Assembly (NCBI GenBank): GCA_028278645.1
Contig: JANQDZ010000076.1
Coordinates: 1-64,000 of the forward strand
Length of the DNA: 64,000 bases
Direction of reading: 5' to 3'
DNA from: Longimicrobiales bacterium
GTDB lineage: Bacteria; Gemmatimonadota; Gemmatimonadetes; Longimicrobiales; Gaopeijiaceae
Under the pieces are notes generated by a model, which did no database searches, had not been told where the DNA came from, and saw only the letters and a list, made by a program, of their open reading frames with translations. Made by a program: the position numbers and the translations under genes. Below, piece by piece: positions 1-64,000 of this stretch; positions within the stretch are counted from its first letter, which is position 1, and each line of letters starts with the position of its first letter.

Positions 1-434
1 AAAAGGGGGGTCGGTTCGCGCAGGGACGTCAGGAAGGCAACCGCACGCCTCAGTCGGGCCCGAAACAGGGGGTGCGGGACCCGGCTCAGTCCGTCGCCCC
101 GAAAACCGTCCATGGTCGGATGGGACAGATGCATGCCCGTATGGGCGTGGGCTCATGCCCTCCAAGCCGCCTGGAAATGACCTCCGGACAGCCTGGACAT
201 GACCTCCTAGCAGCCGGCCCATCCCCTCCAAGCCGCCGGCCCATGCCCACCAAGCCGCCGGCTTCAACCTCCATGGCGCACCCTCGACAGGAGACGGGAC
301 GATCGACTCGCCGGCGGAAAGATGACTGGGTGCCTGCCCGCTCCCAGCAGATCCTGTATCTTAGTCGGTCTCTTGGACAAAGCCGGACCACGTGGCCGGT
401 CCGTCGATCAATGCACACGACTCACACGAAAGAC
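1..434. other. Non-coding leader with degenerate short repeats
   Basis: I see no convincing gene here. An open frame runs through it into the downstream porin, but its translation is low-complexity and Pro/Arg-rich and precedes a normal signal peptide, so it is not taken as coding. Related 23-base units built around CCCTCCAAGCCGCC lie at about 152-174, 218-240 and 240-262, and a second pair around GCCTGGAAATGACCTCC lies at about 169-186 and 191-207. They look like decayed tandem duplications. Confidence 0.5.
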
Positions 435-1664
435 ATGACCGTCTCCAGCCACATTCTTTTGTGGCTTAAGCCCCTCCTGGTTTTCGCCCTCCTGGTTCTG
501 GCGGGCCTGATCGAGCCGGCGCCGAGTGCTGCCCAGGCCGGACCCACCATATCGTGGGGTGGGGAGGTTCGGCCGCGCCTCTACGGCCGGGAGCCAATTT
601 TCGGCCAATGGGATCACTGGATCTCCATGCGGACCAGGGTGAACCTGGAAGTAACCTTTGAATCCGGGATCGGTCTCTACTTCCAGTTACAGGACGTCCG
701 CCTCTGGGGGGAGGAATTCGGCACTCGGGATCCAGCGGCCGACCAGTTGGACTTCCATCAGGCCTACCTGGCAGTGGACTCCGTGCCGGGGATCGGTGGC
801 ACGGTCCGTTTGGGGAGACAGGAAGTGGACGTGGGCGAGAGTCGTTTGATCGCTCAGCCAAACTGGGGGCATGGGGGCCAGTCCTTTGACGGCGTCCGTC
901 TCTTACGCCCGGTCGGGGAGGCCAGCCTGGACCTGTTGTACTTCCGGCTCCAAGAGGGGTCTTCCCCGAATCACGATAACAGCGCGGATGTAGTCGCTGT
1001 CGCCTTTTACTCTCCCGAAGGGGACCTCGGAGCCTTCGACTTCCTGGTGATCCACGATCGGACCGGAGAACCCGCGGAAACCCATCGGACCACTGTGGGA
1101 CCCAAATGGAGAAAGCGATCTGGGAATCTCTCCTTCCGGGCCCAAGGGATGATCCAGGTCGGGGAGGACGCCGGCCAAAACTTCTCGAGCCACATGCTTG
1201 CGCTCAGGAGCACGTTGCACCTCCTGGGGGACAGAGCCGGTCTCACCCTCTGGTATGACCAACTCTCAGGAGACTCCGACCTGTCCGACGGAACCTCCGG
1301 TTCGTTCTCCACACTTTTTGGCGCCCGACACCGGTATTACGGAAGATCGGACTATTTTCGGAACATACCGGAGGACACGGGAGGGTTGGGCCTTCGAGAC
1401 CTAGCGCTCAAACTGGAATATCATCCCAACGATTTCCTCTCGATGTATCTCGATCTCCACAGCTTCCGAACGGATGAGATCGGTGCTCTCTCCAGTCAGA
1501 ACCTCGCGGAGGAGGTCGACCTTTGGCTCGAGTACCGCTTCCGCGACAGACTGGATATCGAAGTCGGCTACTCCCTCACCCGGGCCGGAACGGCCATGAG
1601 AGAGCTGGGCCGCCTGGAGGGTACCGGCAACATGGTCTACCTCATGACCTCCGTCGCTTTCTGA
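435..1664 (+). CDS. Alginate-export-type outer-membrane porin
   Basis: Predicted 409-residue beta-barrel protein. The chosen ATG at 435 gives a classical signal peptide (hydrophobic core about residues 7-25, cleavage near SAAQA at 30-34); an ATG at 411 is an alternative. The mature part has alternating short amphipathic strands and many Arg/Asp/Trp/Tyr residues, and the protein ends in ...TSVAF with a terminal Phe, the usual signal for outer-membrane barrel assembly. Motifs such as RLGRQEVDVGESRL near residue 135 match the Alginate_exp family, which forms anion- or sugar-selective pores. The substrate cannot be told from sequence. The glycosylase gene begins 6 bases downstream, so the two may be co-transcribed, although their functions look unrelated. 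Confidence 0.78.
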   Translation: MTVSSHILLWLKPLLVFALLVLAGLIEPAPSAAQAGPTISWGGEVRPRLYGREPIFGQWDHWISMRTRVNLEVTFESGIGLYFQLQDVRLWGEEFGTRDPAADQLDFHQAYLAVDSVPGIGGTVRLGRQEVDVGESRLIAQPNWGHGGQSFDGVRLLRPVGEASLDLLYFRLQEGSSPNHDNSADVVAVAFYSPEGDLGAFDFLVIHDRTGEPAETHRTTVGPKWRKRSGNLSFRAQGMIQVGEDAGQNFSSHMLALRSTLHLLGDRAGLTLWYDQLSGDSDLSDGTSGSFSTLFGARHRYYGRSDYFRNIPEDTGGLGLRDLALKLEYHPNDFLSMYLDLHSFRTDEIGALSSQNLAEEVDLWLEYRFRDRLDIEVGYSLTRAGTAMRELGRLEGTGNMVYLMTSVAF

Positions 1665-1670
1665 TCGGCA

Positions 1671-2372
1671 ATGATGGAATACGAAGCTCCCATGGACATC
1701 GGCCAGATCCAACTCGAAGTGGCCAAGTGCCGGCGCTGTCCGCGCCTGGTGGCGTGGCGGGAGGAAGTCGCTGGGAAAAAACGGGCAGCATTCGCAGAGG
1801 AAGAATACTGGGGCCGCCCGGTCCCCGGCTTCGGAGACCCGAAAGGACGGCTGCTCGTGGTGGGACTCGCCCCGGCAGCTCACGGGGCGAACCGGACGGG
1901 CCGTATGTTCACCGGCGACCGGTCGGGGGATTGGCTCTACCGGGCCCTTCACCGGGCGGGCTTCGCGAACCAGGCCGAGTCCACCCATCGGGAAGATGGG
2001 CTGGGGTTGACCGACTGTTATATCACGGCCGCCGTTCGTTGCGCGCCGCCTGACAACAAGCCCACCCCCGCGGAAAGGGACACCTGTCGTCCTTTCCTGG
2101 AAGCCGAGCTGGAAACAATGGCCGGGATTCGAGTCATCGTAGCCCTGGGGAAGTTCGCATTCGACCAGGTATGGCGGATTCTCAAGGCCTCGGGTGAGCC
2201 CATGCCCTCCCCAAGGCCACGTTTCGGTCACCGGCTGGAGGTATCCATCCGCCCTCAGTTGACGCTGCTGGCCTCGTTCCACCCCAGTCAACAAAACACC
2301 TTCACCGGCCGCCTGACGGAAGAGATGTTTGACCAGATTTGGGCCAAGGCCAAAGAGCGCCTCGGAGGTTAG
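1671..2372 (+). CDS. Type-5 uracil-DNA glycosylase (UDGb family)
   Basis: DNA base-excision repair enzyme that removes uracil and other deaminated bases. It is 233 residues, the usual size. Motif A, GLAPAAHGANRTGR (about 65-78), and the C-terminal motif HPSQQNTFTGR (about 204-214) are diagnostic of family 5; the family lacks the catalytic Asp of family 1. Four cysteines fit the [4Fe-4S] cluster of this family: C20 and C23 (CRRC), and two near 123 and 139 in the segment that begins VRCAPP. The start is at the first of two Met codons at 1671; Met at 1692 is a possible alternative. Cytoplasmic. Confidence 0.92.
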   Translation: MMEYEAPMDIGQIQLEVAKCRRCPRLVAWREEVAGKKRAAFAEEEYWGRPVPGFGDPKGRLLVVGLAPAAHGANRTGRMFTGDRSGDWLYRALHRAGFANQAESTHREDGLGLTDCYITAAVRCAPPDNKPTPAERDTCRPFLEAELETMAGIRVIVALGKFAFDQVWRILKASGEPMPSPRPRFGHRLEVSIRPQLTLLASFHPSQQNTFTGRLTEEMFDQIWAKAKERLGG

Positions 2373-2446
2373 TCCAGGATTACTTCGCAGCCGGTCGAGT
2401 CTGCCACGCTTCGCACCGCTGAAGCCCGCGGCGTGGTGACACCGCC

Positions 2447-2935
2447 CTACAACAGGGTGACGATCCGCGGAAACAGTTGATCGCCGTCGATCTCCACCAG
2501 GGCGAGAGAGACCGGCTTGGTGCCCCGAACCGGGCCGGCACTTCCCGGGTTCAGAAACAAGATTCCGTCCCTCCAGCTGATATCCGGCATATGGGTGTGC
2601 CCGGACACGACAGCCGAGAATCCAGCCGCCTGGGGACTGAGATCCAGTTCCTCCAGGTCATGAAGAACGAAGATGGCGAGGCCCTCCAACTCCACGACCT
2701 CTGTCTCGTGTAGCTCCTTCGTCCAACCGCCCCAATCCATGTTCCCCTGGACAGCGGTCACGGGGGCGACCCTTCCAAGCTCTGCCAGGATATCGGGATC
2801 ACCCACGTCACCTGCGTGGATGATCCGGTCCACGCCCTCCAAGGCAGACAGAGCTTCGGGCCTGAGGAGGCCGTGGGTGTCCGAGATCACGCCCAGCAGG
2901 GCTGTGCCTTTGTCCAGCCGGTTGTCTTTATCCAA
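2447..2935 (-). CDS. YfcE/MJ0936-type metallophosphoesterase
   Basis: A 162-residue calcineurin-like phosphodiesterase. The dinuclear-metal motifs appear in order: SDTHG (about 18-22), GDVGD (about 42-46), GNMD (about 64-67) and SGHTH (about 110-114). The family hydrolyses phosphodiester model substrates, and the physiological substrate is usually unknown. It is the second gene of a minus-strand pair: the MscS gene ends 10 bases upstream, so the two are probably one transcript. There is no signal peptide, so it is cytoplasmic. Confidence 0.88.
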   Translation of the reverse strand: MDKDNRLDKGTALLGVISDTHGLLRPEALSALEGVDRIIHAGDVGDPDILAELGRVAPVTAVQGNMDWGGWTKELHETEVVELEGLAIFVLHDLEELDLSPQAAGFSAVVSGHTHMPDISWRDGILFLNPGSAGPVRGTKPVSLALVEIDGDQLFPRIVTLL

Positions 2936-2945
2936 GGGCGAAAGC

Positions 2946-3779
2946 CTACTCCACCGTGTGCATATGCACGTCCTGCTGGGGGTAGGGAATGGAGCATCCA
3001 GCCGCCTCCAGCTGTTCCTTCAGGTTCCGTGTCAGGTCGAATCGGACGTTCCAGTATTCCTCCCCCTTGCACCACGGGCGGACGACCAGGTTCACCGAAG
3101 AGTCGGCGAGTTCGGCTACGGCAACCTGGTAGGCCGGATCCTTCAGGACTCGTGGCTCAGCGTCCAACACCTGCTTGATGGTGTTCACCGCGATCCCAAT
3201 GTCATCGTCGTACGAGATCCCCATGAGAAGGTCCACGCGTCTCGTGGGATGGTGCGAGTAGTTCTTGATCGTCCCGCCGTAGATGGCCGAGTTCGGAACG
3301 ACGATATGGACGTTGTCCGGGGTGTTCATGGCGGTGGAAAAGAGGCCGATGGATTCGATTTTCCCGGTAGGCCCTCCTCCGGCCTCCACCACGTCTCCCA
3401 CCTTGAACGGTCTGAAGATCAGCAGCATGACCCCAGCCGCCACGTTGGACAGGGTCCCTTGCAAAGCCAACCCGACGGCCAACCCCGCTGTAGCGAGAAT
3501 CGTCAGGACGGATGCCATCTGGATGCCGATCATGCCCAGCGCGGCCACAGCCGCCGACACCAGCACCAGATAGTACACCAGACTGCCGAGGAACTGCGCC
3601 AGCGTCGGGTCGGTCTCCGACCGGTCCATGAGCCGGCTCACGGATTTTCTCAGCGAGCCGGCCAGAATCCGGCCGACGATGATGACCGCCAGCGCACCGA
3701 GGAGCTTGAAACCCCAGGTCACCAGGAGGCTTTGTGCCAGGGAAGAGACGTACTGGACTTGGTCGCTTAATCCTTCCAT
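2946..3779 (-). CDS. Small-conductance mechanosensitive channel (MscS family)
   Basis: A 277-residue inner-membrane channel that opens under membrane tension to release solutes on osmotic downshock. Three hydrophobic segments lie at about 14-38, 60-85 and 86-120; the third is the Gly/Ala-rich pore helix (GLAVGLALQG). The soluble beta domain follows, with FRPFKVGD and VPNSAIYGG typical of MscS, and then the alpha/beta C-terminal cage. The length matches E. coli MscS. It is the first gene of a pair with the downstream phosphodiesterase. Confidence 0.93.
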   Translation of the reverse strand: MEGLSDQVQYVSSLAQSLLVTWGFKLLGALAVIIVGRILAGSLRKSVSRLMDRSETDPTLAQFLGSLVYYLVLVSAAVAALGMIGIQMASVLTILATAGLAVGLALQGTLSNVAAGVMLLIFRPFKVGDVVEAGGGPTGKIESIGLFSTAMNTPDNVHIVVPNSAIYGGTIKNYSHHPTRRVDLLMGISYDDDIGIAVNTIKQVLDAEPRVLKDPAYQVAVAELADSSVNLVVRPWCKGEEYWNVRFDLTRNLKEQLEAAGCSIPYPQQDVHMHTVE

Positions 3780-3881
3780 CCCTCAACTCCCAAGGAAAAG
3801 GAAACCCGAGGCGCACTCGATGCAGGGCGCCGTCGATACGGGGCTCGGTTCACGGGTGAATGACGTCGCGGGGAGACAAGA

Positions 3882-3947
3882 GCCCCGATGGGGATAAACT
3901 AGGGCCCTGATGGGGATAGACTAGAGGCCCCGATGGGGATCCACCAG
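3882..3947. repeat. Three copies of a 22-23 bp tandem repeat
   Basis: The unit GCCCCGATGGGGATA plus about 8 bases (AACTAGG-like) occurs three times, starting at 3882, 3904 and 3927. Each copy holds the near-palindrome CCCCGATGGGG (one copy has CCCTGATGGGG). The repeats lie in the 223-base gap upstream of the mscS gene (minus strand) and downstream of the 120-residue membrane protein gene. Confidence 0.75.
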
Positions 3948-4002
3948 GGTTCGGGAAAGCCGTCTCCGTCCACCCTCCGGGTGGAAGGAGGGTCAAAGAG
4001 CT

Positions 4003-4365
4003 TTAGCGGGATTGGGCCTTTACCACCAGCATCGCGACCCCGACCAACACCACCAACACCGCGATAATGAGAGGCAGAATGGGCCCGAAATCCCCCCCAC
4101 CCGTGCTGCGGAAATAAAAGAATCCCAACCCCAGGCCCGCGATCACCAATCCCACCGTCATGCTGAGAACTGCTGTGATCCGAGTCTGATCCGGACCCGC
4201 CGAAGCCTGAGCCAATCGAATTGCGGCCCGAACCTCGGCGTTGGTCACCGCCGGGTGGGCTTTTGTGTACTCGTCCAAGACTTTCGCGAGAAGCCCCGCC
4301 AGCTCCCTTGTGCGTGGTGTGGGAGGGGGGGTTGGCGTAGGGGTGACGATCGGTACATAGCTCAT
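4003..4365 (-). CDS. Small two-helix membrane protein, unknown function
   Basis: A 120-residue protein that I do not recognise. The first 17 residues are Pro/Thr-rich (TPTPTPPPTP), followed by a soluble helical region (about 20-58) and two hydrophobic helices (about 62-84 and 93-114) joined by a short Gly-rich loop. It ends in a short basic tail. There is no signal peptide cleavage site. It stands alone between the MscS gene and the methyltransferase gene, all on the minus strand. Confidence 0.6.
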   Translation of the reverse strand: MSYVPIVTPTPTPPPTPRTRELAGLLAKVLDEYTKAHPAVTNAEVRAAIRLAQASAGPDQTRITAVLSMTVGLVIAGLGLGFFYFRSTGGGDFGPILPLIIAVLVVLVGVAMLVVKAQSR

Positions 4366-4470
4366 GAGTGCAATCCGTTCTCGGGTTTCTTCTTACTACG
4401 GGCGCACCCGATGAAACCTTCTCGGAACGTGGCCCTTGGCCGGTTCAAAGGCCCGGGGGTGGTCGGCAGC

Positions 4471-5064
4471 TCAGGTCCGTCTTGCGATGACCTGCACCAC
4501 CGAAGATCGGCCAGTATGCATGCGACCCTCGTAGATCTCCCGCTCGGTCTCCTGGCCGAGGAGGAACTCCAGCCCAGCGAACTCCTCTTCGAGGTCTTGG
4601 AGGGACATGAGCCGTTCCACGTGGGGCGGGCCGCCGGTGTCGTATTCCAACTGTTTGGGGGTGAAAGCCTCCAAGATCAGGATTCCGCCAGGGGAAAGGC
4701 CCTTGGCGACCGCTTGGTGGACTTTCTTTCGCAATTCGACGGGGAGGTGGAAAAAGACGGAGATGATGCCCTGCCACTCTCCTTCCGTGAGATCAAAATC
4801 CTCTACGGAGGAGACGACGGTTTCAACGAACACCCCACGTTCCTGGGCCAGTGCTTGGGCTTTATCCATGCCCACCTGGGATTGATCTACCCCGACCACC
4901 TCGAAACCCTGTTCGGCCAGGAAAACAGCGTTTCGCCCTTCCCCCTCTCCCAGGCAAAGGACTCGCCCCGGCGGAATCCGGTGGGCTTCCTGCCGGAGGA
5001 AGTCGTTAGGCTCCGTACCGAACGCCCATCCGTCCTTGGCGTATCGATCATCCCAAGCGCTCAT
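4471..5064 (-). CDS. Class I SAM-dependent methyltransferase (TehB-like)
   Basis: A 197-residue soluble enzyme. The N-terminal W-D-x-R-Y-A pattern and the SAM-binding motif I (VLCLGEGEGRNAVFLA, about 35-50) followed by VVGVDQS (about 56-62) are typical of the TehB/thiopurine-methyltransferase-like class I fold. Gly-rich motif IV/VI residues follow (LSPGGILILE, about 124-133). TehB relatives methylate tellurite, selenite or small thiols; the substrate here is not predictable. The start MSAWDDRYAKDGW is standard for the family. Confidence 0.82.
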   Translation of the reverse strand: MSAWDDRYAKDGWAFGTEPNDFLRQEAHRIPPGRVLCLGEGEGRNAVFLAEQGFEVVGVDQSQVGMDKAQALAQERGVFVETVVSSVEDFDLTEGEWQGIISVFFHLPVELRKKVHQAVAKGLSPGGILILEAFTPKQLEYDTGGPPHVERLMSLQDLEEEFAGLEFLLGQETEREIYEGRMHTGRSSVVQVIARRT

Positions 5065-5209
5065 GATTTATCCTTGGAGTCCCAACCCAGAAGGAGAAAT
5101 CCCGATACCTCCAAGATACAACCCGGCGCCCCATTCCCGCGCCTTCTTCTTGAGGGGGGCGGGCATCGGGGAGTGAGTGAGTGAGAGGTTCGTTTCAGTG
5201 TAGGGGCCT

Positions 5210-5941
5210 TCAGGGCACCGCCGGTGCCGAGCCCAGAATCTCCAGAGCATGGGGCAAAGCCAAATCGGCCCAACGGGCATACATGACACCGGAAGGATGA
5301 AGCCCATCCTCCGCCACCAGGCTGGGGTCCGTCGCCGCTTCACGGGAAATGGCGGTGACGTCCAGGTACACCGCCCCGGCACCGTCACTCTCCGCCCGGT
5401 TGACTTCATTGAACTCATCGATCTCGGCGGCGATGCGTGCCCGATCTCGCCCGTCCGCAAATGGGGTCACCCCCCAATCTGGGATCGAAAGGACCAATAC
5501 CCGTCCGGGATCCCCGCCGGCAAAGTTAATGGCTTGGGAAAGAAGGTCTCGGAACTCGGTTTGATACTCCTGAGGGTCGAGACCCCTATACTGGTTGTTC
5601 ACGCCAATGAGGAGGGAGACCATCTCGTACCGTCCGGTGATCTCCGCCGTCTGAATCCCCGCACGAAGCTCCGAGGTAGTCCACCCAGTCCGGGCAACGA
5701 TGGTCGGGTCTCCGACGGGTATCCCCGCTTCCCTCAGCCCGGACGCCAGCAGGACCGGCCATCGGTGAGACCGATCCACGCTCTCCCCGATGGTATAGGA
5801 GTCCCCTAGGACCAGGAAGGTCGGCGTATCTGGGTTCATGACCTCAAATGCCTCGCTGGGTGTTTGGCTGGCACAGGATAGCGATACAACCGCCGTCGTC
5901 AAAAGCAGAGATTGTATAAAAACCAATCGACTTCTATTCAT
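5210..5941 (-). CDS. SGNH/GDSL-family hydrolase lipoprotein
   Basis: Predicted 243-residue exported esterase. I start it at the ATG at 5941 because this gives a lipoprotein signal peptide ending in VVSLSC (Cys about residue 23); the frame runs 55 codons further upstream but that part is Arg/Pro-rich and unlikely. SGNH blocks are present: block I LVLGDSYTIGE (nucleophile Ser near 46), block III GVNNQ, and block V DGLHPSG carrying the Asp and His. Family members hydrolyse acyl or acetyl esters of lipids or carbohydrates; the substrate is unknown. Confidence 0.85.
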   Translation of the reverse strand: MNRSRLVFIQSLLLTTAVVSLSCASQTPSEAFEVMNPDTPTFLVLGDSYTIGESVDRSHRWPVLLASGLREAGIPVGDPTIVARTGWTTSELRAGIQTAEITGRYEMVSLLIGVNNQYRGLDPQEYQTEFRDLLSQAINFAGGDPGRVLVLSIPDWGVTPFADGRDRARIAAEIDEFNEVNRAESDGAGAVYLDVTAISREAATDPSLVAEDGLHPSGVMYARWADLALPHALEILGSAPAVP

Positions 5942-6120
5942 GTCGGTTCGGTCCCTGGTTTGGTTCGGTCTTCGCCTCCAGCTACCCGGAAAGCTCGAGG
6001 CCGATCCCCGGACTCGGTGGCCCTCTTGGTCTGTCGCCGGGAACCACCGGGGGGTCCTCGGGGTTTGCAATCCGGACTGAACCTTCCCAATTAAAAAGAC
6101 CTTCATCGAGGAGGAATTTC

Positions 6121-6927
6121 ATGCCCGGACCTGTGACCCACGGACGTTTTGTCTGGTACGACCTCATGACCACGGATCCCGACGGCGCGGCAGATTTCTA
6201 TTCCCAAGTGGCGGGGTGGAGTAGCACGCCGTGGGAAGGAGCCCAGGGAGAGGACCAGAGCGGACCGTACATGATGTGGATGGCCGGCGAGAATGCCATC
6301 GGCGGCCGGGCTAAACTCCCTGAGGAAGCGATCGAGAAGGGGGCACCGACCCATTGGCTGGCATATGTCACCGTCCCCGACACCGAGGCCGTTGCAGCCA
6401 AGACGGAAGCGGCCGGAGGCACGGTCCTTATGCCACCCAAAACCATGGAGGGGGTCGGGACGTTCGCCGTACTCCAGGATCCCCAAGGCGCAGCCTTCTG
6501 CCCCTTCACGCCAGCAGACGGCCCGGGGGGAGAGGTGGCCATACCGACGGAAGGAAGTTTCTCCTGGCACGAACTCTACACCTCGGACCTCGACGCGGCC
6601 TTCGCCTTTTATTCAGAGGTTTTCGGTTGGGAAAAAACCGACGCCATGGATATGGGAGAGATGGGGATCTATCAAATGTTCGGACCGGAAGCCGGAGATC
6701 AATTCGCCTACGGGGGGATGATGAAACAGCCGGCTGAGATGCCGGGGCCCCCTGCCTGGCTCTATTACATCATGGTTCCGGATATCAACTCGGCTGCGGA
6801 GAAGGTCAAGGAGTTGGGTGGCCAGGTCTTTAACGGCCCCATGGAGGTCCCTGGGGGAGACATGATCGCCATGTGCTTCGATCCCCAGGGCGGAGCCTTC
6901 GCCCTTCACGCTAAATCGGGGGGCTGA
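6121..6927 (+). CDS. Two-domain VOC (glyoxalase-fold) protein
   Basis: A 268-residue cytoplasmic protein with two vicinal-oxygen-chelate domains (about 1-125 and 135-265). Each begins with a [F/S]-x-W-[Y/H]-[D/E]-L type strand (GRFVWYDLM; GSFSWHEL) and includes an FY-S-x-V-x-GW motif. Each ends with DPQG followed by AF, as in the CFP30/CFP32-like VOC family. No reaction can be assigned. GAGGAGG lies about 7 bases before the ATG and fixes the start. Confidence 0.88.
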   Translation: MPGPVTHGRFVWYDLMTTDPDGAADFYSQVAGWSSTPWEGAQGEDQSGPYMMWMAGENAIGGRAKLPEEAIEKGAPTHWLAYVTVPDTEAVAAKTEAAGGTVLMPPKTMEGVGTFAVLQDPQGAAFCPFTPADGPGGEVAIPTEGSFSWHELYTSDLDAAFAFYSEVFGWEKTDAMDMGEMGIYQMFGPEAGDQFAYGGMMKQPAEMPGPPAWLYYIMVPDINSAAEKVKELGGQVFNGPMEVPGGDMIAMCFDPQGGAFALHAKSGG

Positions 6928-6939
6928 TACCGGTCTGGG

Positions 6940-7326
6940 TCAACCGTGGCCCGTTGCCACAGCCATGTAGGCGACAAAGGCCGCCATCACCAGGTCGAAG
7001 GCGACGCAAAAGGTCGGGTACTCTTCCACCACCCCGTCGGCCAGGCCGGTAATTCGGTGCATCATCGACCAGATGGCGTGGAGGAGGTACGCCAGGGCCA
7101 GCAAGAGGGGGGACTGCCATAGGCCGAAGAGGCCCAGGAAGAGGATAGCTACAGCCACCACCCATTGAGACAGTGGTTGTCCGTGTTCGCCATGGGCCAT
7201 GGCCATCCCTGGGTAAGCCCCGACGACCAACCCCAGCACGGCTGCAAAAAACGGGAAGGCCAAGTGCTCTGGAAACACGGCTGCGACGCCCAGCGTGATT
7301 CCCGCGGCCACCAGTCCCTTGAGCAC
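6940..7326 (-). CDS. Four-helix membrane protein, unknown function
   Basis: A 128-residue hydrophobic protein with four predicted transmembrane helices (about 3-22, 24-42, 55-84 and 104-124). Polar residues are concentrated in one loop (AHGEHGQP, about 44-51) that has two His. The layout resembles small integral proteins of the DoxX/DUF4345 kind, but no diagnostic motif is visible. It is convergent with the VOC gene (12 bases between stops) and divergent from the diheme lipoprotein gene. Confidence 0.6.
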   Translation of the reverse strand: MLKGLVAAGITLGVAAVFPEHLAFPFFAAVLGLVVGAYPGMAMAHGEHGQPLSQWVVAVAILFLGLFGLWQSPLLLALAYLLHAIWSMMHRITGLADGVVEEYPTFCVAFDLVMAAFVAYMAVATGHG

Positions 7327-7492
7327 CTTGTCTCCTCCGGGAGAAAAGAGAAGGAAACCAAATGTTTATCACTGCCCTCTATACCTTCTAAGGTCAAGTC
7401 CGGTATAGATCAAGGGTGTTACACAGAAAGCCGTGTTTTGGGAAAATCGTTACCGAGATTCTATTGTTCTCACAAAAAAAAGGTGGCACCTA

Positions 7493-7522
7493 TTGATCAA
7501 GTCTGTAACGCAGTTGTATCAG
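7493..7522 (+). promoter_or_regulatory. Candidate sigma-70-like promoter for the diheme lipoprotein
   Basis: TTGATC (7493-7498) and TATCAG (7517-7522) are separated by 18 bases and lie about 33 bases before the ATG at 7555. The 7330-7520 stretch is clearly more AT-rich than its surroundings, as expected for a shared divergent promoter region. This is a by-eye match only. Confidence 0.25.
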
Positions 7523-7554
7523 ATCCTGTTTCAGGCCAGTAACGGGAGGGCCCC

Positions 7555-8268
7555 ATGAACAGTGACATCCACCCCGCCAAGCTCGTCGCTCCTTTTCTCG
7601 GGATGCTGCTGGTAGGTGGGTGCACGTGGGGAATCGGCGGAGGAGAGGAGGTCCCCGAGATGCATCGGAACCTCGCCCGGACGGTGGACATCCAGACCGG
7701 AGTCGTCCAAGGGGATCTGGAAAAAGCCCAAAAAGCGGCCGTTTGGCTTGTTGGCCGGGAAGACCAGATGGCCTTCTCCGGCGAGGGGAAGGAATACCAG
7801 TCAGCCATGCTCCACATCGCCCGGCGGATTTCTGAGACCGAGGACCTGAGTGAGGTTGCGCTCCAGACTGGTCAACTAGCGGGATCCTGCGGGGCTTGCC
7901 ACCAAGCTTTGGGGGGCGGACCCCGGTTTGCGGTGGGGACATCGGCGCCGGACGGTGATAGCCAGGAAGCCCTGATGGTCCGACATCTCTGGGCCGCCGA
8001 CCGGATGTGGGAAGGTTTGGTCGGCCCCTCAGATGAAGCCTGGGAAGCCGGCGCCAGAGCCATATCGGAGACTCAGCCGGCCCTGGCTCGGGCACACCGT
8101 GCCTCCACGTCGGCGGAAGGAACCGGCGACCTCCTCCAGGAAGTGAACCTCCTCTCCAAGGAAGCCATGGAGGCGACGGGCTTGGAGAGCAGGGCCAACG
8201 TCTACGGGCGGTTGCTCACCACCTGCAACCAGTGCCACGGACCCAACCCGTCACTGGCCGGGGCGTAG
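7555..8268 (+). CDS. Diheme cytochrome c-like lipoprotein
   Basis: A 237-residue exported protein. The N-terminus is a lipoprotein signal ending GMLLVGGC (Cys 23). Two c-type heme attachment motifs are present: CGACH (about 119-123) and CNQCH near the C-terminus (about 226-230). Each comes at the end of an alpha-helical segment, so the protein reads as two four-helix-like halves, each with a C-terminal CxxCH as in cytochrome c-prime-like proteins. It probably carries electrons or binds a small ligand at the periplasmic face of a membrane. No redox partner is adjacent. AGGGAGG-like sequence lies close before the ATG. Confidence 0.78.
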   Translation: MNSDIHPAKLVAPFLGMLLVGGCTWGIGGGEEVPEMHRNLARTVDIQTGVVQGDLEKAQKAAVWLVGREDQMAFSGEGKEYQSAMLHIARRISETEDLSEVALQTGQLAGSCGACHQALGGGPRFAVGTSAPDGDSQEALMVRHLWAADRMWEGLVGPSDEAWEAGARAISETQPALARAHRASTSAEGTGDLLQEVNLLSKEAMEATGLESRANVYGRLLTTCNQCHGPNPSLAGA

Positions 8269-8284
8269 TCGACGGAAACGTACC

Positions 8285-9883
8285 CTACCTCTTCACCATC
8301 TCCAATTCATGGAACCAGAGATCGTCGTTGGGCACGTCGAGCTTCATCTCCCGGACGTCTCCCAACGGATCCAGCTCGAAGGTCGCGACCCCTTTCCCGA
8401 ACCACGCGAACTCCTTCCTCCAGTTGATGAGGAACGTGTCATGGTGTAAGTGAGTCAGGTCCGCCACCAGATCCGGGTTCGGGAGGAGGCGAAGGACGAG
8501 CCTGCCGCCCTCCTCGGCGACCGTGGCGTCACCGTACATGCTTCCCCCGTAACGGCCGGCATAGCCGTCCAATGACAACGAGGGGTTCGTTCCACCGGTT
8601 CTTTCGTTTTCGAATCGGTCCTGCCGGGCTTCAAAATCCCTCCTGGCCGACCGCCAACTCGCCAGGAGATTCCCGCTCCAATCACGGGTTTCCCCGCCCA
8701 GATAGGCGTCCAGAATGGTATTCGTGATGGCGGTGGTGATGCTGGTCATGGAGTTGGTGAAAACCGCCACGGCCAGGTCTTCTTCGGGAACCAGCACCAC
8801 TCTCGAAAACATCCCGTCGTATCCGCCGCCATGGCTCACGATGAGCCGACCCAGGTAGTCGTGCAGGCTCCACCCCAGCCCGTAACCCCGGAAGTGTGTC
8901 GAAGGGGTTAACTCTCGCGAGCCCGCTGAGACAGCCCGAGCCGTGTGAACGGTCCACATCTCCCAGGAGGATGCCTCCGAGAACAGGCGGACGTCCCCGG
9001 TCTCTCCGTGGCCCAGTTGAAGCTTGAGCCAGTCAGCCATATCGGCCACGCTGGAGATGATGCCTCCAGCGGCCGCCATGGCGTCCCAGTTGTACCAGTC
9101 GATGGGCTCGGTCCGGTCGATCCAGTTCTTGTGGGGCGTTGCGACGTTCTCACGTTGGGCCAGATCGTTGGTGGAGGTGTGGGTTCGGTCCATTCCAAGG
9201 GGATCTAGGATCCGGGCTTCGACGAAATCCTGCCACGACAGCCCGCTTACAGCCGCCACGACTTCTCCGGCCGCGATGAACATCAGGTTCGAATAGCCGT
9301 AAGAAGCTCGGAACGGCCCGGACTGGGGAACAAACCGAGTCCGCCTCACTACCTCCTCGGCCGTGTACCCGGTCCCATACCAGAGGAGATCACCGCTGTA
9401 CGTCCCCAACCCGCTGCGGTGCGAGAGGAGATCCCGGATACGCATCTCCTGGCTGACGTAGGGATCGTAGAGCTGGAAATAGGGAAGGTGTTTTCTGACC
9501 GGATCGTCCCAGGAGAGCTTTCCTTCCTCCACGAGCATAGCCAGGGCGGCCGCCGTGAAGGCCTTAGAGTTTGAGGCGATGGCAAATAGGGTGTTCTCGT
9601 CCACCGGTTCTCCGGAGCCCATCTCTCTTTCGCCATACCCCTTCAGGAGGACCGTCTCTCCATCCTTCACGACCAAAACGGCCAATCCGGGTACCGGCCA
9701 ATCCCTCTGGGCTCTGGTCACCATGGCGTCCAGCTCTTCCACATCCGGCGTCTGGGCCCAGAGGACCGAGACCTGCGCCCAGCCGGCACCCGATGCCGAA
9801 GCGAGCAGAAGGAGAGAAAGGACCAGGGCCAACCGTTTGGCCCCGAAATGCCCGGCCTGAACCTTCTTCCGCCGTCGTGTCAT
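8285..9883 (-). CDS. Secreted beta-lactamase-fold serine hydrolase (class C-like)
   Basis: A 532-residue exported enzyme of the AmpC/S12 family. The signal peptide occupies about residues 1-37. The S-x-x-K nucleophile motif is SNSK (104-107), the Tyr motif is YGYSN (Y-x-N type) and the third motif is HGGG before YDGM. A C-terminal beta-rich domain of about 130 residues (DUF3471-like) follows. Such enzymes are usually D-aminopeptidases, esterases or carboxypeptidases rather than true lactamases. Its start overlaps the aminotransferase stop by 4 bases (ATGA), so translation is coupled, and the APC permease lies further upstream. The context suggests processing of small peptides or amides. Confidence 0.9.
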   Translation of the reverse strand: MTRRRKKVQAGHFGAKRLALVLSLLLLASASGAGWAQVSVLWAQTPDVEELDAMVTRAQRDWPVPGLAVLVVKDGETVLLKGYGEREMGSGEPVDENTLFAIASNSKAFTAAALAMLVEEGKLSWDDPVRKHLPYFQLYDPYVSQEMRIRDLLSHRSGLGTYSGDLLWYGTGYTAEEVVRRTRFVPQSGPFRASYGYSNLMFIAAGEVVAAVSGLSWQDFVEARILDPLGMDRTHTSTNDLAQRENVATPHKNWIDRTEPIDWYNWDAMAAAGGIISSVADMADWLKLQLGHGETGDVRLFSEASSWEMWTVHTARAVSAGSRELTPSTHFRGYGLGWSLHDYLGRLIVSHGGGYDGMFSRVVLVPEEDLAVAVFTNSMTSITTAITNTILDAYLGGETRDWSGNLLASWRSARRDFEARQDRFENERTGGTNPSLSLDGYAGRYGGSMYGDATVAEEGGRLVLRLLPNPDLVADLTHLHHDTFLINWRKEFAWFGKGVATFELDPLGDVREMKLDVPNDDLWFHELEMVKR

Positions 9884-10989
9884 CCGTTGAGCTCCTTATC
9901 CAATGCTTCCCCCAACCGTTGGAGGCCTTCTCGCAGAATCTCCCGCTTCCCACCCAAAGCCACTCTGAAGTGGGAAGGCGCTTCAAAAAACCGGCCCGGG
10001 ACCACGCCTGTCTCGTAACTGGTCCTGAGCACCTCGACGAACGAACTCGTGTCGTCGAGCGCCCGAACCTTCGGAAACCCCACCGACCCGCCCTTTGGTT
10101 GGACCCAGTCGAGCTCGACCCGGCCTTCGATGAACTTGGTCAGCAGCTCGAAGTTCGGGTCCAAGATCGAGCGGGCGCGGGCTCTAAGGGCCGGAAGGTT
10201 CTCGAACGCCACCAGGGCCATCAACTCCGACGGGAAAACCCCCACACCGTCCACAAGGTCCCTGACCCTTCGGCACCCTTCCACGATCTCGGGCGATGCC
10301 AGAATCCACCCTGCCCTGAGACCCGAAAGCCCATAGGCTTTTGTGAGAGAACAGGTCGAGACGAAGGTCGGGGAAAGGGAGGCCGCCGGAGATGGTGGCT
10401 CTCCCGGAACAGAATCCAGGTAGACCTCGTCCACCAAAACCTTGGCTCCAACCCTCTCCGCGATCTCGCCAACCGCCAGAAGGCGGTCCTCCGAGGTGAG
10501 GGCTCCGGTGGGGTTGTGGAGGTTTGTAAGGATTATCAGGCGGGTTTTCGAGGTAAGGGTCCCGGAAACCCGTTCTGGATCGACCTGGAATCCGTCCGCA
10601 AAGACACGATCAAACCGACGGATCTTTGCCCCCAAAAACCGAGGGATCCCCAGAAGGGGATCATAAGCCGGCCGCTCGACCAGAACCTCGTCGCCGGACT
10701 CCAGCAAGGTCCCGCCCGCAAGGAAGTTTGCACCGGAAGCTCCTGTAGCCAGGGCAACGCGGTCTACCGGAAAGCCGTACCGCTGCCCAATGGCGTCCAG
10801 GAGAGGGGGGTACCCTTCTTCATGGAATGCATCCAGCTCCAACCGCTCCCTCACCCCGGGCAGATCCTCCACGGTGCAATGGAGGAGGTTGCTGCCCATG
10901 AGGTTGTACGGGATGGCCGGAGCATGTTTCATCCAGGCCACGTATGGGGTCCAAGCGCCACCCTCAACCATCGACCGATGAGCTTCCAT
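9880..10989 (-). CDS. PLP-dependent class I/II aminotransferase
   Basis: A 369-residue cytoplasmic enzyme of fold type I. Motifs are NLHNPTG (about 153-159), DEVY (about 182-185), and the PLP-lysine segment SLTKAYGLSGLRAGW (about 207-221). The family transfers amino groups between amino acids and 2-oxo acids; this subgroup resembles MocR-less aspartate/alanine-type aminotransferases, but the substrate is open. It overlaps the end of the upstream permease gene by 26 bases and the start of the downstream serine hydrolase by 4, so the three genes form one unit. Met at 10971 is an alternative start. Confidence 0.88.
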   Translation of the reverse strand: MEAHRSMVEGGAWTPYVAWMKHAPAIPYNLMGSNLLHCTVEDLPGVRERLELDAFHEEGYPPLLDAIGQRYGFPVDRVALATGASGANFLAGGTLLESGDEVLVERPAYDPLLGIPRFLGAKIRRFDRVFADGFQVDPERVSGTLTSKTRLIILTNLHNPTGALTSEDRLLAVGEIAERVGAKVLVDEVYLDSVPGEPPSPAASLSPTFVSTCSLTKAYGLSGLRAGWILASPEIVEGCRRVRDLVDGVGVFPSELMALVAFENLPALRARARSILDPNFELLTKFIEGRVELDWVQPKGGSVGFPKVRALDDTSSFVEVLRTSYETGVVPGRFFEAPSHFRVALGGKREILREGLQRLGEALDKELNG

Positions 10990-12391
10990 ATCGAGAATTC
11001 CAGAAGAGGAACGCGGGGACCCCGGTACCGAGGAGGAGAATACCGAGGATCGATCCCCGGAAATCCGTCACGACGCTACTCACGACGATATAAACAGCCA
11101 CAACCGTGAAGAGCCCCGGGACGATCGGATACCCGGGCGTCCGGAACGTTCCTTCTGGCCGGGCTGTAACCGGAATTCGCTTCCGGAAGACAAACAGGCT
11201 GGCTCCGGCCAACCCGAAGAAGATCCAGTCGGCGAACACGACATAATCCACCAGCTGGGCGTAGTCCTTCCAGAACACCAGGACCAGAGCCAGACCCGTC
11301 TGGAGGAAGATCGCTCTGGTGGGGGACCGGAACCGGGGGTGGAGGCGGGAGACGCTGGACAGGAATACGCCGTCTCTCGCCATGGCGTAGTACACCCGGG
11401 TGGGTGCCAGCATGGTCAGATTCAAGAACCCGAAGGTGGACACGGAGATCGTCAAAGCCAGGAACTTGTCCCCAACCTGCCCCATGGTCACCCGGGCCGC
11501 ATCGGCAGCCGGGGTCAGCGTTCCAGCCAACCCCCCGTGCCCCAAAGTCCTGAGATAGACCCAGTTCACAAGGACATAAACGACAACCACCACCGCCGTG
11601 CCCAGAACCAAGCTCCTAGGCAAGTTCCTCTTGGGTTTTTTGACCTCCTCCGCCACGTAGTTGACGTTCTGCCAGCCCCCGAATGAGAACATGACCGGGA
11701 CCAGTGCAGCCCCCATGGCAAAGATGGCTAGATGAAAGCCGCCGCCGGTGGACGCCCCATCCATCGCAGTCCCTGCCGCCGTGTCCACGACTCCGCCCGC
11801 CCCCAAGAGGCCATCGCCCGGGCCCAAGAGGCCATCGCCCGGGCCAACCGGCATGAGCAGCCCGAAGCCGATGAGTAGGGCCAAAGCCAGGACCTTCAGC
11901 ACCACCAGGATGTTCAGGACCCGGCTCCCCGGTTTGATCCCCAGGGCGTTTATTCCCCCCACCACCACGATCGCCGCCACCGCCAGCGGGAGGGCGTTCA
12001 CCCCCTCTCTGCCGATCAACCTCAGCGTGTACTCGGCAAAGGTGATGGACACGGCTGCGATTGCGCCGGTCTCGATCATGAAGAGCAGCGCCCAGCCATA
12101 GAGGAAGCCGAGTAGGGGGTGGAAGGCCTCCCGAAGATAAGCGTAGTGGCCCCCGGCTTTGGGGTGGACGACGCCCAACTCGGCAAAGGTGAGCGCCCCC
12201 GCCATGGCCACCAGCCCACCGACGATCCAAGCCGCCAAAACCCAGCCCGGAGAATCGAGCCTTTGCGCGACGATATATGGATTGATGAAGATCCCAGCCC
12301 CGATGATGCCACCCACCACCACCATCGTGGCGTCGAACAGCCCAAGGGCGCGGTGGAGTCCTGCTTCTTCTCCGCATGTGGGGTTTTTCAG
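10964..12391 (-). CDS. APC-superfamily amino-acid permease
   Basis: Inner-membrane amino-acid transporter of about 475 residues with 12 predicted helices. Helix 1 carries GGIIGAGIF, the unwound substrate-binding segment of the APC/LAT family. The frame is open to 12538, but that extension overlaps the upstream 97-residue gene and is not hydrophobic. No ATG lies between 12538 and the Met in helix 1, so a non-ATG start (CTG near 12391) is my best guess; the exact start is uncertain. A tandem 21-bp duplication gives GPGDGLLGPGDGLL in a loop. The first gene of a unit with the aminotransferase and serine hydrolase. Confidence 0.82.
   Translation of the reverse strand: MKNPTCGEEAGLHRALGLFDATMVVVGGIIGAGIFINPYIVAQRLDSPGWVLAAWIVGGLVAMAGALTFAELGVVHPKAGGHYAYLREAFHPLLGFLYGWALLFMIETGAIAAVSITFAEYTLRLIGREGVNALPLAVAAIVVVGGINALGIKPGSRVLNILVVLKVLALALLIGFGLLMPVGPGDGLLGPGDGLLGAGGVVDTAAGTAMDGASTGGGFHLAIFAMGAALVPVMFSFGGWQNVNYVAEEVKKPKRNLPRSLVLGTAVVVVVYVLVNWVYLRTLGHGGLAGTLTPAADAARVTMGQVGDKFLALTISVSTFGFLNLTMLAPTRVYYAMARDGVFLSSVSRLHPRFRSPTRAIFLQTGLALVLVFWKDYAQLVDYVVFADWIFFGLAGASLFVFRKRIPVTARPEGTFRTPGYPIVPGLFTVVAVYIVVSSVVTDFRGSILGILLLGTGVPAFLFWNSRYGSSSVDG
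11802..11843. repeat. Perfect 21-bp tandem duplication inside the permease gene
   Basis: The unit CCCAAGAGGCCATCGCCCGGG occurs at 11802-11822 and again at 11823-11843. It is in frame and encodes a repeated GPGDGLL-type heptapeptide in a loop of the APC permease, so it lengthens a loop without breaking the gene. Confidence 0.9.
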
Positions 12392-12479
12392 CTGACGTTC
12401 TCCAGCTCGGCGATCGAAAGGTCGCAGTCGACCAACCGATCGTAGAGTCCCTCGAGTCCCGGGGAAAGTAGGGAGAGGG

Positions 12480-12773
12480 TCAACCGATCCTGACCAACCG
12501 CTGCGGGCGGGCACCCTCGATGCGGGCCACCAGACCACGGGCCTCCAGGTCCAACTTCACCGTCGTCGTATACCAGGAAACCGATCCCAGATTGGCCAGA
12601 TCCTCCGGACTCAGAACGGAACGGACTTCACCTGGCAGTGACTTGAAGGGGAGGCCGGGCTCGTTTTCCGGAACCACCTGCAGAATCGCGGCTTTCACAG
12701 CTTCATACTTCCAGCGCTCGATCCTGACGCCTGCCTTTTCGGGATCGGGGTGTATGGCTTCGATCCTATCCAC
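12480..12773 (-). CDS. DUF6958-like small conserved protein
   Basis: A 97-residue protein beginning at a GTG at 12773. The sequence AAGGAGG stands 5 bases before that GTG, which decides the start over the longer frame reaching 12872. The protein has the pattern ...IHPDPEK..VRI.R.KY..V..AIL..., then SVSWYTTTVKLDLEARG and a basic end ARPQRL. The family is conserved and uncharacterised; the C-terminal half could form a winged helix, which is inference. It lies 88 bases upstream of the proposed permease start. Confidence 0.68.
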   Translation of the reverse strand: MDRIEAIHPDPEKAGVRIERWKYEAVKAAILQVVPENEPGLPFKSLPGEVRSVLSPEDLANLGSVSWYTTTVKLDLEARGLVARIEGARPQRLVRIG

Positions 12774-12892
12774 CTCGCCCTCCTTCCTCGGGAACCCAAC
12801 GGGCTGGCGGGGGTTCTGACCTCTCACCCGCCTTTTGGGAAAAACCTTATGGATGAAGGACTTCCTACACACCTAGCCAGTGGAGGTTCGAC

Positions 12893-13279
12893 GTGAGCGA
12901 ATCCAAGAGCATTGGATCCATAGCCTGGACCGACCTGTCCGTCCCGGACGCCGGGGAGCTCAAGGAGTTCTACAAACAGGTGGTAGGGTGGGATTCCGGC
13001 TCGGTCTCCATGGGTGACTACGACGACTTCACCATGATCCCCCCAGGTACCGACACCCCGGCGGCTGGGATTTGCCACGCCAAGGGTGTCAACGCCGATC
13101 TTCCCCCCGTGTGGCTCATCTACATCGTGGTGGCGAACCTGGAAGAGAGCCTGGCCGCGTGCACCGCCGGCGGCGGAGAAGTGTTGGTGGGGCCGAAGGG
13201 GATGGGCCCAGGGTCATCCTACGCCGTCATCCGTGACCCGGCTGGCGCGGTCTCAGCTCTCTATCAGGTGGGCAGCTAG
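12893..13279 (+). CDS. Single-domain VOC protein
   Basis: A 128-residue glyoxalase-fold protein. The first strand (IAWTDLSVPD, about 9-18), the L-x-x-FY-K-x-V-x-GW motif (about 22-33) and the closing DPAGA (about 113-117) place it in the same VOC branch as the two-domain protein at 6121. The start is GTG at 12893, supported by TGGAGG about 6 bases upstream. Its 3' end overlaps the convergent membrane-protein gene by 27 bases. Substrate unknown. Confidence 0.82.
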   Translation: MSESKSIGSIAWTDLSVPDAGELKEFYKQVVGWDSGSVSMGDYDDFTMIPPGTDTPAAGICHAKGVNADLPPVWLIYIVVANLEESLAACTAGGGEVLVGPKGMGPGSSYAVIRDPAGAVSALYQVGS

Positions 13280-14164
13280 AGCCGGAAGGTCCTGGCCACT
13301 CACATCGACGGCCTGGACCCCCTCCACCTGGCTGTAGTCCAACTCACTCCCCCGGAGGCTGTGGGGGATCAGATAAACGGCCATCATCACTGCTGCTGCA
13401 GCGAGGATCGATCCCCTGCCGACCCAGTCATCCTCGGACTTCCGACGGGACAGGATCACAACCACCCCCACCCAGACGATCCACATGATGAGGGTTTTGT
13501 TGTCCGTCAGATCGTATCCGAAAGGCCACCCCGTCCAGAAGGCTCCGAACGCATATTTCTGCACAATGGGGCCCAGGATCATCCCCCCGACAGTCATGAG
13601 CCCCAGGGTCGTCCAGACCAAGCGCTTGAGGCCCGTCGGATGGACAGCCGCGCCCAGAGCGGTGCGAACTCCAACCAGAAGCCCAATGAACATGCAGATG
13701 ATATGCGGGACCAGAAAACCGAGGGGTACGGGGTCTTTGTATCTGAGGATGAGGGTCTCTTCCTCGGGAATCCTCGTGGTTCCCTCCGCGGACTCCAACA
13801 CCACGTAGTACTCCAGCTTCCCTGCGGCCGGTTGGACCGGAAGGACCGCTTGAAGATCTCCGGCCACCGATTCCATGGGGATCGGCGAGAACGGGTCATT
13901 GGTGGGATACCGTTTGAAAAAAACCGTCCCGGTGAGGTCCGATCCCGGATCCGGGACCAGGATCGGAGCACCAGCATCGGTATTCCCACTCCGAAGGAGC
14001 TCGAAAGGATACTCCACGCCACCTGACTCGAAGGATCCTTTGAACTCCTTGGTCGGCCCGGTACGTTCCTGGTATTCGGCAGCGTAGAACATGATTCCCA
14101 CCGCCGCGGCCCAGAGGACCCAGGGCACCCATCCCCGCTTGGGGCTTTGCTCGCCGTTTGACAT
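13253..14164 (-). CDS. Multi-helix membrane protein, unknown function
   Basis: About 303 residues from the Met at 14164; earlier in-frame starts reach 14200. One N-terminal transmembrane helix (about 13-28) is followed by a roughly 120-residue beta-rich extracytoplasmic domain, then five helices (about 155-175, 187-208, 225-245, 256-275) and a soluble C-terminus. I do not recognise the family. The arrangement of an outside domain between an anchor and a helical bundle suggests a sensor or assembly protein rather than an enzyme. Divergent from the class V enzyme at 14266. Confidence 0.6.
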   Translation of the reverse strand: MSNGEQSPKRGWVPWVLWAAAVGIMFYAAEYQERTGPTKEFKGSFESGGVEYPFELLRSGNTDAGAPILVPDPGSDLTGTVFFKRYPTNDPFSPIPMESVAGDLQAVLPVQPAAGKLEYYVVLESAEGTTRIPEEETLILRYKDPVPLGFLVPHIICMFIGLLVGVRTALGAAVHPTGLKRLVWTTLGLMTVGGMILGPIVQKYAFGAFWTGWPFGYDLTDNKTLIMWIVWVGVVVILSRRKSEDDWVGRGSILAAAAVMMAVYLIPHSLRGSELDYSQVEGVQAVDVSGQDLPALAAHLIES

Positions 14165-14265
14165 AACCCGTAGAATGTCCACTTCAGGAATCTGCATCAA
14201 CCCCGAACTGGGAGCCTGAGTGCTCCGCCTCCCCGGCCCTCAGGCTGGAGAACAAAGAGAACCCC

Positions 14266-15501
14266 ATGGCCTTGGCCGCGACAACCGATATCCGGAGCCA
14301 CTTCCCAGCCCTCAAACGCACCCATGGTGCCTTCCCCGTGGCCTACTTCGACGGACCCGGCGGTACCCAGGTTCCCAGCTCGGTCCCCATCGCAATGGCC
14401 GACTATCTCTACCACAGGAACTCCAATGCCCGATGGCCGTTTCCAACGAGTGCGGAAACTGATCGGATCAGACACCAGGCAAGGGAGGCCATGGCCGATT
14501 TTCTTGGGGGGAAGGCCGAGGAGGTTGTCTTCGGCGCCAACATGACGACCCTCACCTACCACCTCTCGAGGGCTCTCGGAGCCGAGATGGAACCGGATGA
14601 CGAGGTCGTGGTGACGGAGTTGGATCATCACGGGAATGTGGATCCTTGGAAGGCGCTGGAGACCGAACGCGGAGTCCGGGTGAAGACCCTTCCCATGATC
14701 CCGGAGGCAGGGACCCTGGACCTGGAACGGTTCCCCGACCTTCTGAACAAAAAGACGCGGCTGGTTGCCTTGGGGGCCGCTTCCAACATCCTGGGGACCT
14801 TGACCGACATCCCCCCTCTGGCCCGAATGGCCAAGGAGGTCGGCGCGAAGGTCTTCGTCGACGCTGTGCACCTCGCACCCCATCGCCGGATACGGGTAGA
14901 AGAGATGGGATGCGACTATCTGGCCTGCTCGCCCTACAAGTTCTATGGCCCCCACATGGGTGTGCTCTGGATCAAAGGGGAGCTCCTCGAGACCATGCCC
15001 GTCCCGAAAGTCGCTCCTGCGCCGAAGACAGGGCCGGGGCGTTTCGAATCCGGCACCATCAACTCCGAGGGGATGGCAGGAACCACCGCTGCGGTCGAGT
15101 TCCTCTGCACCCTCTCCGGCTTGGAATCAGGAACCCGCCCGGAGAAGCTGGACGCCGTCTTCGCAGAACTGCCGGAGCGGGAAGGAGCCCTTCTGGAAAG
15201 GCTCTGGGTCGGCCTGGCCGACCAGCCAGGTGTTCGCCTTTTTGGACCCCCACCCACGGAAGACCGGGCACCTACTCTCTCGTTCGTCGTTGACGGGCTA
15301 CCAGCCAGGGAGGTCTCGGCGAGGCTGGCTGATGAATCGGGTGTCTTCCTTTCCCATGGCGACTTCTACGCAGCTACGGTGGTTGACCGGCTCGGGCTCC
15401 GACCCCACGGGATGGTAAGGGCCGGTGTGAGCATCTACACCACCGAGGAGGAGGTGGACCGAGTAGTGGAGGGAGTCGGGAAGATTTCCTCTGGAGGCTG
15501 A
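14266..15501 (+). CDS. Cysteine-desulfurase-like PLP enzyme, VC1184 type
   Basis: A 411-residue fold-type-I PLP enzyme of the class V aminotransferase family. The N-terminal YFDGPGGTQVP (about 27-37), DHHGNVDPW (about 123-131), DAVHLAPH (about 203-210) and the PLP-lysine segment SPYKFYGPHMG (about 222-232) match the VC1184 (TIGR01976) subgroup of cysteine-desulfurase-like proteins. The family's true substrate is not settled; the lack of the usual mobile Cys loop argues against a classical IscS/SufS role. It ends 2 bases before the stop of the convergent sulfatase gene. Confidence 0.87.
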   Translation: MALAATTDIRSHFPALKRTHGAFPVAYFDGPGGTQVPSSVPIAMADYLYHRNSNARWPFPTSAETDRIRHQAREAMADFLGGKAEEVVFGANMTTLTYHLSRALGAEMEPDDEVVVTELDHHGNVDPWKALETERGVRVKTLPMIPEAGTLDLERFPDLLNKKTRLVALGAASNILGTLTDIPPLARMAKEVGAKVFVDAVHLAPHRRIRVEEMGCDYLACSPYKFYGPHMGVLWIKGELLETMPVPKVAPAPKTGPGRFESGTINSEGMAGTTAAVEFLCTLSGLESGTRPEKLDAVFAELPEREGALLERLWVGLADQPGVRLFGPPPTEDRAPTLSFVVDGLPAREVSARLADESGVFLSHGDFYAATVVDRLGLRPHGMVRAGVSIYTTEEEVDRVVEGVGKISSGG

Positions 15502-15503
15502 GC

Positions 15504-16985
15504 TCAGCCGCGGATGAGAGGAAAAAGCACCGAGGCGGTCCTGGCATTCGCCATGATTTCGGTGATACGGGCCACGACCTCAGGGTGGCCCCGGGCGACG
15601 TCGGAGGATTCGGACCTGTCGGCATCCAGATCGTAAAGCTCGAACTGCCCGTCGGACGCCCGTCGATAGGCCTTCCATCTTCCGAGACGAACCGCCTGAC
15701 GCCCCTGGAATTCCCAGTAGAGATAGTCCCTTTCGGCCTGATCGCCGGTCCTTCCTTCGAGGGTCGGAAGGATGGATACACCGTCTGTGATAACGGGCAA
15801 GGCCTGTCCGGTAAGTTCGGCGAAGGTCGGGAGGAAATCCCAGAAGGCCGATGGCAGCTCCGATGTGGATCCGGCAGGAATCCGCCCGGGCCATCGAGCC
15901 ACCAGCGGCACTCGGATGCCGCCCTCGTACAGCTCGGTCTTCAAGCCACGGAGTCCGGCGGCGCTTCCGAAGAATTCCGAATCGGTCCCCCCGTTGAACG
16001 TCGGCCCGTTGTCAGACGTGAATAGGACGAGGGTGTTCTCGGCCAGACCCAGCTCGTCCAGGAGATCGAGAATGGATCCGATCTCTCTGTCCATCCGGGT
16101 AACCATGGCTGCGTAGGCCGCTCTGGGTTTTTGGTGAGGCGTGTACCCCCGGTCTCCCACGTACGGCGTTTCCGGGAAGGCTTGAGCGTACTCGTCCACC
16201 GAATCTTCGGGCACCTGCAGAGCCGCGTGAGGAACCGGGAAAGGCAGGTAAAGAAAAAACGGTTCGCGGGCGTGGTCCCGTATGAACCCCCTGGCCTCCT
16301 CGGCCATGTGATCCATGGAGTAGTCCCTGCCTGAGTAGGGTGCATAGCTCGCAGGATCATCCGGATCGGCGCCCTCTGGCAGGCGCTGGTGAGGATAGAA
16401 GTACTCGTTCCCTTCCAGCAGGTCTTTCTCCTCGTTTCGCCACAGGTGGGTCGGATAGTAGTTATGGGCAACCCTCTGACAGAGGTAACCGTACCAGTGA
16501 TCAAAACCCTGCCGGTTCGGGGCTCCCGAGCTTCCTGGCCCCCCCAGACCCCACTTCCCGATTGCTCCGGTGACGTAGCCCGCGTTTTGAAAGAGGGTAC
16601 CGAGCGTGTATGTCCCCTCGAGAAGGGGCCGTTGCCCCTCCAGATCGGGATCATGCCACACGTCGCCCCGCTCGTTCATCTCGTCGTTGTCACGGATGTA
16701 CGCGTGGCCGGTGTGAAGGCCGGTCAGAAGGACGCATCGGGAAGGAGCGCAGACCGGGCTCCCGGAATAGTGCTGTGTGAACCGCATCCCTTCGTTGGCG
16801 ATCCGGTCGATCGATGGAGTGCGGATCTTGGCCTGGCCGTACACGCCCACCTCCCCGTAGCCCAGATCGTCGGCCATGATGAAGACTACGTTGGGCGGCG
16901 CCGAAGATGCGCACCCTTCCATGGAGCCAACGGTGAGGGCAGCGGCACCGAGACCCATTACGCGAACGAAGTCCCTCCGGTCCAT
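15504..16985 (-). CDS. Tat-exported sulfatase (arylsulfatase family)
   Basis: A 493-residue sulfate-ester hydrolase. The Met at 16985 gives a twin-arginine signal (MDRRDFV) followed by a hydrophobic stretch and a lipobox-like MEGC, so it may be a Tat lipoprotein. The metal site starts with MADDLGYGE (about 36-44); the active-site C-x-P-x-R is VCAPSR (Cys near 79), followed by LLTG. The Cys must be converted to formylglycine by a separate maturase, none of which is in the window. GAIGKWGLGG and FTSDNG are further sulfatase motifs. The upstream propeller gene ends 37 bases before its start. Confidence 0.9.
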   Translation of the reverse strand: MDRRDFVRVMGLGAAALTVGSMEGCASSAPPNVVFIMADDLGYGEVGVYGQAKIRTPSIDRIANEGMRFTQHYSGSPVCAPSRCVLLTGLHTGHAYIRDNDEMNERGDVWHDPDLEGQRPLLEGTYTLGTLFQNAGYVTGAIGKWGLGGPGSSGAPNRQGFDHWYGYLCQRVAHNYYPTHLWRNEEKDLLEGNEYFYPHQRLPEGADPDDPASYAPYSGRDYSMDHMAEEARGFIRDHAREPFFLYLPFPVPHAALQVPEDSVDEYAQAFPETPYVGDRGYTPHQKPRAAYAAMVTRMDREIGSILDLLDELGLAENTLVLFTSDNGPTFNGGTDSEFFGSAAGLRGLKTELYEGGIRVPLVARWPGRIPAGSTSELPSAFWDFLPTFAELTGQALPVITDGVSILPTLEGRTGDQAERDYLYWEFQGRQAVRLGRWKAYRRASDGQFELYDLDADRSESSDVARGHPEVVARITEIMANARTASVLFPLIRG

Positions 16986-17022
16986 GGCATCCCTCGGCTT
17001 CGAACCAGATTTTTCGGGCAGA

Positions 17023-18240
17023 TCAGGCACCAGCCGCACCTTTCACCAGCGGATAGAGAACCACGTACTGCACATCCATCTCGCCCCTCTCCATGCCAAG
17101 GATCCAGTCGGGACCGATAGCATACGGGAAGAACCGATCCGGAGCAGGAACCATACCCAGCCACCGACCGGATCCATCAAAAACCCTCCACTCTTCCGGG
17201 GTACCGGGGGCCAAAACCGCGTCTGCGACCCAGAGGTTTCCCGCTTCGTCCCCAACCAAGCTCCCGAAGGCTTGGCGGGTTTCGGGGAAAGGCATGGCCT
17301 CCAAACGAGCCCGCTCCCCGGGGCGCTCCGCTTCGGGGACATCTCTGAGTTGATTGGCCAGGTAGGCCTCCCGGTCTTCGCCCGTCAACGCGAGGTCCAA
17401 CCCCGGAAGCCTGATCTTTCGCGTCGGTACTCCATCAGCCTCCAAAACCCATAGATCGAAGGCCTCATTGGACCCGACCACCGCCTTCCCGCCCAGGACG
17501 GTCCCTGAAGCGTTCTTGCCAAAGGGCGGGGATCCCATCACTCCCCGCCCATCTTCATCAGTCAGGATGATTTCCCGTCCCGGCAAGAGGCCGAGGGTAT
17601 CGACGAGAACACCTTCGTGGTCGAATCTCACAAAAGCCACCGGATCCCTTCGGAGTCCGGTTTCAGTGGCCTCGGCGACTTCGTTTGCTCCCCAGAGTTG
17701 TTTCAACAGGAAGGTCCCATCGGCAAGGACGCCCAGGGGAAACAACATGGGAGGCTCGGATCCCAGGGTCGTGATGCCCATCATCTCACCGACTGAAGAC
17801 ACCCAGGTGATCCGACGTAACATGAAGTCGTACGCCCAGATACGTCCGTCGGTGGTGGCGCCGAGGGCACTGAGCCCTTGGAACTCTCCCGGCCCTTCTC
17901 CGGGCCCTCCGAAACGGGAAACGAACTGGCCGTCGGCGTTGAAAAACCGCACGTCCTGGTACCCGAAGTCCGCCACCACCAAGGTGCCATCGGCCAACCT
18001 CGCAGCCCCGGTGACCTCATCGAACTGGTAGTCAACATCCCCATCCACCACGCCTAGGCGGAGCAGCGGATCGCTGCCCACCCGCCAACCGTCCCCTACG
18101 GGCCAAAGGGGGACGTGACTCTCTACTATCTCAACCCCGGCGCTGTCGAGCACCTCATTGGGTGGACCTCCCCCTCCATCTCCACACCCAAGAAGGCCGA
18201 TCCAAGCAGCTAGAAAGAACACCCCAGAGAACCTTTTCAC
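17023..18240 (-). CDS. Six-bladed beta-propeller lipoprotein
   Basis: A 405-residue exported protein with a lipoprotein signal ending GLLGC (Cys 19). The mature part shows repeats of the form L-x-D-G-x-[LI]-x-V-x-D followed by V-x-[FV]-F-x-x-x-G, the signature of NHL/6-bladed propellers (for example DGTLVVADFGYQDVRFF, about 84-100). The segment RFGGPGEGPGEFQ (about 109-121) is the classic blade linker. Such lipoproteins are common in Gemmatimonadota and are mostly of unknown function. It precedes the sulfatase on the same strand. Confidence 0.82.
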   Translation of the reverse strand: MKRFSGVFFLAAWIGLLGCGDGGGGPPNEVLDSAGVEIVESHVPLWPVGDGWRVGSDPLLRLGVVDGDVDYQFDEVTGAARLADGTLVVADFGYQDVRFFNADGQFVSRFGGPGEGPGEFQGLSALGATTDGRIWAYDFMLRRITWVSSVGEMMGITTLGSEPPMLFPLGVLADGTFLLKQLWGANEVAEATETGLRRDPVAFVRFDHEGVLVDTLGLLPGREIILTDEDGRGVMGSPPFGKNASGTVLGGKAVVGSNEAFDLWVLEADGVPTRKIRLPGLDLALTGEDREAYLANQLRDVPEAERPGERARLEAMPFPETRQAFGSLVGDEAGNLWVADAVLAPGTPEEWRVFDGSGRWLGMVPAPDRFFPYAIGPDWILGMERGEMDVQYVVLYPLVKGAAGA

Positions 18241-18301
18241 GTCATCCTCCCTTTTCTGCTTGGACGGTGTTCTCCTCGCAGGTGTTTCCCGGAAGCCCTA
18301 T

Positions 18302-20443
18302 CTAGAACCCCAGAGACCACTTGAGAAAGGCCCAGGCGTCGGCGATCTCCTCGATTCGCATCCAGGTGGGTTTTCCGGCGCCGTGGCCGGCCCGGGTCTC
18401 CACCCGCATGAGGATGGGGTTATCACATCCCTGACCATGCTGGAGAGCGGCGGCGAACTTGAAGCTGTTCCACGGAACGACCCGGTCATCCCGGTGGGCT
18501 GTCGTCACCAGAGTCGGCGGATAGCAAGTTCCCTCCCCGACGTTGTGGTAGGGCGAGTAAGCGTAGAGGGCCCGAAATTCCTCTTCGTTCTCGCTGAGTC
18601 CGTAGTCGCTGGACCACTGCCGGGCGTTGAGGCTGGCAGTGTGGTACCGAAGCATGTCCAGGACACCTACCGCCGGGAGGGCCGCTCCGAACAGCTCCGG
18701 CCTTTGTGTCATGACCGCTCCCACCAACAGACCACCGTTACTCCCCCCTTGTACAGCCAACCGCGGGGTGGACGTGTATCCCTCCTCGATGAGGTACTCT
18801 GCGGCGGCGATGAAGTCGTCGAAAACGTTCTGTTTCCTGGTCTTGGTACCGGCCTGGTGCCACTCCACTCCGTATTCCCCGCCCCCGCGGAGGTTGGCGT
18901 GAGCGAAGATCCCTCCCATCTCCAACCAGACGAGACGGTCCACCCGGAAGGAAGGCGTTTGAGAGATGTTGAATCCCCCGTATCCGTACAGAAGCGTCGG
19001 GTTCTCCCCGTTTTTCTCCATTCCGACCTTGTAAGTGAGGAACATGGGGACACGGGTCCCATCCGCGCTGCGAAAAAACACCTGCGTTGTCTCGTAATCC
19101 CCCGGGTCAATGTCGATTTGGGTCTCCCGGTAAACCGAGGATTCACCAGCAGCCAGGTCGTAACGATAGATGGTGGGGGGTACGGTGTAGCTTTGGAACG
19201 AATAGAAGGTCTCGGAATCATCGGCGTGGCCGCCGAAACCTCCTGCAGTCCCGATCCCCGGCAGGGAAACGTCCCGGATCACCTCACCCTCGGTAGAGAC
19301 CAGGCGAATCAGAGTCTTTGCATCTATTAGGTACCGAGCCACGAATACACCGCCCACATACGAAGCGGATCCGAGGGTTTCGTCGGCTTCGGGAATCACC
19401 TCGCGCCAAGCCGACGGATCGGAGTCCCGGATATCGATGGCCACGACCCGATTCCGGGGGGCGTCATTATTCGTGTGGAAGTAGAAGAGAGGACCGTCGT
19501 TCCCGATGAAGGAGTAGAGAGCGTCCCACTCGTCCAGGAGACGCACGACCTCGCCGTTGGGAGCTCCGAGATCGAGAAAATAGACGCCGTTCTCGTTGTA
19601 TCCTTCCTGAACGTTGATGATCAGGTACCTGCCGTCTTCCGTCACCGAGGCATAGGGGTTCCGGCTCTCGGAATCTTCCACATCGTAAACCAACTCATCC
19701 TGGGCCTGGTCGGTACCTACCCGATGGAAGTAGACCTGCACCTGAGCCTGGCCATCCCCTTCCCCATCAGGCCCCACCGGGTACTTGGAATAAAAGAAGC
19801 CCGAGCCATTCGGCAGCCAGGAGGCCCCTGTGAACTTGGTGAAGGCCACCGCATCCGGAAGATCATCCGCCGTCTCCACGTCCCTCACGTGCCAGGTGTT
19901 CCAGTCCGTTCCCCCGTCAGAGGTGGCGTAGGCGATGTACCGGCCGTCAGGGCTCACGCTCATTCCCGCCAAGGCGATGGTGGCGTCCTCGCTGAACCCG
20001 TTCGGATCGATGAGGACTCGTGCTTCGCCGTCCAGGCTCTCTGCCACAAAGAGCACGTCCTGATCCTGGAGACCGTCGTTCCGGGTGAAGAAATAGAGGT
20101 CCCCTTCCTTGAAAGGAATCCCGAACCGTTCATAGTTCCACAATTCGGTCAGGCGATCCCGAATCCCTGCGTGACCAGGCATTTCCTCCAAAAATGGAAT
20201 GGATATTCTATTTTCTGCATCCACCCATTCGGCCAACTCCGGGGCCTCCAGATCCTCCATCCACCGGTAGGGATCCGCCACCACGGTCCCGAAGTAATCG
20301 TCCGTGTGATCCGCCCGTTGGGCCTCCGGATACTCCAGAGGAAGGGGGGGGCCGGACCCTTTGCAGGCCAGGAGGACAAGGAGGGGGAGAACATCGAGAA
20401 GGGGGAAACTCGAACTCGGAAAAAACCGACGGGGCGTCGCCAT
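18302..20443 (-). CDS. Prolyl oligopeptidase (S9A) lipoprotein
   Basis: A 713-residue exported serine peptidase that cleaves short peptides after proline. I start it at the ATG at 20443, which gives a signal peptide with the lipobox LLACKG; the longer frame to 20635 overlaps the upstream gene. The N-terminal propeller domain (with DPYRWMEDLEAPELAEWVD near residue 50) surrounds an alpha/beta-hydrolase domain. The triad is visible as GGSNGG (Ser), DDRVVPWNSFK (Asp) and RAGHGAGKP (His). It lies 77 bases downstream of the 262-residue membrane-protein gene and may share its transcript. Confidence 0.93.
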   Translation of the reverse strand: MATPRRFFPSSSFPLLDVLPLLVLLACKGSGPPLPLEYPEAQRADHTDDYFGTVVADPYRWMEDLEAPELAEWVDAENRISIPFLEEMPGHAGIRDRLTELWNYERFGIPFKEGDLYFFTRNDGLQDQDVLFVAESLDGEARVLIDPNGFSEDATIALAGMSVSPDGRYIAYATSDGGTDWNTWHVRDVETADDLPDAVAFTKFTGASWLPNGSGFFYSKYPVGPDGEGDGQAQVQVYFHRVGTDQAQDELVYDVEDSESRNPYASVTEDGRYLIINVQEGYNENGVYFLDLGAPNGEVVRLLDEWDALYSFIGNDGPLFYFHTNNDAPRNRVVAIDIRDSDPSAWREVIPEADETLGSASYVGGVFVARYLIDAKTLIRLVSTEGEVIRDVSLPGIGTAGGFGGHADDSETFYSFQSYTVPPTIYRYDLAAGESSVYRETQIDIDPGDYETTQVFFRSADGTRVPMFLTYKVGMEKNGENPTLLYGYGGFNISQTPSFRVDRLVWLEMGGIFAHANLRGGGEYGVEWHQAGTKTRKQNVFDDFIAAAEYLIEEGYTSTPRLAVQGGSNGGLLVGAVMTQRPELFGAALPAVGVLDMLRYHTASLNARQWSSDYGLSENEEEFRALYAYSPYHNVGEGTCYPPTLVTTAHRDDRVVPWNSFKFAAALQHGQGCDNPILMRVETRAGHGAGKPTWMRIEEIADAWAFLKWSLGF

Positions 20444-20520
20444 GGGAGCCTCCGGTGCTATGGAATCGAAGGATGGAATAGTGGAGGCGGCCGCGTCGGA
20501 TCGCCAGGGCTTGGCTTCCG

Positions 20521-21309
20521 CTAACCCTCGTCCTCTTTCGAGCCCGGAGGGAGGGCAGTCCTCTCCACCGCTCTTGATACGCTGTCCATCATGCGGGTGA
20601 GGCGATTTCGGAACTTCCGGGAGCTGGCGGCCCATATGCTCCGGGCCGTGAGAAACCCGGCCCCTAAGGTTCCGGTCACCAGGGAAATGATGGCCAACGC
20701 CGAGGTGGGCTCGAAGCTGGCGCCCAGGATTCCCACCAGAACCGCGGAACCCATCATGGGGAAGATGAACGTGACGCCACCGGCTGCCCCCCGATTCCCG
20801 ACGATTTGAACGGAGGTGCTATCGCCCCGTGGGGAAATGTTCACGTTGATGGCGCTGAGCTCGCCAACCGTCTTCCACTCCACACCACCCAGGACCTCGG
20901 AGGCCTCACCCTGGTGTTCTGCGGCCCGCCGGATTTCCTCCAGGATCCGCCCCATCTCTTCCGGCGGGAGGGAGCCGGGGATCTCACAGTCCAGGTGGTA
21001 CGTGTCCGGCCCCCCGAAGATAGACGCGGCCAGGCCAGATTTCTCCTCCCAGTCCAGGGCCCCGATGATGGAAGCCGCTCGGGTGACCGCCTCCGGATCG
21101 ATCCCGGCTTCCCCGGCGATGGACTGAATCTCGTCCAGGGTTAATCCCGCAGGCCCCGGCTTTCCGGCCTGGGAGCCGTCGGCAACCTGGATCTCTGAGG
21201 CCTTTCGAAGGATGAGAGCGAATTCCTCCTCCGAATAACGTCTCTTTTTAGCGTCGTCGTTTCCCACCGCTGATCGGATCTCCCCATTAGAGGGACTCGG
21301 AGGACTCAC
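20521..21309 (-). CDS. Two-helix membrane protein linked to the RDase-like gene
   Basis: A 262-residue protein with a soluble N-terminal half and two C-terminal helices (about 178-200 and 205-230). The N-terminus has RRYSEEEFALILRKASEIQ and then LTLDEIQSIAGEAGIDPEAV, a pattern seen in many uncharacterised proteins of Gemmatimonadota and Bacteroidota. Its start overlaps the stop of the RDase-like gene by 4 bases (ATGA), so the two are translationally coupled. I cannot assign a function; a membrane partner of the Fe-S protein is one possibility. Confidence 0.65.
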   Translation of the reverse strand: MSPPSPSNGEIRSAVGNDDAKKRRYSEEEFALILRKASEIQVADGSQAGKPGPAGLTLDEIQSIAGEAGIDPEAVTRAASIIGALDWEEKSGLAASIFGGPDTYHLDCEIPGSLPPEEMGRILEEIRRAAEHQGEASEVLGGVEWKTVGELSAINVNISPRGDSTSVQIVGNRGAAGGVTFIFPMMGSAVLVGILGASFEPTSALAIISLVTGTLGAGFLTARSIWAASSRKFRNRLTRMMDSVSRAVERTALPPGSKEDEG

Positions 21310-22844
21310 TCCCTGGTGTTCTTACGTTCGAGTTTTGCCTCAGATTCAGTGAAACGCATCCATTCGAGCTCTTCCCGGGGTTGGGGGCGGCGGCCATAAA
21401 GGGCGTCGTCCATGGCCAGGGCGGCGCTGCGGAGGAGGGCGTTTCGTCGGATCCCCCATCGGACAAGGGAATGCATGGCATTGTCCGGATGAGAGTAGGG
21501 GCAAACGGCCATACAGCGCGCACAGTCCGTTCCTAAGCGTCCCCAGAGGGTGAAGCAGGCCTCATGGTCTATTCTCCATCGAAGGACGCCATTTCCGTCC
21601 TCCTGAGGCTCCTCGAAGGAGATAGCCCTGCTGGGACAACATTCCGCGCACTTCTTACACCTCGAGCAGAAATCCACCACGGTGGGATCGGGTGCCGGCT
21701 CGTCTACGGAAAGAGGGAGGTTTGTGGTCACAACGGCGATTCTGACCCTCGGCCCGAGCCTGGGTGTCATGAGCAAACCCATGCGCCCGAACTCACCGAG
21801 GCCGGCGTCCTTCGCCACCAGGGGGCAAATCACCCTGTAGTGCCCGTCCACGTGGGCCCTGGCGCTGTATCCCAGGCGCCTGATGAGATCCGCCACCTGG
21901 ACCGCCATGACCCCGCCCCGCAGGTACTGAAGCGCCGATTCCATGGCTGTGGGGCTTTTGGGAGCCCTGTCCACCATTTCCTTGTCCATCTCGACGGTCA
22001 AGGCCATGGCAAAGGTGTGGTCCAACTCCACCGGACTCCCGTATTCGGGACCCCGTCCAACCGTGGTGTAGAGGTGGTGGGCCCGAAGCGCGGTTATCCC
22101 CACGGAGTGGGCACCCATCTTGAGCGTCCATTCCTTGAGGAACCGGCTCATCTCGGCCGGGTCCCTCGAAACCCGCCCCTTCTCGGCCCCCTCCCGGACC
22201 ACCTCCCCGCCAAGCTTCGTGGCGGTTTGGTCAGGAGTGCCGTCCTTTTCCGTTGGAGATTCTGATGGATCCCCCTCCTCCCAACCCGATTCACCGCCTT
22301 CCACAAAAGGACGCAGCAGCTCTATGGTCCAGAACGCCGCATCGGCCGCGGCGAAGCCCTCCCGATGGAAATGGGCCGAGTCGGGTGAAAGCAACCCGGG
22401 TTCCGCCCTGAATCCATCGTCTGGGCCCCTGAGGTGTGGGTGGGACCGATAGTACTCGTCGAACCGTTCTGTGCCGGGAACCAGGGTCGCCCTGGAGAAC
22501 ATGACGTCCCGTTCGTCCACGCCGGGCACCGGCTCTCCGAGTCTGATGAGCCCCCCCCCTGGGAAAGGGAAGAGGAAAACGAGAGCACCAACAATCACGG
22601 CAAGGACGAGGAGCGTAGCCAGCCAACGGCCGACGCCCATAGGGAGGAAGATCGGGAGAAGAAAAACCACCAGGACGGTAATGGATATAAGTCCAAGTCG
22701 GACTGAGGCTTGGGGCTCTCCTTCCCTCCTCGAAACCCAAGCGGTCCAAAGGAGGACCAGGAAGATCAACTCTCCCAGGATCGCCGACAGGAGGGGCATG
22801 TCAGACATTCCGAATCCCATCGAGGATCCCCACCCACTGGTCAT
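21306..22844 (-). CDS. Membrane-anchored reductive-dehalogenase-like Fe-S protein
   Basis: A 512-residue protein. Three hydrophobic helices fill residues about 16-37, 48-68 and 72-93, replacing the Tat signal of classical reductive dehalogenases. Then VDERDVMFSRA, PGTERFDEYY and a nitroreductase-like region with AGLGEFGRMGLLMTP (about 358-372) match the cobalamin-binding RdhA/QueG superfamily. Two ferredoxin clusters close it: C-x2-C-x2-C-x3-CP (CSRCKKCAECCP, about 401-412) and C-x10-C-x2-C-x3-CP ending CMAVCPYSHP. The family reduces carbon-halogen bonds with a corrinoid cofactor; the substrate here is unknown and activity is inferred. No separate rdhB anchor is present or needed. It overlaps both neighbours by 4 bases. 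Confidence 0.82.
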   Translation of the reverse strand: MTSGWGSSMGFGMSDMPLLSAILGELIFLVLLWTAWVSRREGEPQASVRLGLISITVLVVFLLPIFLPMGVGRWLATLLVLAVIVGALVFLFPFPGGGLIRLGEPVPGVDERDVMFSRATLVPGTERFDEYYRSHPHLRGPDDGFRAEPGLLSPDSAHFHREGFAAADAAFWTIELLRPFVEGGESGWEEGDPSESPTEKDGTPDQTATKLGGEVVREGAEKGRVSRDPAEMSRFLKEWTLKMGAHSVGITALRAHHLYTTVGRGPEYGSPVELDHTFAMALTVEMDKEMVDRAPKSPTAMESALQYLRGGVMAVQVADLIRRLGYSARAHVDGHYRVICPLVAKDAGLGEFGRMGLLMTPRLGPRVRIAVVTTNLPLSVDEPAPDPTVVDFCSRCKKCAECCPSRAISFEEPQEDGNGVLRWRIDHEACFTLWGRLGTDCARCMAVCPYSHPDNAMHSLVRWGIRRNALLRSAALAMDDALYGRRPQPREELEWMRFTESEAKLERKNTRE

Positions 22845-24124
22845 GCATGGTAAGCCACCCCCTCCACCGCAGCGTCCACCTCATCCATGGTGTTGTACAG
22901 GTGCGGGGAGAGGCGGATCCCGTCGAAGGCCCCGCCCATGGCCGCACATCCAAGATTGTGGGTCTCATACACCGCCTCGAAGACCTCTCTGTGGGCCCCC
23001 GATGGGATGGCGAACACGACAACTCCACCTGCCAAGTCAGGAGATCGCGGAGTGTGGAAGCGTACCCCGGGAATCGCCGCAACCAGCCGTTCTTTGACGG
23101 CCGAAGCCAGCGCGGAGACCCGGGCTTCAATGGCGGCGGGCCCGATGGCCTCATGGAAGGCGGCGGCGTTCCCCATGGTCACCACCGCCGCATCGTCACG
23201 TTGCCCCATGTTTTCGAACTTCTGGGCTCCGTTGGCCTCTGCCCCCTCCCAGCCAACCCCCACATCAGATGGCCAAAGACGGTCCTGGCTCTCCTCCCTC
23301 ACAAACAGGAGACCAGCCTCCTTCGGCCCTACAAACCACTTGTGGGAACTCCCTGTGAAGAAATCGCAACCGAGATCGTGTAGATCCAGGTCAAGGAACC
23401 CGAAAGTCTGGGCTCCATCCACGAGGGTGAGTATCCCCTGTTCCCGAGCAATAGCGCAAAGCTCCTTCCCGGGCAGCCTGACTCCTGAGACGTTCGAGAG
23501 GTGGCTGAACGACAGCACACGGGTCCGATCGGTCAGAGCCGAGGCAAAGGATTCCAAAAGCTCGGCCGAATCCTCCGAACCCGGGGGGGTCGAAACCCGC
23601 TGAACGGAGAACCCCCGTCGGCGAGCCCGAACGTCCCAAGACACGTTGTTGGTGGGATGGTTCTGATCCCAGAGCACGACCTCGTCCCCGGGCCCCAGGT
23701 CGAGGCCATTCACAACCGAGTTATTCCCTTCAGACGTGTTCCGCGTGATGGCGATCTCCGACGGGGACGCGCCCACGTAGTCGGCCAGCGCTTGCCGCGC
23801 TTCTTCCTTCAAGCCGCCGAACTTCCCCCGGTTCTGGAAAGAGGCATCCCGGTTCACGTCCCGCGTGTGACCGAAGACTGCCTCCTGAATCGGATACGGA
23901 GAGGGACAGAGGTTCGCCGCGTTCATGAGGATCAGGCCCGGGGCGATGGAGAACTGGTCTTTCACCCTCTTCCAGAACCCTTCGTCTTCCGGGCCCCGTG
24001 CGGCGCCGTGGGAAACCGACATCCCGAGAGGGGAGGCCCCTTCAAGGAGTCCGGGGAATGCCAGAGTGGCGGCGGTCCCACCCAGGAGACGGGAGAGAAA
24101 CCGGCGACGATCCGTGAAGGACAT
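22841..24124 (-). CDS. Tat-exported class V PLP enzyme (isopenicillin-N-epimerase-like)
   Basis: A 427-residue fold-type-I PLP enzyme. The ATG at 24124 follows AGGAGG and gives a twin-arginine signal peptide (DRRRFLSRLLGG), so this PLP enzyme is predicted to be exported. Motifs are NAANLCPSP, ITRNTSEGNN (about 135-144), VDGAQTFG (about 239-246) and the PLP-lysine segment GSSHKWFVGPKE (about 260-271). The class includes cysteine desulfurases and epimerases; the reaction is unknown. Its last 4 bases overlap the RDase-like gene. It is divergent from cydAB, with 149 bases between the two starts. Confidence 0.86.
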   Translation of the reverse strand: MSFTDRRRFLSRLLGGTAATLAFPGLLEGASPLGMSVSHGAARGPEDEGFWKRVKDQFSIAPGLILMNAANLCPSPYPIQEAVFGHTRDVNRDASFQNRGKFGGLKEEARQALADYVGASPSEIAITRNTSEGNNSVVNGLDLGPGDEVVLWDQNHPTNNVSWDVRARRRGFSVQRVSTPPGSEDSAELLESFASALTDRTRVLSFSHLSNVSGVRLPGKELCAIAREQGILTLVDGAQTFGFLDLDLHDLGCDFFTGSSHKWFVGPKEAGLLFVREESQDRLWPSDVGVGWEGAEANGAQKFENMGQRDDAAVVTMGNAAAFHEAIGPAAIEARVSALASAVKERLVAAIPGVRFHTPRSPDLAGGVVVFAIPSGAHREVFEAVYETHNLGCAAMGGAFDGIRLSPHLYNTMDEVDAAVEGVAYHA

Positions 24125-24273
24125 GGTACCTCCTCTCTTGGACTGCCAATGCATCCAGGAAGATAGGTCGCCTTCTTCTGCGGGACCAACGATCCCATTC
24201 TTCTTGTCCCCTCCCTGACCCGCAGCCACTTTCCCTGACATCAATCCCAATCCCTGGTCAGCGGAAAGCCATC

Positions 24274-25731
24274 ATGGATCCTGCGCTGTTCTTCCATCGG
24301 TTCCACTTCGCCTTCACGATCTCATTCCATTACCTCTTCCCTCAGTTCACGATGGGGATGGGGCTCCTCATCGTCATCCTGAAAACGAAGGCGCTGAGGA
24401 CCGGAGACGAACGGTTTGAAAAGGCCGCCCGTTTCTGGGGGAAAATCTTCGGTTTGGCCTTCGCCATGGGAGTGGTCACCGGTATCCCCATGGAATTCCA
24501 GTTCGGAACCAACTGGGCACGATTCTCCGAAGCAACAGGAGGAGTGATCGGTCAAACGCTGGCCATGGAAGGGGTTTTTGCGTTCTTCCTCGAGTCATCC
24601 TTCTTGGGGCTGTTCCTCTTTGGTCACAAAAGACTCAGCCCCCGGATGCACTGGTTCTCGGCATTCGCTGTATTCGCAGGATCGTGGATTTCGGGGTTCT
24701 TCATTGTGGCCACCAACGCGTTCATGCAGCACCCGGTCGGCTATGAGATCCAGCCGGACGGGATGCTGGCCCTGACTAGCTATTGGTCTCTTCTGCTGAA
24801 TCCATGGCTCCTCTGGCAGTACCTGCACACCATGACCGGCGCGGTGGTGACCGGGTCGTTCGTTATGGCAGGGATCGGAGCGTACTACCTCCTCCTGGGA
24901 CAGAGGACAGATGCGTCTCCGGAAGCTCGCCTCCACGCGGAGTACGGGAAGGTGTTCGTCAAACTCGGGGTCCTCGTGGGGCTTCCGGCGTCGGTCCTGG
25001 TAGCGTTCCCCACAGGAGACATGCAGGCCGTGAACGTGGCGGAGCACCAACCTGCGGCCTTCGCCTCCATGGAGGGGTTATTCGACACCGAAGAAGGGGC
25101 TCCCCTGGTTCTCATAGGCCAGCCGGACATGGAGAACATGCGGCTGGACAATCCCATCGAAGTCCCGAGGATACTGAGCTTCCTGACCTACCGGCGCTTC
25201 GATGCCGAGGTGGTGGGGTTGAAAGACATCCCGAGGGACCAGTGGCCAGACAACGTCCCCCTGCACTACTACGCTTATCACATCATGGTGGGCCTGGGAA
25301 CTCTGTTCATCGGCACCATGTTGTTGGCCGCATGGCTCTTATTGAGGCGAAAGCTCTTCCGGTCCAGAGCCATGTTGTGGGCCCTCATGTTCGCAGCTCC
25401 GTTCCCCTTTATCGCCAACACCACGGGATGGATGACCGCTGAGCTGGGCCGACAACCCTGGCTCGTCTACGGCGTCCTCCGGACCGAGGACGGCTACTCC
25501 GCAACGGTGTCCGCTGGAAACGCTATCTTCAGCCTCTTGGGATTCATGGGTCTCTACCTCCTTTTGGGGATCCTCTTCCTCTTCCTGGCCGCACGGGAGG
25601 TTGGGCACGGCCCAGGGGGACACGGGACCTCTCCGCATGACTCGGAAAGAGGGGACGGAGGGTCCGAAGGCGGCGGCGCAGGAGGGTTACCGCATACCGA
25701 CATTCCATCCGCCTTCAACGAGGGGAGGTAA
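24274..25731 (+). CDS. cydA: Cytochrome bd quinol oxidase subunit I
   Basis: A 485-residue polytopic inner-membrane subunit that oxidises quinol and carries hemes b558, b595 and d. The axial ligand His19 is conserved (ISFHYLFP), His near 186 lies in YLHTMTGA, and the Met ligand lies in GWMTAELGRQPW. At 485 residues it belongs to the short-Q-loop group (E. coli CydA is 522). It is 2 bases upstream of cydB. The operon reduces oxygen with high affinity and is often induced under low oxygen or nitrosative stress; no operator is obvious in the 149-base divergent gap. Confidence 0.97.
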   Translation: MDPALFFHRFHFAFTISFHYLFPQFTMGMGLLIVILKTKALRTGDERFEKAARFWGKIFGLAFAMGVVTGIPMEFQFGTNWARFSEATGGVIGQTLAMEGVFAFFLESSFLGLFLFGHKRLSPRMHWFSAFAVFAGSWISGFFIVATNAFMQHPVGYEIQPDGMLALTSYWSLLLNPWLLWQYLHTMTGAVVTGSFVMAGIGAYYLLLGQRTDASPEARLHAEYGKVFVKLGVLVGLPASVLVAFPTGDMQAVNVAEHQPAAFASMEGLFDTEEGAPLVLIGQPDMENMRLDNPIEVPRILSFLTYRRFDAEVVGLKDIPRDQWPDNVPLHYYAYHIMVGLGTLFIGTMLLAAWLLLRRKLFRSRAMLWALMFAAPFPFIANTTGWMTAELGRQPWLVYGVLRTEDGYSATVSAGNAIFSLLGFMGLYLLLGILFLFLAAREVGHGPGGHGTSPHDSERGDGGSEGGGAGGLPHTDIPSAFNEGR

Positions 25732-25733
25732 CC

Positions 25734-26777
25734 ATGGAGACGCTCTGGTTCTACCTCGTTGCGGCGATGGTGGCGGTATACGTAGTCCTGGATGGGTTCG
25801 ACCTGGGAACCGGCGCCCTCCACCTCTTCATTGCGCGGACCGATCCCGAGCGCCGAACAGTCCTCCAGAGCATCGGGCCCGTATGGGACGGGAATGAAGT
25901 GTGGTTGCTGGCCGGCGGGGGGGCCATGGTCCTGGCATTTCCCAGGTTGTACGCCTCGGGATTCAGCGGATTTTATCTCCCGCTGATGATGGTCCTTTGG
26001 CTCCTCATTCTACGGGCGATCTCCATCGAGTTCCGGAGCCATCTTAAAAGTCCTATATGGCGCCCTATCTGGGACGTTGTTTTTTCCGTGTCCAGTCTGC
26101 TGCTGACGATTTTCCTGGGAGCGGCCCTGGGGAACGTGGTGCGCGGGGTCCCCCTGGGAGAAGACGGGTACTTTTTTGCGCCGCTGTGGACGTCCTTCAG
26201 GCCAACCGGGTCGGACCTCGGAATCCTGGACTGGTATACCCTGACGGTGGGTCTGGCCAGTTTCCTGGCCCTCACCTATCACGGCGCCATGTGGGTAATC
26301 CTGAAAACCGAGGGCGAGATCCGTGAACGGGCGAAAAGAGCCGCTCGGTGGACCTGGCCTCCCCTCCTTCTCTTCGTAGCCTTGGTGACGTTCTCTACTT
26401 TCCTCGTTCAGCCGCAGGTGGCAGAACGCATGAACGGCACCCCTGTCGCCTACCTGCTCCCCCTGGTTGCTCTGGGCGGAATCCTATCCAGCCGTCGGTT
26501 CATGGCCGGCGGAAGAGAGTTGGCCTCATTCCTGGGGTCGGCTGCATTCCTGGTCTTTATGCTCATGAGCGTGGTGTTCGGGCTCTACCCCATGGTCCTT
26601 CCGGCCGCAGGGGACCCGGCAGCGTCACTGACCGTTTTTAACGCCGCTGGACCACCCTACGCACTGCGGGTGGCCCTGTTCTGGTGGATTCCCGGGATGA
26701 TCCTGGTGGTGGGTTACACCACCTTCATCTATCGGCAGATGGCAGGTAAGGTAGAGCTGGACACAGACGGGTACTAA
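25734..26777 (+). CDS. cydB: Cytochrome bd quinol oxidase subunit II
   Basis: A 347-residue inner-membrane subunit, slightly shorter than E. coli CydB (379). The N-terminal LDGFDLGTGALH (about 18-29) and WDGNEVW (about 48-54) are family hallmarks, with eight or nine hydrophobic helices. It begins 2 bases after the cydA stop, behind AGGGGAGG-like sequence. No cydX micropeptide gene follows: the next gene is a DinB homologue on the other strand whose stop lies 19 bases away. cydDC are not in the window. Confidence 0.96.
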   Translation: METLWFYLVAAMVAVYVVLDGFDLGTGALHLFIARTDPERRTVLQSIGPVWDGNEVWLLAGGGAMVLAFPRLYASGFSGFYLPLMMVLWLLILRAISIEFRSHLKSPIWRPIWDVVFSVSSLLLTIFLGAALGNVVRGVPLGEDGYFFAPLWTSFRPTGSDLGILDWYTLTVGLASFLALTYHGAMWVILKTEGEIRERAKRAARWTWPPLLLFVALVTFSTFLVQPQVAERMNGTPVAYLLPLVALGGILSSRRFMAGGRELASFLGSAAFLVFMLMSVVFGLYPMVLPAAGDPAASLTVFNAAGPPYALRVALFWWIPGMILVVGYTTFIYRQMAGKVELDTDGY

Positions 26778-26796
26778 GACTCGGATGCGGCCCGAT

Positions 26797-27306
26797 TCAC
26801 CATCTCGGGATTGCTTTTCCGTCCTTGATCTCCCAGAAGGCCAGATCCCTTCCGGTCCTGAGTTTTACCAGGTAGATGATCTGACCCGTGTGGGTGGAGA
26901 AGTGCTCCACGACGTGGTAGAGAGCATCCAAGACCCGAACGTCCATCCCCTGGATCACCCGGGGTACCAGCAGCTCCCCGGGAGAGAGTCGGGAGAGGAC
27001 CTCTTCGACAGCCCCAACCGCCTCCTCGAGATGTTCGATGAGCTCGGAGGCCGAGTACCCGCCGTCGGCCCGAAACTCCTCGTCTCGTTCTCGGAGGTCT
27101 TCGGCACCGCCGATCCCGCTCACCACCCACTGCCTGATATTCCCTGCCAGGTGTAAGACCAGGTTCCCGATGCTGTTGCAGGCGGCGTTGGGTCGCCACC
27201 AGATGTCCTCCTCAGGAAGCTCTCTGATGGCGTGGCGAATCTTAGGGAGATAATCCCCCGAGAGATAAGCGCTGGAGCGATCAATGAAAGCCTGTCCTAT
27301 TTCCAC
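26797..27306 (-). CDS. DinB-like four-helix metal-binding protein (DUF1572 type)
   Basis: A 169-residue soluble protein of the DinB/YfiT superfamily. Three His placed as in the family's metal site are seen: HLAGN (about 52-56) and HVVEHFSTHTGQI (about 128-140), with NSIGNLVLHL in the first half. Members bind divalent metals and include thiol transferases, although most are uncharacterised. The gene is convergent with cydB and sits 27 bases after the DUF2461 gene start-side neighbour on the same strand. Confidence 0.82.
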   Translation of the reverse strand: MEIGQAFIDRSSAYLSGDYLPKIRHAIRELPEEDIWWRPNAACNSIGNLVLHLAGNIRQWVVSGIGGAEDLRERDEEFRADGGYSASELIEHLEEAVGAVEEVLSRLSPGELLVPRVIQGMDVRVLDALYHVVEHFSTHTGQIIYLVKLRTGRDLAFWEIKDGKAIPRW

Positions 27307-27333
27307 TCGGCCCCTCCTCGCCAGGTGTGGACC

Positions 27334-28023
27334 TCAGATGGAGAACCCAGGGGCCTCGCAGAGGAACGCCATGAGGGGGCGTCCGGCTCGGCAGTAAGCC
27401 ACAAATTCCCTCAAAAAACCCGGATCGAGGACCGCTTTTTGAGTGAGTTTGGCGAAGGCGATATAGTCCTTCCACATCAAGTCTTCGATGAGCGGGTGAT
27501 CCGGATCAAAACCTCTAGGGTGCCTGACCAACCGATCGCCCGTCAGTTGTAGCCGTTTTTTGAAGCCGGCCCCGGACACGGACTTCTTCCAACCCTTCGG
27601 GTCCTCAACGAGGTGTTCTCTGATCTTCCTCAGGGTCTTTCCGTCCGGATGCCAGATCCCCATCCCGACGAAGCAATTCCCCGGTTCCAGGTGGAGGTAA
27701 AACCCGGGAGCGTGGGCATCCTTCCGGCGTTCATGGCGAAACTGGATCCCGGTGTAGGTCTTGTAGGGGCTCTTGTCCTTTGAGAACCGAACATCCCGGT
27801 GGATCCTGAAAAGGGATCCCCCGTTGGCCCCTGGATCAGCCCGGAAATGAGGGCTGATTTTGGCAAGGGAAGACGCAAAAGCTTGGATGAACTCCAGGGC
27901 AGGCCCCTTCACGTCCTTTTCGTACCGCCCCTTGTTATCCTGAAACCACTCCCTGTTGTTGTTCTTCGCCAAATCCCGCAAAAAAGCAAAGGTCCGCGGT
28001 GAAAAATGTCCCTGGCTTGCCAC
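27334..28023 (-). CDS. DUF2461 family protein
   Basis: A 229-residue protein of the widely conserved DUF2461 (TIGR02453) family. Visible signatures are LAKNNNREWFQDNK near the start (about 18-31), RIHRDVRFSKDKSPYKT (about 72-88), and FYLHLEPGN (about 105-113). The biochemical role of the family is unknown. It precedes the DinB homologue by 27 bases on the same strand. Confidence 0.9.
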   Translation of the reverse strand: MASQGHFSPRTFAFLRDLAKNNNREWFQDNKGRYEKDVKGPALEFIQAFASSLAKISPHFRADPGANGGSLFRIHRDVRFSKDKSPYKTYTGIQFRHERRKDAHAPGFYLHLEPGNCFVGMGIWHPDGKTLRKIREHLVEDPKGWKKSVSGAGFKKRLQLTGDRLVRHPRGFDPDHPLIEDLMWKDYIAFAKLTQKAVLDPGFLREFVAYCRAGRPLMAFLCEAPGFSI

Positions 28024-28047
28024 GTCACGTCCTCCTTCGATGATCGA

Positions 28048-28554
28048 CTATCTACGAAACTCCATCTGATTCCCACCTCTGCTCTGAGCCGCCCGGAGGG
28101 ATGCTTCCGCGGCCCCGAACAGGTCTTCCGGCCCGGCCATATCGGGATCGAACGTTGCCCCCCCGATGCTGAACCCGAGCCCTGAGGAGTCACGGATCGA
28201 GTCCAACAAGCCGTCGATCCGATCCGCGACCAGGACGGCCCCAGCCATGTTGCAGTCAATCAGGCAGACGGCGAACCGGCCTTCATCGGCCCGAGCCAAG
28301 ACGTCAGATTGCCGTATGATGCCGACAAGCCTCTGGCCCATGACCCTCACAACCCGGGCTGCCTCCGCCGGATCGGTTCTTTCGAGCCAGTCGCCTACGT
28401 CGTCGATCTCCACGACGATGAGGGATAGCGGCAAACCCCTCTGCCCAGTGGCAAACAAGGTACCCAACACGGTGTCGAAATGGAGCCGGTTTGGCAGTCC
28501 AGTCTGCTCGTCGGTGAGGGCGGGATGCCCTCCTGAGATGGCGGCGTCGGTCAT
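28048..28554 (-). CDS. Degenerate GGDEF-domain protein
   Basis: A 168-residue protein started at the Met at 28554; the frame extends to 28644 but the added part is not conserved-looking. It has the diguanylate-cyclase fold signals DEQTGLPNR (about 15-23) and VVEIDDVGDW, and an end with a GFSIGGA strand and ASLRAAQSRG helix. The GGDEF loop itself reads ADEGRF (at the tip of ...LARADEGRFAV), so the Gly-Gly-Asp/Glu-Glu active site is lost and cyclase activity is unlikely. It could still bind c-di-GMP or another nucleotide, or act as a partner. No sensory domain is fused. Confidence 0.72.
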   Translation of the reverse strand: MTDAAISGGHPALTDEQTGLPNRLHFDTVLGTLFATGQRGLPLSLIVVEIDDVGDWLERTDPAEAARVVRVMGQRLVGIIRQSDVLARADEGRFAVCLIDCNMAGAVLVADRIDGLLDSIRDSSGLGFSIGGATFDPDMAGPEDLFGAAEASLRAAQSRGGNQMEFRR

Positions 28555-28651
28555 GACCTGAATCTCCTGCCAGGGTCGGGTGGAGGGTCGAACACAACCT
28601 TCCACGGCTCCTCCTCGATCGCCAGTCCCATCTACTCCAGACAACTGTTTC

Positions 28652-29308
28652 TTACGGGCTCACGTGCGGCTCATTCCCAGCTACCGAAAGATGTACATGG
28701 CAATCCGTGCACTCCTCGCCTCTTAAAGCGTTCACTCCCTCCCTGGCGATGATGGGCACCATCACCAACGCTGCCGCCGGGTCAGCCCACCACCATCCGA
28801 AGAGAGCGTTCAGGCTGAGGCCCATCAGGAGGATCGCCGAAAGGTATGCGCAGAGGTCTGTCTGCCGAGAATCTGCCTCCAAGGCCCTGCTCCCCAAGCC
28901 GACCGCAACCTTCCTCTTCGCCCGGGCCAGGATGGGCATGACGACGAGGGACACCGCCGCCAGGACTATCCCTACCAGGCTCTCGTCCGGTTCCTCTCTG
29001 ATCACCAGTGTGGAGACCGCCTCCCACCCGACCCAGGCGGCAAGGAGCAGGAAGGAGAGTCCCACCAGTTTGAGGGCCCGTTCCTCCCGAAGGTCGCCCC
29101 TGGCGTCGGTCGAGAGTCGCCACAATAGGACGGCCCCGGAGGTGCTCTCGATGAGGGAATCGATCCCGAATCCGATCAGGGCGGTTGATCCGGCTGCCAT
29201 GCCGCTCCCGATGGCGATCACGGCCTCAACGAGGTTCCACCCGAGGGTCAAATACTCCAGTCGACGACCGCGGCGAACCAATCCAGTCCGGCTCCTCGTC
29301 CGCTCCAC
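28652..29308 (-). CDS. Cation diffusion facilitator-like transporter, short form
   Basis: A 218-residue inner-membrane protein with five or six helices. The Asp-rich metal sites of CDF proteins are seen in helix 2 (FGIDSLIES, about 47-55) and in helix 5 (DSRQTDL, about 146-152). It lacks the usual C-terminal dimerisation domain and resembles TMEM163/short CDF proteins. A C-terminal tail ECTDCHVH (about 198-205) offers two Cys and two His as an extra metal site. The start is a GTG at 29308, 13 bases after the msrA stop on the same strand. Confidence 0.82.
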   Translation of the reverse strand: MERTRSRTGLVRRGRRLEYLTLGWNLVEAVIAIGSGMAAGSTALIGFGIDSLIESTSGAVLLWRLSTDARGDLREERALKLVGLSFLLLAAWVGWEAVSTLVIREEPDESLVGIVLAAVSLVVMPILARAKRKVAVGLGSRALEADSRQTDLCAYLSAILLMGLSLNALFGWWWADPAAALVMVPIIAREGVNALRGEECTDCHVHLSVAGNEPHVSP

Positions 29309-29321
29309 TCCCCTACACCCC

Positions 29322-29873
29322 TTAGCCGACCATGTCGGCCTTTGAGCCTTTTATTTTGCCGGCGAACCGGGCTCGGAATTTTGCCACCTTCGGATTGATG
29401 ACGGCCTGGCAATACGGCTGTTCCGGGTTTCTTCGGAAGTAATCGTCGTGGTAGCCTTCCGCCGGGTAGAACTTCCCCATCTCCGTCACCTCGGTGACGA
29501 TGGGGCCGGGCCAGATCTCCTGTCCGTTCAGGTCCCCAATCAGCTCCACGGCAGCCTTTTTTTGGCTGGGGGAGTGATAAAAGACAACGGATCGGTATTG
29601 GGTACCGACGTCGGCTCCTTGCCGATTCAGCGTGGTGGGATCGTGAGTGGCGAAGAACACCTCCAAGATTTCCTCGAAGCTGATGGTTTCGGCATCGAAC
29701 CGGACCTGCACCACCTCCGCATGCCCGGTAGTTCCCCTGCAAACCTCATCGTACGTAGGGTTCGGGGCATGACCGCCCGCATATCCGGACTTGACCCCCT
29801 CCACACCGACCAGGTCCGAAAAGACCGCTTCCAGGCACCAAAAGCACCCGCCGCCTAACGTGGCGACTTCCAT
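29322..29873 (-). CDS. msrA: Peptide-methionine (S)-S-oxide reductase MsrA
   Basis: A 183-residue repair enzyme that reduces methionine S-sulfoxide in proteins or free form. The catalytic GCFWC motif lies at about 8-13, followed by GVKSGYAGG, YDEVCRGTTGHAEVVQ and the YQYR-type Q-Y-R (GTQYRSVVFYHS). No second C-terminal resolving Cys pair is obvious. Cytoplasmic, no signal peptide. Two ACTACCGGT repeats lie 62-88 bases upstream and might be an operator. The CDF-like gene follows directly. Confidence 0.96.
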   Translation of the reverse strand: MEVATLGGGCFWCLEAVFSDLVGVEGVKSGYAGGHAPNPTYDEVCRGTTGHAEVVQVRFDAETISFEEILEVFFATHDPTTLNRQGADVGTQYRSVVFYHSPSQKKAAVELIGDLNGQEIWPGPIVTEVTEMGKFYPAEGYHDDYFRRNPEQPYCQAVINPKVAKFRARFAGKIKGSKADMVG

Positions 29874-29934
29874 ACTTCGACCTCCCTCTCACGATGGGTG
29901 TGTTACACGCCGTTCCCGCGAGACCGCAGCTCGC

Positions 29935-29961
29935 ACTACCGGTAGGCTCCTTACTACCGGT
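29935..29961. promoter_or_regulatory. Pair of ACTACCGGT direct repeats upstream of msrA
   Basis: ACTACCGGT occurs at 29935-29943 and 29953-29961, 18 bases apart start to start, in the 121-base gap between the ACT-domain gene and msrA (both minus strand). ACCGGT is itself palindromic. The spacing of nearly two helical turns would suit binding of a dimeric regulator on one face of the DNA. Confidence 0.3.
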
Positions 29962-29994
29962 GACGGTCCGGGAAGTTCAACGGCCTGGTCCGAC

Positions 29995-30408
29995 TCAAAC
30001 CCCAAGGGCAGATGCGGCTCGGTCGTATTGCTCCGGGCGGACGTAAATCAGATAACCGAAGGTTCCTCGACCATCGGTGACCCCATTCGAGGCGTAGATG
30101 TTCACATCGGCGTCGAACAACCTCTCGTGGATCTCAGCCAGCGCACCGAGTTTGTCGTCCCCCTGGACGAGGAAAGCGGAGTGTGGTCCGTCGAGCCGCA
30201 TACCTGCCCTTTGAGCCGCCGCTTCCATAGCCCCCGAATCCGCCGGGAAGAGTGTTAGCTGGGTTTGGTTCGGGCCGATGGGGATGGCGGTAAACGCAAC
30301 GAGATTCAATCCCATATCCGCTAGCTGGGATAAGAGCTTGTAACTCTCCCCCGGCTGATCCCGGATGGTGGTATTGAAGTAGTCTACCCTCCGAATCACA
30401 TCGGGCAT
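29995..30408 (-). CDS. Tandem ACT-domain protein
   Basis: A 137-residue soluble protein that reads as two ACT domains (about 5-68 and 75-137). Each has the beta-alpha-beta start with a Pro/Gly turn (RDQPGESYKLLSQLADMGLNL; KLGALAEIHERLFDADVN) typical of amino-acid-binding regulatory modules. No catalytic domain is fused, so it probably senses an amino acid and controls a partner. GGGAGGAG is close before the ATG. It is the gene upstream of msrA. Confidence 0.78.
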   Translation of the reverse strand: MPDVIRRVDYFNTTIRDQPGESYKLLSQLADMGLNLVAFTAIPIGPNQTQLTLFPADSGAMEAAAQRAGMRLDGPHSAFLVQGDDKLGALAEIHERLFDADVNIYASNGVTDGRGTFGYLIYVRPEQYDRAASALGV

Positions 30409-30500
30409 CGTACTCCTCCCTGTCTCTTTTTATTTGGGGTGACTTATGGAAGGATTGGGTCCGCCGAGGGGCGACGCCAGCATTTTTTTGGGCCGAAAGA

Positions 30501-30534
30501 ACTCCCTCCAGGTTCCAAGGATCCCGGAGGGAGT
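30501..30534 (-). terminator. Hairpin after the HTH-like gene
   Basis: ACTCCCTCC (30501-30509) pairs perfectly with GGAGGGAGT (30526-30534) across a 16-base loop. On the minus strand it lies 29 bases after the stop of the HTH-like gene and is followed by TCTTT. The T-run is short, so this is a weak or factor-assisted terminator. Confidence 0.45.
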
Positions 30535-30562
30535 GAACTCAGGGGGAGAGTTCCGCGGCGGA

Positions 30563-30982
30563 TCAGTCCGCCCGAGCTTCCCGATTGCTTCGCTGGTTGG
30601 GATGGTTCAGGTGCTTCCACGTATCTCCTCTACGGAGCTGCTGAATGGCGGACGGGGATACCTTCAGCTCCTCGGCCCAGAAGGCCGCCGAGTGCTTCCA
30701 ACGGTTCCGGTCCGCGTCCCAATCTTCCAGCACCCGAAGCGCATGCTCTTTGGTCATTCCGGCGTGGGGTGACTTTTCGCCCTGGAGCCAGACGTTCCGG
30801 CCCTGCCATCGCCCGGACTTCTGAATGGGGCCCGGGAGCTTCGCGCCGGTGTTGCCCAGGCAATAGTGCCGGATCTGGTTCACAGTGAACTCAGGGAACT
30901 TCCTCGCGATCTCTGCGTAGGTGTACCCTTCCTGAGCCAGATCCCGCCAGATGATAACAATTGCGCCAGTTGGTTTAGCCAT
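30563..30982 (-). CDS. Helix-turn-helix-like DNA-binding protein, unknown family
   Basis: A 139-residue basic protein started at the Met at 30982 (MAKPTGAIV); the frame to 31117 is not used because that part is low quality. Two helix-turn-helix-like segments are visible: about 20-38 (YTYAEIARKF followed by TVNQIRHYC) and about 112-132 (AEELKVSPSAIQQLRRG then TWKHL). The second resembles the DNA-binding tails of phage HNH endonucleases, where ...SPSTVSxIRRGxTWxHL is frequent. No nuclease motif is present. Stand-alone gene. Confidence 0.58.
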   Translation of the reverse strand: MAKPTGAIVIIWRDLAQEGYTYAEIARKFPEFTVNQIRHYCLGNTGAKLPGPIQKSGRWQGRNVWLQGEKSPHAGMTKEHALRVLEDWDADRNRWKHSAAFWAEELKVSPSAIQQLRRGDTWKHLNHPNQRSNREARAD

Positions 30983-31162
30983 GTCGTTCTGTTCTGCTCG
31001 TTCGCGCCTCGGATCGGTCCTGCGCTTATTCAGCAACCAGGGACCGGGTAGAATATCATAAGTGGCCTCCAGTCTCAACCAAGGACACTTTTTCCCTCCC
31101 GTATGTTGAGGAAACACGCCAAAGTACCCAAATAGTTCCCGCCAATCGTTGCCAAAGCACCT

Positions 31163-31957
31163 CTAGTGCGTGCCGCTTTGCTTTTTTCGTACAGAGAACT
31201 TCAACCCCGACCAGGTCTGGTCCACTGCAGCAACCTTGTAATCAACGAGACCGACCTCGAGCCCCGTCCGCCGGACGGTGTTTTGCCTGAGGTCGGTGGC
31301 CACTCCAGAGCTTTGTTTAGGCCAAATGATCCAGATCCCTCCTTTTCCGACCCTCTCCACCCACTTCTCGATGCCTTTTTTCAGGTCGCGTTTGGACCGG
31401 ACAAACCAGAGGATGAGGTCCACTGATGGGCTGTATCGTGTCGTCAGCTTGGTTCCCTCCGGGAGGCTTCCAAGAGTGGTCGGGAAATCCTTCGGCGCTC
31501 CCGCCAAAAGGACTCTGTTGCCGGATTTGATTCCCAGCTTCTTGGGAAGGGGCGTTCCCGAATACCCGGCCAGAATGGAAGCTGGAACCACCGGATCCTT
31601 CGGAGGGGAGTCCAAGGCTCGCCTCAAAGCGGCGCCGATCCCATCCCAATCCGCGAACTCTGCGTCAGGAAGGATCTTCCGGACTCCCTCCACCTTCTCC
31701 TCTTTTCCGCCGGCGAACACCAGCGGAACTCTCCGAGTGGAGGAATGCACCCTGAGGGCAACCCCGAAGTCCCGGCCCATGGCGGGGCTTCTGGAGAGAT
31801 CGATCACCGCAACTCCCGGTGGGTATTCCCGCACGGCACGCAGAACCCGGGCCGGATCGATGATCTCCAGGTCCACCTGGTAGCCGAGCCCCTCCAGGAC
31901 CTTTCTCCGGACCTCACCTTCTTCTTCCCGCCAACACACCAACCTCACGCTGGTCAT
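31163..31957 (-). CDS. Receiver-like domain fused to a DUF3052-like domain
   Basis: A 264-residue protein. Residues 1-115 have the alternating beta/alpha pattern of a receiver domain (VRLVCW, VAVIDLSRSP, PLVFAGG), with Asp in the VIDLS strand where the phosphoacceptor would be, but the acidic pair at the N-terminus and the conserved Lys are not clear. Residues about 130-264 match DUF3052, with SGTPLPKKLGIKSGNRVLLAG, the DLILWFV strand and the IWIIWPK strand. DUF3052 proteins are small and uncharacterised; the fusion suggests a regulatory role. Minus strand, between the HTH-like gene and the racemase. Confidence 0.68.
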   Translation of the reverse strand: MTSVRLVCWREEEGEVRRKVLEGLGYQVDLEIIDPARVLRAVREYPPGVAVIDLSRSPAMGRDFGVALRVHSSTRRVPLVFAGGKEEKVEGVRKILPDAEFADWDGIGAALRRALDSPPKDPVVPASILAGYSGTPLPKKLGIKSGNRVLLAGAPKDFPTTLGSLPEGTKLTTRYSPSVDLILWFVRSKRDLKKGIEKWVERVGKGGIWIIWPKQSSGVATDLRQNTVRRTGLEVGLVDYKVAAVDQTWSGLKFSVRKKQSGTH

Positions 31958-31991
31958 TCTTTTGGGCCCCCTTCAACGAACTCTGCTCCTG

Positions 31992-32711
31992 TTACCCTCG
32001 GCTCTCCTCCTGAGCCGACCCCGGCACCAAGGCGAGGGCCGCGGCGGTTTCGGCATGGATGGCGGCGGTGTCGAAGAGCGGAACGGAAGCATGGTCCGGT
32101 TTCGTCAGCATGCCGATCTCGGTGCACCCGAGAATCACACCCTGCGCCCCTGAAGCGACCAGACCTTCGGTGATCCTCTGGTACTCTTTGCGGGACTCCG
32201 CCCGGACCTCTCCGAGGACCAGTTCTTCATAGATCACGCGATGGACCAGATCCCGATCACCTGCCTCGGGGATCAAGACGCTGATCCCGTGGCCTTCCAG
32301 CCTCCCTCTATAGAACGTCTCTTCCATGGTGAACCGCGTTCCCAGGAGACCAATTCGGTCCAAACCCAAGCCCCGAACTCTTTCGGCCGTAGCGTCGGCG
32401 ATGTGCAGGAGTGGGATCGAGGTGGACTCCTCGATGGCTGGCGCCACCAAGTGCATGGTGTTGGTGCACAAGACCAGGAAGTCGGCCCCTGCCGTCTCCA
32501 GTGTGACTGCCTCTTCTGAGAGCATCTCCCCCAACCGCTCCCATCGGCCCTGGTGTTGGAGGATCTCGATCTCGTGGAAATCAACGCTGAGCATGAGGAC
32601 CCGAGCGGAATGAAGACCACCTAGGCGGCGGCCCACCTCCCGATTCAGGATCTGGTAGTAGGGGACCGTTGACTCCCAGCTCATGCCGCCAAGAAGACCA
32701 ATGGTTTTCAC
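31992..32711 (-). CDS. Aspartate/glutamate racemase-family protein
   Basis: A 239-residue cofactor-independent racemase. I start it at GTG 32711 (VKTIGLLGGMSWEST), because the longer frame to 32792 overlaps the upstream hydrolase gene. The two catalytic Cys are in place: LVLCTNTMH (about 77-85) and VILGCTEIGML (about 188-198), each with the T/N/E partners of the family. The substrate is probably aspartate or a related amino acid. Last gene of a three-gene unit (49-residue membrane peptide, alpha/beta hydrolase, racemase). Confidence 0.88.
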   Translation of the reverse strand: MKTIGLLGGMSWESTVPYYQILNREVGRRLGGLHSARVLMLSVDFHEIEILQHQGRWERLGEMLSEEAVTLETAGADFLVLCTNTMHLVAPAIEESTSIPLLHIADATAERVRGLGLDRIGLLGTRFTMEETFYRGRLEGHGISVLIPEAGDRDLVHRVIYEELVLGEVRAESRKEYQRITEGLVASGAQGVILGCTEIGMLTKPDHASVPLFDTAAIHAETAAALALVPGSAQEESRG

Positions 32712-32754
32712 TTTTTTCCCTGGGTGCTTGAAATGACCCCTGTCCTCAATCCTT

Positions 32755-33564
32755 CTACGGATCGAAGGTCCGGACCGCGGCCAGCCAAGCAAAAGGGTTC
32801 TCCAGATGGATGGCGTGGCCGGCTTTCGGGATGAGACGGAGCTCGGCCATGGGCATATGCTCGGCCATTTGTTCCGCCACCAGCGTAAACTTCCGATCCT
32901 CCTCCCCGGCCATCAGGAGTGAGGGCACCTCCACCTGTGGGAGGTCGTTCCAGAAGGATGGTTGGACCCCCGTCCCCATGCCTCGTAGGCAAGCCGCCAG
33001 AGCCTCAGGTGTGTTCTGGAGCTTCCGTTCCCGGGTTTGAACGCGGATTGCCGGAGGGAGCTTTCCCTGTGTGGCAAAAAGAGGCAGGCCCATCCAGTGG
33101 TCCACAAAGGCCTCCATGCCACCCCGAAGGATCCCTTCGGCCAGAGCCTCGTCCGCCCGACGGCGCGCTCGGCGTTCCCCTTCCTCAGGCAGGCCGGGGG
33201 AGGCGCTTTCGAGGATCAGGCCCGATATCCGTTCGGGAGTCCTAACGGCTCCGGCGAGAGCCAGTCTCCCGCCCATGGAGTACCCAAGCCACCGGGCCAT
33301 TTCTACGTCGAAGGAATCTAGAACCTCCCCCAGATCCTGGAGGAGCTCGTCGACTTGGAAACGATCGGGGTCCGGAGAGACGTCGCTCTGGCCATGCCCT
33401 AGCAGGTCTACGGCAATCACACGGTGGGCCTGTCCCAAACCAGATAGCAGATCTTCTCCCCAGGATCGGCAGGACCCAGTGAACCCATGGATCAAAAGAA
33501 GCGGAGATCCAGAGCCCTGGATCAGTACGTTGAGCCGCAGACCGTCCCGCAGAGTTACGAACAT
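32755..33564 (-). CDS. Alpha/beta hydrolase, MenH-like
   Basis: A 269-residue enzyme. The nucleophile elbow is GYSMGGRLAL (Ser near 94), the oxyanion region IHGFTGSCRSW (about 25-35), and the His segment is AGHAIHLENP near the C-terminus. ESASPGL after the elbow and RKLQNTPEALAACLRGMGTG are characteristic of MenH (2-succinyl-6-hydroxy-2,4-cyclohexadiene-1-carboxylate synthase) in menaquinone synthesis. No other men gene is adjacent, so MenH is a likely but not certain call. It follows a 49-residue membrane peptide gene by 12 bases. Confidence 0.8.
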   Translation of the reverse strand: MFVTLRDGLRLNVLIQGSGSPLLLIHGFTGSCRSWGEDLLSGLGQAHRVIAVDLLGHGQSDVSPDPDRFQVDELLQDLGEVLDSFDVEMARWLGYSMGGRLALAGAVRTPERISGLILESASPGLPEEGERRARRRADEALAEGILRGGMEAFVDHWMGLPLFATQGKLPPAIRVQTRERKLQNTPEALAACLRGMGTGVQPSFWNDLPQVEVPSLLMAGEEDRKFTLVAEQMAEHMPMAELRLIPKAGHAIHLENPFAWLAAVRTFDP

Positions 33565-33576
33565 GCTTGGAGTCCC

Positions 33577-33726
33577 CTACGCTCTGGAGCGCCAGAGAAA
33601 GAAACCGAGGATCCCTCCCAAAATCGCTCCGATCCAGTGGCCTGCCACCCACCCCACCAGAAGCCCCACGGGCAACATGACCCAGGATGGGACCCTAAAA
33701 CCCCCTCCGTCCCCTGATTTGGCCAT
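33577..33726 (-). CDS. 49-residue single-span membrane peptide
   Basis: A short gene starting at ATG 33726 and ending at TAG (33577-33579). The product begins MAKSGDGGGFRVPSW, has a hydrophobic helix of about 17-43 (VMLPVGLLVGWVAGHW, then IGAILGGILGFFLW) and ends in RSRA. GGGAGA lies 6-7 bases before the ATG. The Gly pattern G-x3-G and the charged ends suggest a membrane-inserted micropeptide; the glycine-rich middle could make it a hairpin of two short helices. It is followed after 12 bases by the MenH-like gene. Family unknown. Confidence 0.68.
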   Translation of the reverse strand: MAKSGDGGGFRVPSWVMLPVGLLVGWVAGHWIGAILGGILGFFLWRSRA

Positions 33727-33755
33727 CTTTCATCTCCCTTGACCCTTCGCCCTCC

Positions 33756-35297
33756 CTAGCGACGGTCGGGTGGTGTCCCGAAGGGGTAGAGCACGCTCAG
33801 ATCCACGTATTCGTAAGGTAGAGCATCCAAGTAAGTCGTGCCTACGAACGGCCCTGGGGCCTCCACAACCACGATGGTCTTGGCGAACCCCGTCTCATCG
33901 AACCCACGGCGGAAATGGACCCGGGATTTCACCACAAAAACGTCGAATTGGTCCAGACCCATGGGAAGGAACCCGAAACGCCCTGGGTCCGTAACTTGAG
34001 TATATGTCGGGGAAATGATGACGACGTTGCCCTCGCCGAACTCCACCACGGCCACCTTGTCGTAGCTGAAACCTTCGTCGAAGTAAGCCAGCGTACCTTG
34101 AATCCTGAACGGAGACCCTCCGGACGGGGTGAATCCCCCGATCTCCATGTCGAAGGCATCCCCAGCCTGGGCCCCCGCTGATTCCAACGCGTCCAGAGCC
34201 ATGGGATCCGTGATCGCTCCGTAGAGGACACGTTCGAGGCCAGACCTCTCGAAGGCTCGCAGGATATGGGTGGCATCGCCGGGCCTGTCGGAATGGTCTC
34301 CTACCGCAACGGGAGTGGCCCCTGCGGCCACGGCCTGCCCTACCAGCCCCGCGGCCTCGTCAGGGAGAGGGTATTGACCCAACGCGAAATCCTCCCGGAC
34401 TCGCCAGAAGAAATCGTTCATGTCGTCTGCGATCCGGTCGGCCAATTCCTGATCGTTGTTGGTCATGACGTGGATCGTGGCACCCACGTCCGGCACGTCG
34501 GACCACGGATACCCGTAAAACACACTCACGAACGCATCGGTCTCCCTCGCTTCCCACCTGCGCGCCCGCTCCATGATGTCCATGGACGGAGAAGTCCCGG
34601 TCCACTGCAACACCGTAGCCGTGATGATCCCCGGCTTTCTGGAGGCGGTGGTCGGGTTGTAGGTCCCTTCCATTGTCATGTGAAGAGCCCTGGCCGCCCG
34701 CTGCCCTTGAAGAGCTGCGTCGTAGTGGGGATACCTCTTGGTAGTGAAGGCAAAGTCGGCCCATTCGAGGAATTCCCCGTCCTCGTTCCCGTGGAGGTCG
34801 AAGCTTGCTACGATGGGCACGTCGGGGCCGACAACCTCCCTGAAACGTCTGGCAATCTCGGCTTCGGGCCGAGGCACGTTCCGGACCGCCATAGCCCCGT
34901 GGAGAGCCAGAAACACCCCGTCCACCGGTAGCGAGGCCTGGAGATCCTGAATCATCAGGTCGAGGAAATGTTCGAAGGTCTCTTCAGTATTCCAACTCCG
35001 GGAAGACCCTCCAAAGACCCCCATGGGAGATGAGAGCCCCACCAGCTCCATGTCGCCATAATCCTGCGCTGCCGCCACGAACCCCCCGATGTAACCGCCA
35101 CCAGAGAGAAGGGCGTCACCCCCAATGGGTGGGCTGACCTGTTCCCAATCCGCCACGGTGACATCTCCCCCGGGACAGAACGTGCAGGTCTCGTGTGAGA
35201 AGGTGGCCACGGCAACTTTGAAACTGTCGGCAGGTGGGGCGCAGGAGCCCAGGATGGGTATCAAAATCAGGAGGAAGATCGAGCGGAATCTCAGCAT
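33756..35297 (-). CDS. M81 (MlrC-type) metallopeptidase lipoprotein
   Basis: A 513-residue exported protein with a lipoprotein signal (Cys 19 in GSCAPP). The MlrC N-terminal domain shows FSHETCTF (about 33-40; the family has H-E-T-N-T-F), LALHGAM (about 129-135) and SFDLHGN (about 164-170), the Asp/His metal ligands of M81. The C-terminal MlrC_C domain follows (about 290-480) with GDHSDRPGD. MlrC hydrolyses linearised microcystin peptides in some bacteria, but most M81 proteins have unknown amide substrates. Stands alone between the peptide gene and a response regulator. Confidence 0.9.
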   Translation of the reverse strand: MLRFRSIFLLILIPILGSCAPPADSFKVAVATFSHETCTFCPGGDVTVADWEQVSPPIGGDALLSGGGYIGGFVAAAQDYGDMELVGLSSPMGVFGGSSRSWNTEETFEHFLDLMIQDLQASLPVDGVFLALHGAMAVRNVPRPEAEIARRFREVVGPDVPIVASFDLHGNEDGEFLEWADFAFTTKRYPHYDAALQGQRAARALHMTMEGTYNPTTASRKPGIITATVLQWTGTSPSMDIMERARRWEARETDAFVSVFYGYPWSDVPDVGATIHVMTNNDQELADRIADDMNDFFWRVREDFALGQYPLPDEAAGLVGQAVAAGATPVAVGDHSDRPGDATHILRAFERSGLERVLYGAITDPMALDALESAGAQAGDAFDMEIGGFTPSGGSPFRIQGTLAYFDEGFSYDKVAVVEFGEGNVVIISPTYTQVTDPGRFGFLPMGLDQFDVFVVKSRVHFRRGFDETGFAKTIVVVEAPGPFVGTTYLDALPYEYVDLSVLYPFGTPPDRR

Positions 35298-35366
35298 GGT
35301 TTCACCACCGGAAAAGGGAATGGAGCAGGTTTATGTGGAAGGTCCGGGAGCCGATGCGTTCCCCGT

Positions 35367-35828
35367 TCAGTCAGCCCTGGCCGGCCCGGAGGACTCGCTC
35401 TCGTCCGAAGACCGATCGACAATTCCCTGCGTAACCAAGCGTTCGATGGCCTTGCCTAGTTCCTCGTACCCGCCAGGCTTCAGGACAAAGTCCCTGGCCC
35501 CGAAAGCAAAGGCTTGATCCCGGACAGTGGGATCTTCACATCCTGTGAAAACGATCACCGGGATTCCCCGCAGTTCTCGATGTTCATTGAGCCACTCGAG
35601 AAGATCCAGGCCGGTCCCGTCGTCCAACCAATGGTCCAATATGATCAGGTTCGGACGGGGATGTCTTTCTTTCTCGTGGAACGGCCATTCGCCCAGCAGA
35701 TAGGACTTGGCTTGGGAGACGGTTTCGGTCACCGTCACGTGCCGACCCAGCCCATGATAGTCCAGAAGGGCCTGGACCAGGACGGTGTGATCGAGGCTGT
35801 CCTCTACCAGTAGGATGATATCGTCCAC
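35367..35828 (-). CDS. Single-domain response regulator (Rcp1-like)
   Basis: A 153-residue receiver protein started at GTG 35828 (VDDIILLVEDSLDH), with AAGGAGA 10 bases upstream; the frame to 35972 is not a natural N-terminus. The acidic pair is in EDS (about 8-10), the phosphoacceptor Asp in LIILDHWLDDG (about 62), the Thr in VIVFTG (about 92), and Lys in FVLKPGG (about 114). There is no output domain, so it acts through protein contacts. The loop after the Asp (DHWLDDGTGLDLL) is typical of Rcp1/CheY-like regulators paired with bacteriophytochrome-type kinases. No kinase lies nearby. Confidence 0.86.
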   Translation of the reverse strand: MDDIILLVEDSLDHTVLVQALLDYHGLGRHVTVTETVSQAKSYLLGEWPFHEKERHPRPNLIILDHWLDDGTGLDLLEWLNEHRELRGIPVIVFTGCEDPTVRDQAFAFGARDFVLKPGGYEELGKAIERLVTQGIVDRSSDESESSGPARAD

Positions 35829-36005
35829 TTGACCGCCATCTCCTTGGCGAGCACCTCGTCTCCGAAGGGCAGCGCCTCTGACTCGGAGTGGGGGGGCTGG
35901 GATGACACAGCGCGCCTCAAATTGCCGGTCGAGCGAGCCGGCGGCAAGGGAATGCCACGTGCGGGGGAGCATTCAGGAAGGTCTTTTCTGTGGGGCGGCC
36001 GGAAC

Positions 36006-36602
36006 TCAGCTTTTGATCCTCTCAATGCCGAGGATCGGGACCGGAGGGGACAACGTTTGGCCGTTCGCCGGAGAGCGGTTGATGGCCCGAACAACGTCCA
36101 TCCCTTCCAACACGACCCCAAAAGCCGCAAATCCCTGTCCGTCGGGGTTTCGCCGTCCTTCATAGTCCAATTCGGGCTGATCCCCAACACAGATAAAGAA
36201 AGACGAAGTAGCTGTGTCGGGCCCACCTCGGGCCATGGAGATGGCACCGTCCACGTGCAGGAGGCCGGTGACGTGCGTCCGTTCGAGGTCGATGGCCTGG
36301 AAGCCCTCTCCCCTGCGGCCCCGGTTCATGTCCCCTTGGATCACCACAATTCGGATAGAGTCGTTGGGCTGGTTGTCTTCGTGGACGGTTCGATGGAAGG
36401 ATCCCCCGGTGTAGTAATTCCCATCCACGTAGCGGAGGAAGTTCGCCACGGTGGTCGGCGCATGGTCCGGGTAGACCTCCACCTTGATGACTCCCAACTC
36501 GGTCCGGATCTCAACTTGGACAGGTTGACCTTCGCTTTGTCCCCAAAGGCCCCCGATAGGGAAAATAAAAAGAAGGAGGACGAGGGCGGGGGTCCTACTC
36601 AT
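36006..36602 (-). CDS. Exported cyclophilin-type peptidyl-prolyl isomerase
   Basis: A 198-residue PPIase with a signal peptide (about 1-22, ending LWGQ). The cyclophilin fold is clear: FHRTVHEDN (Arg in the active site, about 69-77), VVIQGDMNRG (about 85-94), GAISMARGGPDTATSSFFI (about 119-137) and FAAFGVVLEGMDVV (about 158-171). It catalyses cis-trans isomerisation of Xaa-Pro bonds in periplasmic proteins. The gene start overlaps the stop of a response-regulator gene by 4 bases (ATGA), an odd pairing of a cytoplasmic regulator and a periplasmic foldase. Confidence 0.92.
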   Translation of the reverse strand: MSRTPALVLLLFIFPIGGLWGQSEGQPVQVEIRTELGVIKVEVYPDHAPTTVANFLRYVDGNYYTGGSFHRTVHEDNQPNDSIRIVVIQGDMNRGRRGEGFQAIDLERTHVTGLLHVDGAISMARGGPDTATSSFFICVGDQPELDYEGRRNPDGQGFAAFGVVLEGMDVVRAINRSPANGQTLSPPVPILGIERIKS

Positions 36603-37000
36603 TTCCTGACCCTGCCCCAGGGGTCCATGCGATCGGGGAGTTTGGGAAGACTCAAGGCGATATCTACGGCTTTGAGAAGTTCCTCCGCGTCAAGGGGTTT
36701 TTTCAGTGAGAGGTCGGCTCCGTACTCCATGGCCAAGTCGAGCTGATCGGCGGCCCAGCCCGAAACGGCGATAAGGGGCATGAACAGCCGCGCCTCCCTG
36801 AGCTCTTTGATAAATCGGAGACCGTTGAAGTCCGGCATCGCCAGGTCGGTCACGATTAGCTCGATGTCCTCGGTACGGCAGAGCTGAAGGGCAGTTTGGC
36901 CGTCGGAGGCGAACAGGAGTTCGTGGCCCTCTTTTTCCAGTATGGTCCGTTCCAGGACGCGATCCATCTCCTCATCGTCGACGATCAGGACCAAGGCCAT
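36599..37000 (-). CDS. Single-domain response regulator
   Basis: A 133-residue receiver protein started at ATG 37000, because GGAG stands 7 bases upstream; a GTG at 37012 is possible. The receiver hallmarks are IVDDEE (about 6-11), the phosphoacceptor Asp in LIVTDLAMPDFNG (about 51), Ser in LIAVSGW (about 79-85) and Lys in SLKKPLDAEEL (about 98-108). No output domain. Its stop overlaps the cyclophilin start by 4 bases. Confidence 0.88.
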   Translation of the reverse strand: MALVLIVDDEEMDRVLERTILEKEGHELLFASDGQTALQLCRTEDIELIVTDLAMPDFNGLRFIKELREARLFMPLIAVSGWAADQLDLAMEYGADLSLKKPLDAEELLKAVDIALSLPKLPDRMDPWGRVRK

Positions 37001-37139
37001 GGCTATCTCCACTCCCAGATTCGGTGCAGGACCCCGGTATCCCGGCCGCCGCCTGGGCAGCTGGGTCCGAATAACGCCGGGGAACTCTGGTTGGCCAGAC
37101 TACCACAGAGATCCTACGAAAAAACGTCGCGCAGATCCA

Positions 37140-38201
37140 CTACTTTGTTTGCCCGTTTCCTGTCGGTTGGCCCGCCAGTACGCGGAGTAATGTCTGATTG
37201 ATTTCGGTATCCTGGAAATCGTCCCACTCCAGGAAGTACCCTTCCGGATCATAACCCACAAAAGTCTGGACGAAGCCACCCTCCGGGGTGATCTCCGGGG
37301 TACGGAATTCGAATCCTTCCACCCCGTTCAGGTGCTCGAACCAGGCCTCCAAACCCGAGGTAAAGAAAGAGACAGTGACCGCTTTCTCTTCCGAGGCCTG
37401 GTGAAGGCCCCTTTCCCCGTCAACGAATCCCAGGAACCCCGTGAGGGAGGCAGGATAAACCTTGGCCCAGCCTTGGTCGACCAGGATATCCACTCCGAGG
37501 GCAGCCCTGTAGAACTCCTGGATGGTGTCCAAGTCCTGGTAGTAGAGCCAAAGGACCGTGCCCCGGACTCCGAGGTTCCCCGGCCGGGTCGTGATGACAC
37601 CCGGAGCCGTCTCCCCACCATCAGGGTACAGCGGTTCCACCCCGTTCAGGATCGGAAGGAGGGATACATTCTCCGGATGGGGGTTGAACCGCTCGAATTC
37701 AAGCAGATACCCCTCCGGATCGATGGCGACAAATCCGTCGTGAGGGCGCCCTTCTTCCACAATCCCCTCCTCATTCCCCAAGCCAGCCCTCATCTCCACC
37801 CCCAGGCCGTTCAGGTATTCCCACCAACCCTCGACCTCATCGGAGATGACAGCCAACGTGACACTCTTCGGCTCTTTCGATGAGTGCATCCCCTCCGTCT
37901 CATCTACCAGCGTCAGATAGGAGGTGGGCCCAACACGAAGGATTTTGGCGAATCCGTAGTCGGCCACGGTTCTAAAGCCCAGAACCTCGGTGTAAAAGGC
38001 CCAGGCCCCATCCACGTCCTGGTAGTAATAAAAGGCATTGGTGGCCACAATCTCCGGGAGTGCCGACGCAGCTTCAGTCATATCGCCCTCGGGAGAATCG
38101 GGGCTTCTTCCCTCGCCACCACCGCATGCGACGAGCAGGACGAGGGACAGGGAGAACAGTTTTCGAAGAGCCACGGTTTTGGGTCCTTTTCCCAAGGTCA
38201 T
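37140..38201 (-). CDS. Two-domain VOC lipoprotein
   Basis: A 353-residue protein with a lipoprotein signal (LLVACGGG, Cys near 26), then two glyoxalase-like domains (about 50-175 and 205-340). Each has the [YW]-x-Q-D-[VL]-D-x-x-x-x-FY pattern (YYYQDVDGAWAFYTEVLG; WLYYQDLDTIQEFYRAALG) and a D-P-E-G-Y-[LF]-L-E-[FW] end (about 160-168 and 326-334). VOC proteins are normally cytoplasmic, so export to the envelope is unusual. The reaction is not known. The TauE-type permease gene lies directly upstream on the same strand. Confidence 0.84.
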   Translation of the reverse strand: MTLGKGPKTVALRKLFSLSLVLLVACGGGEGRSPDSPEGDMTEAASALPEIVATNAFYYYQDVDGAWAFYTEVLGFRTVADYGFAKILRVGPTSYLTLVDETEGMHSSKEPKSVTLAVISDEVEGWWEYLNGLGVEMRAGLGNEEGIVEEGRPHDGFVAIDPEGYLLEFERFNPHPENVSLLPILNGVEPLYPDGGETAPGVITTRPGNLGVRGTVLWLYYQDLDTIQEFYRAALGVDILVDQGWAKVYPASLTGFLGFVDGERGLHQASEEKAVTVSFFTSGLEAWFEHLNGVEGFEFRTPEITPEGGFVQTFVGYDPEGYFLEWDDFQDTEINQTLLRVLAGQPTGNGQTK

Positions 38202-38235
38202 TAGGAGTGGGCACTAAGGACGACCTCACACCCGG

Positions 38236-38982
38236 TCATATCGACATAAAGATCCGTACTCCGGCGATCACGAGCACGACAGCCAGGAGCCAATGTAAAG
38301 TTTTGGGGCTCAGGCGCTTGGCCCCGAAGTCTGACCCGATCCACCCTCCCACAGCCACCACCACCATCCAGACCGGGAGGAAGGACGGGATTCCCTCTGT
38401 ATGGAAGCCGATGCCCACCAGGGCCGCTACGGAGTTCACAAGTATGAACGCCGAGGAGAGACATGCTGTGGTCTTGGCGGTCGCCCAACCCTTCAGGATC
38501 AGAAGGGGCGCCAAAAAGATCCCTCCCCCAATTCCTATGAGCCCCGACAAAAGTCCGATCCCCCCCCCGGCCACCAGCGAAGCCCAGAGGGGAGGGTCTC
38601 CCGTCACCCCCTCTTCCGGAAGGGGCGGTTTCCAGAAAAGCAGGACCGCAGCCCAGAGAAGAGCCGCCCCCACCAAGGGCTTGAAGATCTCTGGAGGGAG
38701 GGAGAGGTATCCCCCGACGAAGGCGAGGGGGACTGACGACAAAACGAAGGGAAGGAGGAGTTTACCCTTAAAAAAACCGGCCCGTGAGAACTTCACCAGA
38801 CCGATGGATGAGACGACAACGTTCAAAGTCAGGGCAATCAGCCGGAAGTTCTCTGGCGTTACCCCAAGAAGAGCCATTGCCGCCAGGTAGCCCGAACCTC
38901 CTCCCTGCCCCACTGCGGCATAAAGAACCGCCATGAGAAGGAAGAGGCCGGTGAGGCCCGCAATCAGTCCAGGATCGTCCAC
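38236..38982 (-). CDS. TauE/SafE-family membrane permease
   Basis: A 248-residue inner-membrane protein with about eight helices of the sulfite/organosulfonate exporter (TauE/SafE) family. The internal-repeat signatures are GQGGGSGYLA (about 25-34) and SGLIGIGGGIFLAPLLIL (about 145-162). Substrates range from sulfite and sulfoacetate to thiosulfate; nothing here fixes which. It precedes the two-domain VOC lipoprotein on the minus strand with 34 bases between them. Confidence 0.9.
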   Translation of the reverse strand: MDDPGLIAGLTGLFLLMAVLYAAVGQGGGSGYLAAMALLGVTPENFRLIALTLNVVVSSIGLVKFSRAGFFKGKLLLPFVLSSVPLAFVGGYLSLPPEIFKPLVGAALLWAAVLLFWKPPLPEEGVTGDPPLWASLVAGGGIGLLSGLIGIGGGIFLAPLLILKGWATAKTTACLSSAFILVNSVAALVGIGFHTEGIPSFLPVWMVVVAVGGWIGSDFGAKRLSPKTLHWLLAVVLVIAGVRIFMSI

Positions 38983-39273
38983 TCGGGGCTACCCCACTTC
39001 CCTGAGGACTTCAGGGAGGGGTCGATTCGGGGTAGGGAAGAAGACCCGCTGTTTCGAACTCATCCGTCGGCCTCCCATTAGATGATGTCGGACCACCGGA
39101 ATCAAGCTGCCCCTACCCGAGCCCTGGAGCAAGGCGATTCCTGGCACAACCCCGGCTCAACACTCCCGGGGGGATAATTGTCTTATTGTATTGGAGTGTC
39201 GTCGGCGGCCGGGCCCTCCATGGCCCCGCCGCCGAAATACCATTTGGACGCTGATGACGGGCTGATTTTATCC
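38983..39273. other. Divergent intergenic region
   Basis: A 291-base gap between the TauE-type gene (minus) and the DUF5916 gene (plus). It holds the hairpin-like CCCTGAGGACTTCAGGG (about 39001-39017) near the TauE side and the inverted repeat ACACTCC/GGAGTGT at 39160-39199 close to the DUF5916 gene. No gene is seen. Confidence 0.45.
39160..39199. promoter_or_regulatory. Inverted repeat flanking an AT-rich core
   Basis: ACACTCC (39160-39166) and GGAGTGT (39193-39199) enclose a 26-base, partly AT-rich stretch that includes GATAAT (39173-39178). It lies 75 bases before the proposed DUF5916 start and could be an operator or promoter; the pairing is only 7 bases on each side. Confidence 0.28.
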
Positions 39274-42039
39274 ATGCGTGGCTTTTTTTTATTTCTCTCC
39301 AACATCGGTCCATCCGCCGGCCTCCTGGCCTGCCTCGGGCTTTGCCTGGCCCCCCCCTCTCCGGCTGCCGCCCTACAGGGGGGCGATCCCTCAGCTGCCG
39401 ACGCCGGGGTACCCACCGTTCGAGCCTCCCGGCTTCAAGGAACTCTCAACTTCGACGGGATCCCCGACGAGGAGGCATGGGGCCAGGCAGTTCCGGCTAC
39501 GGTTTTTACCCAGCTGGATCCCTTTGAGGGGGAACCGGCTTCGGAGGAAACTCGGGTATACCTCCTTTACGACGACAACGCGCTGTACGTCGGGGCCATC
39601 ATGAGGGACGGCAGCCCGGTATCCACTCGCTTGGGACGCCGAGACGGGTGGCTCATGGACACGGATTGGCTCACCGTCTCCCTGGACTCGTACAACGACC
39701 ACCGGACCGGCTTCAAGTTCGAGATCAACCCGGATGGGGTAAGGGGCGACGAGGCTCTTACTGGAGGACAGGACAGGCGCGGGGACTCCTCCTGGGACCC
39801 GGTTTGGGAAGCGGCTACGAACGTCGATGAGGACGGGTGGACCGCCGAGATGCGGATCCCGTTCAGCCAGCTCCGGTTCGGGAGCGCCGAGGACCAGGTG
39901 TGGGGGATCCAGATCATTCGTGACATAGCCCGGAACCGGGAGAAGCAGCTTTTCTCCTTCACGCCGAAGGATGAAGCTTCGGGAATCGCCCGATACGGCC
40001 ACCTGGAGGGAATCCAGGGTTTAAACCGACCCCGTGGCCTGGAGCTTCTACCCTATGTCCAGAGCAGGGCGGAGTTCGTGCCCGTGAGCCAAAGCTCCAG
40101 CGTGGACTTCGAGAACCCCTATCGGGACGGCTCGGACTTTTTCTACGGCGCCGGCTTCGACCTGAAGTACGGACTCAGCACCGGCCTCATCCTGAACGCC
40201 ACCATCAACCCCGACTTCGGCCAGGTTGAGGTGGACCCGGCCGTGGTGAACCTCACGGCTTTTGAAACCCGCTTCGACGAGAAGCGGCCTTTCTTCGTGG
40301 AAGGCGCCGGGATCTTCTCGTTCGGCCAGGGTGGCGGGGGAGGCCGCGGTGGAGGCATGAGAGGTTTCTTCGGCGGTGGCCACGGGGGTGGGGGGCCCAC
40401 TCAGCTTCTCTACAGTAGGCGCATCGGGGATCGCCCCCGGGGCGGCACACCCTCAGAAGCGGTTTACGACGACGTTCCCGACGCTACCACGATCCTCGGA
40501 GCTGCGAAGCTCACCGGTCAGACGGAAGGTGGGCTCTCGGTGGGATTTATGGGTGCGGTGACCGGGAGGGAGATGGCGGATTTCATCACGGAGGCGGGGC
40601 AAACCGGCGAAGCGGAGGTCTCCCCCCTCACCAACTTCCTCGTGGCACGCTTGAGGCAGGACTTCCGTGACGGCCAGTCGGCACTGGGAGCCATCGGAAC
40701 CGCAGTGAATCGGGACCTGGGTGACGAGGCCCTCGCTCAGGAGCTCCGCTCTTCGGCCTATTCCGGGGGCGTGGACTTCTTTCACGAATGGTCCGACCGG
40801 ACCTGGTCTTTCACCGGACAGTTCGCCGGAAGCCGAATCGCCGGCGAGCCGGAGGTCATCACCAGTGCCCAGGAAGCTTCCGCACGATACTACCAACGGC
40901 CCGACGCGGACCACATCGAGTTGGATCCCGACGCCACTACCCTGGCCGGGTACACGGGGAGCATGGAGATCCGGCGACAGGCAGGACTGCACTGGCGCGG
41001 CGGAGCCGAGTTCAGCTTCACCAGCCCTGGCTTCGAGGTGAACGACCTTGGCTTCCAGCGAGACGCCGACAGGCGGGAAGCCGAAGTGTCCCTTGAATAC
41101 CAGGAGAACCGACCAGGTGAGACCTTCCGCCGCTGGGAGATCAGCGCCGAGCCCCAAGCCTCCTGGAACTTTAACGGCGACCGGTTGGACACCCAGCTAT
41201 CCCTTCGGTCCAACTTCACGTGGCTGAACTACTGGTCCAGCCGGTTCAGCTACGAGAGGACCTTCGAATCCATGGACGACCGCCTCACGCGAGGCGGGCC
41301 GTTGGCGAAGAAGCCCAGCGCGCACCAGGTGTCCCTCAATCAGACCACGGACTTCAGCAAGCCGGTCTCAGGCATGGCCAACGTCACGTATTCCTGGGAC
41401 GAGGCCGGAGGTTCTCGTACCTCTTACTTCGCATCCGTCGGAATCAAGACCAGCAGCACGTGGGAGCTCACCCTGGGACCCCGCCTCAGCATGAACAAGT
41501 CCGTGGCTCAGTATGTCGGAGACGAGGAAGATCCCCTCGCCACATCCACTTACGGCGCCCGGTATCTTTTCGCCGATCTTGAACAGACCACTCTGTCAAT
41601 GGACACGCGCCTGAACGTGACGTTCACCCCCGATCTGACGCTGGAGCTTTACGCCCAGCCGTTCATCGCCACCGGCGACTACGAAACGCCCAAAGAGCTC
41701 GGGGCGCCCGGCACCTTCGAGTTCAACCGTTATGGAATCGATGTGGGTGAGTTCACGCTGGACGATGACGGGAAGCCCGTCGTCGATCCGGACGGCGCGG
41801 GGCCGGCCGACCCGTTCACCATCTATCGCTGGGATTTCAACCGGGTATCCCTCAGGGGGACGGGAGTCTTGAGATGGGAATGGCGACCGGGATCCACTCT
41901 CTTTTTCGTCTGGCAACAGAACCGGTCCAGCAGCAATGGATACGGCGACTTCGACTTGGGCCGTGACGTGGACGAGCTCTTCGCCGGAGATGCCCATAAC
42001 ATCTTCATGGTCAAAGCCACGTACTGGATCGGCTCCTAG
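39274..42039 (+). CDS. DUF5916/CBM9-like outer-membrane beta-barrel protein
   Basis: A 921-residue outer-membrane protein. The Met at 39274 gives a signal peptide (about 1-38); the longer frame to 39178 does not. Residues about 45-240 form a carbohydrate-binding-module-9-like domain (RLQGTLNFDGIPDEEAW; SLDSYNDHRTGF; FEINPDG), and the rest is a DUF5916 barrel with NPDFGQVEVDPAVVNLTAFETRFDEKRPFFVEG split over residues about 310-345. A Gly-rich insert (GGGGGRGGGMRGFFGGGHGGG-like) lies near 350-375. The protein ends in ...TYWIGS, not an aromatic residue. Such proteins are frequent in Gemmatimonadota and are thought to bind polysaccharide at the surface. Confidence 0.87.
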   Translation: MRGFFLFLSNIGPSAGLLACLGLCLAPPSPAAALQGGDPSAADAGVPTVRASRLQGTLNFDGIPDEEAWGQAVPATVFTQLDPFEGEPASEETRVYLLYDDNALYVGAIMRDGSPVSTRLGRRDGWLMDTDWLTVSLDSYNDHRTGFKFEINPDGVRGDEALTGGQDRRGDSSWDPVWEAATNVDEDGWTAEMRIPFSQLRFGSAEDQVWGIQIIRDIARNREKQLFSFTPKDEASGIARYGHLEGIQGLNRPRGLELLPYVQSRAEFVPVSQSSSVDFENPYRDGSDFFYGAGFDLKYGLSTGLILNATINPDFGQVEVDPAVVNLTAFETRFDEKRPFFVEGAGIFSFGQGGGGGRGGGMRGFFGGGHGGGGPTQLLYSRRIGDRPRGGTPSEAVYDDVPDATTILGAAKLTGQTEGGLSVGFMGAVTGREMADFITEAGQTGEAEVSPLTNFLVARLRQDFRDGQSALGAIGTAVNRDLGDEALAQELRSSAYSGGVDFFHEWSDRTWSFTGQFAGSRIAGEPEVITSAQEASARYYQRPDADHIELDPDATTLAGYTGSMEIRRQAGLHWRGGAEFSFTSPGFEVNDLGFQRDADRREAEVSLEYQENRPGETFRRWEISAEPQASWNFNGDRLDTQLSLRSNFTWLNYWSSRFSYERTFESMDDRLTRGGPLAKKPSAHQVSLNQTTDFSKPVSGMANVTYSWDEAGGSRTSYFASVGIKTSSTWELTLGPRLSMNKSVAQYVGDEEDPLATSTYGARYLFADLEQTTLSMDTRLNVTFTPDLTLELYAQPFIATGDYETPKELGAPGTFEFNRYGIDVGEFTLDDDGKPVVDPDGAGPADPFTIYRWDFNRVSLRGTGVLRWEWRPGSTLFFVWQQNRSSSNGYGDFDLGRDVDELFAGDAHNIFMVKATYWIGS

Positions 42040-42067
42040 GAGAGCTGCTCCGAGCGGTCCCAACGGA

Positions 42068-42107
42068 AAACCGCCGGAGAGCAGCTGGCTCTCCGGCGGT
42101 TTATTTT
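42068..42107. terminator. Bidirectional intrinsic terminator
   Basis: A 14-base perfect stem, AAACCGCCGGAGAG (42068-42081) with CTCTCCGGCGGTTT (42089-42102), has a 7-base loop. It is followed by ATTTTGG on the plus strand and preceded by A-rich sequence that gives TTTTCC on the minus strand. It lies between the convergent DUF5916 gene (ends 42039) and the Gly/Tyr-rich protein gene (ends 42133), so it can stop both. Confidence 0.92.
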
Positions 42108-42132
42108 GGCTTCCGGTTTTGGGAAAGGCTCC

Positions 42133-43404
42133 CTAGATCAGGCCACCACCGCTACCTCTGGGTTTGGCCGTCCGCCCGGTGGAGGACCCCGAACTCCGGG
42201 AGGGACCGCTGGAGACCTTGCCCGACGTGCCACCACCTCTGGGTTTGGCCACCCGGCCGGAGGATGACCCTGAGCTCCGGCCCGGGGAGGACCCGGCGCT
42301 GGCACGCCCGCTGGACCCGCCTCTGTAACCGGCAGTCCTACCAGTGTAGCCCCCAGAACTCCCGCTGCGGGTGTAGCCTTGGCCTTTGATCATCCGGCCA
42401 CCCTGGGGCCTTTGAGAGACTACGATGGTGGTGGGTCGGTAATAGCCATAACCGCCGTAGGGATTCCCGTAGTACCCGTACCCGTATCCGCCGTAGTAGT
42501 AGGGGGAGCCGTATCCATACCCCCACCTGTAGCCCATGCCCCAATAGAAGGGATCATAGTAACCCCCTGCCATATAGATGCTTCGCCGGGGCCTGACGCC
42601 TTCTTCCGCCGCGTATTCCTCCACGTGGACCGGTCCGGCTTTTACCGCGAACCGGTCGGGGAAGGACACAGCCACCACCAGATCGATCACCTCGCCCGGG
42701 ACACCAGCGTCGTCCAACCGGACCAGCATATCGGCATCAACGGCGAAGGGGTCTCCCTTTTCAACGATCAGGGCTTTCACCGCGGCACCATCCACGTTCC
42801 CCACCGCTTCGACGATGTCCTCTTCCGTCAGCCTGGCCGAAGCAGCGATCCGAGCCCGCTTCACGTCGGCAGCTCTGGACGCCACCACGTTCTCCAAGCC
42901 GGACTCCTCCACTTTGCTGGACCTGGCCAGCCGGTACCGAAGTACCCACGGTGAGCCATCCACCGCCTTGATGTCCACCCACTCCATGGGGTTGATCATG
43001 GCGAGGATCCCCGAGGCTTCCGTTCTGTCCCCGCCCTCGCAGACATAGTCGGACTTCAGATAGATTCGGGTACCATCCGCTGAGAAGCGGGCCTGCTCCA
43101 TGCCCTGGCATTCTTCCCGCTCCACGTTCCGGGAGATGCCGTCGGCCCGAATCACATCGCTGGCCGCGGTCTCACCTTCCGACAGGGTGACAAACTCGAC
43201 GCCCGTTCCGTCCTCGGAGGGCCGGACGCAAAGAAGGGGTGCCTCGTCTTCCCCTTCCATGGCCTCCCAACACCCCAGCCAGGGAAGCCAACGGGCATCC
43301 ACGTCCTGAGCCGCGCCGGGGGACGGTGCCATCCCAACCAGCAACACCACCGCCGCCAGCAGAAGGCCGGCAGCCGAAGTGTAAGAAGTCTTCCGTTTAC
43401 TCAT
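42133..43404 (-). CDS. Exported protein with Gly/Tyr- and Ser/Gly/Arg-rich tail
   Basis: A 423-residue exported protein; ATG 43404 or the Met codon three before it is the start, behind AAAGG. The signal peptide ends near PGAAQ (about 32). Residues about 33-150 are a folded domain of the DUF-type seen before WLPWLGCW and DYVCEGG; residues about 160-265 are helical with EDIVEAVGNVDGAAVKALI. The C-terminal 150 residues are low-complexity: a Gly/Tyr-rich stretch (about 280-325) and then Ser/Gly/Arg/Lys repeats ending SGGGLI. Two copies of SSG..[S/T]GR[V/T]AKPRG.G are encoded by a duplicated DNA segment. I do not recognise the family. A beta-barrel gene lies just upstream (overlap of its stop region). 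Confidence 0.62.
   Translation of the reverse strand: MSKRKTSYTSAAGLLLAAVVLLVGMAPSPGAAQDVDARWLPWLGCWEAMEGEDEAPLLCVRPSEDGTGVEFVTLSEGETAASDVIRADGISRNVEREECQGMEQARFSADGTRIYLKSDYVCEGGDRTEASGILAMINPMEWVDIKAVDGSPWVLRYRLARSSKVEESGLENVVASRAADVKRARIAASARLTEEDIVEAVGNVDGAAVKALIVEKGDPFAVDADMLVRLDDAGVPGEVIDLVVAVSFPDRFAVKAGPVHVEEYAAEEGVRPRRSIYMAGGYYDPFYWGMGYRWGYGYGSPYYYGGYGYGYYGNPYGGYGYYRPTTIVVSQRPQGGRMIKGQGYTRSGSSGGYTGRTAGYRGGSSGRASAGSSPGRSSGSSSGRVAKPRGGGTSGKVSSGPSRSSGSSTGRTAKPRGSGGGLI
42154..42285. repeat. Imperfect direct repeat in the Ser/Gly/Arg-rich tail
   Basis: Two related segments of about 50 bases (about 42154-42203 and 42235-42285) share CCTCTGGGTTTGGCC and CCGAGCTCCGG-like ends. Together they encode the duplicated AKPRG-containing tail motif of the exported protein. 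The divergence shows the duplication is not recent. Confidence 0.7.
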
Positions 43405-43424
43405 GGTCTCCATCCTTTCGCGGC

Positions 43425-44213
43425 TCAAAACCGAACACCAAATCCCAGAGTGAACTGGAATCCAGAGAGGTCGATGGGCTCGTAGCCTCCAAACGACGCC
43501 CGGTCCAGATCGGCGTCAGCCAGGGAGTACCGTCCCTCGGCCATCACCACCCACTGCGGCGCAAGTGCGAATTGCAGTCCACCGAAGGCATGCCCTACCC
43601 AGGACCACCCCTCCGACAGAAGGGTGTCTCGGTAGATGGGGCATCCCTCCGTCGCACAATTCGGGTCGAGGAAGTCGATAAACTCCCCGGTCTGGGAGAA
43701 CTCGTACCACATCCGTCCCCCTCCGACCCCAATATATGGGGCCCAGGTGGTGGGAATCCAAGAAAGATTCCCCACCTTCCGACCCCGGTCCATCAGGAAG
43801 TATCGAAAAGAAACCGTCAGCGGGACCCGAGTGAACTGGGTCTCCTGTTCGATGGGGAAGTCGTCAGTCCCCACAAAAGCCGTGTACTCGGACCAGGTGC
43901 TGGATTTTCCGTAGGAAAAATCGAACGCCAGATCGATCCGGTCATCCATGAAAAAAGAGAGGCCCCCGCCGATAACCGGCGCATGGAAGTCCCCTTTTTC
44001 CAAAGTGAACTCCCGAATCACCTCATCAAAAAGGTCACTCCCGACACTGCGTACCCCGTACCCGAGCGTGAAGGAGAGGGTGACACTGGGAGCATCGAAC
44101 ATGAAGTCCCCCTCGGTGCCCTGGCCACTGACCTTGTCGATCCCGAAAAGGACCGGTCCGCCCAAGACCAGTGCCGTCACCATGGGGAGGATACGTTTTT
44201 GAAATGTCATCAT
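43425..44213 (-). CDS. Outer-membrane beta-barrel protein (OmpA/OmpW-like fold)
   Basis: A 262-residue exported protein with signal peptide about 1-30. The mature part alternates aromatic and small residues in short strands, and the C-terminus reads GFQFTLGFGVRF, ending in Phe as outer-membrane barrels do. A loop holds CATEGC (about 173-178), a possible disulfide. Eight strands are likely. Its function is unknown. Its stop is 20 bases from the start of the Gly/Tyr-rich protein, so the two may form one operon and interact. Confidence 0.75.
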   Translation of the reverse strand: MMTFQKRILPMVTALVLGGPVLFGIDKVSGQGTEGDFMFDAPSVTLSFTLGYGVRSVGSDLFDEVIREFTLEKGDFHAPVIGGGLSFFMDDRIDLAFDFSYGKSSTWSEYTAFVGTDDFPIEQETQFTRVPLTVSFRYFLMDRGRKVGNLSWIPTTWAPYIGVGGGRMWYEFSQTGEFIDFLDPNCATEGCPIYRDTLLSEGWSWVGHAFGGLQFALAPQWVVMAEGRYSLADADLDRASFGGYEPIDLSGFQFTLGFGVRF

Positions 44214-44496
44214 TTTCCTCCGGATACCCGCCGACTGTTATATGCAGAAAGGGGGCAGCGACACGGAAAAGCGCAAAGTGCGTGCCAGTTCCAGATACCT
44301 CGAATTCTAATGATTTCGGGCCCTGTTACACCGTCCCTGCCCGAATGCTCCCCCCTTTTGGACAGGAGCCGTCCTTGATAGAGGACAGGCGGAGATTCAC
44401 GGCCTTCCAACTTTTTCTGCCGTCACACCATCCAACTAGAATCGGAACCGGGCCGAGTACGGCCTTGAACGCAAGAAACAATAAGGAGCGGGCCCC
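44214..44496. other. Divergent intergenic region, nothing recognised
   Basis: A 283-base gap between the beta-barrel gene (minus) and the DUF4097-like gene (plus). It contains ACTGTTATATGC near the barrel side, whose complement holds TATAAC, a possible -10 box, but no matching -35 was found. No gene or strong hairpin is seen. Confidence 0.4.
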
Positions 44497-45321
44497 ATGC
44501 GCTGCATATCCTCATTCCTCGGGTTGGCCGTGCTGGTCACACTGGCCGTCCCCGCCACACACCTGGCAGGGCAGGCCGACACCTTCGAGTGGGACGGGAG
44601 GATGACCTCCGGCCAGATCCTGGAAGTCCAGGGGATCGTCGGGAACATCCGGACCGCTTTGGCCTCTGGGGATCGGGCCGAGGTCGTGGCCACAAAAAGG
44701 GGAGAGAGTGACGACTTCCATCAAGTCGCCATCGAAATGGCCGAGGACGGCGACCGAATCGTGATCTGCGCCGTGTATGGCTCCTGGAACCACGGAGAGG
44801 GGCGATGCCACCCGGATCACAAGGGTGGACGGGACGACGATGACGAGCGCCACCGGGATGTGGACATGGACGTGAGCGTGGACTATGAGGTCCGTCTCCC
44901 GGCCGGCGTGGAGTTCGAGGCCAATATCGTCGCCGGCGACATCGAGGCAGATGGGCTCCGGTCCGACGTGAAGGTCAACACCGTCTCCGGAACCATCTCG
45001 GTCGTCACCACCGGGCGGGCGTGGGCCAACTCGGTGAGCGGGGACATCGAAATCGACATGGGCGACTTCGGAGGAGGAGACCTGGACTTCCACACGGTGA
45101 GCGGGGACATCACCCTGTGGCTTCCGGCCAATTTCAGGGGGAACGTGGATTTCAGCTCACTCTCCGGTGACCTCGACTCCGAGTTCGAGATGGACGTCAA
45201 AAACAAAAATGAGCGTCGGTGGGTCGGCTCGAGAGTCGAAGGGACCATCGGAGGAGGCGGAAGGGATCTCTCCATCAACACGGTCAGCGGTGATGTGAGG
45301 CTGAAACGATCGGGAAGCTGA
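44497..45321 (+). CDS. DUF4097-like beta-helix/adhesin-type protein
   Basis: A 274-residue exported protein with signal peptide about 1-25 (AGQ cleavage). The second half has repeated strand motifs T-V-S-G-[TD]-I (about 165-170, 182-187, 199-204, 263-268), the V-x-x-V-S-G-D-I ladder of the DUF4097 beta-helix family. Between the two halves is an acidic and His-rich stretch, DDDDERHRDVDMDV (about 113-126), that could bind metal. Cys pair near 92 and 104 may form a disulfide. AAGGAG is 8 bases before the ATG. Envelope-located; no partner is obvious. Confidence 0.78.
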   Translation: MRCISSFLGLAVLVTLAVPATHLAGQADTFEWDGRMTSGQILEVQGIVGNIRTALASGDRAEVVATKRGESDDFHQVAIEMAEDGDRIVICAVYGSWNHGEGRCHPDHKGGRDDDDERHRDVDMDVSVDYEVRLPAGVEFEANIVAGDIEADGLRSDVKVNTVSGTISVVTTGRAWANSVSGDIEIDMGDFGGGDLDFHTVSGDITLWLPANFRGNVDFSSLSGDLDSEFEMDVKNKNERRWVGSRVEGTIGGGGRDLSINTVSGDVRLKRSGS

Positions 45322-45356
45322 TACGGTTAGGGCCCGACGCCGGGTCAGGCGGGAAA

Positions 45357-45397
45357 AGAAGGCAGGCCCCGGGGAAACCCGGGGCCTGCCTTCTCTG
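45357..45397. terminator. Strong bidirectional intrinsic terminator
   Basis: A perfect 17-base stem (45357-45373 and 45378-45394) beginning AGAAGGCAGGCCCCGGG closes on a GAAA tetraloop. It lies between the convergent DUF4097-like gene and the 70-residue membrane protein gene. T-runs are short on both sides, but the very stable stem makes it a likely terminator for both strands. Confidence 0.85.
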
Positions 45398-45430
45398 TTG
45401 CCTCAGGTCCTGCGAATCAGGTTCCGCAGA

Positions 45431-45643
45431 TCAGCTCCTGCGGTATACGGCCGCGTCGATGGCGGCGATCAAATGGCCTATCCACCCGAGGATTCCCAGG
45501 GTGAAGATGTTGATCCCGACCGCGAGGACGAAGAAGAAAAGCGCTGCGAAGATGCGCCCTTGGACCAACTGACCCAGACCTGGAATGAAGAAGCTGGCCA
45601 CAGCCGCGATTACGTTCCCGGTCGAGCCTTTTCCACCTGACAT
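45431..45643 (-). CDS. Small two-helix membrane protein (TM2-like)
   Basis: A 70-residue protein with two hydrophobic helices (about 10-28 and 30-60). The turn FFIPGLGQLVQGR (about 18-30) matches the GxGxxYxG-type turn of small TM2-like proteins. GGAGGGGA stands 6-7 bases before the ATG at 45643. Function unknown. Confidence 0.75.
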   Translation of the reverse strand: MSGGKGSTGNVIAAVASFFIPGLGQLVQGRIFAALFFFVLAVGINIFTLGILGWIGHLIAAIDAAVYRRS

Positions 45644-45747
45644 GATTTTCCCCTCCGGACGAAAGAAAAGCTCCCCTCTCCTTACGGAAAGGGGAGGCGT
45701 CCGGGTTCAGAGGGGACTTCAACAGGCCTCGTTCTTTTAGGGTGATT

Positions 45748-46902
45748 CTAGCCGTTGGCCCGGCGCCAGGCGGCCAGAACCTCGGCTTCCCTTTCCGCGG
45801 AAATCCCGGCTCTCAGCTCCTGCTGCCGCTCCAGGGGTCGGGAAAAGTGGAACTCGAGGGTATCTTTCGCCGTCACCGCCAGGGGACGGAACGTGAACCC
45901 ACGCTCCACTTCAGGTGTCAGGTCGAACCGTGCGAATCCCTCCCGCCCCGGTCCCGGCGGCATCCATACCGGCATGTGGGAATACGGCCGTATCCCCTGC
46001 TCGGCTAGGAATTCAGCCGGTACCCAGGTGAACGTGGTCTCAGCCGTGGTTACGGCCCGAATCCCATATAGCAGCTCCGACATGGGCCGGGGGGTCGCTG
46101 GACCCACGCAGTTGAACACGCCGTTGTACCGGCTCTCGGCCACCCGCACCATCCACTCCGTGAAGTCTCGGACGTCGATGATCTGGACCGGATCCGAGCC
46201 ATCTCCCGGTGCCAGCACTTCGCCTCCCCGATGGATCCGGATAGGCCAGTAGGAGAACCGGTCCGTGTTGTCCCCGGGCCCGATGATCAAGCCGGGACGG
46301 AAGACGGTGGAATTCCCGGGAAAGACCTTTTGAACCTGCCGCTCACAGAGAGCCTTCTGGAGACCGTATGGGAGATTCTCCGCGCCCGGTTCCACCCCAG
46401 CGGTTTCGTAGGTGAAGGTGGGGGCCCCGGCATGCATGGGGATGTCGGAGAGATCGGAGTAGGCGGAGCGGGAGGACACGTATTGATACCGGTCCACCGA
46501 GTCCCGTAGGAACTCGGTCGAGTACTCCACCCAGTCGATGTTGGACGCGTTGTTGTCGAAGCACACGTCCCAACGCCGGCCCCTCAGTGATTCCAGGTCT
46601 CCGTTCCGGTCCCCAATGAGTTTCTCCACCCCCGGGAAGAGGTGAGTATTCGACCGGCCCCGGTTGAAGAGAGTCACCTCGTGGCCCCGGTCCAAGGCGT
46701 ACTGAACGGTGTGGGGCCCGATGAATCCCGTGCCTCCTAGGACCAGGATCTTGATGGGGTTCGGGGCTCCACCCGTCGTCGGGCTGGGGCCCGGGCGGGT
46801 CCCCCCTGCCAACTCTCCGGGCATCAAGCCCAGGCTCAGAGCCCCCCCAGCCACGGCGGAACTCTTTAGAAACTCTCTCCGACTGGTACCGATGTTCGTC
46901 AT
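45748..46902 (-). CDS. Tat-exported NAD-dependent epimerase/dehydratase family protein
   Basis: A 384-residue short-chain dehydrogenase-type protein. A twin-arginine signal (TSRREFLKSS, about 6-15) is followed by a linker and the Rossmann motif LVLGGTGFIGPH (about 52-63). The catalytic Ser and Tyr-x-x-x-Lys can be seen as SSRSAYSD (about 144-151) and YGLQK (about 180-184). Family members act on nucleotide sugars, but a Tat-exported copy must carry folded cofactor, and its substrate is unknown. It follows the GGT gene by 18 bases on the same strand. Confidence 0.86.
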   Translation of the reverse strand: MTNIGTSRREFLKSSAVAGGALSLGLMPGELAGGTRPGPSPTTGGAPNPIKILVLGGTGFIGPHTVQYALDRGHEVTLFNRGRSNTHLFPGVEKLIGDRNGDLESLRGRRWDVCFDNNASNIDWVEYSTEFLRDSVDRYQYVSSRSAYSDLSDIPMHAGAPTFTYETAGVEPGAENLPYGLQKALCERQVQKVFPGNSTVFRPGLIIGPGDNTDRFSYWPIRIHRGGEVLAPGDGSDPVQIIDVRDFTEWMVRVAESRYNGVFNCVGPATPRPMSELLYGIRAVTTAETTFTWVPAEFLAEQGIRPYSHMPVWMPPGPGREGFARFDLTPEVERGFTFRPLAVTAKDTLEFHFSRPLERQQELRAGISAEREAEVLAAWRRANG

Positions 46903-46920
46903 GTCTTCCTCTTCCTTTTT

Positions 46921-48681
46921 TCAGTGGCCGACGGCGGCCCCGCCTCGCCGGTGGTCCGATGCGCCTGCCAGGCTCCCGTCGGGCAACCTCATGATGGCCT
47001 GAACGTCGCCAATGTACGGATAAACGTCCCCGGTGCGAATCCGTTCGTCCATCGTATGTCCCATGGCCTCCAGGGCAGCCATGACCTCCGGAGTGAGTGA
47101 CCCAGGTTCGTACTGGACCTCATCCGGGAGGTGTTGGTGGTGGATCCTGGGGGCATTAAGGCCCTGTCGAACCCCCATGCCGAAGTCGATGACATTGGAG
47201 ATCTGTTGGAACACGTTGGTTATGATCGTTGCTCCACCCGGCGATCCGAGCACCAGTAGAAGCTCCCCGTCGGGATTCACCACGATCGTCGGCGTCATGG
47301 CCGACAGCATCCGCTTCCCCGGGGCGATAGCGTTGGCTTCCCCCTGGACCAGGCCGTACTGGTTCGGATAGCCTGGTCGCCCGGAGAAGTCATCCATCTC
47401 GTTGTTCAGGATGAACCCCGCACCTTCCACGGTTACCTTGCTACCGAAAAAGGAGTTGATGGTCGTAGTGATGGACACGGCGTTTCCGGAAGCGTCCACC
47501 ACGGAGAGGTGGGTTGTCTCACCGTCGTCGGCAGGACCGAGGCCAGGCCCCACTTCCAGAGAGGGCGTCGCCCGGTCCAGATCGATCGTCGCCCGGCGCT
47601 CGGCGCCGTACTCCTCCGAAACCATCCTGTCCACGGGGATTTCTACGAAGTCGGGATCGGCGAGATAGGTGTTCCGGTCGGCGTAGGCCCGTTTCCAGGC
47701 CTCTGCGAGAAGGTGCACGTGCCCGGCAGAGTGGTACTCCAGAGAGCCGAGGTCGAACCCTTCCAGGATCTTGGCCATGGCAGCCAGCGTGGCTCCACCG
47801 CTGGAGGTGGGTGGCATGGAGATAAGGCGGTACCCCCTGTACGCCACCTCCACCGGATCCCTCCACACAGCCTCCATCCGGGCCAGGTCCTCATGGGTGA
47901 GAATCCCCCCTCCCCTTTCCATCTCGGCCACGATCAGGTCAGCCGTGGAGCCGAGATAGAAGCCATCTCGTCCATTCAGACCGATCCCCTTCAGGGTGGC
48001 CGCCAGGTCAGGTTGACGAAAGGTCTCGCCGACACCCGGAGCCTTTCCGCCCGGCAGGAACGTCGCCGCGGTGGCCGGGAATATCTGGAGGTTCTCTCCA
48101 GCCATCCTGAGTTGCCGGGCTTGGCGCTCCCTCACGACGAACCCTTCAGCCAACTCGATAGCCGGATCCACCAAGGCCTGCCATTCCAGGGTCCCGAAGC
48201 GACGATGGGCCTCCCACAACCCGGCCACCACCCCGGGAACACCCACGGCCAGGTGCCCCACCGTAGACGCTTCCGACAACTCTCCGGCTTCGTCCAGGTA
48301 CATGTCCCTCGAAGCTGCAAGCGGTGCCCGCTCCCGGTAGTCCAACGCCGCCGTGGTGCCATCGGCCAAGCGGACCACCATGAACCCTCCACCGCCGATA
48401 TTCCCGGCTTCAGGGTTGACCACGGCCAATGCGAACGAAGTGGCGATGGCCGCATCCACGGCGTTCCCCCCAGCCTTCAAAACCTCGGACCCTACGGCGG
48501 ATGCATACTCGTCCGTGCTCACCACCATTCCGGCCTGAGCCATGACCGGGGCTTCATCTGCGGAATAAGGCCAGTTCGCCGGGAAGGAGATCCGGGATTG
48601 TTCCCGCAGACAGCCGGCCAGGGCCAAAACCACGGCCAGGAAGACGGAAAAGCGGATTCCGTGACGAAGCAGGAGGGGCAT
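46921..48681 (-). CDS. ggt: Gamma-glutamyltransferase lipoprotein
   Basis: A 586-residue exported enzyme that hydrolyses or transfers the gamma-glutamyl group of glutathione and similar peptides. The lipoprotein signal has Cys 24 (LALAGCL). NPEAGNIGGGGFMVV and ALDYRERAP are N-terminal domain motifs. The autoprocessing nucleophile Thr is in DDGETTHLSVVD (about 388-399), followed by NSFFGS and later LGSPGG and NAPRIHHQ. Upstream of the Tat epimerase on the same strand. It fits a role in scavenging glutathione-derived amino acids. Confidence 0.95.
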   Translation of the reverse strand: MPLLLRHGIRFSVFLAVVLALAGCLREQSRISFPANWPYSADEAPVMAQAGMVVSTDEYASAVGSEVLKAGGNAVDAAIATSFALAVVNPEAGNIGGGGFMVVRLADGTTAALDYRERAPLAASRDMYLDEAGELSEASTVGHLAVGVPGVVAGLWEAHRRFGTLEWQALVDPAIELAEGFVVRERQARQLRMAGENLQIFPATAATFLPGGKAPGVGETFRQPDLAATLKGIGLNGRDGFYLGSTADLIVAEMERGGGILTHEDLARMEAVWRDPVEVAYRGYRLISMPPTSSGGATLAAMAKILEGFDLGSLEYHSAGHVHLLAEAWKRAYADRNTYLADPDFVEIPVDRMVSEEYGAERRATIDLDRATPSLEVGPGLGPADDGETTHLSVVDASGNAVSITTTINSFFGSKVTVEGAGFILNNEMDDFSGRPGYPNQYGLVQGEANAIAPGKRMLSAMTPTIVVNPDGELLLVLGSPGGATIITNVFQQISNVIDFGMGVRQGLNAPRIHHQHLPDEVQYEPGSLTPEVMAALEAMGHTMDERIRTGDVYPYIGDVQAIMRLPDGSLAGASDHRRGGAAVGH

Positions 48682-48719
48682 AGGGTTTCCTTTTCGAGAC
48701 AGTGGGTGTCAAGCGGAAG

Positions 48720-49511
48720 TCAGTTGGGAATGAAACCCACCTGGAGACGGTACGGGATGGTGGCCCCAGGGCTGAAGGCAGACACCTTGAAGAGGAATTC
48801 TTCACCGGCCTTGACGATGAGCGTTACCGCTTCGTTTCCGCTGTTACCCTGTAAATCTTGGTCAGAACGGTGTAGGGCCTCATCGTATTTCCCCGGGCTG
48901 AAGGCTTCAAGGATCAGATCTCCCTCTTCCGCCCGAGTTGTGACCGTAAGGGTGCCACTCTTCTCGGCTTTAACGACGAACCAATCCCAGTAGTCCCCCT
49001 TCGACCCGTCTAAAGCATCGGATCGGGTACTCTGATCAAACCAAAGGCGGGTTGCCGAGCTCGGAGAGCCGTCGGGATCCGCCGGGACCGCAAGAGCGGG
49101 GAATGGGAGCCAGGAAACACCGATCTTGAACGCCCCTTCTCCTCCATCAAAGGTCTCCACCCGGATCCGATAGCTTCCCGCTCGCTGCACAGTGACGGCG
49201 AACTGTTCCGCTCCAGCGTCCCCTCCGAGATCCTGATCGGACCTTCCGTCCGGCAGTGGCTGACCGTCGGCGTCCGTGACCAAGAGAAAGAGATCGGCCT
49301 CGTCGATGGCCCGTACCGCAATCGTCAACACGCCAGCCGCCTCCGCAGAAAAGCCAAAAACCGCCGGCCTTTCCCAACCGGTGGAGCCTTCTACAACCTT
49401 CCCAGAGACCAGCACAGTCGGAGGCTGACCCAGGGCCGGAGCCGTCCCCTGGACGGCCAAACAGGCCAGGAGAAGTGTCCAGCCGATTCGGTAGGCGGAT
49501 TGGCGGATCAT
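48720..49511 (-). CDS. Exported protein with two PPC-type domains
   Basis: A 263-residue exported protein started at ATG 49511 behind AAGGAGT; the frame to 49652 is not used. The signal peptide ends near LGQ (about 29). Two beta-sandwich repeats of about 100 residues (about 35-140 and 150-263) share [DL]-x-L-x-V-x-x-x-D-[GA]-x-x-L-x-x-x-x-S-D-Q-D-L-x-G, as in pre-peptidase C-terminal (PPC) domains; SDQDLGGDAGA and SDQDLQGNSG are the matching parts. PPC domains often assist secreted peptidases or bind substrate. Co-translated with the SnoaL-like lipoprotein (4-base overlap). Confidence 0.78.
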   Translation of the reverse strand: MIRQSAYRIGWTLLLACLAVQGTAPALGQPPTVLVSGKVVEGSTGWERPAVFGFSAEAAGVLTIAVRAIDEADLFLLVTDADGQPLPDGRSDQDLGGDAGAEQFAVTVQRAGSYRIRVETFDGGEGAFKIGVSWLPFPALAVPADPDGSPSSATRLWFDQSTRSDALDGSKGDYWDWFVVKAEKSGTLTVTTRAEEGDLILEAFSPGKYDEALHRSDQDLQGNSGNEAVTLIVKAGEEFLFKVSAFSPGATIPYRLQVGFIPN

Positions 49512-50044
49512 GTCCCACTCCTTACAGGCGTTCCCAACACAGGCGTTCCCAGCGGACTCGGAGGGCATCCCTCCCGAACCACATTGTAGGTGATGCTCGT
49601 GACCTGCCAACCCCCTCCTCCGTCCAAGAGCGTGAAGACATCGATCCCGCAATGGCTGAACTCACCATTCAGGTAGAAATCATAGGGAGTCCAGACCATG
49701 GCCAACCGACCTTGAACCTGGACGATGGGGTCCCACATCCGCTCGAGGAAGTTCTGGTCATCCTGGGCCAGATTCAGCAGGAAGTCAGCTCTGGATACGG
49801 TTCGGATGGACGTTCCCTCGGCGCCCTCCCGCACACTGTAGAGCATGGCTTCAGGAGCCAGGACTGGAGAGAGGGCCGCCGTGTCCCCACGGGAAAGCGC
49901 CTCCAGAAAACCCGCTGCAATGGCGGCGACTTCCGTGGCTCGCGGGTCCGGATCGGTCTCCGATTCATGGTGCGGGGGCGGGGAGGAGCATCCCACCGTC
50001 AGGAGGGCAAGCCCCACTAACCCGATAAGGGGGGAGAGTCTCAT
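49508..50044 (-). CDS. SnoaL/NTF2-like lipoprotein
   Basis: A 178-residue protein with a lipoprotein signal (LTVGCSS, Cys 19), started at ATG 50044; the frame to 50194 is not used. The remaining 140 residues have the NTF2-like pattern: helix-rich start with AAGFLEALSRGDTAAL, then RADFL, RMWDPIVQVQGRLAMVWTPYDFYLNG and GIDVFTLLDGGGGWQVTSITY, typical of DUF4440/SnoaL-like domains. A small repeat GTPVLGTPV ends the protein. The function is unknown. It precedes the PPC-domain gene with a 4-base overlap (ATGA). Confidence 0.78.
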   Translation of the reverse strand: MRLSPLIGLVGLALLTVGCSSPPPHHESETDPDPRATEVAAIAAGFLEALSRGDTAALSPVLAPEAMLYSVREGAEGTSIRTVSRADFLLNLAQDDQNFLERMWDPIVQVQGRLAMVWTPYDFYLNGEFSHCGIDVFTLLDGGGGWQVTSITYNVVREGCPPSPLGTPVLGTPVRSGT

Positions 50045-50165
50045 GGATGATGCCTCGTTCTTGGGACCGGAAACCTGATTTCTTAGGTGCTCGGAAAGTC
50101 GGGCGCAAGCTTCGAATGAACTCCCTTCGCGGGAAGACCGGGCCAGCGACCTCCGGCGGGAACCC

Positions 50166-50205
50166 AACGAGGGTGCCCCCTGGGTTGGGGACACCCTCGT
50201 TTTTC
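50166..50205 (+). terminator. Strong hairpin with T-run on the plus strand
   Basis: AACGAGGGTG (50166-50175) pairs with CACCCTCGTT (50192-50201), with further CCCC/GGGG pairing inside, and is followed by TTTC on the plus strand. No plus-strand gene ends just upstream; the neighbouring genes are on the minus strand. On the minus strand it lies 25 bases after the stop of the 128-residue lipoprotein gene, with only a weak T-run. Confidence 0.7.
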
Positions 50206-50231
50206 GCCCTATTGTGGTGGCGGGGGAGAGC

Positions 50232-50618
50232 CTATCCGGACAACCGCCGGTCCATGGCGGCCAGATAGTTTTTCACGATTTTTCCGGACCGGCCGAAGTC
50301 GACATACTCGTCCTCGGACACGGACTCGGCGTTTGCATCCACCCTGACCCGTCCATCCTCCAACTCCCGCACCACAACCAAAAGGACGTGTCCTTTCAGG
50401 TCCCAAATACTCCAACCGGCCCGAGCCCTGATGCGGCCGTGTTCCTTTTCGGACTCAACGAGAGCTAAGCCCGCATCTTCAACGGAAGACAGTGCAGCCT
50501 CCCACACAGTCCCCGGATCGGCTTGGTACGACCTGGATCGTTCCGCTTCAGGCATGTTGTAGGTATGGGCGCAACCGGTATACAACAGGGCCAAGCTCGC
50601 GAGCATAGCCTTGTTCAT
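50232..50618 (-). CDS. Small lipoprotein, unknown function
   Basis: A 128-residue protein with a lipoprotein signal (YTGCAHTY, Cys 16). The rest is alpha/beta: a helix with DPGTVWEAALSSVEDAGLALVES, then a strand pair ending in RVRVDANAES, and an acidic Asp/Glu run with DEYVDFGRSG. I do not recognise the family; the YQ...GTVWEAA pattern resembles DUF3568/YbaY-like small envelope proteins. Divergent from the M14 gene at 50879. Confidence 0.6.
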   Translation of the reverse strand: MNKAMLASLALLYTGCAHTYNMPEAERSRSYQADPGTVWEAALSSVEDAGLALVESEKEHGRIRARAGWSIWDLKGHVLLVVVRELEDGRVRVDANAESVSEDEYVDFGRSGKIVKNYLAAMDRRLSG

Positions 50619-50878
50619 GTCGGCCTCCCTTCGTCAAAAGGCGTTTGGTGGCCGAGGAGGAGCGCAACGCCCGTGCCATACTCCTCGCTTGGCGAATCCA
50701 TCGAGTTTGTGGGGTTTTTCCGAAATATCCCTCCGGGAGGGGGGACGACTCGGGTCACCTCCCGAGGACAGTCCATGTCATGGGAGGGGGACACGGGCCA
50801 TTGCCCGCCCTGGCTCCAGATCCCATGGCCTCCTATTCTCCCCGGACTGACCCGAACCCGAAACGAGGTATGCATAGA

Positions 50879-52876
50879 ATGAGGATCTGCGGTCCAAAAG
50901 CGATGCTGGGTTTAGCGGCCTTTCTGGGAATGGCCTGGATCAACCCGATTCCCTGCGAAGGGCAGACGACCTCTTACCTAGACCACGATGGGCTCACACG
51001 TGAGCTCCGTTCTCTCGTGAATTCCTCCGACCTCGCCATGATGGAGTCCCTTGGGACCACCATCGAAGGTCGGAACATATGGGTGGTGACCGTGGGGGAC
51101 CCTGAGGGCCCGCCCATGGGCCAACGTCCGGGCGTCTTGGTGGCTGGGAACCTTGAAGGGGACCACCTGGCGGGGAGCCATCTCGCATTGGAAGCCATCC
51201 GATACCTGATACAGAACGCGGATGAGGCGGGGGTCCAATCCGTACTGGAAACCAAGGTCTTCTACTTCTTCCCCCGTCTGAACCCCGACGGAGCCGAGGC
51301 TATGTTCGGGCCGGTGACATGGAATCGGAGGACGAACGGCCACGACCGGGACGACGATAACGACGGCCGAATGGGTGAAGACGGGCCGGAAGATCTGAAT
51401 GGCGACGGAGCCATCACAATGATGCGCGTGGCCGACCCGGAGGGGCCCTACATGATCGATCCGGACAACCCCCGGGTCATGAAGGTCGCGGACGCCACAA
51501 AGGGTGAAGCCGGTGGCTACAAGATCTACTGGGAAGGGACAGACAACGACGGTGACGGGTTCATCAACGAGGATGGGCCCGGTGGCGTCGACCTGAACCG
51601 GAATTTTCAACACGAATATCCCTACTGGCAGTCCGATGCCGGCAAATACATGGTAAGCGAGGTGGAGTCCAGGGCCATCATGGATTTTGCACTGGCCCAC
51701 AAGAACATCGCCGCCGTGCTCACCTTCGGAGCCACCGACAATCTGGTGACTCCCCCCGCCTCCGGTGGAACTCTCGCGGGAGCGCGGGTCCTGGACCTGG
51801 CCGCTTTCGCCGATGGATCCAATGAAGGGGTCCACGACGTTGGGGTCTTCAGCTCCCGCGGCGGTGGTTTCGGGGGATTCCGGGGATTCGGGGGCCGGGG
51901 TGGCGGCGGAGGCGGTTGGCTCCGTGGAGCCCAGCCGGGCGCCGATAACGACCCGAATTCCGGTTCCAGGCCGTCCACTACTGTTTCCTCAGCCGATCTG
52001 GTTTACTTCCAGGCCGCTTCCGAAGCCTACAAGGAGATCACGGGGATCGACTACGTTCCCGTGCACCGGACCCCGGAGGGAGCGTTCTTCCAATTCGGGT
52101 ATTTCCAGTTCGGTGTGCCGTCTTTCAGCACTCCCGGTTGGGGCCTACCCGGAACCGGAACCCCTGCAGGAGCCTCGGGGCAACGCGGCCCCCAGGCCGA
52201 CTCGCCCCAGGAGGTCGGTGGTCGAGTGCGGACTCCCCCTGGCGGAAACGCAGCAGGCGGAATGAGACCGGGTGGGCGAGGGGGAATGGTGCAGCAGGTG
52301 GCCAGGGGTCGTGGAGGCGCGGGTGCCGCCGCTGGCTCCGGATCCGACGGTGAACTCCTCAGGCGTCTAGAAGCCGCAGGCGTCGAGGCGTTCGCCGATT
52401 GGACCGCCTTCCAACACCCGGATCTCGGCGAGGTGGAAATTGGAGGTTTCCTTCCCTACGTGACCCACAATCCACCTGCCGACCAACTGGCTGAGCTAGG
52501 AGCCCAACACGGCGAGTTTCTTGTGAAGCTCGGCGGCATGTTGCCGCAGGTTCGAATCGCCGACACCGAAGTCACCGCCCACGGAGGCGGGCTCTTCACG
52601 GTGGAGGTCCAGGTGGAGAATACGGGGTTCTTCCCCACTTCCCTCCAACACGGAGTTCGATCCAGGTCCGTAGGCCCCACCCTCCTCCAGCTCCAGGTGG
52701 GTGCGGATGCCATCATGACGGGGGCGGACAAGACGGTTTCTCTCGGTGTTCTCGACGGTTCAGGCACCCGTGAGAGTGTCACCTGGGTGATTCGAGGCCA
52801 GGAAGGAGGTCGGGTGGAAGTCAAATTGATCTCGGCCAAGTCCGGCCACGACACCGCAACCATCACCTTGAGATAG
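50879..52876 (+). CDS. M14-family carboxypeptidase homologue with altered zinc site
   Basis: A 665-residue exported protein of the zinc-carboxypeptidase family. I start it at ATG 50879 (ACGAGG 10 bases upstream); ATG 50870 is 3 codons earlier. Signal peptide about 1-29. Aligned by eye with the next gene, the usual H-x-x-E ligand pair (HGNE) reads E93-G-D-H96 (LEGDH), the segment with the third His reads TFGATDN, and the segment with the catalytic Glu is missing. The core has Asp-rich DxDxDG loops (DNDGDG; DDDNDG, about 155-240) and a Gly/Arg-rich linker (about 335-360, 460-500). It is 12 bases upstream of its canonical paralogue. Confidence 0.8.
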   Translation: MRICGPKAMLGLAAFLGMAWINPIPCEGQTTSYLDHDGLTRELRSLVNSSDLAMMESLGTTIEGRNIWVVTVGDPEGPPMGQRPGVLVAGNLEGDHLAGSHLALEAIRYLIQNADEAGVQSVLETKVFYFFPRLNPDGAEAMFGPVTWNRRTNGHDRDDDNDGRMGEDGPEDLNGDGAITMMRVADPEGPYMIDPDNPRVMKVADATKGEAGGYKIYWEGTDNDGDGFINEDGPGGVDLNRNFQHEYPYWQSDAGKYMVSEVESRAIMDFALAHKNIAAVLTFGATDNLVTPPASGGTLAGARVLDLAAFADGSNEGVHDVGVFSSRGGGFGGFRGFGGRGGGGGGWLRGAQPGADNDPNSGSRPSTTVSSADLVYFQAASEAYKEITGIDYVPVHRTPEGAFFQFGYFQFGVPSFSTPGWGLPGTGTPAGASGQRGPQADSPQEVGGRVRTPPGGNAAGGMRPGGRGGMVQQVARGRGGAGAAAGSGSDGELLRRLEAAGVEAFADWTAFQHPDLGEVEIGGFLPYVTHNPPADQLAELGAQHGEFLVKLGGMLPQVRIADTEVTAHGGGLFTVEVQVENTGFFPTSLQHGVRSRSVGPTLLQLQVGADAIMTGADKTVSLGVLDGSGTRESVTWVIRGQEGGRVEVKLISAKSGHDTATITLR

Positions 52877-52888
52877 AGGAGGCCTATC

Positions 52889-54667
52889 ATGAGAAGCCTG
52901 CGACTCCTGGCGGCCACCTCCCTCGCCGCTGTTTCGATGGCCCTCCCCATGAACACGGCGGAGGTATTGGCTCAAGGCCAAAGCTCCGATCCCGAGTATA
53001 CCCTCACCTTCGCTTGGGACAGGTGGGTGGACCACGACGAGATGACCGAGATGATGGAGCTCATGGCCGAAACCTGGCCTGAATTCCTGACCCTGTCCTC
53101 CATGGGTAAGAGCTACGGTGGACGGGACCTCTGGGTCATGACGATCAACAACCCCGATACCGGCCCGGTGATGAGCAAGGCGGGGATGTTCATCGAGGCC
53201 AACATCCACGGGAACGAGATCCAGGGGGGAGAGATCTGCCTCTACACCATCTGGTATCTCATGGAGTACTACGACCGGAATCCCGAGATCAAACGTCTGG
53301 TGGATGAGAAGGTCTTTTACATCGCCCCCTCCGTGAACCCGGACGGCCGGGACTACTTTCTGGACGAAACGGGGTCCGGAGCCCGAACGGGGCATGTCCC
53401 GGTGGATTCGGACGGAGACGGCCTCTTCGACGAGGACGGGCCGGATGATCTGGATGGTGACGGGACCATCGAACAGATCAGGAAATACGTTCCTGGCGAG
53501 GGAACGCACCGACTCCACCCCGACGACCCCCGGATCCTGGAGGCCGTGGCGCCCTGGGAGAAGGGTGATTGGGTTCTCTTGGGTTCAGAAGGGCTGGACA
53601 ACGACGGGGACGGCCGGGTGAACGAAGACCCCCCCGGCGGCTACGATCCCAACCGGAACTACGGCGCGGATTGGCAGCCCCAGTATATCCAGGGCGGGTC
53701 CATGGACTACCCGTTCCGCCTTCCGGAATCCAGGGCCACGGAGAACTTCCTGGCGGCCCATCCCAACATCGCCGGGAGCCAGTCGTACCATAACACAGGT
53801 GGCATGATCCTCCGGCCCCCGGGAGCTGCCTGGTACGGGGATTTCCCTGCTTCGGACATCAGGGTGTACGACGAAATCGGAGAAAACGGGGAGAGGATTC
53901 TGCCCTGGTACAACTACATCATCCTCTGGAGGGGACTGTATACGGTCCACGGCGGTTCCATTGACTGGTTCAGCGACGGCCACGGAGCGGTTTCCTACTC
54001 CAATGAGCTCTGGAACGGTGGGAAATACTTCCAAAGCCCCCTCCTCTCGGAGCAGCAGGCGGAAAACCCCCGCTCCATGATCTACGGGCAGAGGTCACGG
54101 TTCTTCTTCGATGATTTCCTGGAGTTTGGAGAAAACTTCAACGACTGGGAGCCCTTCGATCATCCGGAGTACGGCGAGGTTGAGATGGGAGGCTGGGGGA
54201 AGTTCTTCGGCCGCATCAACCCACGCTTCATGAGCATGGAGGCGTTCCATCGGAACATGGCCTTCACCCTCTACCACGCCGACGAGATGCCCATCATGGC
54301 TATGGGCGACACACGGGTGGAGAGCATGGGGAACGGCCTATACAAGGTCCAAGTGGATATCACGAACAAACGCCTTATTCCCAGCATTACCGCCAGGGCC
54401 ATGAACCACCGGGTCGTCCGGCCCGATCTTCTCACGGTTGATGGAACTGTGGAGATCGTTGCAGCGGGCTGGGTAGCCGACCGAAACCGGCCGGGCAAAA
54501 CGCAGATGATCGATCAGGAAGACCTGAACCGGATCATGATCCGGAGCGGACATCCTGGCCGGACCACGAAGACCATCGAATACCTGGTCAGGGGCACCGG
54601 AAACATGGAAGTGACGTACTCATCCGTGAAGGGCGGTACTGCATCTACGACGGTACGAGTGCGCTGA
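52889..54667 (+). CDS. Exported M14 zinc carboxypeptidase
   Basis: A 592-residue exported metallopeptidase that removes C-terminal residues from peptides or acts on peptidoglycan-type substrates. Signal peptide about 1-29 (VLAQ). Zinc ligands are H107 and E110 in ANIHGNEIQGGE and H301 in SQSYHNTGG; a Glu in SYSNELWNGG (near 385) is a plausible catalytic residue. Two Asp-rich loops with repeated DxDxDG (about 173-192 and 237-247) look like calcium sites inserted in the peptidase core. The C-terminal 120 residues are beta-rich. Its gene follows the divergent paralogue by 12 bases, and both are probably co-transcribed. Confidence 0.9.
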   Translation: MRSLRLLAATSLAAVSMALPMNTAEVLAQGQSSDPEYTLTFAWDRWVDHDEMTEMMELMAETWPEFLTLSSMGKSYGGRDLWVMTINNPDTGPVMSKAGMFIEANIHGNEIQGGEICLYTIWYLMEYYDRNPEIKRLVDEKVFYIAPSVNPDGRDYFLDETGSGARTGHVPVDSDGDGLFDEDGPDDLDGDGTIEQIRKYVPGEGTHRLHPDDPRILEAVAPWEKGDWVLLGSEGLDNDGDGRVNEDPPGGYDPNRNYGADWQPQYIQGGSMDYPFRLPESRATENFLAAHPNIAGSQSYHNTGGMILRPPGAAWYGDFPASDIRVYDEIGENGERILPWYNYIILWRGLYTVHGGSIDWFSDGHGAVSYSNELWNGGKYFQSPLLSEQQAENPRSMIYGQRSRFFFDDFLEFGENFNDWEPFDHPEYGEVEMGGWGKFFGRINPRFMSMEAFHRNMAFTLYHADEMPIMAMGDTRVESMGNGLYKVQVDITNKRLIPSITARAMNHRVVRPDLLTVDGTVEIVAAGWVADRNRPGKTQMIDQEDLNRIMIRSGHPGRTTKTIEYLVRGTGNMEVTYSSVKGGTASTTVRVR

Positions 54668-54740
54668 CGAAGTCCTGAAGCAGGGAGGGAGGATCTCCTG
54701 GCGCCCCAAAGGGTCCAGGTAGAAGATTCGGCCCGGGTCG

Positions 54741-54768
54741 GGGGTGGCTCTCCGGCCCGGGCCACCCC
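54741..54768 (+). terminator. Possible hairpin after the M14 pair
   Basis: GGGGTGGC (54741-54748) pairs with GCCACCCC (54761-54768) across a 12-base loop, 73 bases after the second M14 stop and 35 bases before the next gene. It is followed by GTCTATCCCC, so there is no real T-run; it could be a pause or attenuation element for the FNT gene. Confidence 0.35.
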
Positions 54769-54803
54769 GTCTATCCCCTGATGGCTGAACGAGAAGAGGT
54801 CCC

Positions 54804-55658
54804 ATGAAGCACCTGATCGATGCTTATGCCCCGGCCGAAATGGCTCAGCGGGTCCTCAGGGTAGGGGTGGCAAAAGCCCGGCTCCCCATGGCAGACTCCC
54901 TTGTACTTGCTGTCCTGGCCGGGGCGTTCATCGGTCTTGGGGCCGCATTTGCCACCCTCACCACGACAGGGGCCGGGATGGGGTTCGGGCCTGCCCGGGT
55001 GTTAGGGGGTTTAACGTTCTCTCTTGGCCTCATCCTGGTGGTCATCGCCGGAGCGGAGCTGTTCACCGGGAACAACCTGGTGGCCATGGCATGGGCCAGC
55101 CGAGAAATCACGACCCGGCAAGTCGCCAGAAACTGGATCCTGGTTTACATCGGGAACTTCTTCGGTTCGGTAGGAACGGCCCTCCTCCTCTATTGGTCCG
55201 GCACCTGGGCATTGGGGGACAACGGAGTCGCCATGAACGCCCTGGGAATCGCCGCTGCAAAGTGCGACCTGAGCTGGGGCGAGGCTTTCGTTCGAGGGGT
55301 TCTCTGTAATGCCTTGGTGTGTCTCGCCGTCTGGTTGTGCAACTCAGCCAGGAGCACCACCGACAAGATCTTGGCCATCGTGTGGCCCATCACCGGCTTC
55401 GTCGCCATGGGCTTCGAACACTGCATCGCCAACATGTACTTCATCCCGTTGGGGATCTTGTTGAAGAGCGACGCCGGTCTCATGGAAGCCATTGGCGCAG
55501 GAAACGGCGCCTATGGCTCCCTGACCGTAGGAGGGCTCACCGAGAACCTGATTCCGGTCACCCTGGGGAACATCGTGGGCGGGACACTCCTGGTGGCCGG
55601 CGTGTACTGGTTCGCCTACCTAAGGCCAAAAGGGACGGAGGGCAGTGACTCGGCCTGA
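54804..55658 (+). CDS. Formate/nitrite transporter (FNT) family channel
   Basis: A 284-residue inner-membrane protein with six helices. The family signatures are SLGLILVVIAGAELFTGNN (about 72-90), the helix after GNFFGSVG (about 117-124), and GVLCNALVCLAVWLC (about 173-187). The Asn after AELFTG and the conserved His in GFEHCIANMYF are hallmarks of the pore. It carries formate, nitrite or a similar monovalent anion; no adjacent gene identifies which. GAGGTC lies just before the ATG. Confidence 0.93.
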   Translation: MKHLIDAYAPAEMAQRVLRVGVAKARLPMADSLVLAVLAGAFIGLGAAFATLTTTGAGMGFGPARVLGGLTFSLGLILVVIAGAELFTGNNLVAMAWASREITTRQVARNWILVYIGNFFGSVGTALLLYWSGTWALGDNGVAMNALGIAAAKCDLSWGEAFVRGVLCNALVCLAVWLCNSARSTTDKILAIVWPITGFVAMGFEHCIANMYFIPLGILLKSDAGLMEAIGAGNGAYGSLTVGGLTENLIPVTLGNIVGGTLLVAGVYWFAYLRPKGTEGSDSA

Positions 55659-55716
55659 AGCCGAGCCACCGCCGCCCGACGCCGGAGAGCTTCAGGTCTG
55701 CCGGGTGCCGTCCATC

Positions 55717-56259
55717 CTACTCCCAGCCCTCCCGTCTGGCTTCGGCAACCAGGTTCCGGTACAGGGCCGGTTGAAGGCCATGGATGTGGAACATCTCCAG
55801 GAGGATTTTGTCCTCCAACACCTTCTTGAGGACCGTGTACCGCGCCCGGTTCAGGGTTGCCGGGAGGAGCTCTAGGGCCTCCCTGGCCGCCCTATCCAGC
55901 CCCTTTTCCGTATCCCAGAAGATCGATCTTGACCGGGCCGTGGAGGTGGGAAGGCTCATCCCGTGTGCTTCCACCAGGTCGGTTTTTGCCAGGGGATAAA
56001 CAAAATCGGACTTGGTCACATATCGAGGTTCTCCCGAGAACATGAGGATCTCGTACCAATCCTCGGTCTGACCGACGACCTGGAAGACGTCGCCCTTCTG
56101 CGCTCTGGCGATCACCATGGCATTGGTGCTGGGTCCCGTTCGGAGGTTCACGAGGGGAGTTCCCATTACCACATACTCCTGGGGTGCCCCTGAGGCGACG
56201 GACGGCAAAGATCCAACCAACAGGAGGACCGCCGTCAGGGTGGGGATAGGTTTGGACAT
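55717..56259 (-). CDS. SH3-like-domain exported protein
   Basis: A 180-residue exported protein with signal peptide about 1-24. Residues about 28-90 form a bacterial SH3b-like barrel (VVMGTPLVNLRTGPSTNAMVIARAQKGD split at VNLRTGPS), and the rest is helical with LLPATLNRARYTVLKKVLEDK. Such proteins often bind peptidoglycan. Convergent with the FNT gene. The start at 56259 follows AAGGAGG-like sequence. Confidence 0.8.
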   Translation of the reverse strand: MSKPIPTLTAVLLLVGSLPSVASGAPQEYVVMGTPLVNLRTGPSTNAMVIARAQKGDVFQVVGQTEDWYEILMFSGEPRYVTKSDFVYPLAKTDLVEAHGMSLPTSTARSRSIFWDTEKGLDRAAREALELLPATLNRARYTVLKKVLEDKILLEMFHIHGLQPALYRNLVAEARREGWE

Positions 56260-56523
56260 CGTGGGCCTCCTTTCGTTGATGAGTGATCCTCACCCACATA
56301 TGTCGCAAAAGGCGGACCCGGAGGATTCGGGCCCCGACAGGGCAATACAGGGGTGTTTTACCCCACTTTTCCCATGAACTGCCTCTTTTTCCTGCGGTAA
56401 AACGCTCCAACCCCTTGGCGGTACCTTCCACACGACGCCCCGGAACCCTGAGAGCCCTCGGGGGTCGAAAACCACTTCTTTCCCTCATCTCAAACAGGTA
56501 AGAACCGTCACAAGGGGGATTCC
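56260..56523. other. Divergent intergenic region, nothing recognised
   Basis: A 264-base gap between the SH3-protein gene (minus) and the YceI gene (plus). It contains T- and A-rich patches (about 56352-56402, GTGTTTTACCCC and GCGGTAAAACGC) but no convincing promoter pair or hairpin. Confidence 0.35.
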
Positions 56524-57198
56524 GTGTTCCAGGTTGTCCTCATCGGTCTCGTAATGAACGCCGGACTGCCGTCTGGCCCGGCATTTGGAGCCGCGGCTCC
56601 GGGCTTCGTCTTCGGTGGAAAAGCCGGCACCGGACCCGGGGCGCCCACTGCCGAGATCGAATCCGTCCGTTGGGTGGTGGATTCTCAAATCACCGAGGCG
56701 CGCTACCGAGTCAGAGAACAGCTGGCAGGATTCGACTTCCCAAATGATGCGGTGGGAGCCACAAAGGCGGTATCCGGGGCCGTAGTCGTGTCTTCAGACG
56801 GAGCAATAGAACCAGAGGGATCCGAGATCCGGGTAGATCTGGCATCCCTGGCAACGGACAACGAGCGCAGAGACGGGTATGTGAGACGACGGACTCTGGA
56901 GGTTGAGCAGTACCCGGAAGCCATCCTCGTGCCCCGGCGGTTCATCGGCCTGGAAGGGCCCCTCCCGGACTCCGGATCAAAACAGTTCCAGTTGGAAGCA
57001 GACCTCACCCTGCACGGCCACACGAAGACCGTCACCTGGGACGTGATGGCCACCTTTGGGCCTGACGCCATCACCGGGCTTGCCACGACGGAGTTTACCT
57101 TCGATACCTTCGGAATCTCGGTCCCCTCGGTGGCGAGGGTGCTGAGCGTGGCCGACAACATCCGCCTGGAACTGGAATTCCGGATTGTCTCGCAATGA
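56524..57198 (+). CDS. YceI-like lipocalin-fold protein
   Basis: A 224-residue protein of the YceI family, which binds isoprenoids or similar lipids in the periplasm. The start is a GTG at 56524 behind AAGGGGGA. A hydrophobic N-terminus (about 1-24) can serve as a signal peptide. Family features are SVRWVVDSQITEARYRV (about 47-63), VEQYPEAILVPRRF (about 127-140) and LHGHTKTVTWDV (about 159-170). It overlaps the next gene by 4 bases (ATGA), so the two products probably act together. Confidence 0.86.
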   Translation: MFQVVLIGLVMNAGLPSGPAFGAAAPGFVFGGKAGTGPGAPTAEIESVRWVVDSQITEARYRVREQLAGFDFPNDAVGATKAVSGAVVVSSDGAIEPEGSEIRVDLASLATDNERRDGYVRRRTLEVEQYPEAILVPRRFIGLEGPLPDSGSKQFQLEADLTLHGHTKTVTWDVMATFGPDAITGLATTEFTFDTFGISVPSVARVLSVADNIRLELEFRIVSQ

Positions 57199-58181
57199 CT
57201 AAATGCTCCCTTACCACACGCCGGAGGTTCCTCAAGGCAGCCTCGGCATGCGCTGCCCATGTGGCCCTCATGGCCACTCCCTTCCCGGCCGCAGCCCGGT
57301 CCCTGTGGAGCGGCCGGACCCAGGGGCAGGTCGCGGCGCAGGAGCCCTTCGGGCGGCTAGAGAAGGTTGGTGAGGGCCTCTGGGCACTAATCTCCACACC
57401 GTTGGGGGGGGATTACACCACCGTTTCGAATGGAGGGATCATCGCCGGAGACGATGGTGTCCTCGTGATCGAAGCGTTCCAGACGCCGGGGGGAGCCAGG
57501 TGGATCGCTGAGAAGGCAAGAGAGCTAACCGGCGGATGGCCCACGCACGTCCTTGTGACCCACTACCACGGGGATCATAGCAACGGAGCGGAAGGGTTCT
57601 TCCATGACAATGAAGGCCCAGCGATCCACTCCACCGCCACTACCCGGGACCTGAAAGTCTCCGGACTCGCCACCGATGCGCCGGCTGGTCTTCCGAGGCT
57701 ATGGGCGGATGTGACTGTGGTGCCCGAGACCAGCCCCGACACCTTGGACCTGGGTGGCCGGTTGGTGACACTGACCCCTCGAAAGGGCCATACAGCCAGC
57801 GACGTGACGGTCAGGCTCCCCGAGGAAGGGCTCACCTGGTGCGGCGACCTGGTCTGGAACGGGATGTTCCCCAACTACATGGACGCCGTACCCAGTCAAC
57901 TCTCCAGAGCGGTTCGGGCCATCCAAGCTGACGGAAGGGGTACGTACGTCCCCGGCCACGGACCCCTGGCGAGCCCCGCTGACATGGCTCGATACCTCCA
58001 GATCATCGACGGCCTCGAGGAGACGGCCAGGACGGCCAGGAGGGAAGGCTGGACCGCCGAGGAGGCGGGGGAGCGACACACCATCCCGGAGGAGTTGGGG
58101 GAATGGACCCTCTTCAATCCCTCCTATTACCAGAGGGCTGTAGAAGCTTGGATGAAAGAATGGGCCGGTAACCTGAAGTAG
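57195..58181 (+). CDS. Tat-exported metallo-beta-lactamase-fold hydrolase
   Basis: A 328-residue exported MBL enzyme. The twin-arginine signal is TRRRFLKAA (about 8-16). The zinc motif is THYHGDHSNG (H-x-H-x-D-H, about 120-129), and further ligands are His in the GHTASDV segment (about 197-203), Asp in WCGDLVWNG, and His in VPGHGPLA (about 253-260). This is the glyoxalase-II-like branch that includes quinoprotein-relay and SoxH-type proteins, not a true lactamase. Its start overlaps the YceI stop, so translation is coupled. Confidence 0.9.
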   Translation: MTKCSLTTRRRFLKAASACAAHVALMATPFPAAARSLWSGRTQGQVAAQEPFGRLEKVGEGLWALISTPLGGDYTTVSNGGIIAGDDGVLVIEAFQTPGGARWIAEKARELTGGWPTHVLVTHYHGDHSNGAEGFFHDNEGPAIHSTATTRDLKVSGLATDAPAGLPRLWADVTVVPETSPDTLDLGGRLVTLTPRKGHTASDVTVRLPEEGLTWCGDLVWNGMFPNYMDAVPSQLSRAVRAIQADGRGTYVPGHGPLASPADMARYLQIIDGLEETARTARREGWTAEEAGERHTIPEELGEWTLFNPSYYQRAVEAWMKEWAGNLK

Positions 58182-58209
58182 GCCTCCCGCTGTTCGGTCC
58201 AGACCGTAC

Positions 58210-58243
58210 AAAAAAAATGGCCGCCCCGTTTCCGGGACGGCCA
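58210..58243 (-). terminator. Intrinsic terminator for the cold-shock gene
   Basis: TGGCCGCCCCG (58218-58228) pairs, with one mismatch, with CGGGACGGCCA (58233-58243). On the minus strand the stem is followed by eight T (complement of A at 58210-58217). It lies 26 bases after the cold-shock gene stop, and is a textbook rho-independent terminator. It can also act in the plus direction after the MBL gene, although less well. Confidence 0.93.
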
Positions 58244-58269
58244 CCTTTCCTACCAGGCATTGCCTGAGG

Positions 58270-58479
58270 TTAGTTCACCTTGACGACGTTCTCAGCCGCC
58301 GGGCCTTTGGCGCCGTCGACGATCTCGAACTCAACCTCGTCGCCTTCGTTGAGAGTCCTGAATCCCTCGGACTGAATCGCGGAGTGGTGGACAAAGCAGT
58401 CCCTCTCCCCGCCCTCAGGCGTGATGAATCCAAAACCCTTTTGATCGTTGAACCACTTCACAGTTCCCTTGGTACGCAT
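58270..58479 (-). CDS. Cold-shock domain protein
   Basis: A 69-residue single-domain RNA/DNA-binding protein of the CspA family. I start it at ATG 58479 ([11 protein letters not shown]), with GGGGAG 8 bases upstream; the 33-codon extension is not natural. RNP1 is KGFGFITP (about 14-21) and RNP2 is DCFVHHSAI (about 27-35). A strong terminator follows. The 235-base gap upstream may hold the long leader usual for cold-shock mRNAs, but no cold box was identified. Confidence 0.95.
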
Positions 58480-58714
58480 CAACCTGCTCCCCTGGTGTTG
58501 TGCTCGTCGGAGTCCGGATGATCCGTACCTACCGACAGGCGCTCGCGCGGACTCTCCCCCGCGCCGGAAGGCGACCATTCGGCCGCCAGAAAAAAATGTG
58601 CGGAGCCTTCCTGGGAAGACCTCCGCTTTTTCAGCAATCGTTCGTCCTTCCCCTCCCCGTAAACATACGTGGGAATCTCAACTTTATCCGCAAGAACCCC
58701 CCAGTCAAGGGATT

Positions 58715-60424
58715 TCAGCGGGTTCGGCCGAGGACAAATTCCGCCTCCGCAAGTTCCCGCTGAACCCGGGTCCAGATCCGATCTCGGATATCGGTCACCT
58801 CCCTTCGTCTCTGGCCGCTGGCGAACAACTGCTCGAAGACGCCCGACTCCAGGACTCGTGGATCGATTCCGCTGGGTGAGAGTGCGAAGGCTCGGTGGAT
58901 CCAGGGCATTGCCCGGTCGGGGGCCCCGGTCCATGCGAAGTACGCTGCAAGATCCCCGTCGGGAATCACGTCGGTGAACTCGGGATGAACCTGGTTTCCA
59001 CTTTGGATGGTCGTACGGAGGGAGTCGACGATGGCCGCCGCTCGATCGATCCGTCCCACGTCATGAAGGCATATGGCCCGCAAGCCGGCGTGGGGGCCAA
59101 GATCAAGATCCAAGCACTCCTCCGGGCGCCCGGACAGGAGGAGGGCCAGAGCTTGGATCGACCGTGGGAGCATCACATCGGGACCGAGAGAAACGGCTCT
59201 TCTGGCCTCACGAATGGCCATCCCATAATTGCCGGCCCGAAGAGCCTCAAAAGCCAGCCCGGTCCGCCGAGCAGGGGAGAGGGGGTCCAACTGCACAGCG
59301 GCCTGGGCTTCTGCTATTGCCTGGTCGTAGTAGCCTTCCCGAACGAGGAGGTTTGCGTACCAAGCCCGAACGTTGGGAAGGTTCGGTTGAAGCTCTAGGG
59401 CCGTAGAGAAGTCCGCCAACGGGATCTGGGCCGGAGCCAGCGATACCGAGGCGATGTACCCCCGGGCCGCGTAAGCGCCGGCCAACTCGGGATCCAATCG
59501 AACCGCCTCTTCCGCCGCCTGTATGGCCAAACCCGCGGCGGCGAAGCCGTCTACATCGATGTCGTACCGGTAGGTGATGGCCAGGGCGTAGGCCGACGAG
59601 AGACCGGCGTAGGCGGGAGCGAAGGTGCTGTCCGCCTGAATGGCGGATTCGAAGGCTTCGATTGCCCGAAGGACACCCTCCCGGGTCCGGGAGTTCAGCA
59701 GCCGGGCTCCCCGGGCCCAAAAGACATACCCGGGACTTTCCGTCGATGCGGACACCCCTCTGACAGAGGGCGTCGGCACCCCCTGGAGTAGGACAGCGCT
59801 GACCTCGTCGGAGATCTCCTCGACCGCCCTCATCTGATTGGTACGATCCAGACTGTAATCGTTGCTCCATAGCTCCACGTCCTCCTCAACCCGAAGAAGG
59901 CTCACCTGGATCCGGGCGGCATCTTGATAGGGAACGGCCGTTCCCTGGAGGAGGTGGTCCACGTCCAGCGTATCAGCAACCTGGCCCACTGTGAGGCGTG
60001 CGATCTCCAACTCCTGGACCGACTGCGGGGCGATGACCTTTAGCCCCGAGATGCGGGAGAGCCGGGAAAAGAGCTCCTCCGTCATTCCATTCCCCAACGT
60101 GTCCAGGAGGGAATCCCCGGTTCGGTTCTGCAGGGGAAGAATGGCGATGGAAGCCCGGAAGCGATCCGACTCACCGGCCCCCGTGGCAGCAATCAGGTTC
60201 CCGAGGGATTCGGCGTCGGTGGTTCGGGCTTGGTCAGTGGATGTACCCCCCGAGTCATCCCCCGTCGTGATGGTGAACCCGGGCGGCAGATCCACTTCGC
60301 TACTGCCGATTCCAAACACCGTCAGCGCCCCATACCCCAGGAGTGCAATCAGGGCCACAGCCCCCCATGCCCACATGGGGGTTCTCCATTCTTTCCTCGG
60401 CCGGGACTCCTGGTTCTCTGACAT
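58715..60424 (-). CDS. Membrane-anchored TolB/FlgO-like and TPR protein
   Basis: A 569-residue protein started at ATG 60424 (MSENQESRP); the frame to 60523 is not used. One transmembrane helix (about 17-38) leads to an extracytoplasmic TolB-N/FlgO-like domain of about 120 residues, with SIAILPLQNRTGDSLLDTLGNGMTEEL split around residues 90-115 and YSLDRTN near 190. About eight tetratricopeptide-like helices follow (about 225-500). Such proteins usually follow or precede regulators; here it is divergent from an ADOP permease, so the two may share control. Function unknown. Confidence 0.8.
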   Translation of the reverse strand: MSENQESRPRKEWRTPMWAWGAVALIALLGYGALTVFGIGSSEVDLPPGFTITTGDDSGGTSTDQARTTDAESLGNLIAATGAGESDRFRASIAILPLQNRTGDSLLDTLGNGMTEELFSRLSRISGLKVIAPQSVQELEIARLTVGQVADTLDVDHLLQGTAVPYQDAARIQVSLLRVEEDVELWSNDYSLDRTNQMRAVEEISDEVSAVLLQGVPTPSVRGVSASTESPGYVFWARGARLLNSRTREGVLRAIEAFESAIQADSTFAPAYAGLSSAYALAITYRYDIDVDGFAAAGLAIQAAEEAVRLDPELAGAYAARGYIASVSLAPAQIPLADFSTALELQPNLPNVRAWYANLLVREGYYDQAIAEAQAAVQLDPLSPARRTGLAFEALRAGNYGMAIREARRAVSLGPDVMLPRSIQALALLLSGRPEECLDLDLGPHAGLRAICLHDVGRIDRAAAIVDSLRTTIQSGNQVHPEFTDVIPDGDLAAYFAWTGAPDRAMPWIHRAFALSPSGIDPRVLESGVFEQLFASGQRRREVTDIRDRIWTRVQRELAEAEFVLGRTR

Positions 60425-60672
60425 GACGCCTGCCCTGCTTTCCTTCCTCGGGATTTGACCCTTCAAAGTTTGACCGTGGCCCCTCACGGAAGCAAGCGAG
60501 GCGTGAGGTGAGCCGAGGGGCACCCGGATCGGACCCCTACCCTCTGGTCGACGCGCGAGACCGCCGGACGCGGCGCAGCCGCCTTCGGCGAAACCCTAGC
60601 CCCCTCCCCCTCGTCAGACTGGGAAAGGAGTTCGTCCCCGGGCATCGGGAGATTCACAACTGCGGGAACATC

Positions 60673-63159
60673 ATGACTGCTTTTGTTCGCGAATTTGGCC
60701 TCATCACGCGTCGCCTTTTCAGAAACCCGGTCTTCACCCTCATCGCCATCGGCACCCTGGCCCTCGGCATCGGGGCGAATACGGCAATCTTCAGTTTGGT
60801 GAACGGGATCCTGCTCAAGCCACTTCCCTTCGACCAACCTGAGGAGCTGGTCGGTGTCTGGCACACGGCACCGGGGATCGGCTTCGATGAGATCAACCAG
60901 TCTCCGGCCCTCCACTACACCTACGTGGACGAGGGTCAAAGCTTCGAATCTCTCGGAATGTGGGACAATGGATCCGTCTCGGTGGTGGGGTTGGACGAGC
61001 CAGAAGAAGTCGAGGCCATGTTCGTCACCTACACCACATTCGAGGCCTTACGGATACAACCGGCAATCGGCCGACGGTTCGACGCAGACGACGATTCGCC
61101 CGGAGCGCCCCTCACCATCATCCTGAGTCACGATTACTGGCAATCCAGGTTCGCTGGAGACCTGGACGTCCTCGGAAAAACGCTCCGTGTGGATGGAGAG
61201 ACGCGTGAGATCATCGGAGTGATGCCGGAGGAGCCCAGGTTCCTCCGCTTTGATCCGGCAATGTACCTGCCTTTCCAGTTCGACCGCGCGACGCTCTACG
61301 TGGGCAACTTCTCCTACCAGGCCCTTGGCCGGCTCAAGGCCGGCGTCACCATCGAGGCAGCGAACGCCGATGTAGACCGAATGGCGCCCATGGCTTTCGA
61401 GAAGTTCCCTGGAGGCATGCCGCAGGACATGTTCGTGAGCGCACAGTTCGGGGCGTACCTCCGTCCTTTGAAACAAGACGTGGTGGGGAACGTGGGGGAG
61501 GTCCTTTGGGTCCTCCTGGGCACCGTAGGGATCATCCTCCTGATCGCCTGCGCCAACGTCGCGAACCTCTTCCTGGTCCGGGCGGAGGGCCGGGAACGGG
61601 AGATGGCGGTGAGAACCGCTATGGGCGCCAGCTCCGGAGCAATCGGTCGTGAGTTCTTGAAAGAGAGCCTCACTTTGGGGTTCCTCGGGGGGCTGGCGGG
61701 GCTGGGCCTGGCGTTGGGAGGTTTAGAACTCCTTGCCTCACTGCTGGGGGCGAATCTCCCTCGCATGGAAGAGATCGGGATCAGCCTACCGGTTCTCCTG
61801 TTTACGCTCGGCATCTCGGTCTTGGCCTCGGTCCTTTTCGGACTCTTTCCAGTCCTCAAGTTCGCCAACGGGAAGTTGGTGGAGGGCCTCAAAGAGGGTG
61901 GCAGAGGTGGGAGCGCCGGAAAGGAAAAGCACCGAGCCAGGAATACTCTGGTCGTAGCGCAGATGGCCCTCGCCCTCGTGCTTCTGGTGGGATCCGGACT
62001 GATGATCAGGAGCTTCATGGCACTAAGACAGGTTGATCCGGGATTCCGAAATCCGGATGAGGTGCTCACGGTTCGTCTCTACATTCCTCCCACGGAAGTG
62101 GAAGATCCGACGGAGATGACCAGAACTCACCAGGCCATCGCGGATCGCCTGGCTGCTCTCCCCGGCGTCTCCTCCGTGGGATTGTCCTCCTCCATCACCA
62201 TGGACGGTTGGGACTCCAATGACGCCGTGTGGCTGGAGGACTTCCCCATCCCAGAGGACCAGGTCCCACCCATCCGAAGGTTCAAATGGGTCGGGGAAAA
62301 CTACCTGGAAACCATGCAGATCCCATTGGTCGCCGGCCGTGCGCTGGACTGGCGGGACTCTTATGACCTGAACCGGGTGGTGATGGTGACGGAGAACTTC
62401 GCCCGGGAGTACTGGGACCAGCCTTCCGACGCCCTCGGGCGCCGTCTCGCCACCATGTCCCCCGACGGCGCCAACTGGAGGGAGATCGTAGGCGTGGTGG
62501 GGAACGTCCGTGACGATGGCCTGGACCAAGACCCGACAGCGGTTGTGTACTGGCCCATGCTCACGCCAAGCGTCTGGACAGAACTTCCTGGGGATCAGTC
62601 GGAGCTCCAGCACCGTCGGACCATGCGTTACGCCATCCGAAGTGACCGGGTCGGTACCGCCGGGTTCCTGCCCGAAGTCCGGGACGCCATTTGGTCGATA
62701 AACCCCAACCTTCCCCTGGCCGACGTTCGAACGGTCAGAGAATTCATGGATCGATCCATGAGCCGGACATCGTTCACACTCCTCATGCTGATCATCGCAG
62801 CCACGGTGGCTCTACTCCTTGGAGCCATCGGGATCTACGGGGTCATCTCCTATATCGTGAACCAGCGGACCCGTGAGTTGGGTGTGAGGATGGCTTTGGG
62901 GGCGGAGGGATCGGACGTGCGAGGGATGGTCCTCAAGCAGGGCCTCATCCTGGCTTCCATCGGAGTTGTCGTGGGACTGGGCGCTGCGCTGGGCCTCACC
63001 CGCCTGATGGAAGCCCTCCTTTACGGGGTGAGCCCCATGGATCCCCTGACCTTCGTCTCGGTCGCTACAGCCCTCACCGCCGTGGCTCTGGCTGCCAGCT
63101 ACTTCCCGGCGCGAAAAGCCTCGAAGGTCGATCCGGTCGTGGCCATCCGGTTCGATTAG
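60673..63159 (+). CDS. ADOP-type ABC transporter permease (MacB/FtsX family)
   Basis: An 828-residue inner-membrane protein. I start it at ATG 60673; an earlier ATG-like frame to 60508 is Arg/Pro-rich. The N-terminal MacB_PCD domain (residues about 20-240) follows helix 1 (FTLIAIGTLALGIGANTAIFS), and two FtsX helix triplets (about 275-400 and 705-820) flank a second periplasmic domain. The pattern of a duplicated permease with no ATPase gene alongside defines the acidobacterial-duplicated-orphan-permease (ADOP) group, common in Acidobacteriota and Gemmatimonadota. It may pair with an ATPase elsewhere. The last 4 bases overlap the amidase gene on the other strand. Confidence 0.93.
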   Translation: MTAFVREFGLITRRLFRNPVFTLIAIGTLALGIGANTAIFSLVNGILLKPLPFDQPEELVGVWHTAPGIGFDEINQSPALHYTYVDEGQSFESLGMWDNGSVSVVGLDEPEEVEAMFVTYTTFEALRIQPAIGRRFDADDDSPGAPLTIILSHDYWQSRFAGDLDVLGKTLRVDGETREIIGVMPEEPRFLRFDPAMYLPFQFDRATLYVGNFSYQALGRLKAGVTIEAANADVDRMAPMAFEKFPGGMPQDMFVSAQFGAYLRPLKQDVVGNVGEVLWVLLGTVGIILLIACANVANLFLVRAEGREREMAVRTAMGASSGAIGREFLKESLTLGFLGGLAGLGLALGGLELLASLLGANLPRMEEIGISLPVLLFTLGISVLASVLFGLFPVLKFANGKLVEGLKEGGRGGSAGKEKHRARNTLVVAQMALALVLLVGSGLMIRSFMALRQVDPGFRNPDEVLTVRLYIPPTEVEDPTEMTRTHQAIADRLAALPGVSSVGLSSSITMDGWDSNDAVWLEDFPIPEDQVPPIRRFKWVGENYLETMQIPLVAGRALDWRDSYDLNRVVMVTENFAREYWDQPSDALGRRLATMSPDGANWREIVGVVGNVRDDGLDQDPTAVVYWPMLTPSVWTELPGDQSELQHRRTMRYAIRSDRVGTAGFLPEVRDAIWSINPNLPLADVRTVREFMDRSMSRTSFTLLMLIIAATVALLLGAIGIYGVISYIVNQRTRELGVRMALGAEGSDVRGMVLKQGLILASIGVVVGLGAALGLTRLMEALLYGVSPMDPLTFVSVATALTAVALAASYFPARKASKVDPVVAIRFD

Positions 63160-64000
63160 AGGTCGAGCGTAGGTATAAACCTCGGCGACCGTCGGTGGTT
63201 CGTCAGCTGTTCGAAGGCATAGGCGATCCGAATCAGGTCAGGCTCGGTCCACGCCCGCCCCCAGATGCTGATGTTCACCGGAAGCTCGCTGAAGAACCCC
63301 ATGGGGACCGAGATGTTCGGGTAACCCGAGATGGCCGCTGGGCTCGAACTCCCCATGTGATACCGGTCACCGTTGATGAGGTCGGTTGTCCAAGCCGGGC
63401 TCCCGGTGGGAGCCACGATGGCATCCAGCTGGTGTTCCGCCATCACCACGTCGATCCCCTCGTCCCGTGAGAGTCGCATGGCTTCAGCCAGGGCTTCCTG
63501 GTATCCCGGTTCCGAAAGCGGCCCCAGCTCCTGACACTGGTGAAGGATCTCCTGTTGGAACCAGGGGAGCTCTCGATCGGCGTTGGCCTCGTTGAAGGAG
63601 ATGATCTCCTCCAGGCTTTTGACGGGAGCCTGGGGGCCCAAACCTCCCAGATAGGCATTCAAATCTGCCTTGAATTCGTACCGCATGAGCCGTCCGGAAG
63701 GGGCCCCCATTCTCCCCCAGGCCTCCACCTCAGGGATATCCACCACCGTGGCTCCGGCACCTCTCATCACCTCCAAAGCCGCCTGGAAGAGATCCTCTAC
63801 GCCCTCGTGCCCCTCTGAGTACTGGGTAGCGACACCGATCCGAGCACCCTGGAGCCCGTTCGGATCCAGGTAGGGGGTATAGTCCGTCTCTGCCCTCTCG
63901 GCTCCGGCGGTAGTCGCCGGATCCTCAGGGTCAAGCCCCGTCAGGGCTCCCAGAACCAACACGGCATCCCGGACCGTTCTGGCCATGGGCCCAGCCGTAT
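63156..64000 (-). CDS. Amidase-family enzyme, N-terminal part beyond the window
   Basis: The C-terminal 281 residues or so of an amidase-signature enzyme. The reading frame continues past the window end (TAGPMARTVRDAV, the family motif after the catalytic Ser loop, is at the edge). Residues here include ARIGVATQYSEG, DAIVAPTGSPAW (the A-P-T motif) and SGYPNISVPMGFF. The Ser-Ser-Lys triad lies outside the window. It is partial only because the window ends; no frameshift is seen. Convergent with the ADOP gene. Signal peptide status cannot be seen. Confidence 0.9.
   Translation of the reverse strand, partial: TAGPMARTVRDAVLVLGALTGLDPEDPATTAGAERAETDYTPYLDPNGLQGARIGVATQYSEGHEGVEDLFQAALEVMRGAGATVVDIPEVEAWGRMGAPSGRLMRYEFKADLNAYLGGLGPQAPVKSLEEIISFNEANADRELPWFQQEILHQCQELGPLSEPGYQEALAEAMRLSRDEGIDVVMAEHQLDAIVAPTGSPAWTTDLINGDRYHMGSSSPAAISGYPNISVPMGFFSELPVNISIWGRAWTEPDLIRIAYAFEQLTNHRRSPRFIPTLDL

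What the first reader, a model, noticed from the sequence alone, without database searches (positions are those of the whole stretch)
20521..24124. Membrane-anchored reductive-dehalogenase-like protein in a tightly coupled three-gene unit
Seen: a 512-residue protein with three N-terminal helices, an AGLGEFGRMGLLMTP segment and two clusters of four Cys (C-x2-C-x2-C-x3-CP; C-x10-C-x2-C-x3-CP). It overlaps a Tat-exported class V PLP enzyme upstream and a two-helix protein downstream, each by 4 bases. Known: RdhA enzymes use a corrinoid and two Fe-S clusters, usually with a Tat signal and a separate RdhB anchor. Inference: the three form a membrane redox module, in which the exported PLP enzyme might supply or process a substrate. 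The pairing with a PLP enzyme is, to my knowledge, not a described dehalogenation system.
Basis: partly seen in the sequence, partly recalled or inferred. Interest (0 to 1): 0.75.

Follow-up and report, generated by a model that had tools for sequence, protein, structure and literature searches.

The report
Transmembrane reductive dehalogenase in a Gemmatimonadota
This is a cobalamin/iron-sulfur enzyme that probably strips halogens from organic molecules while tethered to the cell membrane; it belongs to a known but biochemically untested subfamily, and its neighbouring secreted PLP enzyme is a local, lineage-specific companion rather than part of a new dehalogenation system.

Summary
The 512-aa protein (21306-22844, minus strand) is a reductive dehalogenase relative: TIGR02486 153 bits against 37 for QueG; VIA-align Z 34 to NpRdhA and PceA against 15 for QueG. 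The catalytic Tyr and Arg (Y307, R368) and all eight cluster cysteines are present. Three N-terminal helices, an ExE motif, no Tat signal and no adjacent RdhB make it a member of the 'hybrid' or 'transmembrane' RdhA subfamily (PMC6797604; PMC10463259); a tree places it inside that clade (100/99). The trio as a unit is not conserved: the 262-aa protein belongs to a paralogous family kept only in the same genus. The Tat-PLP enzyme sits beside the RDase in three genomes of one family but is common without it, and no hybrid outside that family has it alongside. New inference: charges flanking the helices (47 Lys/Arg in the ExE loop against 3 in the N-terminus plus second loop, 15 sequences) put the catalytic domain on the cytoplasmic side, opposite the exported PLP enzyme. 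Residues matching PceA's menaquinone site are conserved. Likely a cytoplasm-facing quinol-fed dehalogenase; a new member of a known kind.

The parts
21306..22844 (-). transmembrane ('hybrid') RdhA-type reductive dehalogenase, 512 aa (start could be an internal ATG at 22820 or 22808)
   Evidence: TIGR02486 E 1.5e-44; PDB NpRdhA 9e-44; model Z 34 to NpRdhA and PceA; tree
22725..22808 (-). transmembrane helix 1 (residues 13-40)
   Evidence: model helix; hydropathy
22716..22724 (-). ExE motif E41-G-E43 in the Arg/Lys-rich loop between helices 1 and 2
   Evidence: E41 invariant in 15 hybrids, E43 in 9 of 15; 47 K/R in this loop over 15 sequences
22647..22715 (-). transmembrane helix 2 (residues 44-66)
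22572..22640 (-). transmembrane helix 3 (residues 69-91)
21924..21926 (-). Y307, equivalent of catalytic Tyr (SmPceA Y246, NpRdhA Y426)
   Evidence: profile alignment to PDB chains; invariant
21741..21743 (-). R368, equivalent of SmPceA R305 / NpRdhA K488
   Evidence: invariant
21633..21668 (-). [4Fe-4S] motif 1, C393-x2-C396-x2-C399-x3-C403-P
   Evidence: Fer4_7
21498..21557 (-). [4Fe-4S] motif 2, C430-x10-C441-x2-C444-x3-C448-P
21396..21491 (-). two C-terminal helices with H452, H458, R462, D479, Y483, matching K489/H495/R499/D515/Y520 of the PceA menaquinone site
   Evidence: alignment to 8q4h; site residues from PMC10624902; conservation
22841..24124 (-). Tat-exported class V PLP enzyme, nearest characterised relative PvdN; neighbour, probably co-transcribed
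   Evidence: PF00266 8e-46; NF051467 156 bits of cut-off 650; 5i90; adjacency in G000, G001, G351 only
20521..21309 (-). 262-aa two-helix protein of a Gemmatimonadota paralogous family; neighbour in one genus only
   Evidence: no Pfam match; 5 copies in own genome, 8 matches in the congener

Best explanation
The gene encodes a member of the transmembrane ('hybrid') RdhA subfamily of reductive dehalogenases. Shown by sequence and model: the class III cobalamin/2x[4Fe-4S] fold, an intact catalytic Tyr and Arg, three N-terminal helices with the ExE motif, no Tat signal, no adjacent RdhB. Inferred: the catalytic domain lies on the cytoplasmic side; menaquinol docks between the membrane helices and the two C-terminal helices (H458/R462/D479/Y483) and passes electrons through the two clusters to a salvaged cobamide, which reductively removes a halogen from an organohalide inside the cell. 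The exported PLP enzyme is a co-transcribed, lineage-specific neighbour that acts on the other side of the membrane on something else; the 262-aa protein is unrelated. Confidence in the subfamily assignment alone is about 0.93; the figure below is for the whole mechanism.
For: TIGR02486 153 bits against QueG 37. phmmer NpRdhA 9e-44 and PceA 2e-34 against QueG 1e-5. AlphaFold model (pLDDT 79) with VIA-align Z 30-34 to NpRdhA and both PceA structures and Z 15 to QueG. Y307 and R368 align with SmPceA Y246 and R305 and are invariant across 19 sequences including two canonical RdhAs. H452/H458/R462/Y483 are invariant in 15 hybrids and D479 is D in 14 of 15; the TMH-less Clostridium relatives have lost H452/H458/R462/D479. 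Charge asymmetry: N-terminus 1, ExE loop 47, loop two 2 Lys/Arg over 15 sequences. TMH-less members without any signal (Clostridium L044/L045, Gemmatimonadota L105) nest inside the clade, as expected if the catalytic domain was always cytoplasmic. B12 use without CobS.
Against: The score lies just under TIGR02486's cut-off of 160 (148.9-153), and PF13486 does not match; of the two canonical RdhAs of this genome, one has only a sub-threshold PF13486 match and the other none, so that Pfam model is insensitive here. No hybrid RDase had been shown to be functional according to PMC9303371. In PceB the ExE loop lies between helices 2 and 3 and on the outside; here it lies between helices 1 and 2, so equivalence of the helices is not assured. 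G351's homologue has lost the helices but keeps the quinone-site residues.
Confidence: 0.55

Rival explanations
1. The PLP enzyme and the RDase form a functional pair: the exported PLP enzyme makes or tailors a halogenated amino-acid-like compound, or releases its product, and the RDase reduces it.
For: The pair is adjacent in all three hybrid-RDase genomes of the family (G000, G001, G351), and in G351 it is kept with an 8-nt overlap although cydAB, the 262-aa gene and the S9 gene are no longer beside it.
Against: PLP orthologues at 50-75% identity occur in many genomes without the RDase beside them, including G002 of the same genus. None of the Gemmatimonadota hybrids outside the family, and none of the hybrids of other phyla fetched, has this PLP gene next to it. 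The two proteins are predicted to be on opposite faces of the membrane.
Confidence: 0.15
2. A respiratory enzyme with its catalytic domain outside the membrane, i.e. a one-chain version of PceAB that conserves energy by a redox loop.
For: ExE motif and menaquinone-site residues as in PceAB; some hybrids are predicted exoplasmic in PMC6797604.
Against: No Tat signal on the RDase, strong positive charge in the ExE loop, almost none in the N-terminus and second loop; soluble signal-less members nest in the clade.
Confidence: 0.12
3. A cobalamin/Fe-S reductase of the same fold that does not act on organohalides but on another substrate (as QueG does on epoxyqueuosine).
For: No hybrid has a proven substrate; the gene mostly stands among changing neighbours.
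Against: The catalytic Tyr/Arg pair of dehalogenases is invariant, and structure and profile scores favour RdhA clearly over QueG.
Confidence: 0.18

Closest known systems
Hybrid / transmembrane RdhA subfamily (Atashgahi 2019, PMC6797604; named as one of four subfamilies in PMC10463259)
   Same: About 450-510 aa, three N-terminal TMHs, ExE in the first loop, two [4Fe-4S] motifs, no Tat, no rdhB; separate clade from other RDases.
   Different: Member in Gemmatimonadota, a phylum not in the 2019 table; PLP neighbour; a sister in the same family (G351) has lost its helices.
PceA2B2 menaquinol:organohalide oxidoreductase of Desulfitobacterium hafniense (8q4h, PMC10624902)
   Same: Fold (Z 33.8), catalytic Tyr/Arg, clusters, menaquinone-site residues H/R/D/Y, ExE motif.
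   Different: PceA is Tat-exported and anchored by separate PceB with ExE between helices 2 and 3 on the outside; here one chain, ExE between helices 1 and 2, predicted inside.
NpRdhA catabolic reductive dehalogenase (4ras)
   Same: Best sequence match; cytoplasmic location predicted; catalytic Tyr.
   Different: NpRdhA is soluble and longer, with a duplicated N-terminal domain and Lys at position 488.
PvdN, Tat-exported PLP enzyme of pyoverdine tailoring (5i90)
   Same: Neighbour gene: class V PLP fold, Tat signal, about 430 aa, SHKW lysine.
   Different: 156 bits against an equivalog cut-off of 650; no pyoverdine genes were looked for.
QueG epoxyqueuosine reductase
   Same: Class III cobalamin fold and cysteine motifs.
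   Different: 37 bits against a cut-off of 200; Z 15 against 34; the own genome carries a further, QueG-like match elsewhere (C36).

Membership tests
Reductive dehalogenase (RdhA) | Match to the RDH profile better than to QueG | tested here: met
   TIGR02486 E 1.5e-44, 153 bits against QueG 37 bits
Reductive dehalogenase (RdhA) | Match over the curated cut-off of TIGR02486 (an annotation threshold, not a biochemical property) | tested here: not met
   153.1 / 148.9 of 160.35 bits; the two canonical RdhAs of the same genome score 163 and 224
Reductive dehalogenase (RdhA) | Match to Pfam PF13486 | tested here: inconclusive
   No match for the window protein, but canonical RdhAs of the same genome also miss its cut-off
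Reductive dehalogenase (RdhA) | FeS1 CxxCxxCxxxCP and FeS2 with distal Cys and CxxCxxxCP | tested here: met
   C393/396/399/403 and C430/441/444/448
Reductive dehalogenase (RdhA) | Catalytic Tyr and Arg/Lys at the cobalamin site | tested here: met
   Y307 and R368 align with SmPceA Y246 and R305, NpRdhA Y426 and K488
Reductive dehalogenase (RdhA) | Binds cobamide and dehalogenates | not testable with these tools
   Needs purified protein
Transmembrane (hybrid) RdhA subfamily | Three N-terminal TMHs, no Tat signal | tested here: met
   no twin-arginine motif ahead of the first helix
[quoted passage not shown]
   E41-G-E43
Transmembrane (hybrid) RdhA subfamily | No adjacent rdhB | tested here: met
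   Neighbours are a PLP enzyme and a 262-aa protein without a Pfam match
Transmembrane (hybrid) RdhA subfamily | Clusters with hybrids apart from canonical RdhA | tested here: met
   25-row clade 100/99 holding the Ancylomarina member (a genus in the 2019 table) and excluding own canonical RdhAs
Canonical respiratory RdhA with RdhB | Tat signal and separate RdhB | tested here: not met
   the genome has two such operons elsewhere
QueG | Over the curated cut-off of TIGR00276 | tested here: not met
   37 of 200 bits
PvdN (for the neighbour) | Over the equivalog cut-off of NF051467 | tested here: not met
   156.5 of 650 bits

The most novel reading that the evidence does not exclude
Transmembrane RdhAs are an inside-out version of the PceA-PceB complex: catalytic domain, ExE loop and menaquinol site have all moved to the cytoplasmic face, so that they reduce organohalides inside the cell with electrons from the quinone pool. 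Such an enzyme would serve as an electron sink or for catabolism or detoxification, without the outward proton release of respiratory dehalogenases.
Probability: 0.4. Interest if true: 0.6.

Novelty: new member of a known kind. Interest (0 to 1): 0.35.

Why it matters
Transmembrane RdhAs are widespread in sediment bacteria, but no function has been shown, and even the side of the membrane is open. The alignment here gives a family-wide charge pattern and a conserved set of menaquinone-site residues that make both questions directly testable. A Gemmatimonadota genome with two canonical rdhAB-type pairs and a transmembrane RdhA also points to halogen cycling potential in a phylum that the papers found here hardly discuss for it.

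Tried and rejected
Selenocysteine or pseudogene in the congener (a TGA was flagged): rejected, the ORF is intact between its start and its terminal stop. A conserved trio: rejected. A class V PLP gene beside the Holophagae hybrid (L038): it is a NifS/IscS-type cysteine desulfurase, not an orthologue of the Tat enzyme. The PLP enzyme as a periplasmic cysteine desulfurase: not supported, the candidate Cys is not conserved in orthologues. PF13486 as arbiter: useless here, canonical RdhAs also miss its cut-off. VIA-align rows for the N-terminal helices matched only generic helical hairpins, so no fold statement is made for the membrane part. A literature search for a PLP enzyme linked with RdhA gave nothing relevant.
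Full report
What is there. On the minus strand at 20521-24124 three closely packed genes encode a Tat-exported class V PLP enzyme (22841-24124), a 512-aa RdhA-like protein (21306-22844) and a 262-aa protein with two helices (20521-21309). The 4-base overlap between the PLP gene and the RDase depends on the choice of start: the congener (L031/L083) begins its RDase about 20 nt behind the PLP stop, and the window has a well-placed alternative start at 22820. The overlap between the RDase and the 262-aa gene is conserved in the congener.

Family of the RDase. The best NCBIfam model is TIGR02486, reductive dehalogenase (E 1.5e-44, 153.1 bits, narrowly below the curated 160.35); QueG gets 37 bits of a cut-off of 200. 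In the PDB the order is NpRdhA (9e-44), SmPceA (2e-34), DhPceA (8e-29), then QueG (1e-5). PF13486 does not ring, but of the two canonical, Tat-bearing RdhAs of the same genome one has only a sub-threshold match and the other none, so this model cannot decide. An AlphaFold model from 15 aligned hybrids (pLDDT 79, pTM 0.78) has VIA-align Z 34.0 to NpRdhA, 33.8 to PceA of 8q4h, 30.5 to SmPceA and 15.3 to QueG. Y307 aligns with SmPceA Y246 and NpRdhA Y426, R368 with SmPceA R305 and NpRdhA K488; both are invariant over 19 sequences, as are the eight cluster cysteines.

Subfamily. RdhAs with three N-terminal helices, an ExE motif between helices 1 and 2, no Tat signal and no RdhB were described by Atashgahi in 2019 (PMC6797604) and are counted as the 'transmembrane' subfamily in PMC10463259. 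The window protein meets each of these features. Relatives at 35-76% identity were found in Gemmatimonadota, Acidobacteriota, Chlorobiota, Bacteroidota, Zixibacteria and, without helices, Clostridium. In a tree of 35 rows the hybrids form one clade (100/99) apart from the canonical RdhAs; the root of that tree is only a midpoint. The phylum sample gives hybrids in 12 of 395 genomes, scattered over four families. The Gemmatimonadota hybrids do not form one group: the Acidobacteriota row L032 (with L033, an unclassified bacterium) lies among them, which suggests horizontal transfer.

Neighbours. In the congener all neighbours are kept (cydAB, PLP, RDase, 262-aa, S9 peptidase). In G002, a third species of the genus (67% complete), cydAB-PLP is kept but a different gene follows the PLP, with no RDase there; its contig ends soon after, so the RDase could lie elsewhere in that genome. 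In G351, another genus of the family, PLP and RDase are still adjacent, with an 8-nt overlap, while cydAB, the 262-aa gene and S9 are not beside them; there the RDase has lost its helices. Outside this family no hybrid has the PLP gene beside it; the other neighbours found are a VKOR-thioredoxin protein (L032, L033, L109, L111), a sulfopyruvate decarboxylase-like subunit (L032, L033), a membrane protein without a family match (L043, L047), and genes that look unrelated. The PLP enzyme has orthologues at 50-75% identity in many family genomes in which no hybrid RDase was found. The 262-aa protein has five matches in the own genome and eight in the congener. So the trio is not a system; the PLP-RDase pair is a family-level association that may mean co-transcription or a modest functional link.

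Which side of the membrane. Over 15 hybrids the N-terminal stretch carries 1 Lys/Arg, the first loop (with ExE) 47, the second loop 2. By the positive-inside rule the first loop and therefore the catalytic domain are cytoplasmic. This agrees with the missing Tat signal and with signal-less, helix-less relatives nested in the clade (Clostridium, G351). The PLP enzyme has a conserved Tat motif and would act outside. This is inference, and PMC6797604 reports mixed predictions for individual hybrids.

Electron supply. In the PceA2B2 structure menaquinone sits between two C-terminal helices of PceA and PceB helices 2 and 3, near K489, H495, R499, D515 and Y520, with the PceB ExE loop close by on the outside (PMC10624902). 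In the hybrids H452, H458, R462 and Y483 are invariant and D479 is D in 14 of 15, in the matching positions; the last two matches (D479, Y483) need a one-residue shift that was read by eye. The TMH-less Clostridium relatives have lost all but the Tyr, while the TMH-less G351 protein keeps them. This supports quinol as the electron donor. In PceB the ExE loop follows helix 2, in the hybrids helix 1. If the parts are equivalent, the whole arrangement is turned over in the membrane, which is the most novel reading that the evidence leaves open.

Cofactor. The genome has B12-binding domains and a PduO-type adenosyltransferase but no CobS, compatible with corrinoid salvage in a 95.6% complete genome. 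No transporter search was made.

Verdict. A real, well-conserved enzyme of a known but biochemically uncharacterised subfamily; the claimed three-gene dehalogenation module is not supported.

Noticed in passing
L048 7000-10654 (own genome contig C39:243000-260000): Two canonical Tat-bearing RdhAs, each beside a small RdhB-like three-helix protein (one with EGE in its second loop); an organohalide-respiration-type gene set in a Gemmatimonadota genome.
   Followed up: partly
L105 1561-4126: In G351 the hybrid RDase has lost its three helices by what looks like a clean deletion, yet keeps the PLP neighbour and the quinone-site residues.
   Followed up: partly
L032 756-1997, L033 395-1699, L109 8053-9291, L111 4061-5299: A VKOR-thioredoxin fusion gene lies upstream of the hybrid RDase on the same strand in Acidobacteriota and Gemmatimonadota (adjacent or with one small ORF between); a quinone-linked thiol oxidase next to a presumed quinol-linked RDase.
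   Followed up: partly
13253-14200: A membrane protein without any Pfam or NCBIfam match has homologues directly upstream of the hybrid RDase in Zixibacteria (L043, L047) and near it in L105; it also occurs in genomes without a hybrid.
   Followed up: partly
L003, L004, L006-L009: A separate clade of RDase-like proteins in the same family (about 400-450 aa where the frame is clean, FERFSQK motif in those read), with no Tat motif seen in the stretches read.
   Followed up: no
24274-26777: Cytochrome bd oxidase genes (cydAB) lie divergently beside the PLP gene; kept across the three species of the genus.
   Followed up: no
L049 6800-7516: A short (238 aa) RDase-domain-like protein in the own genome, 62 bits to TIGR02486.
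   Followed up: no
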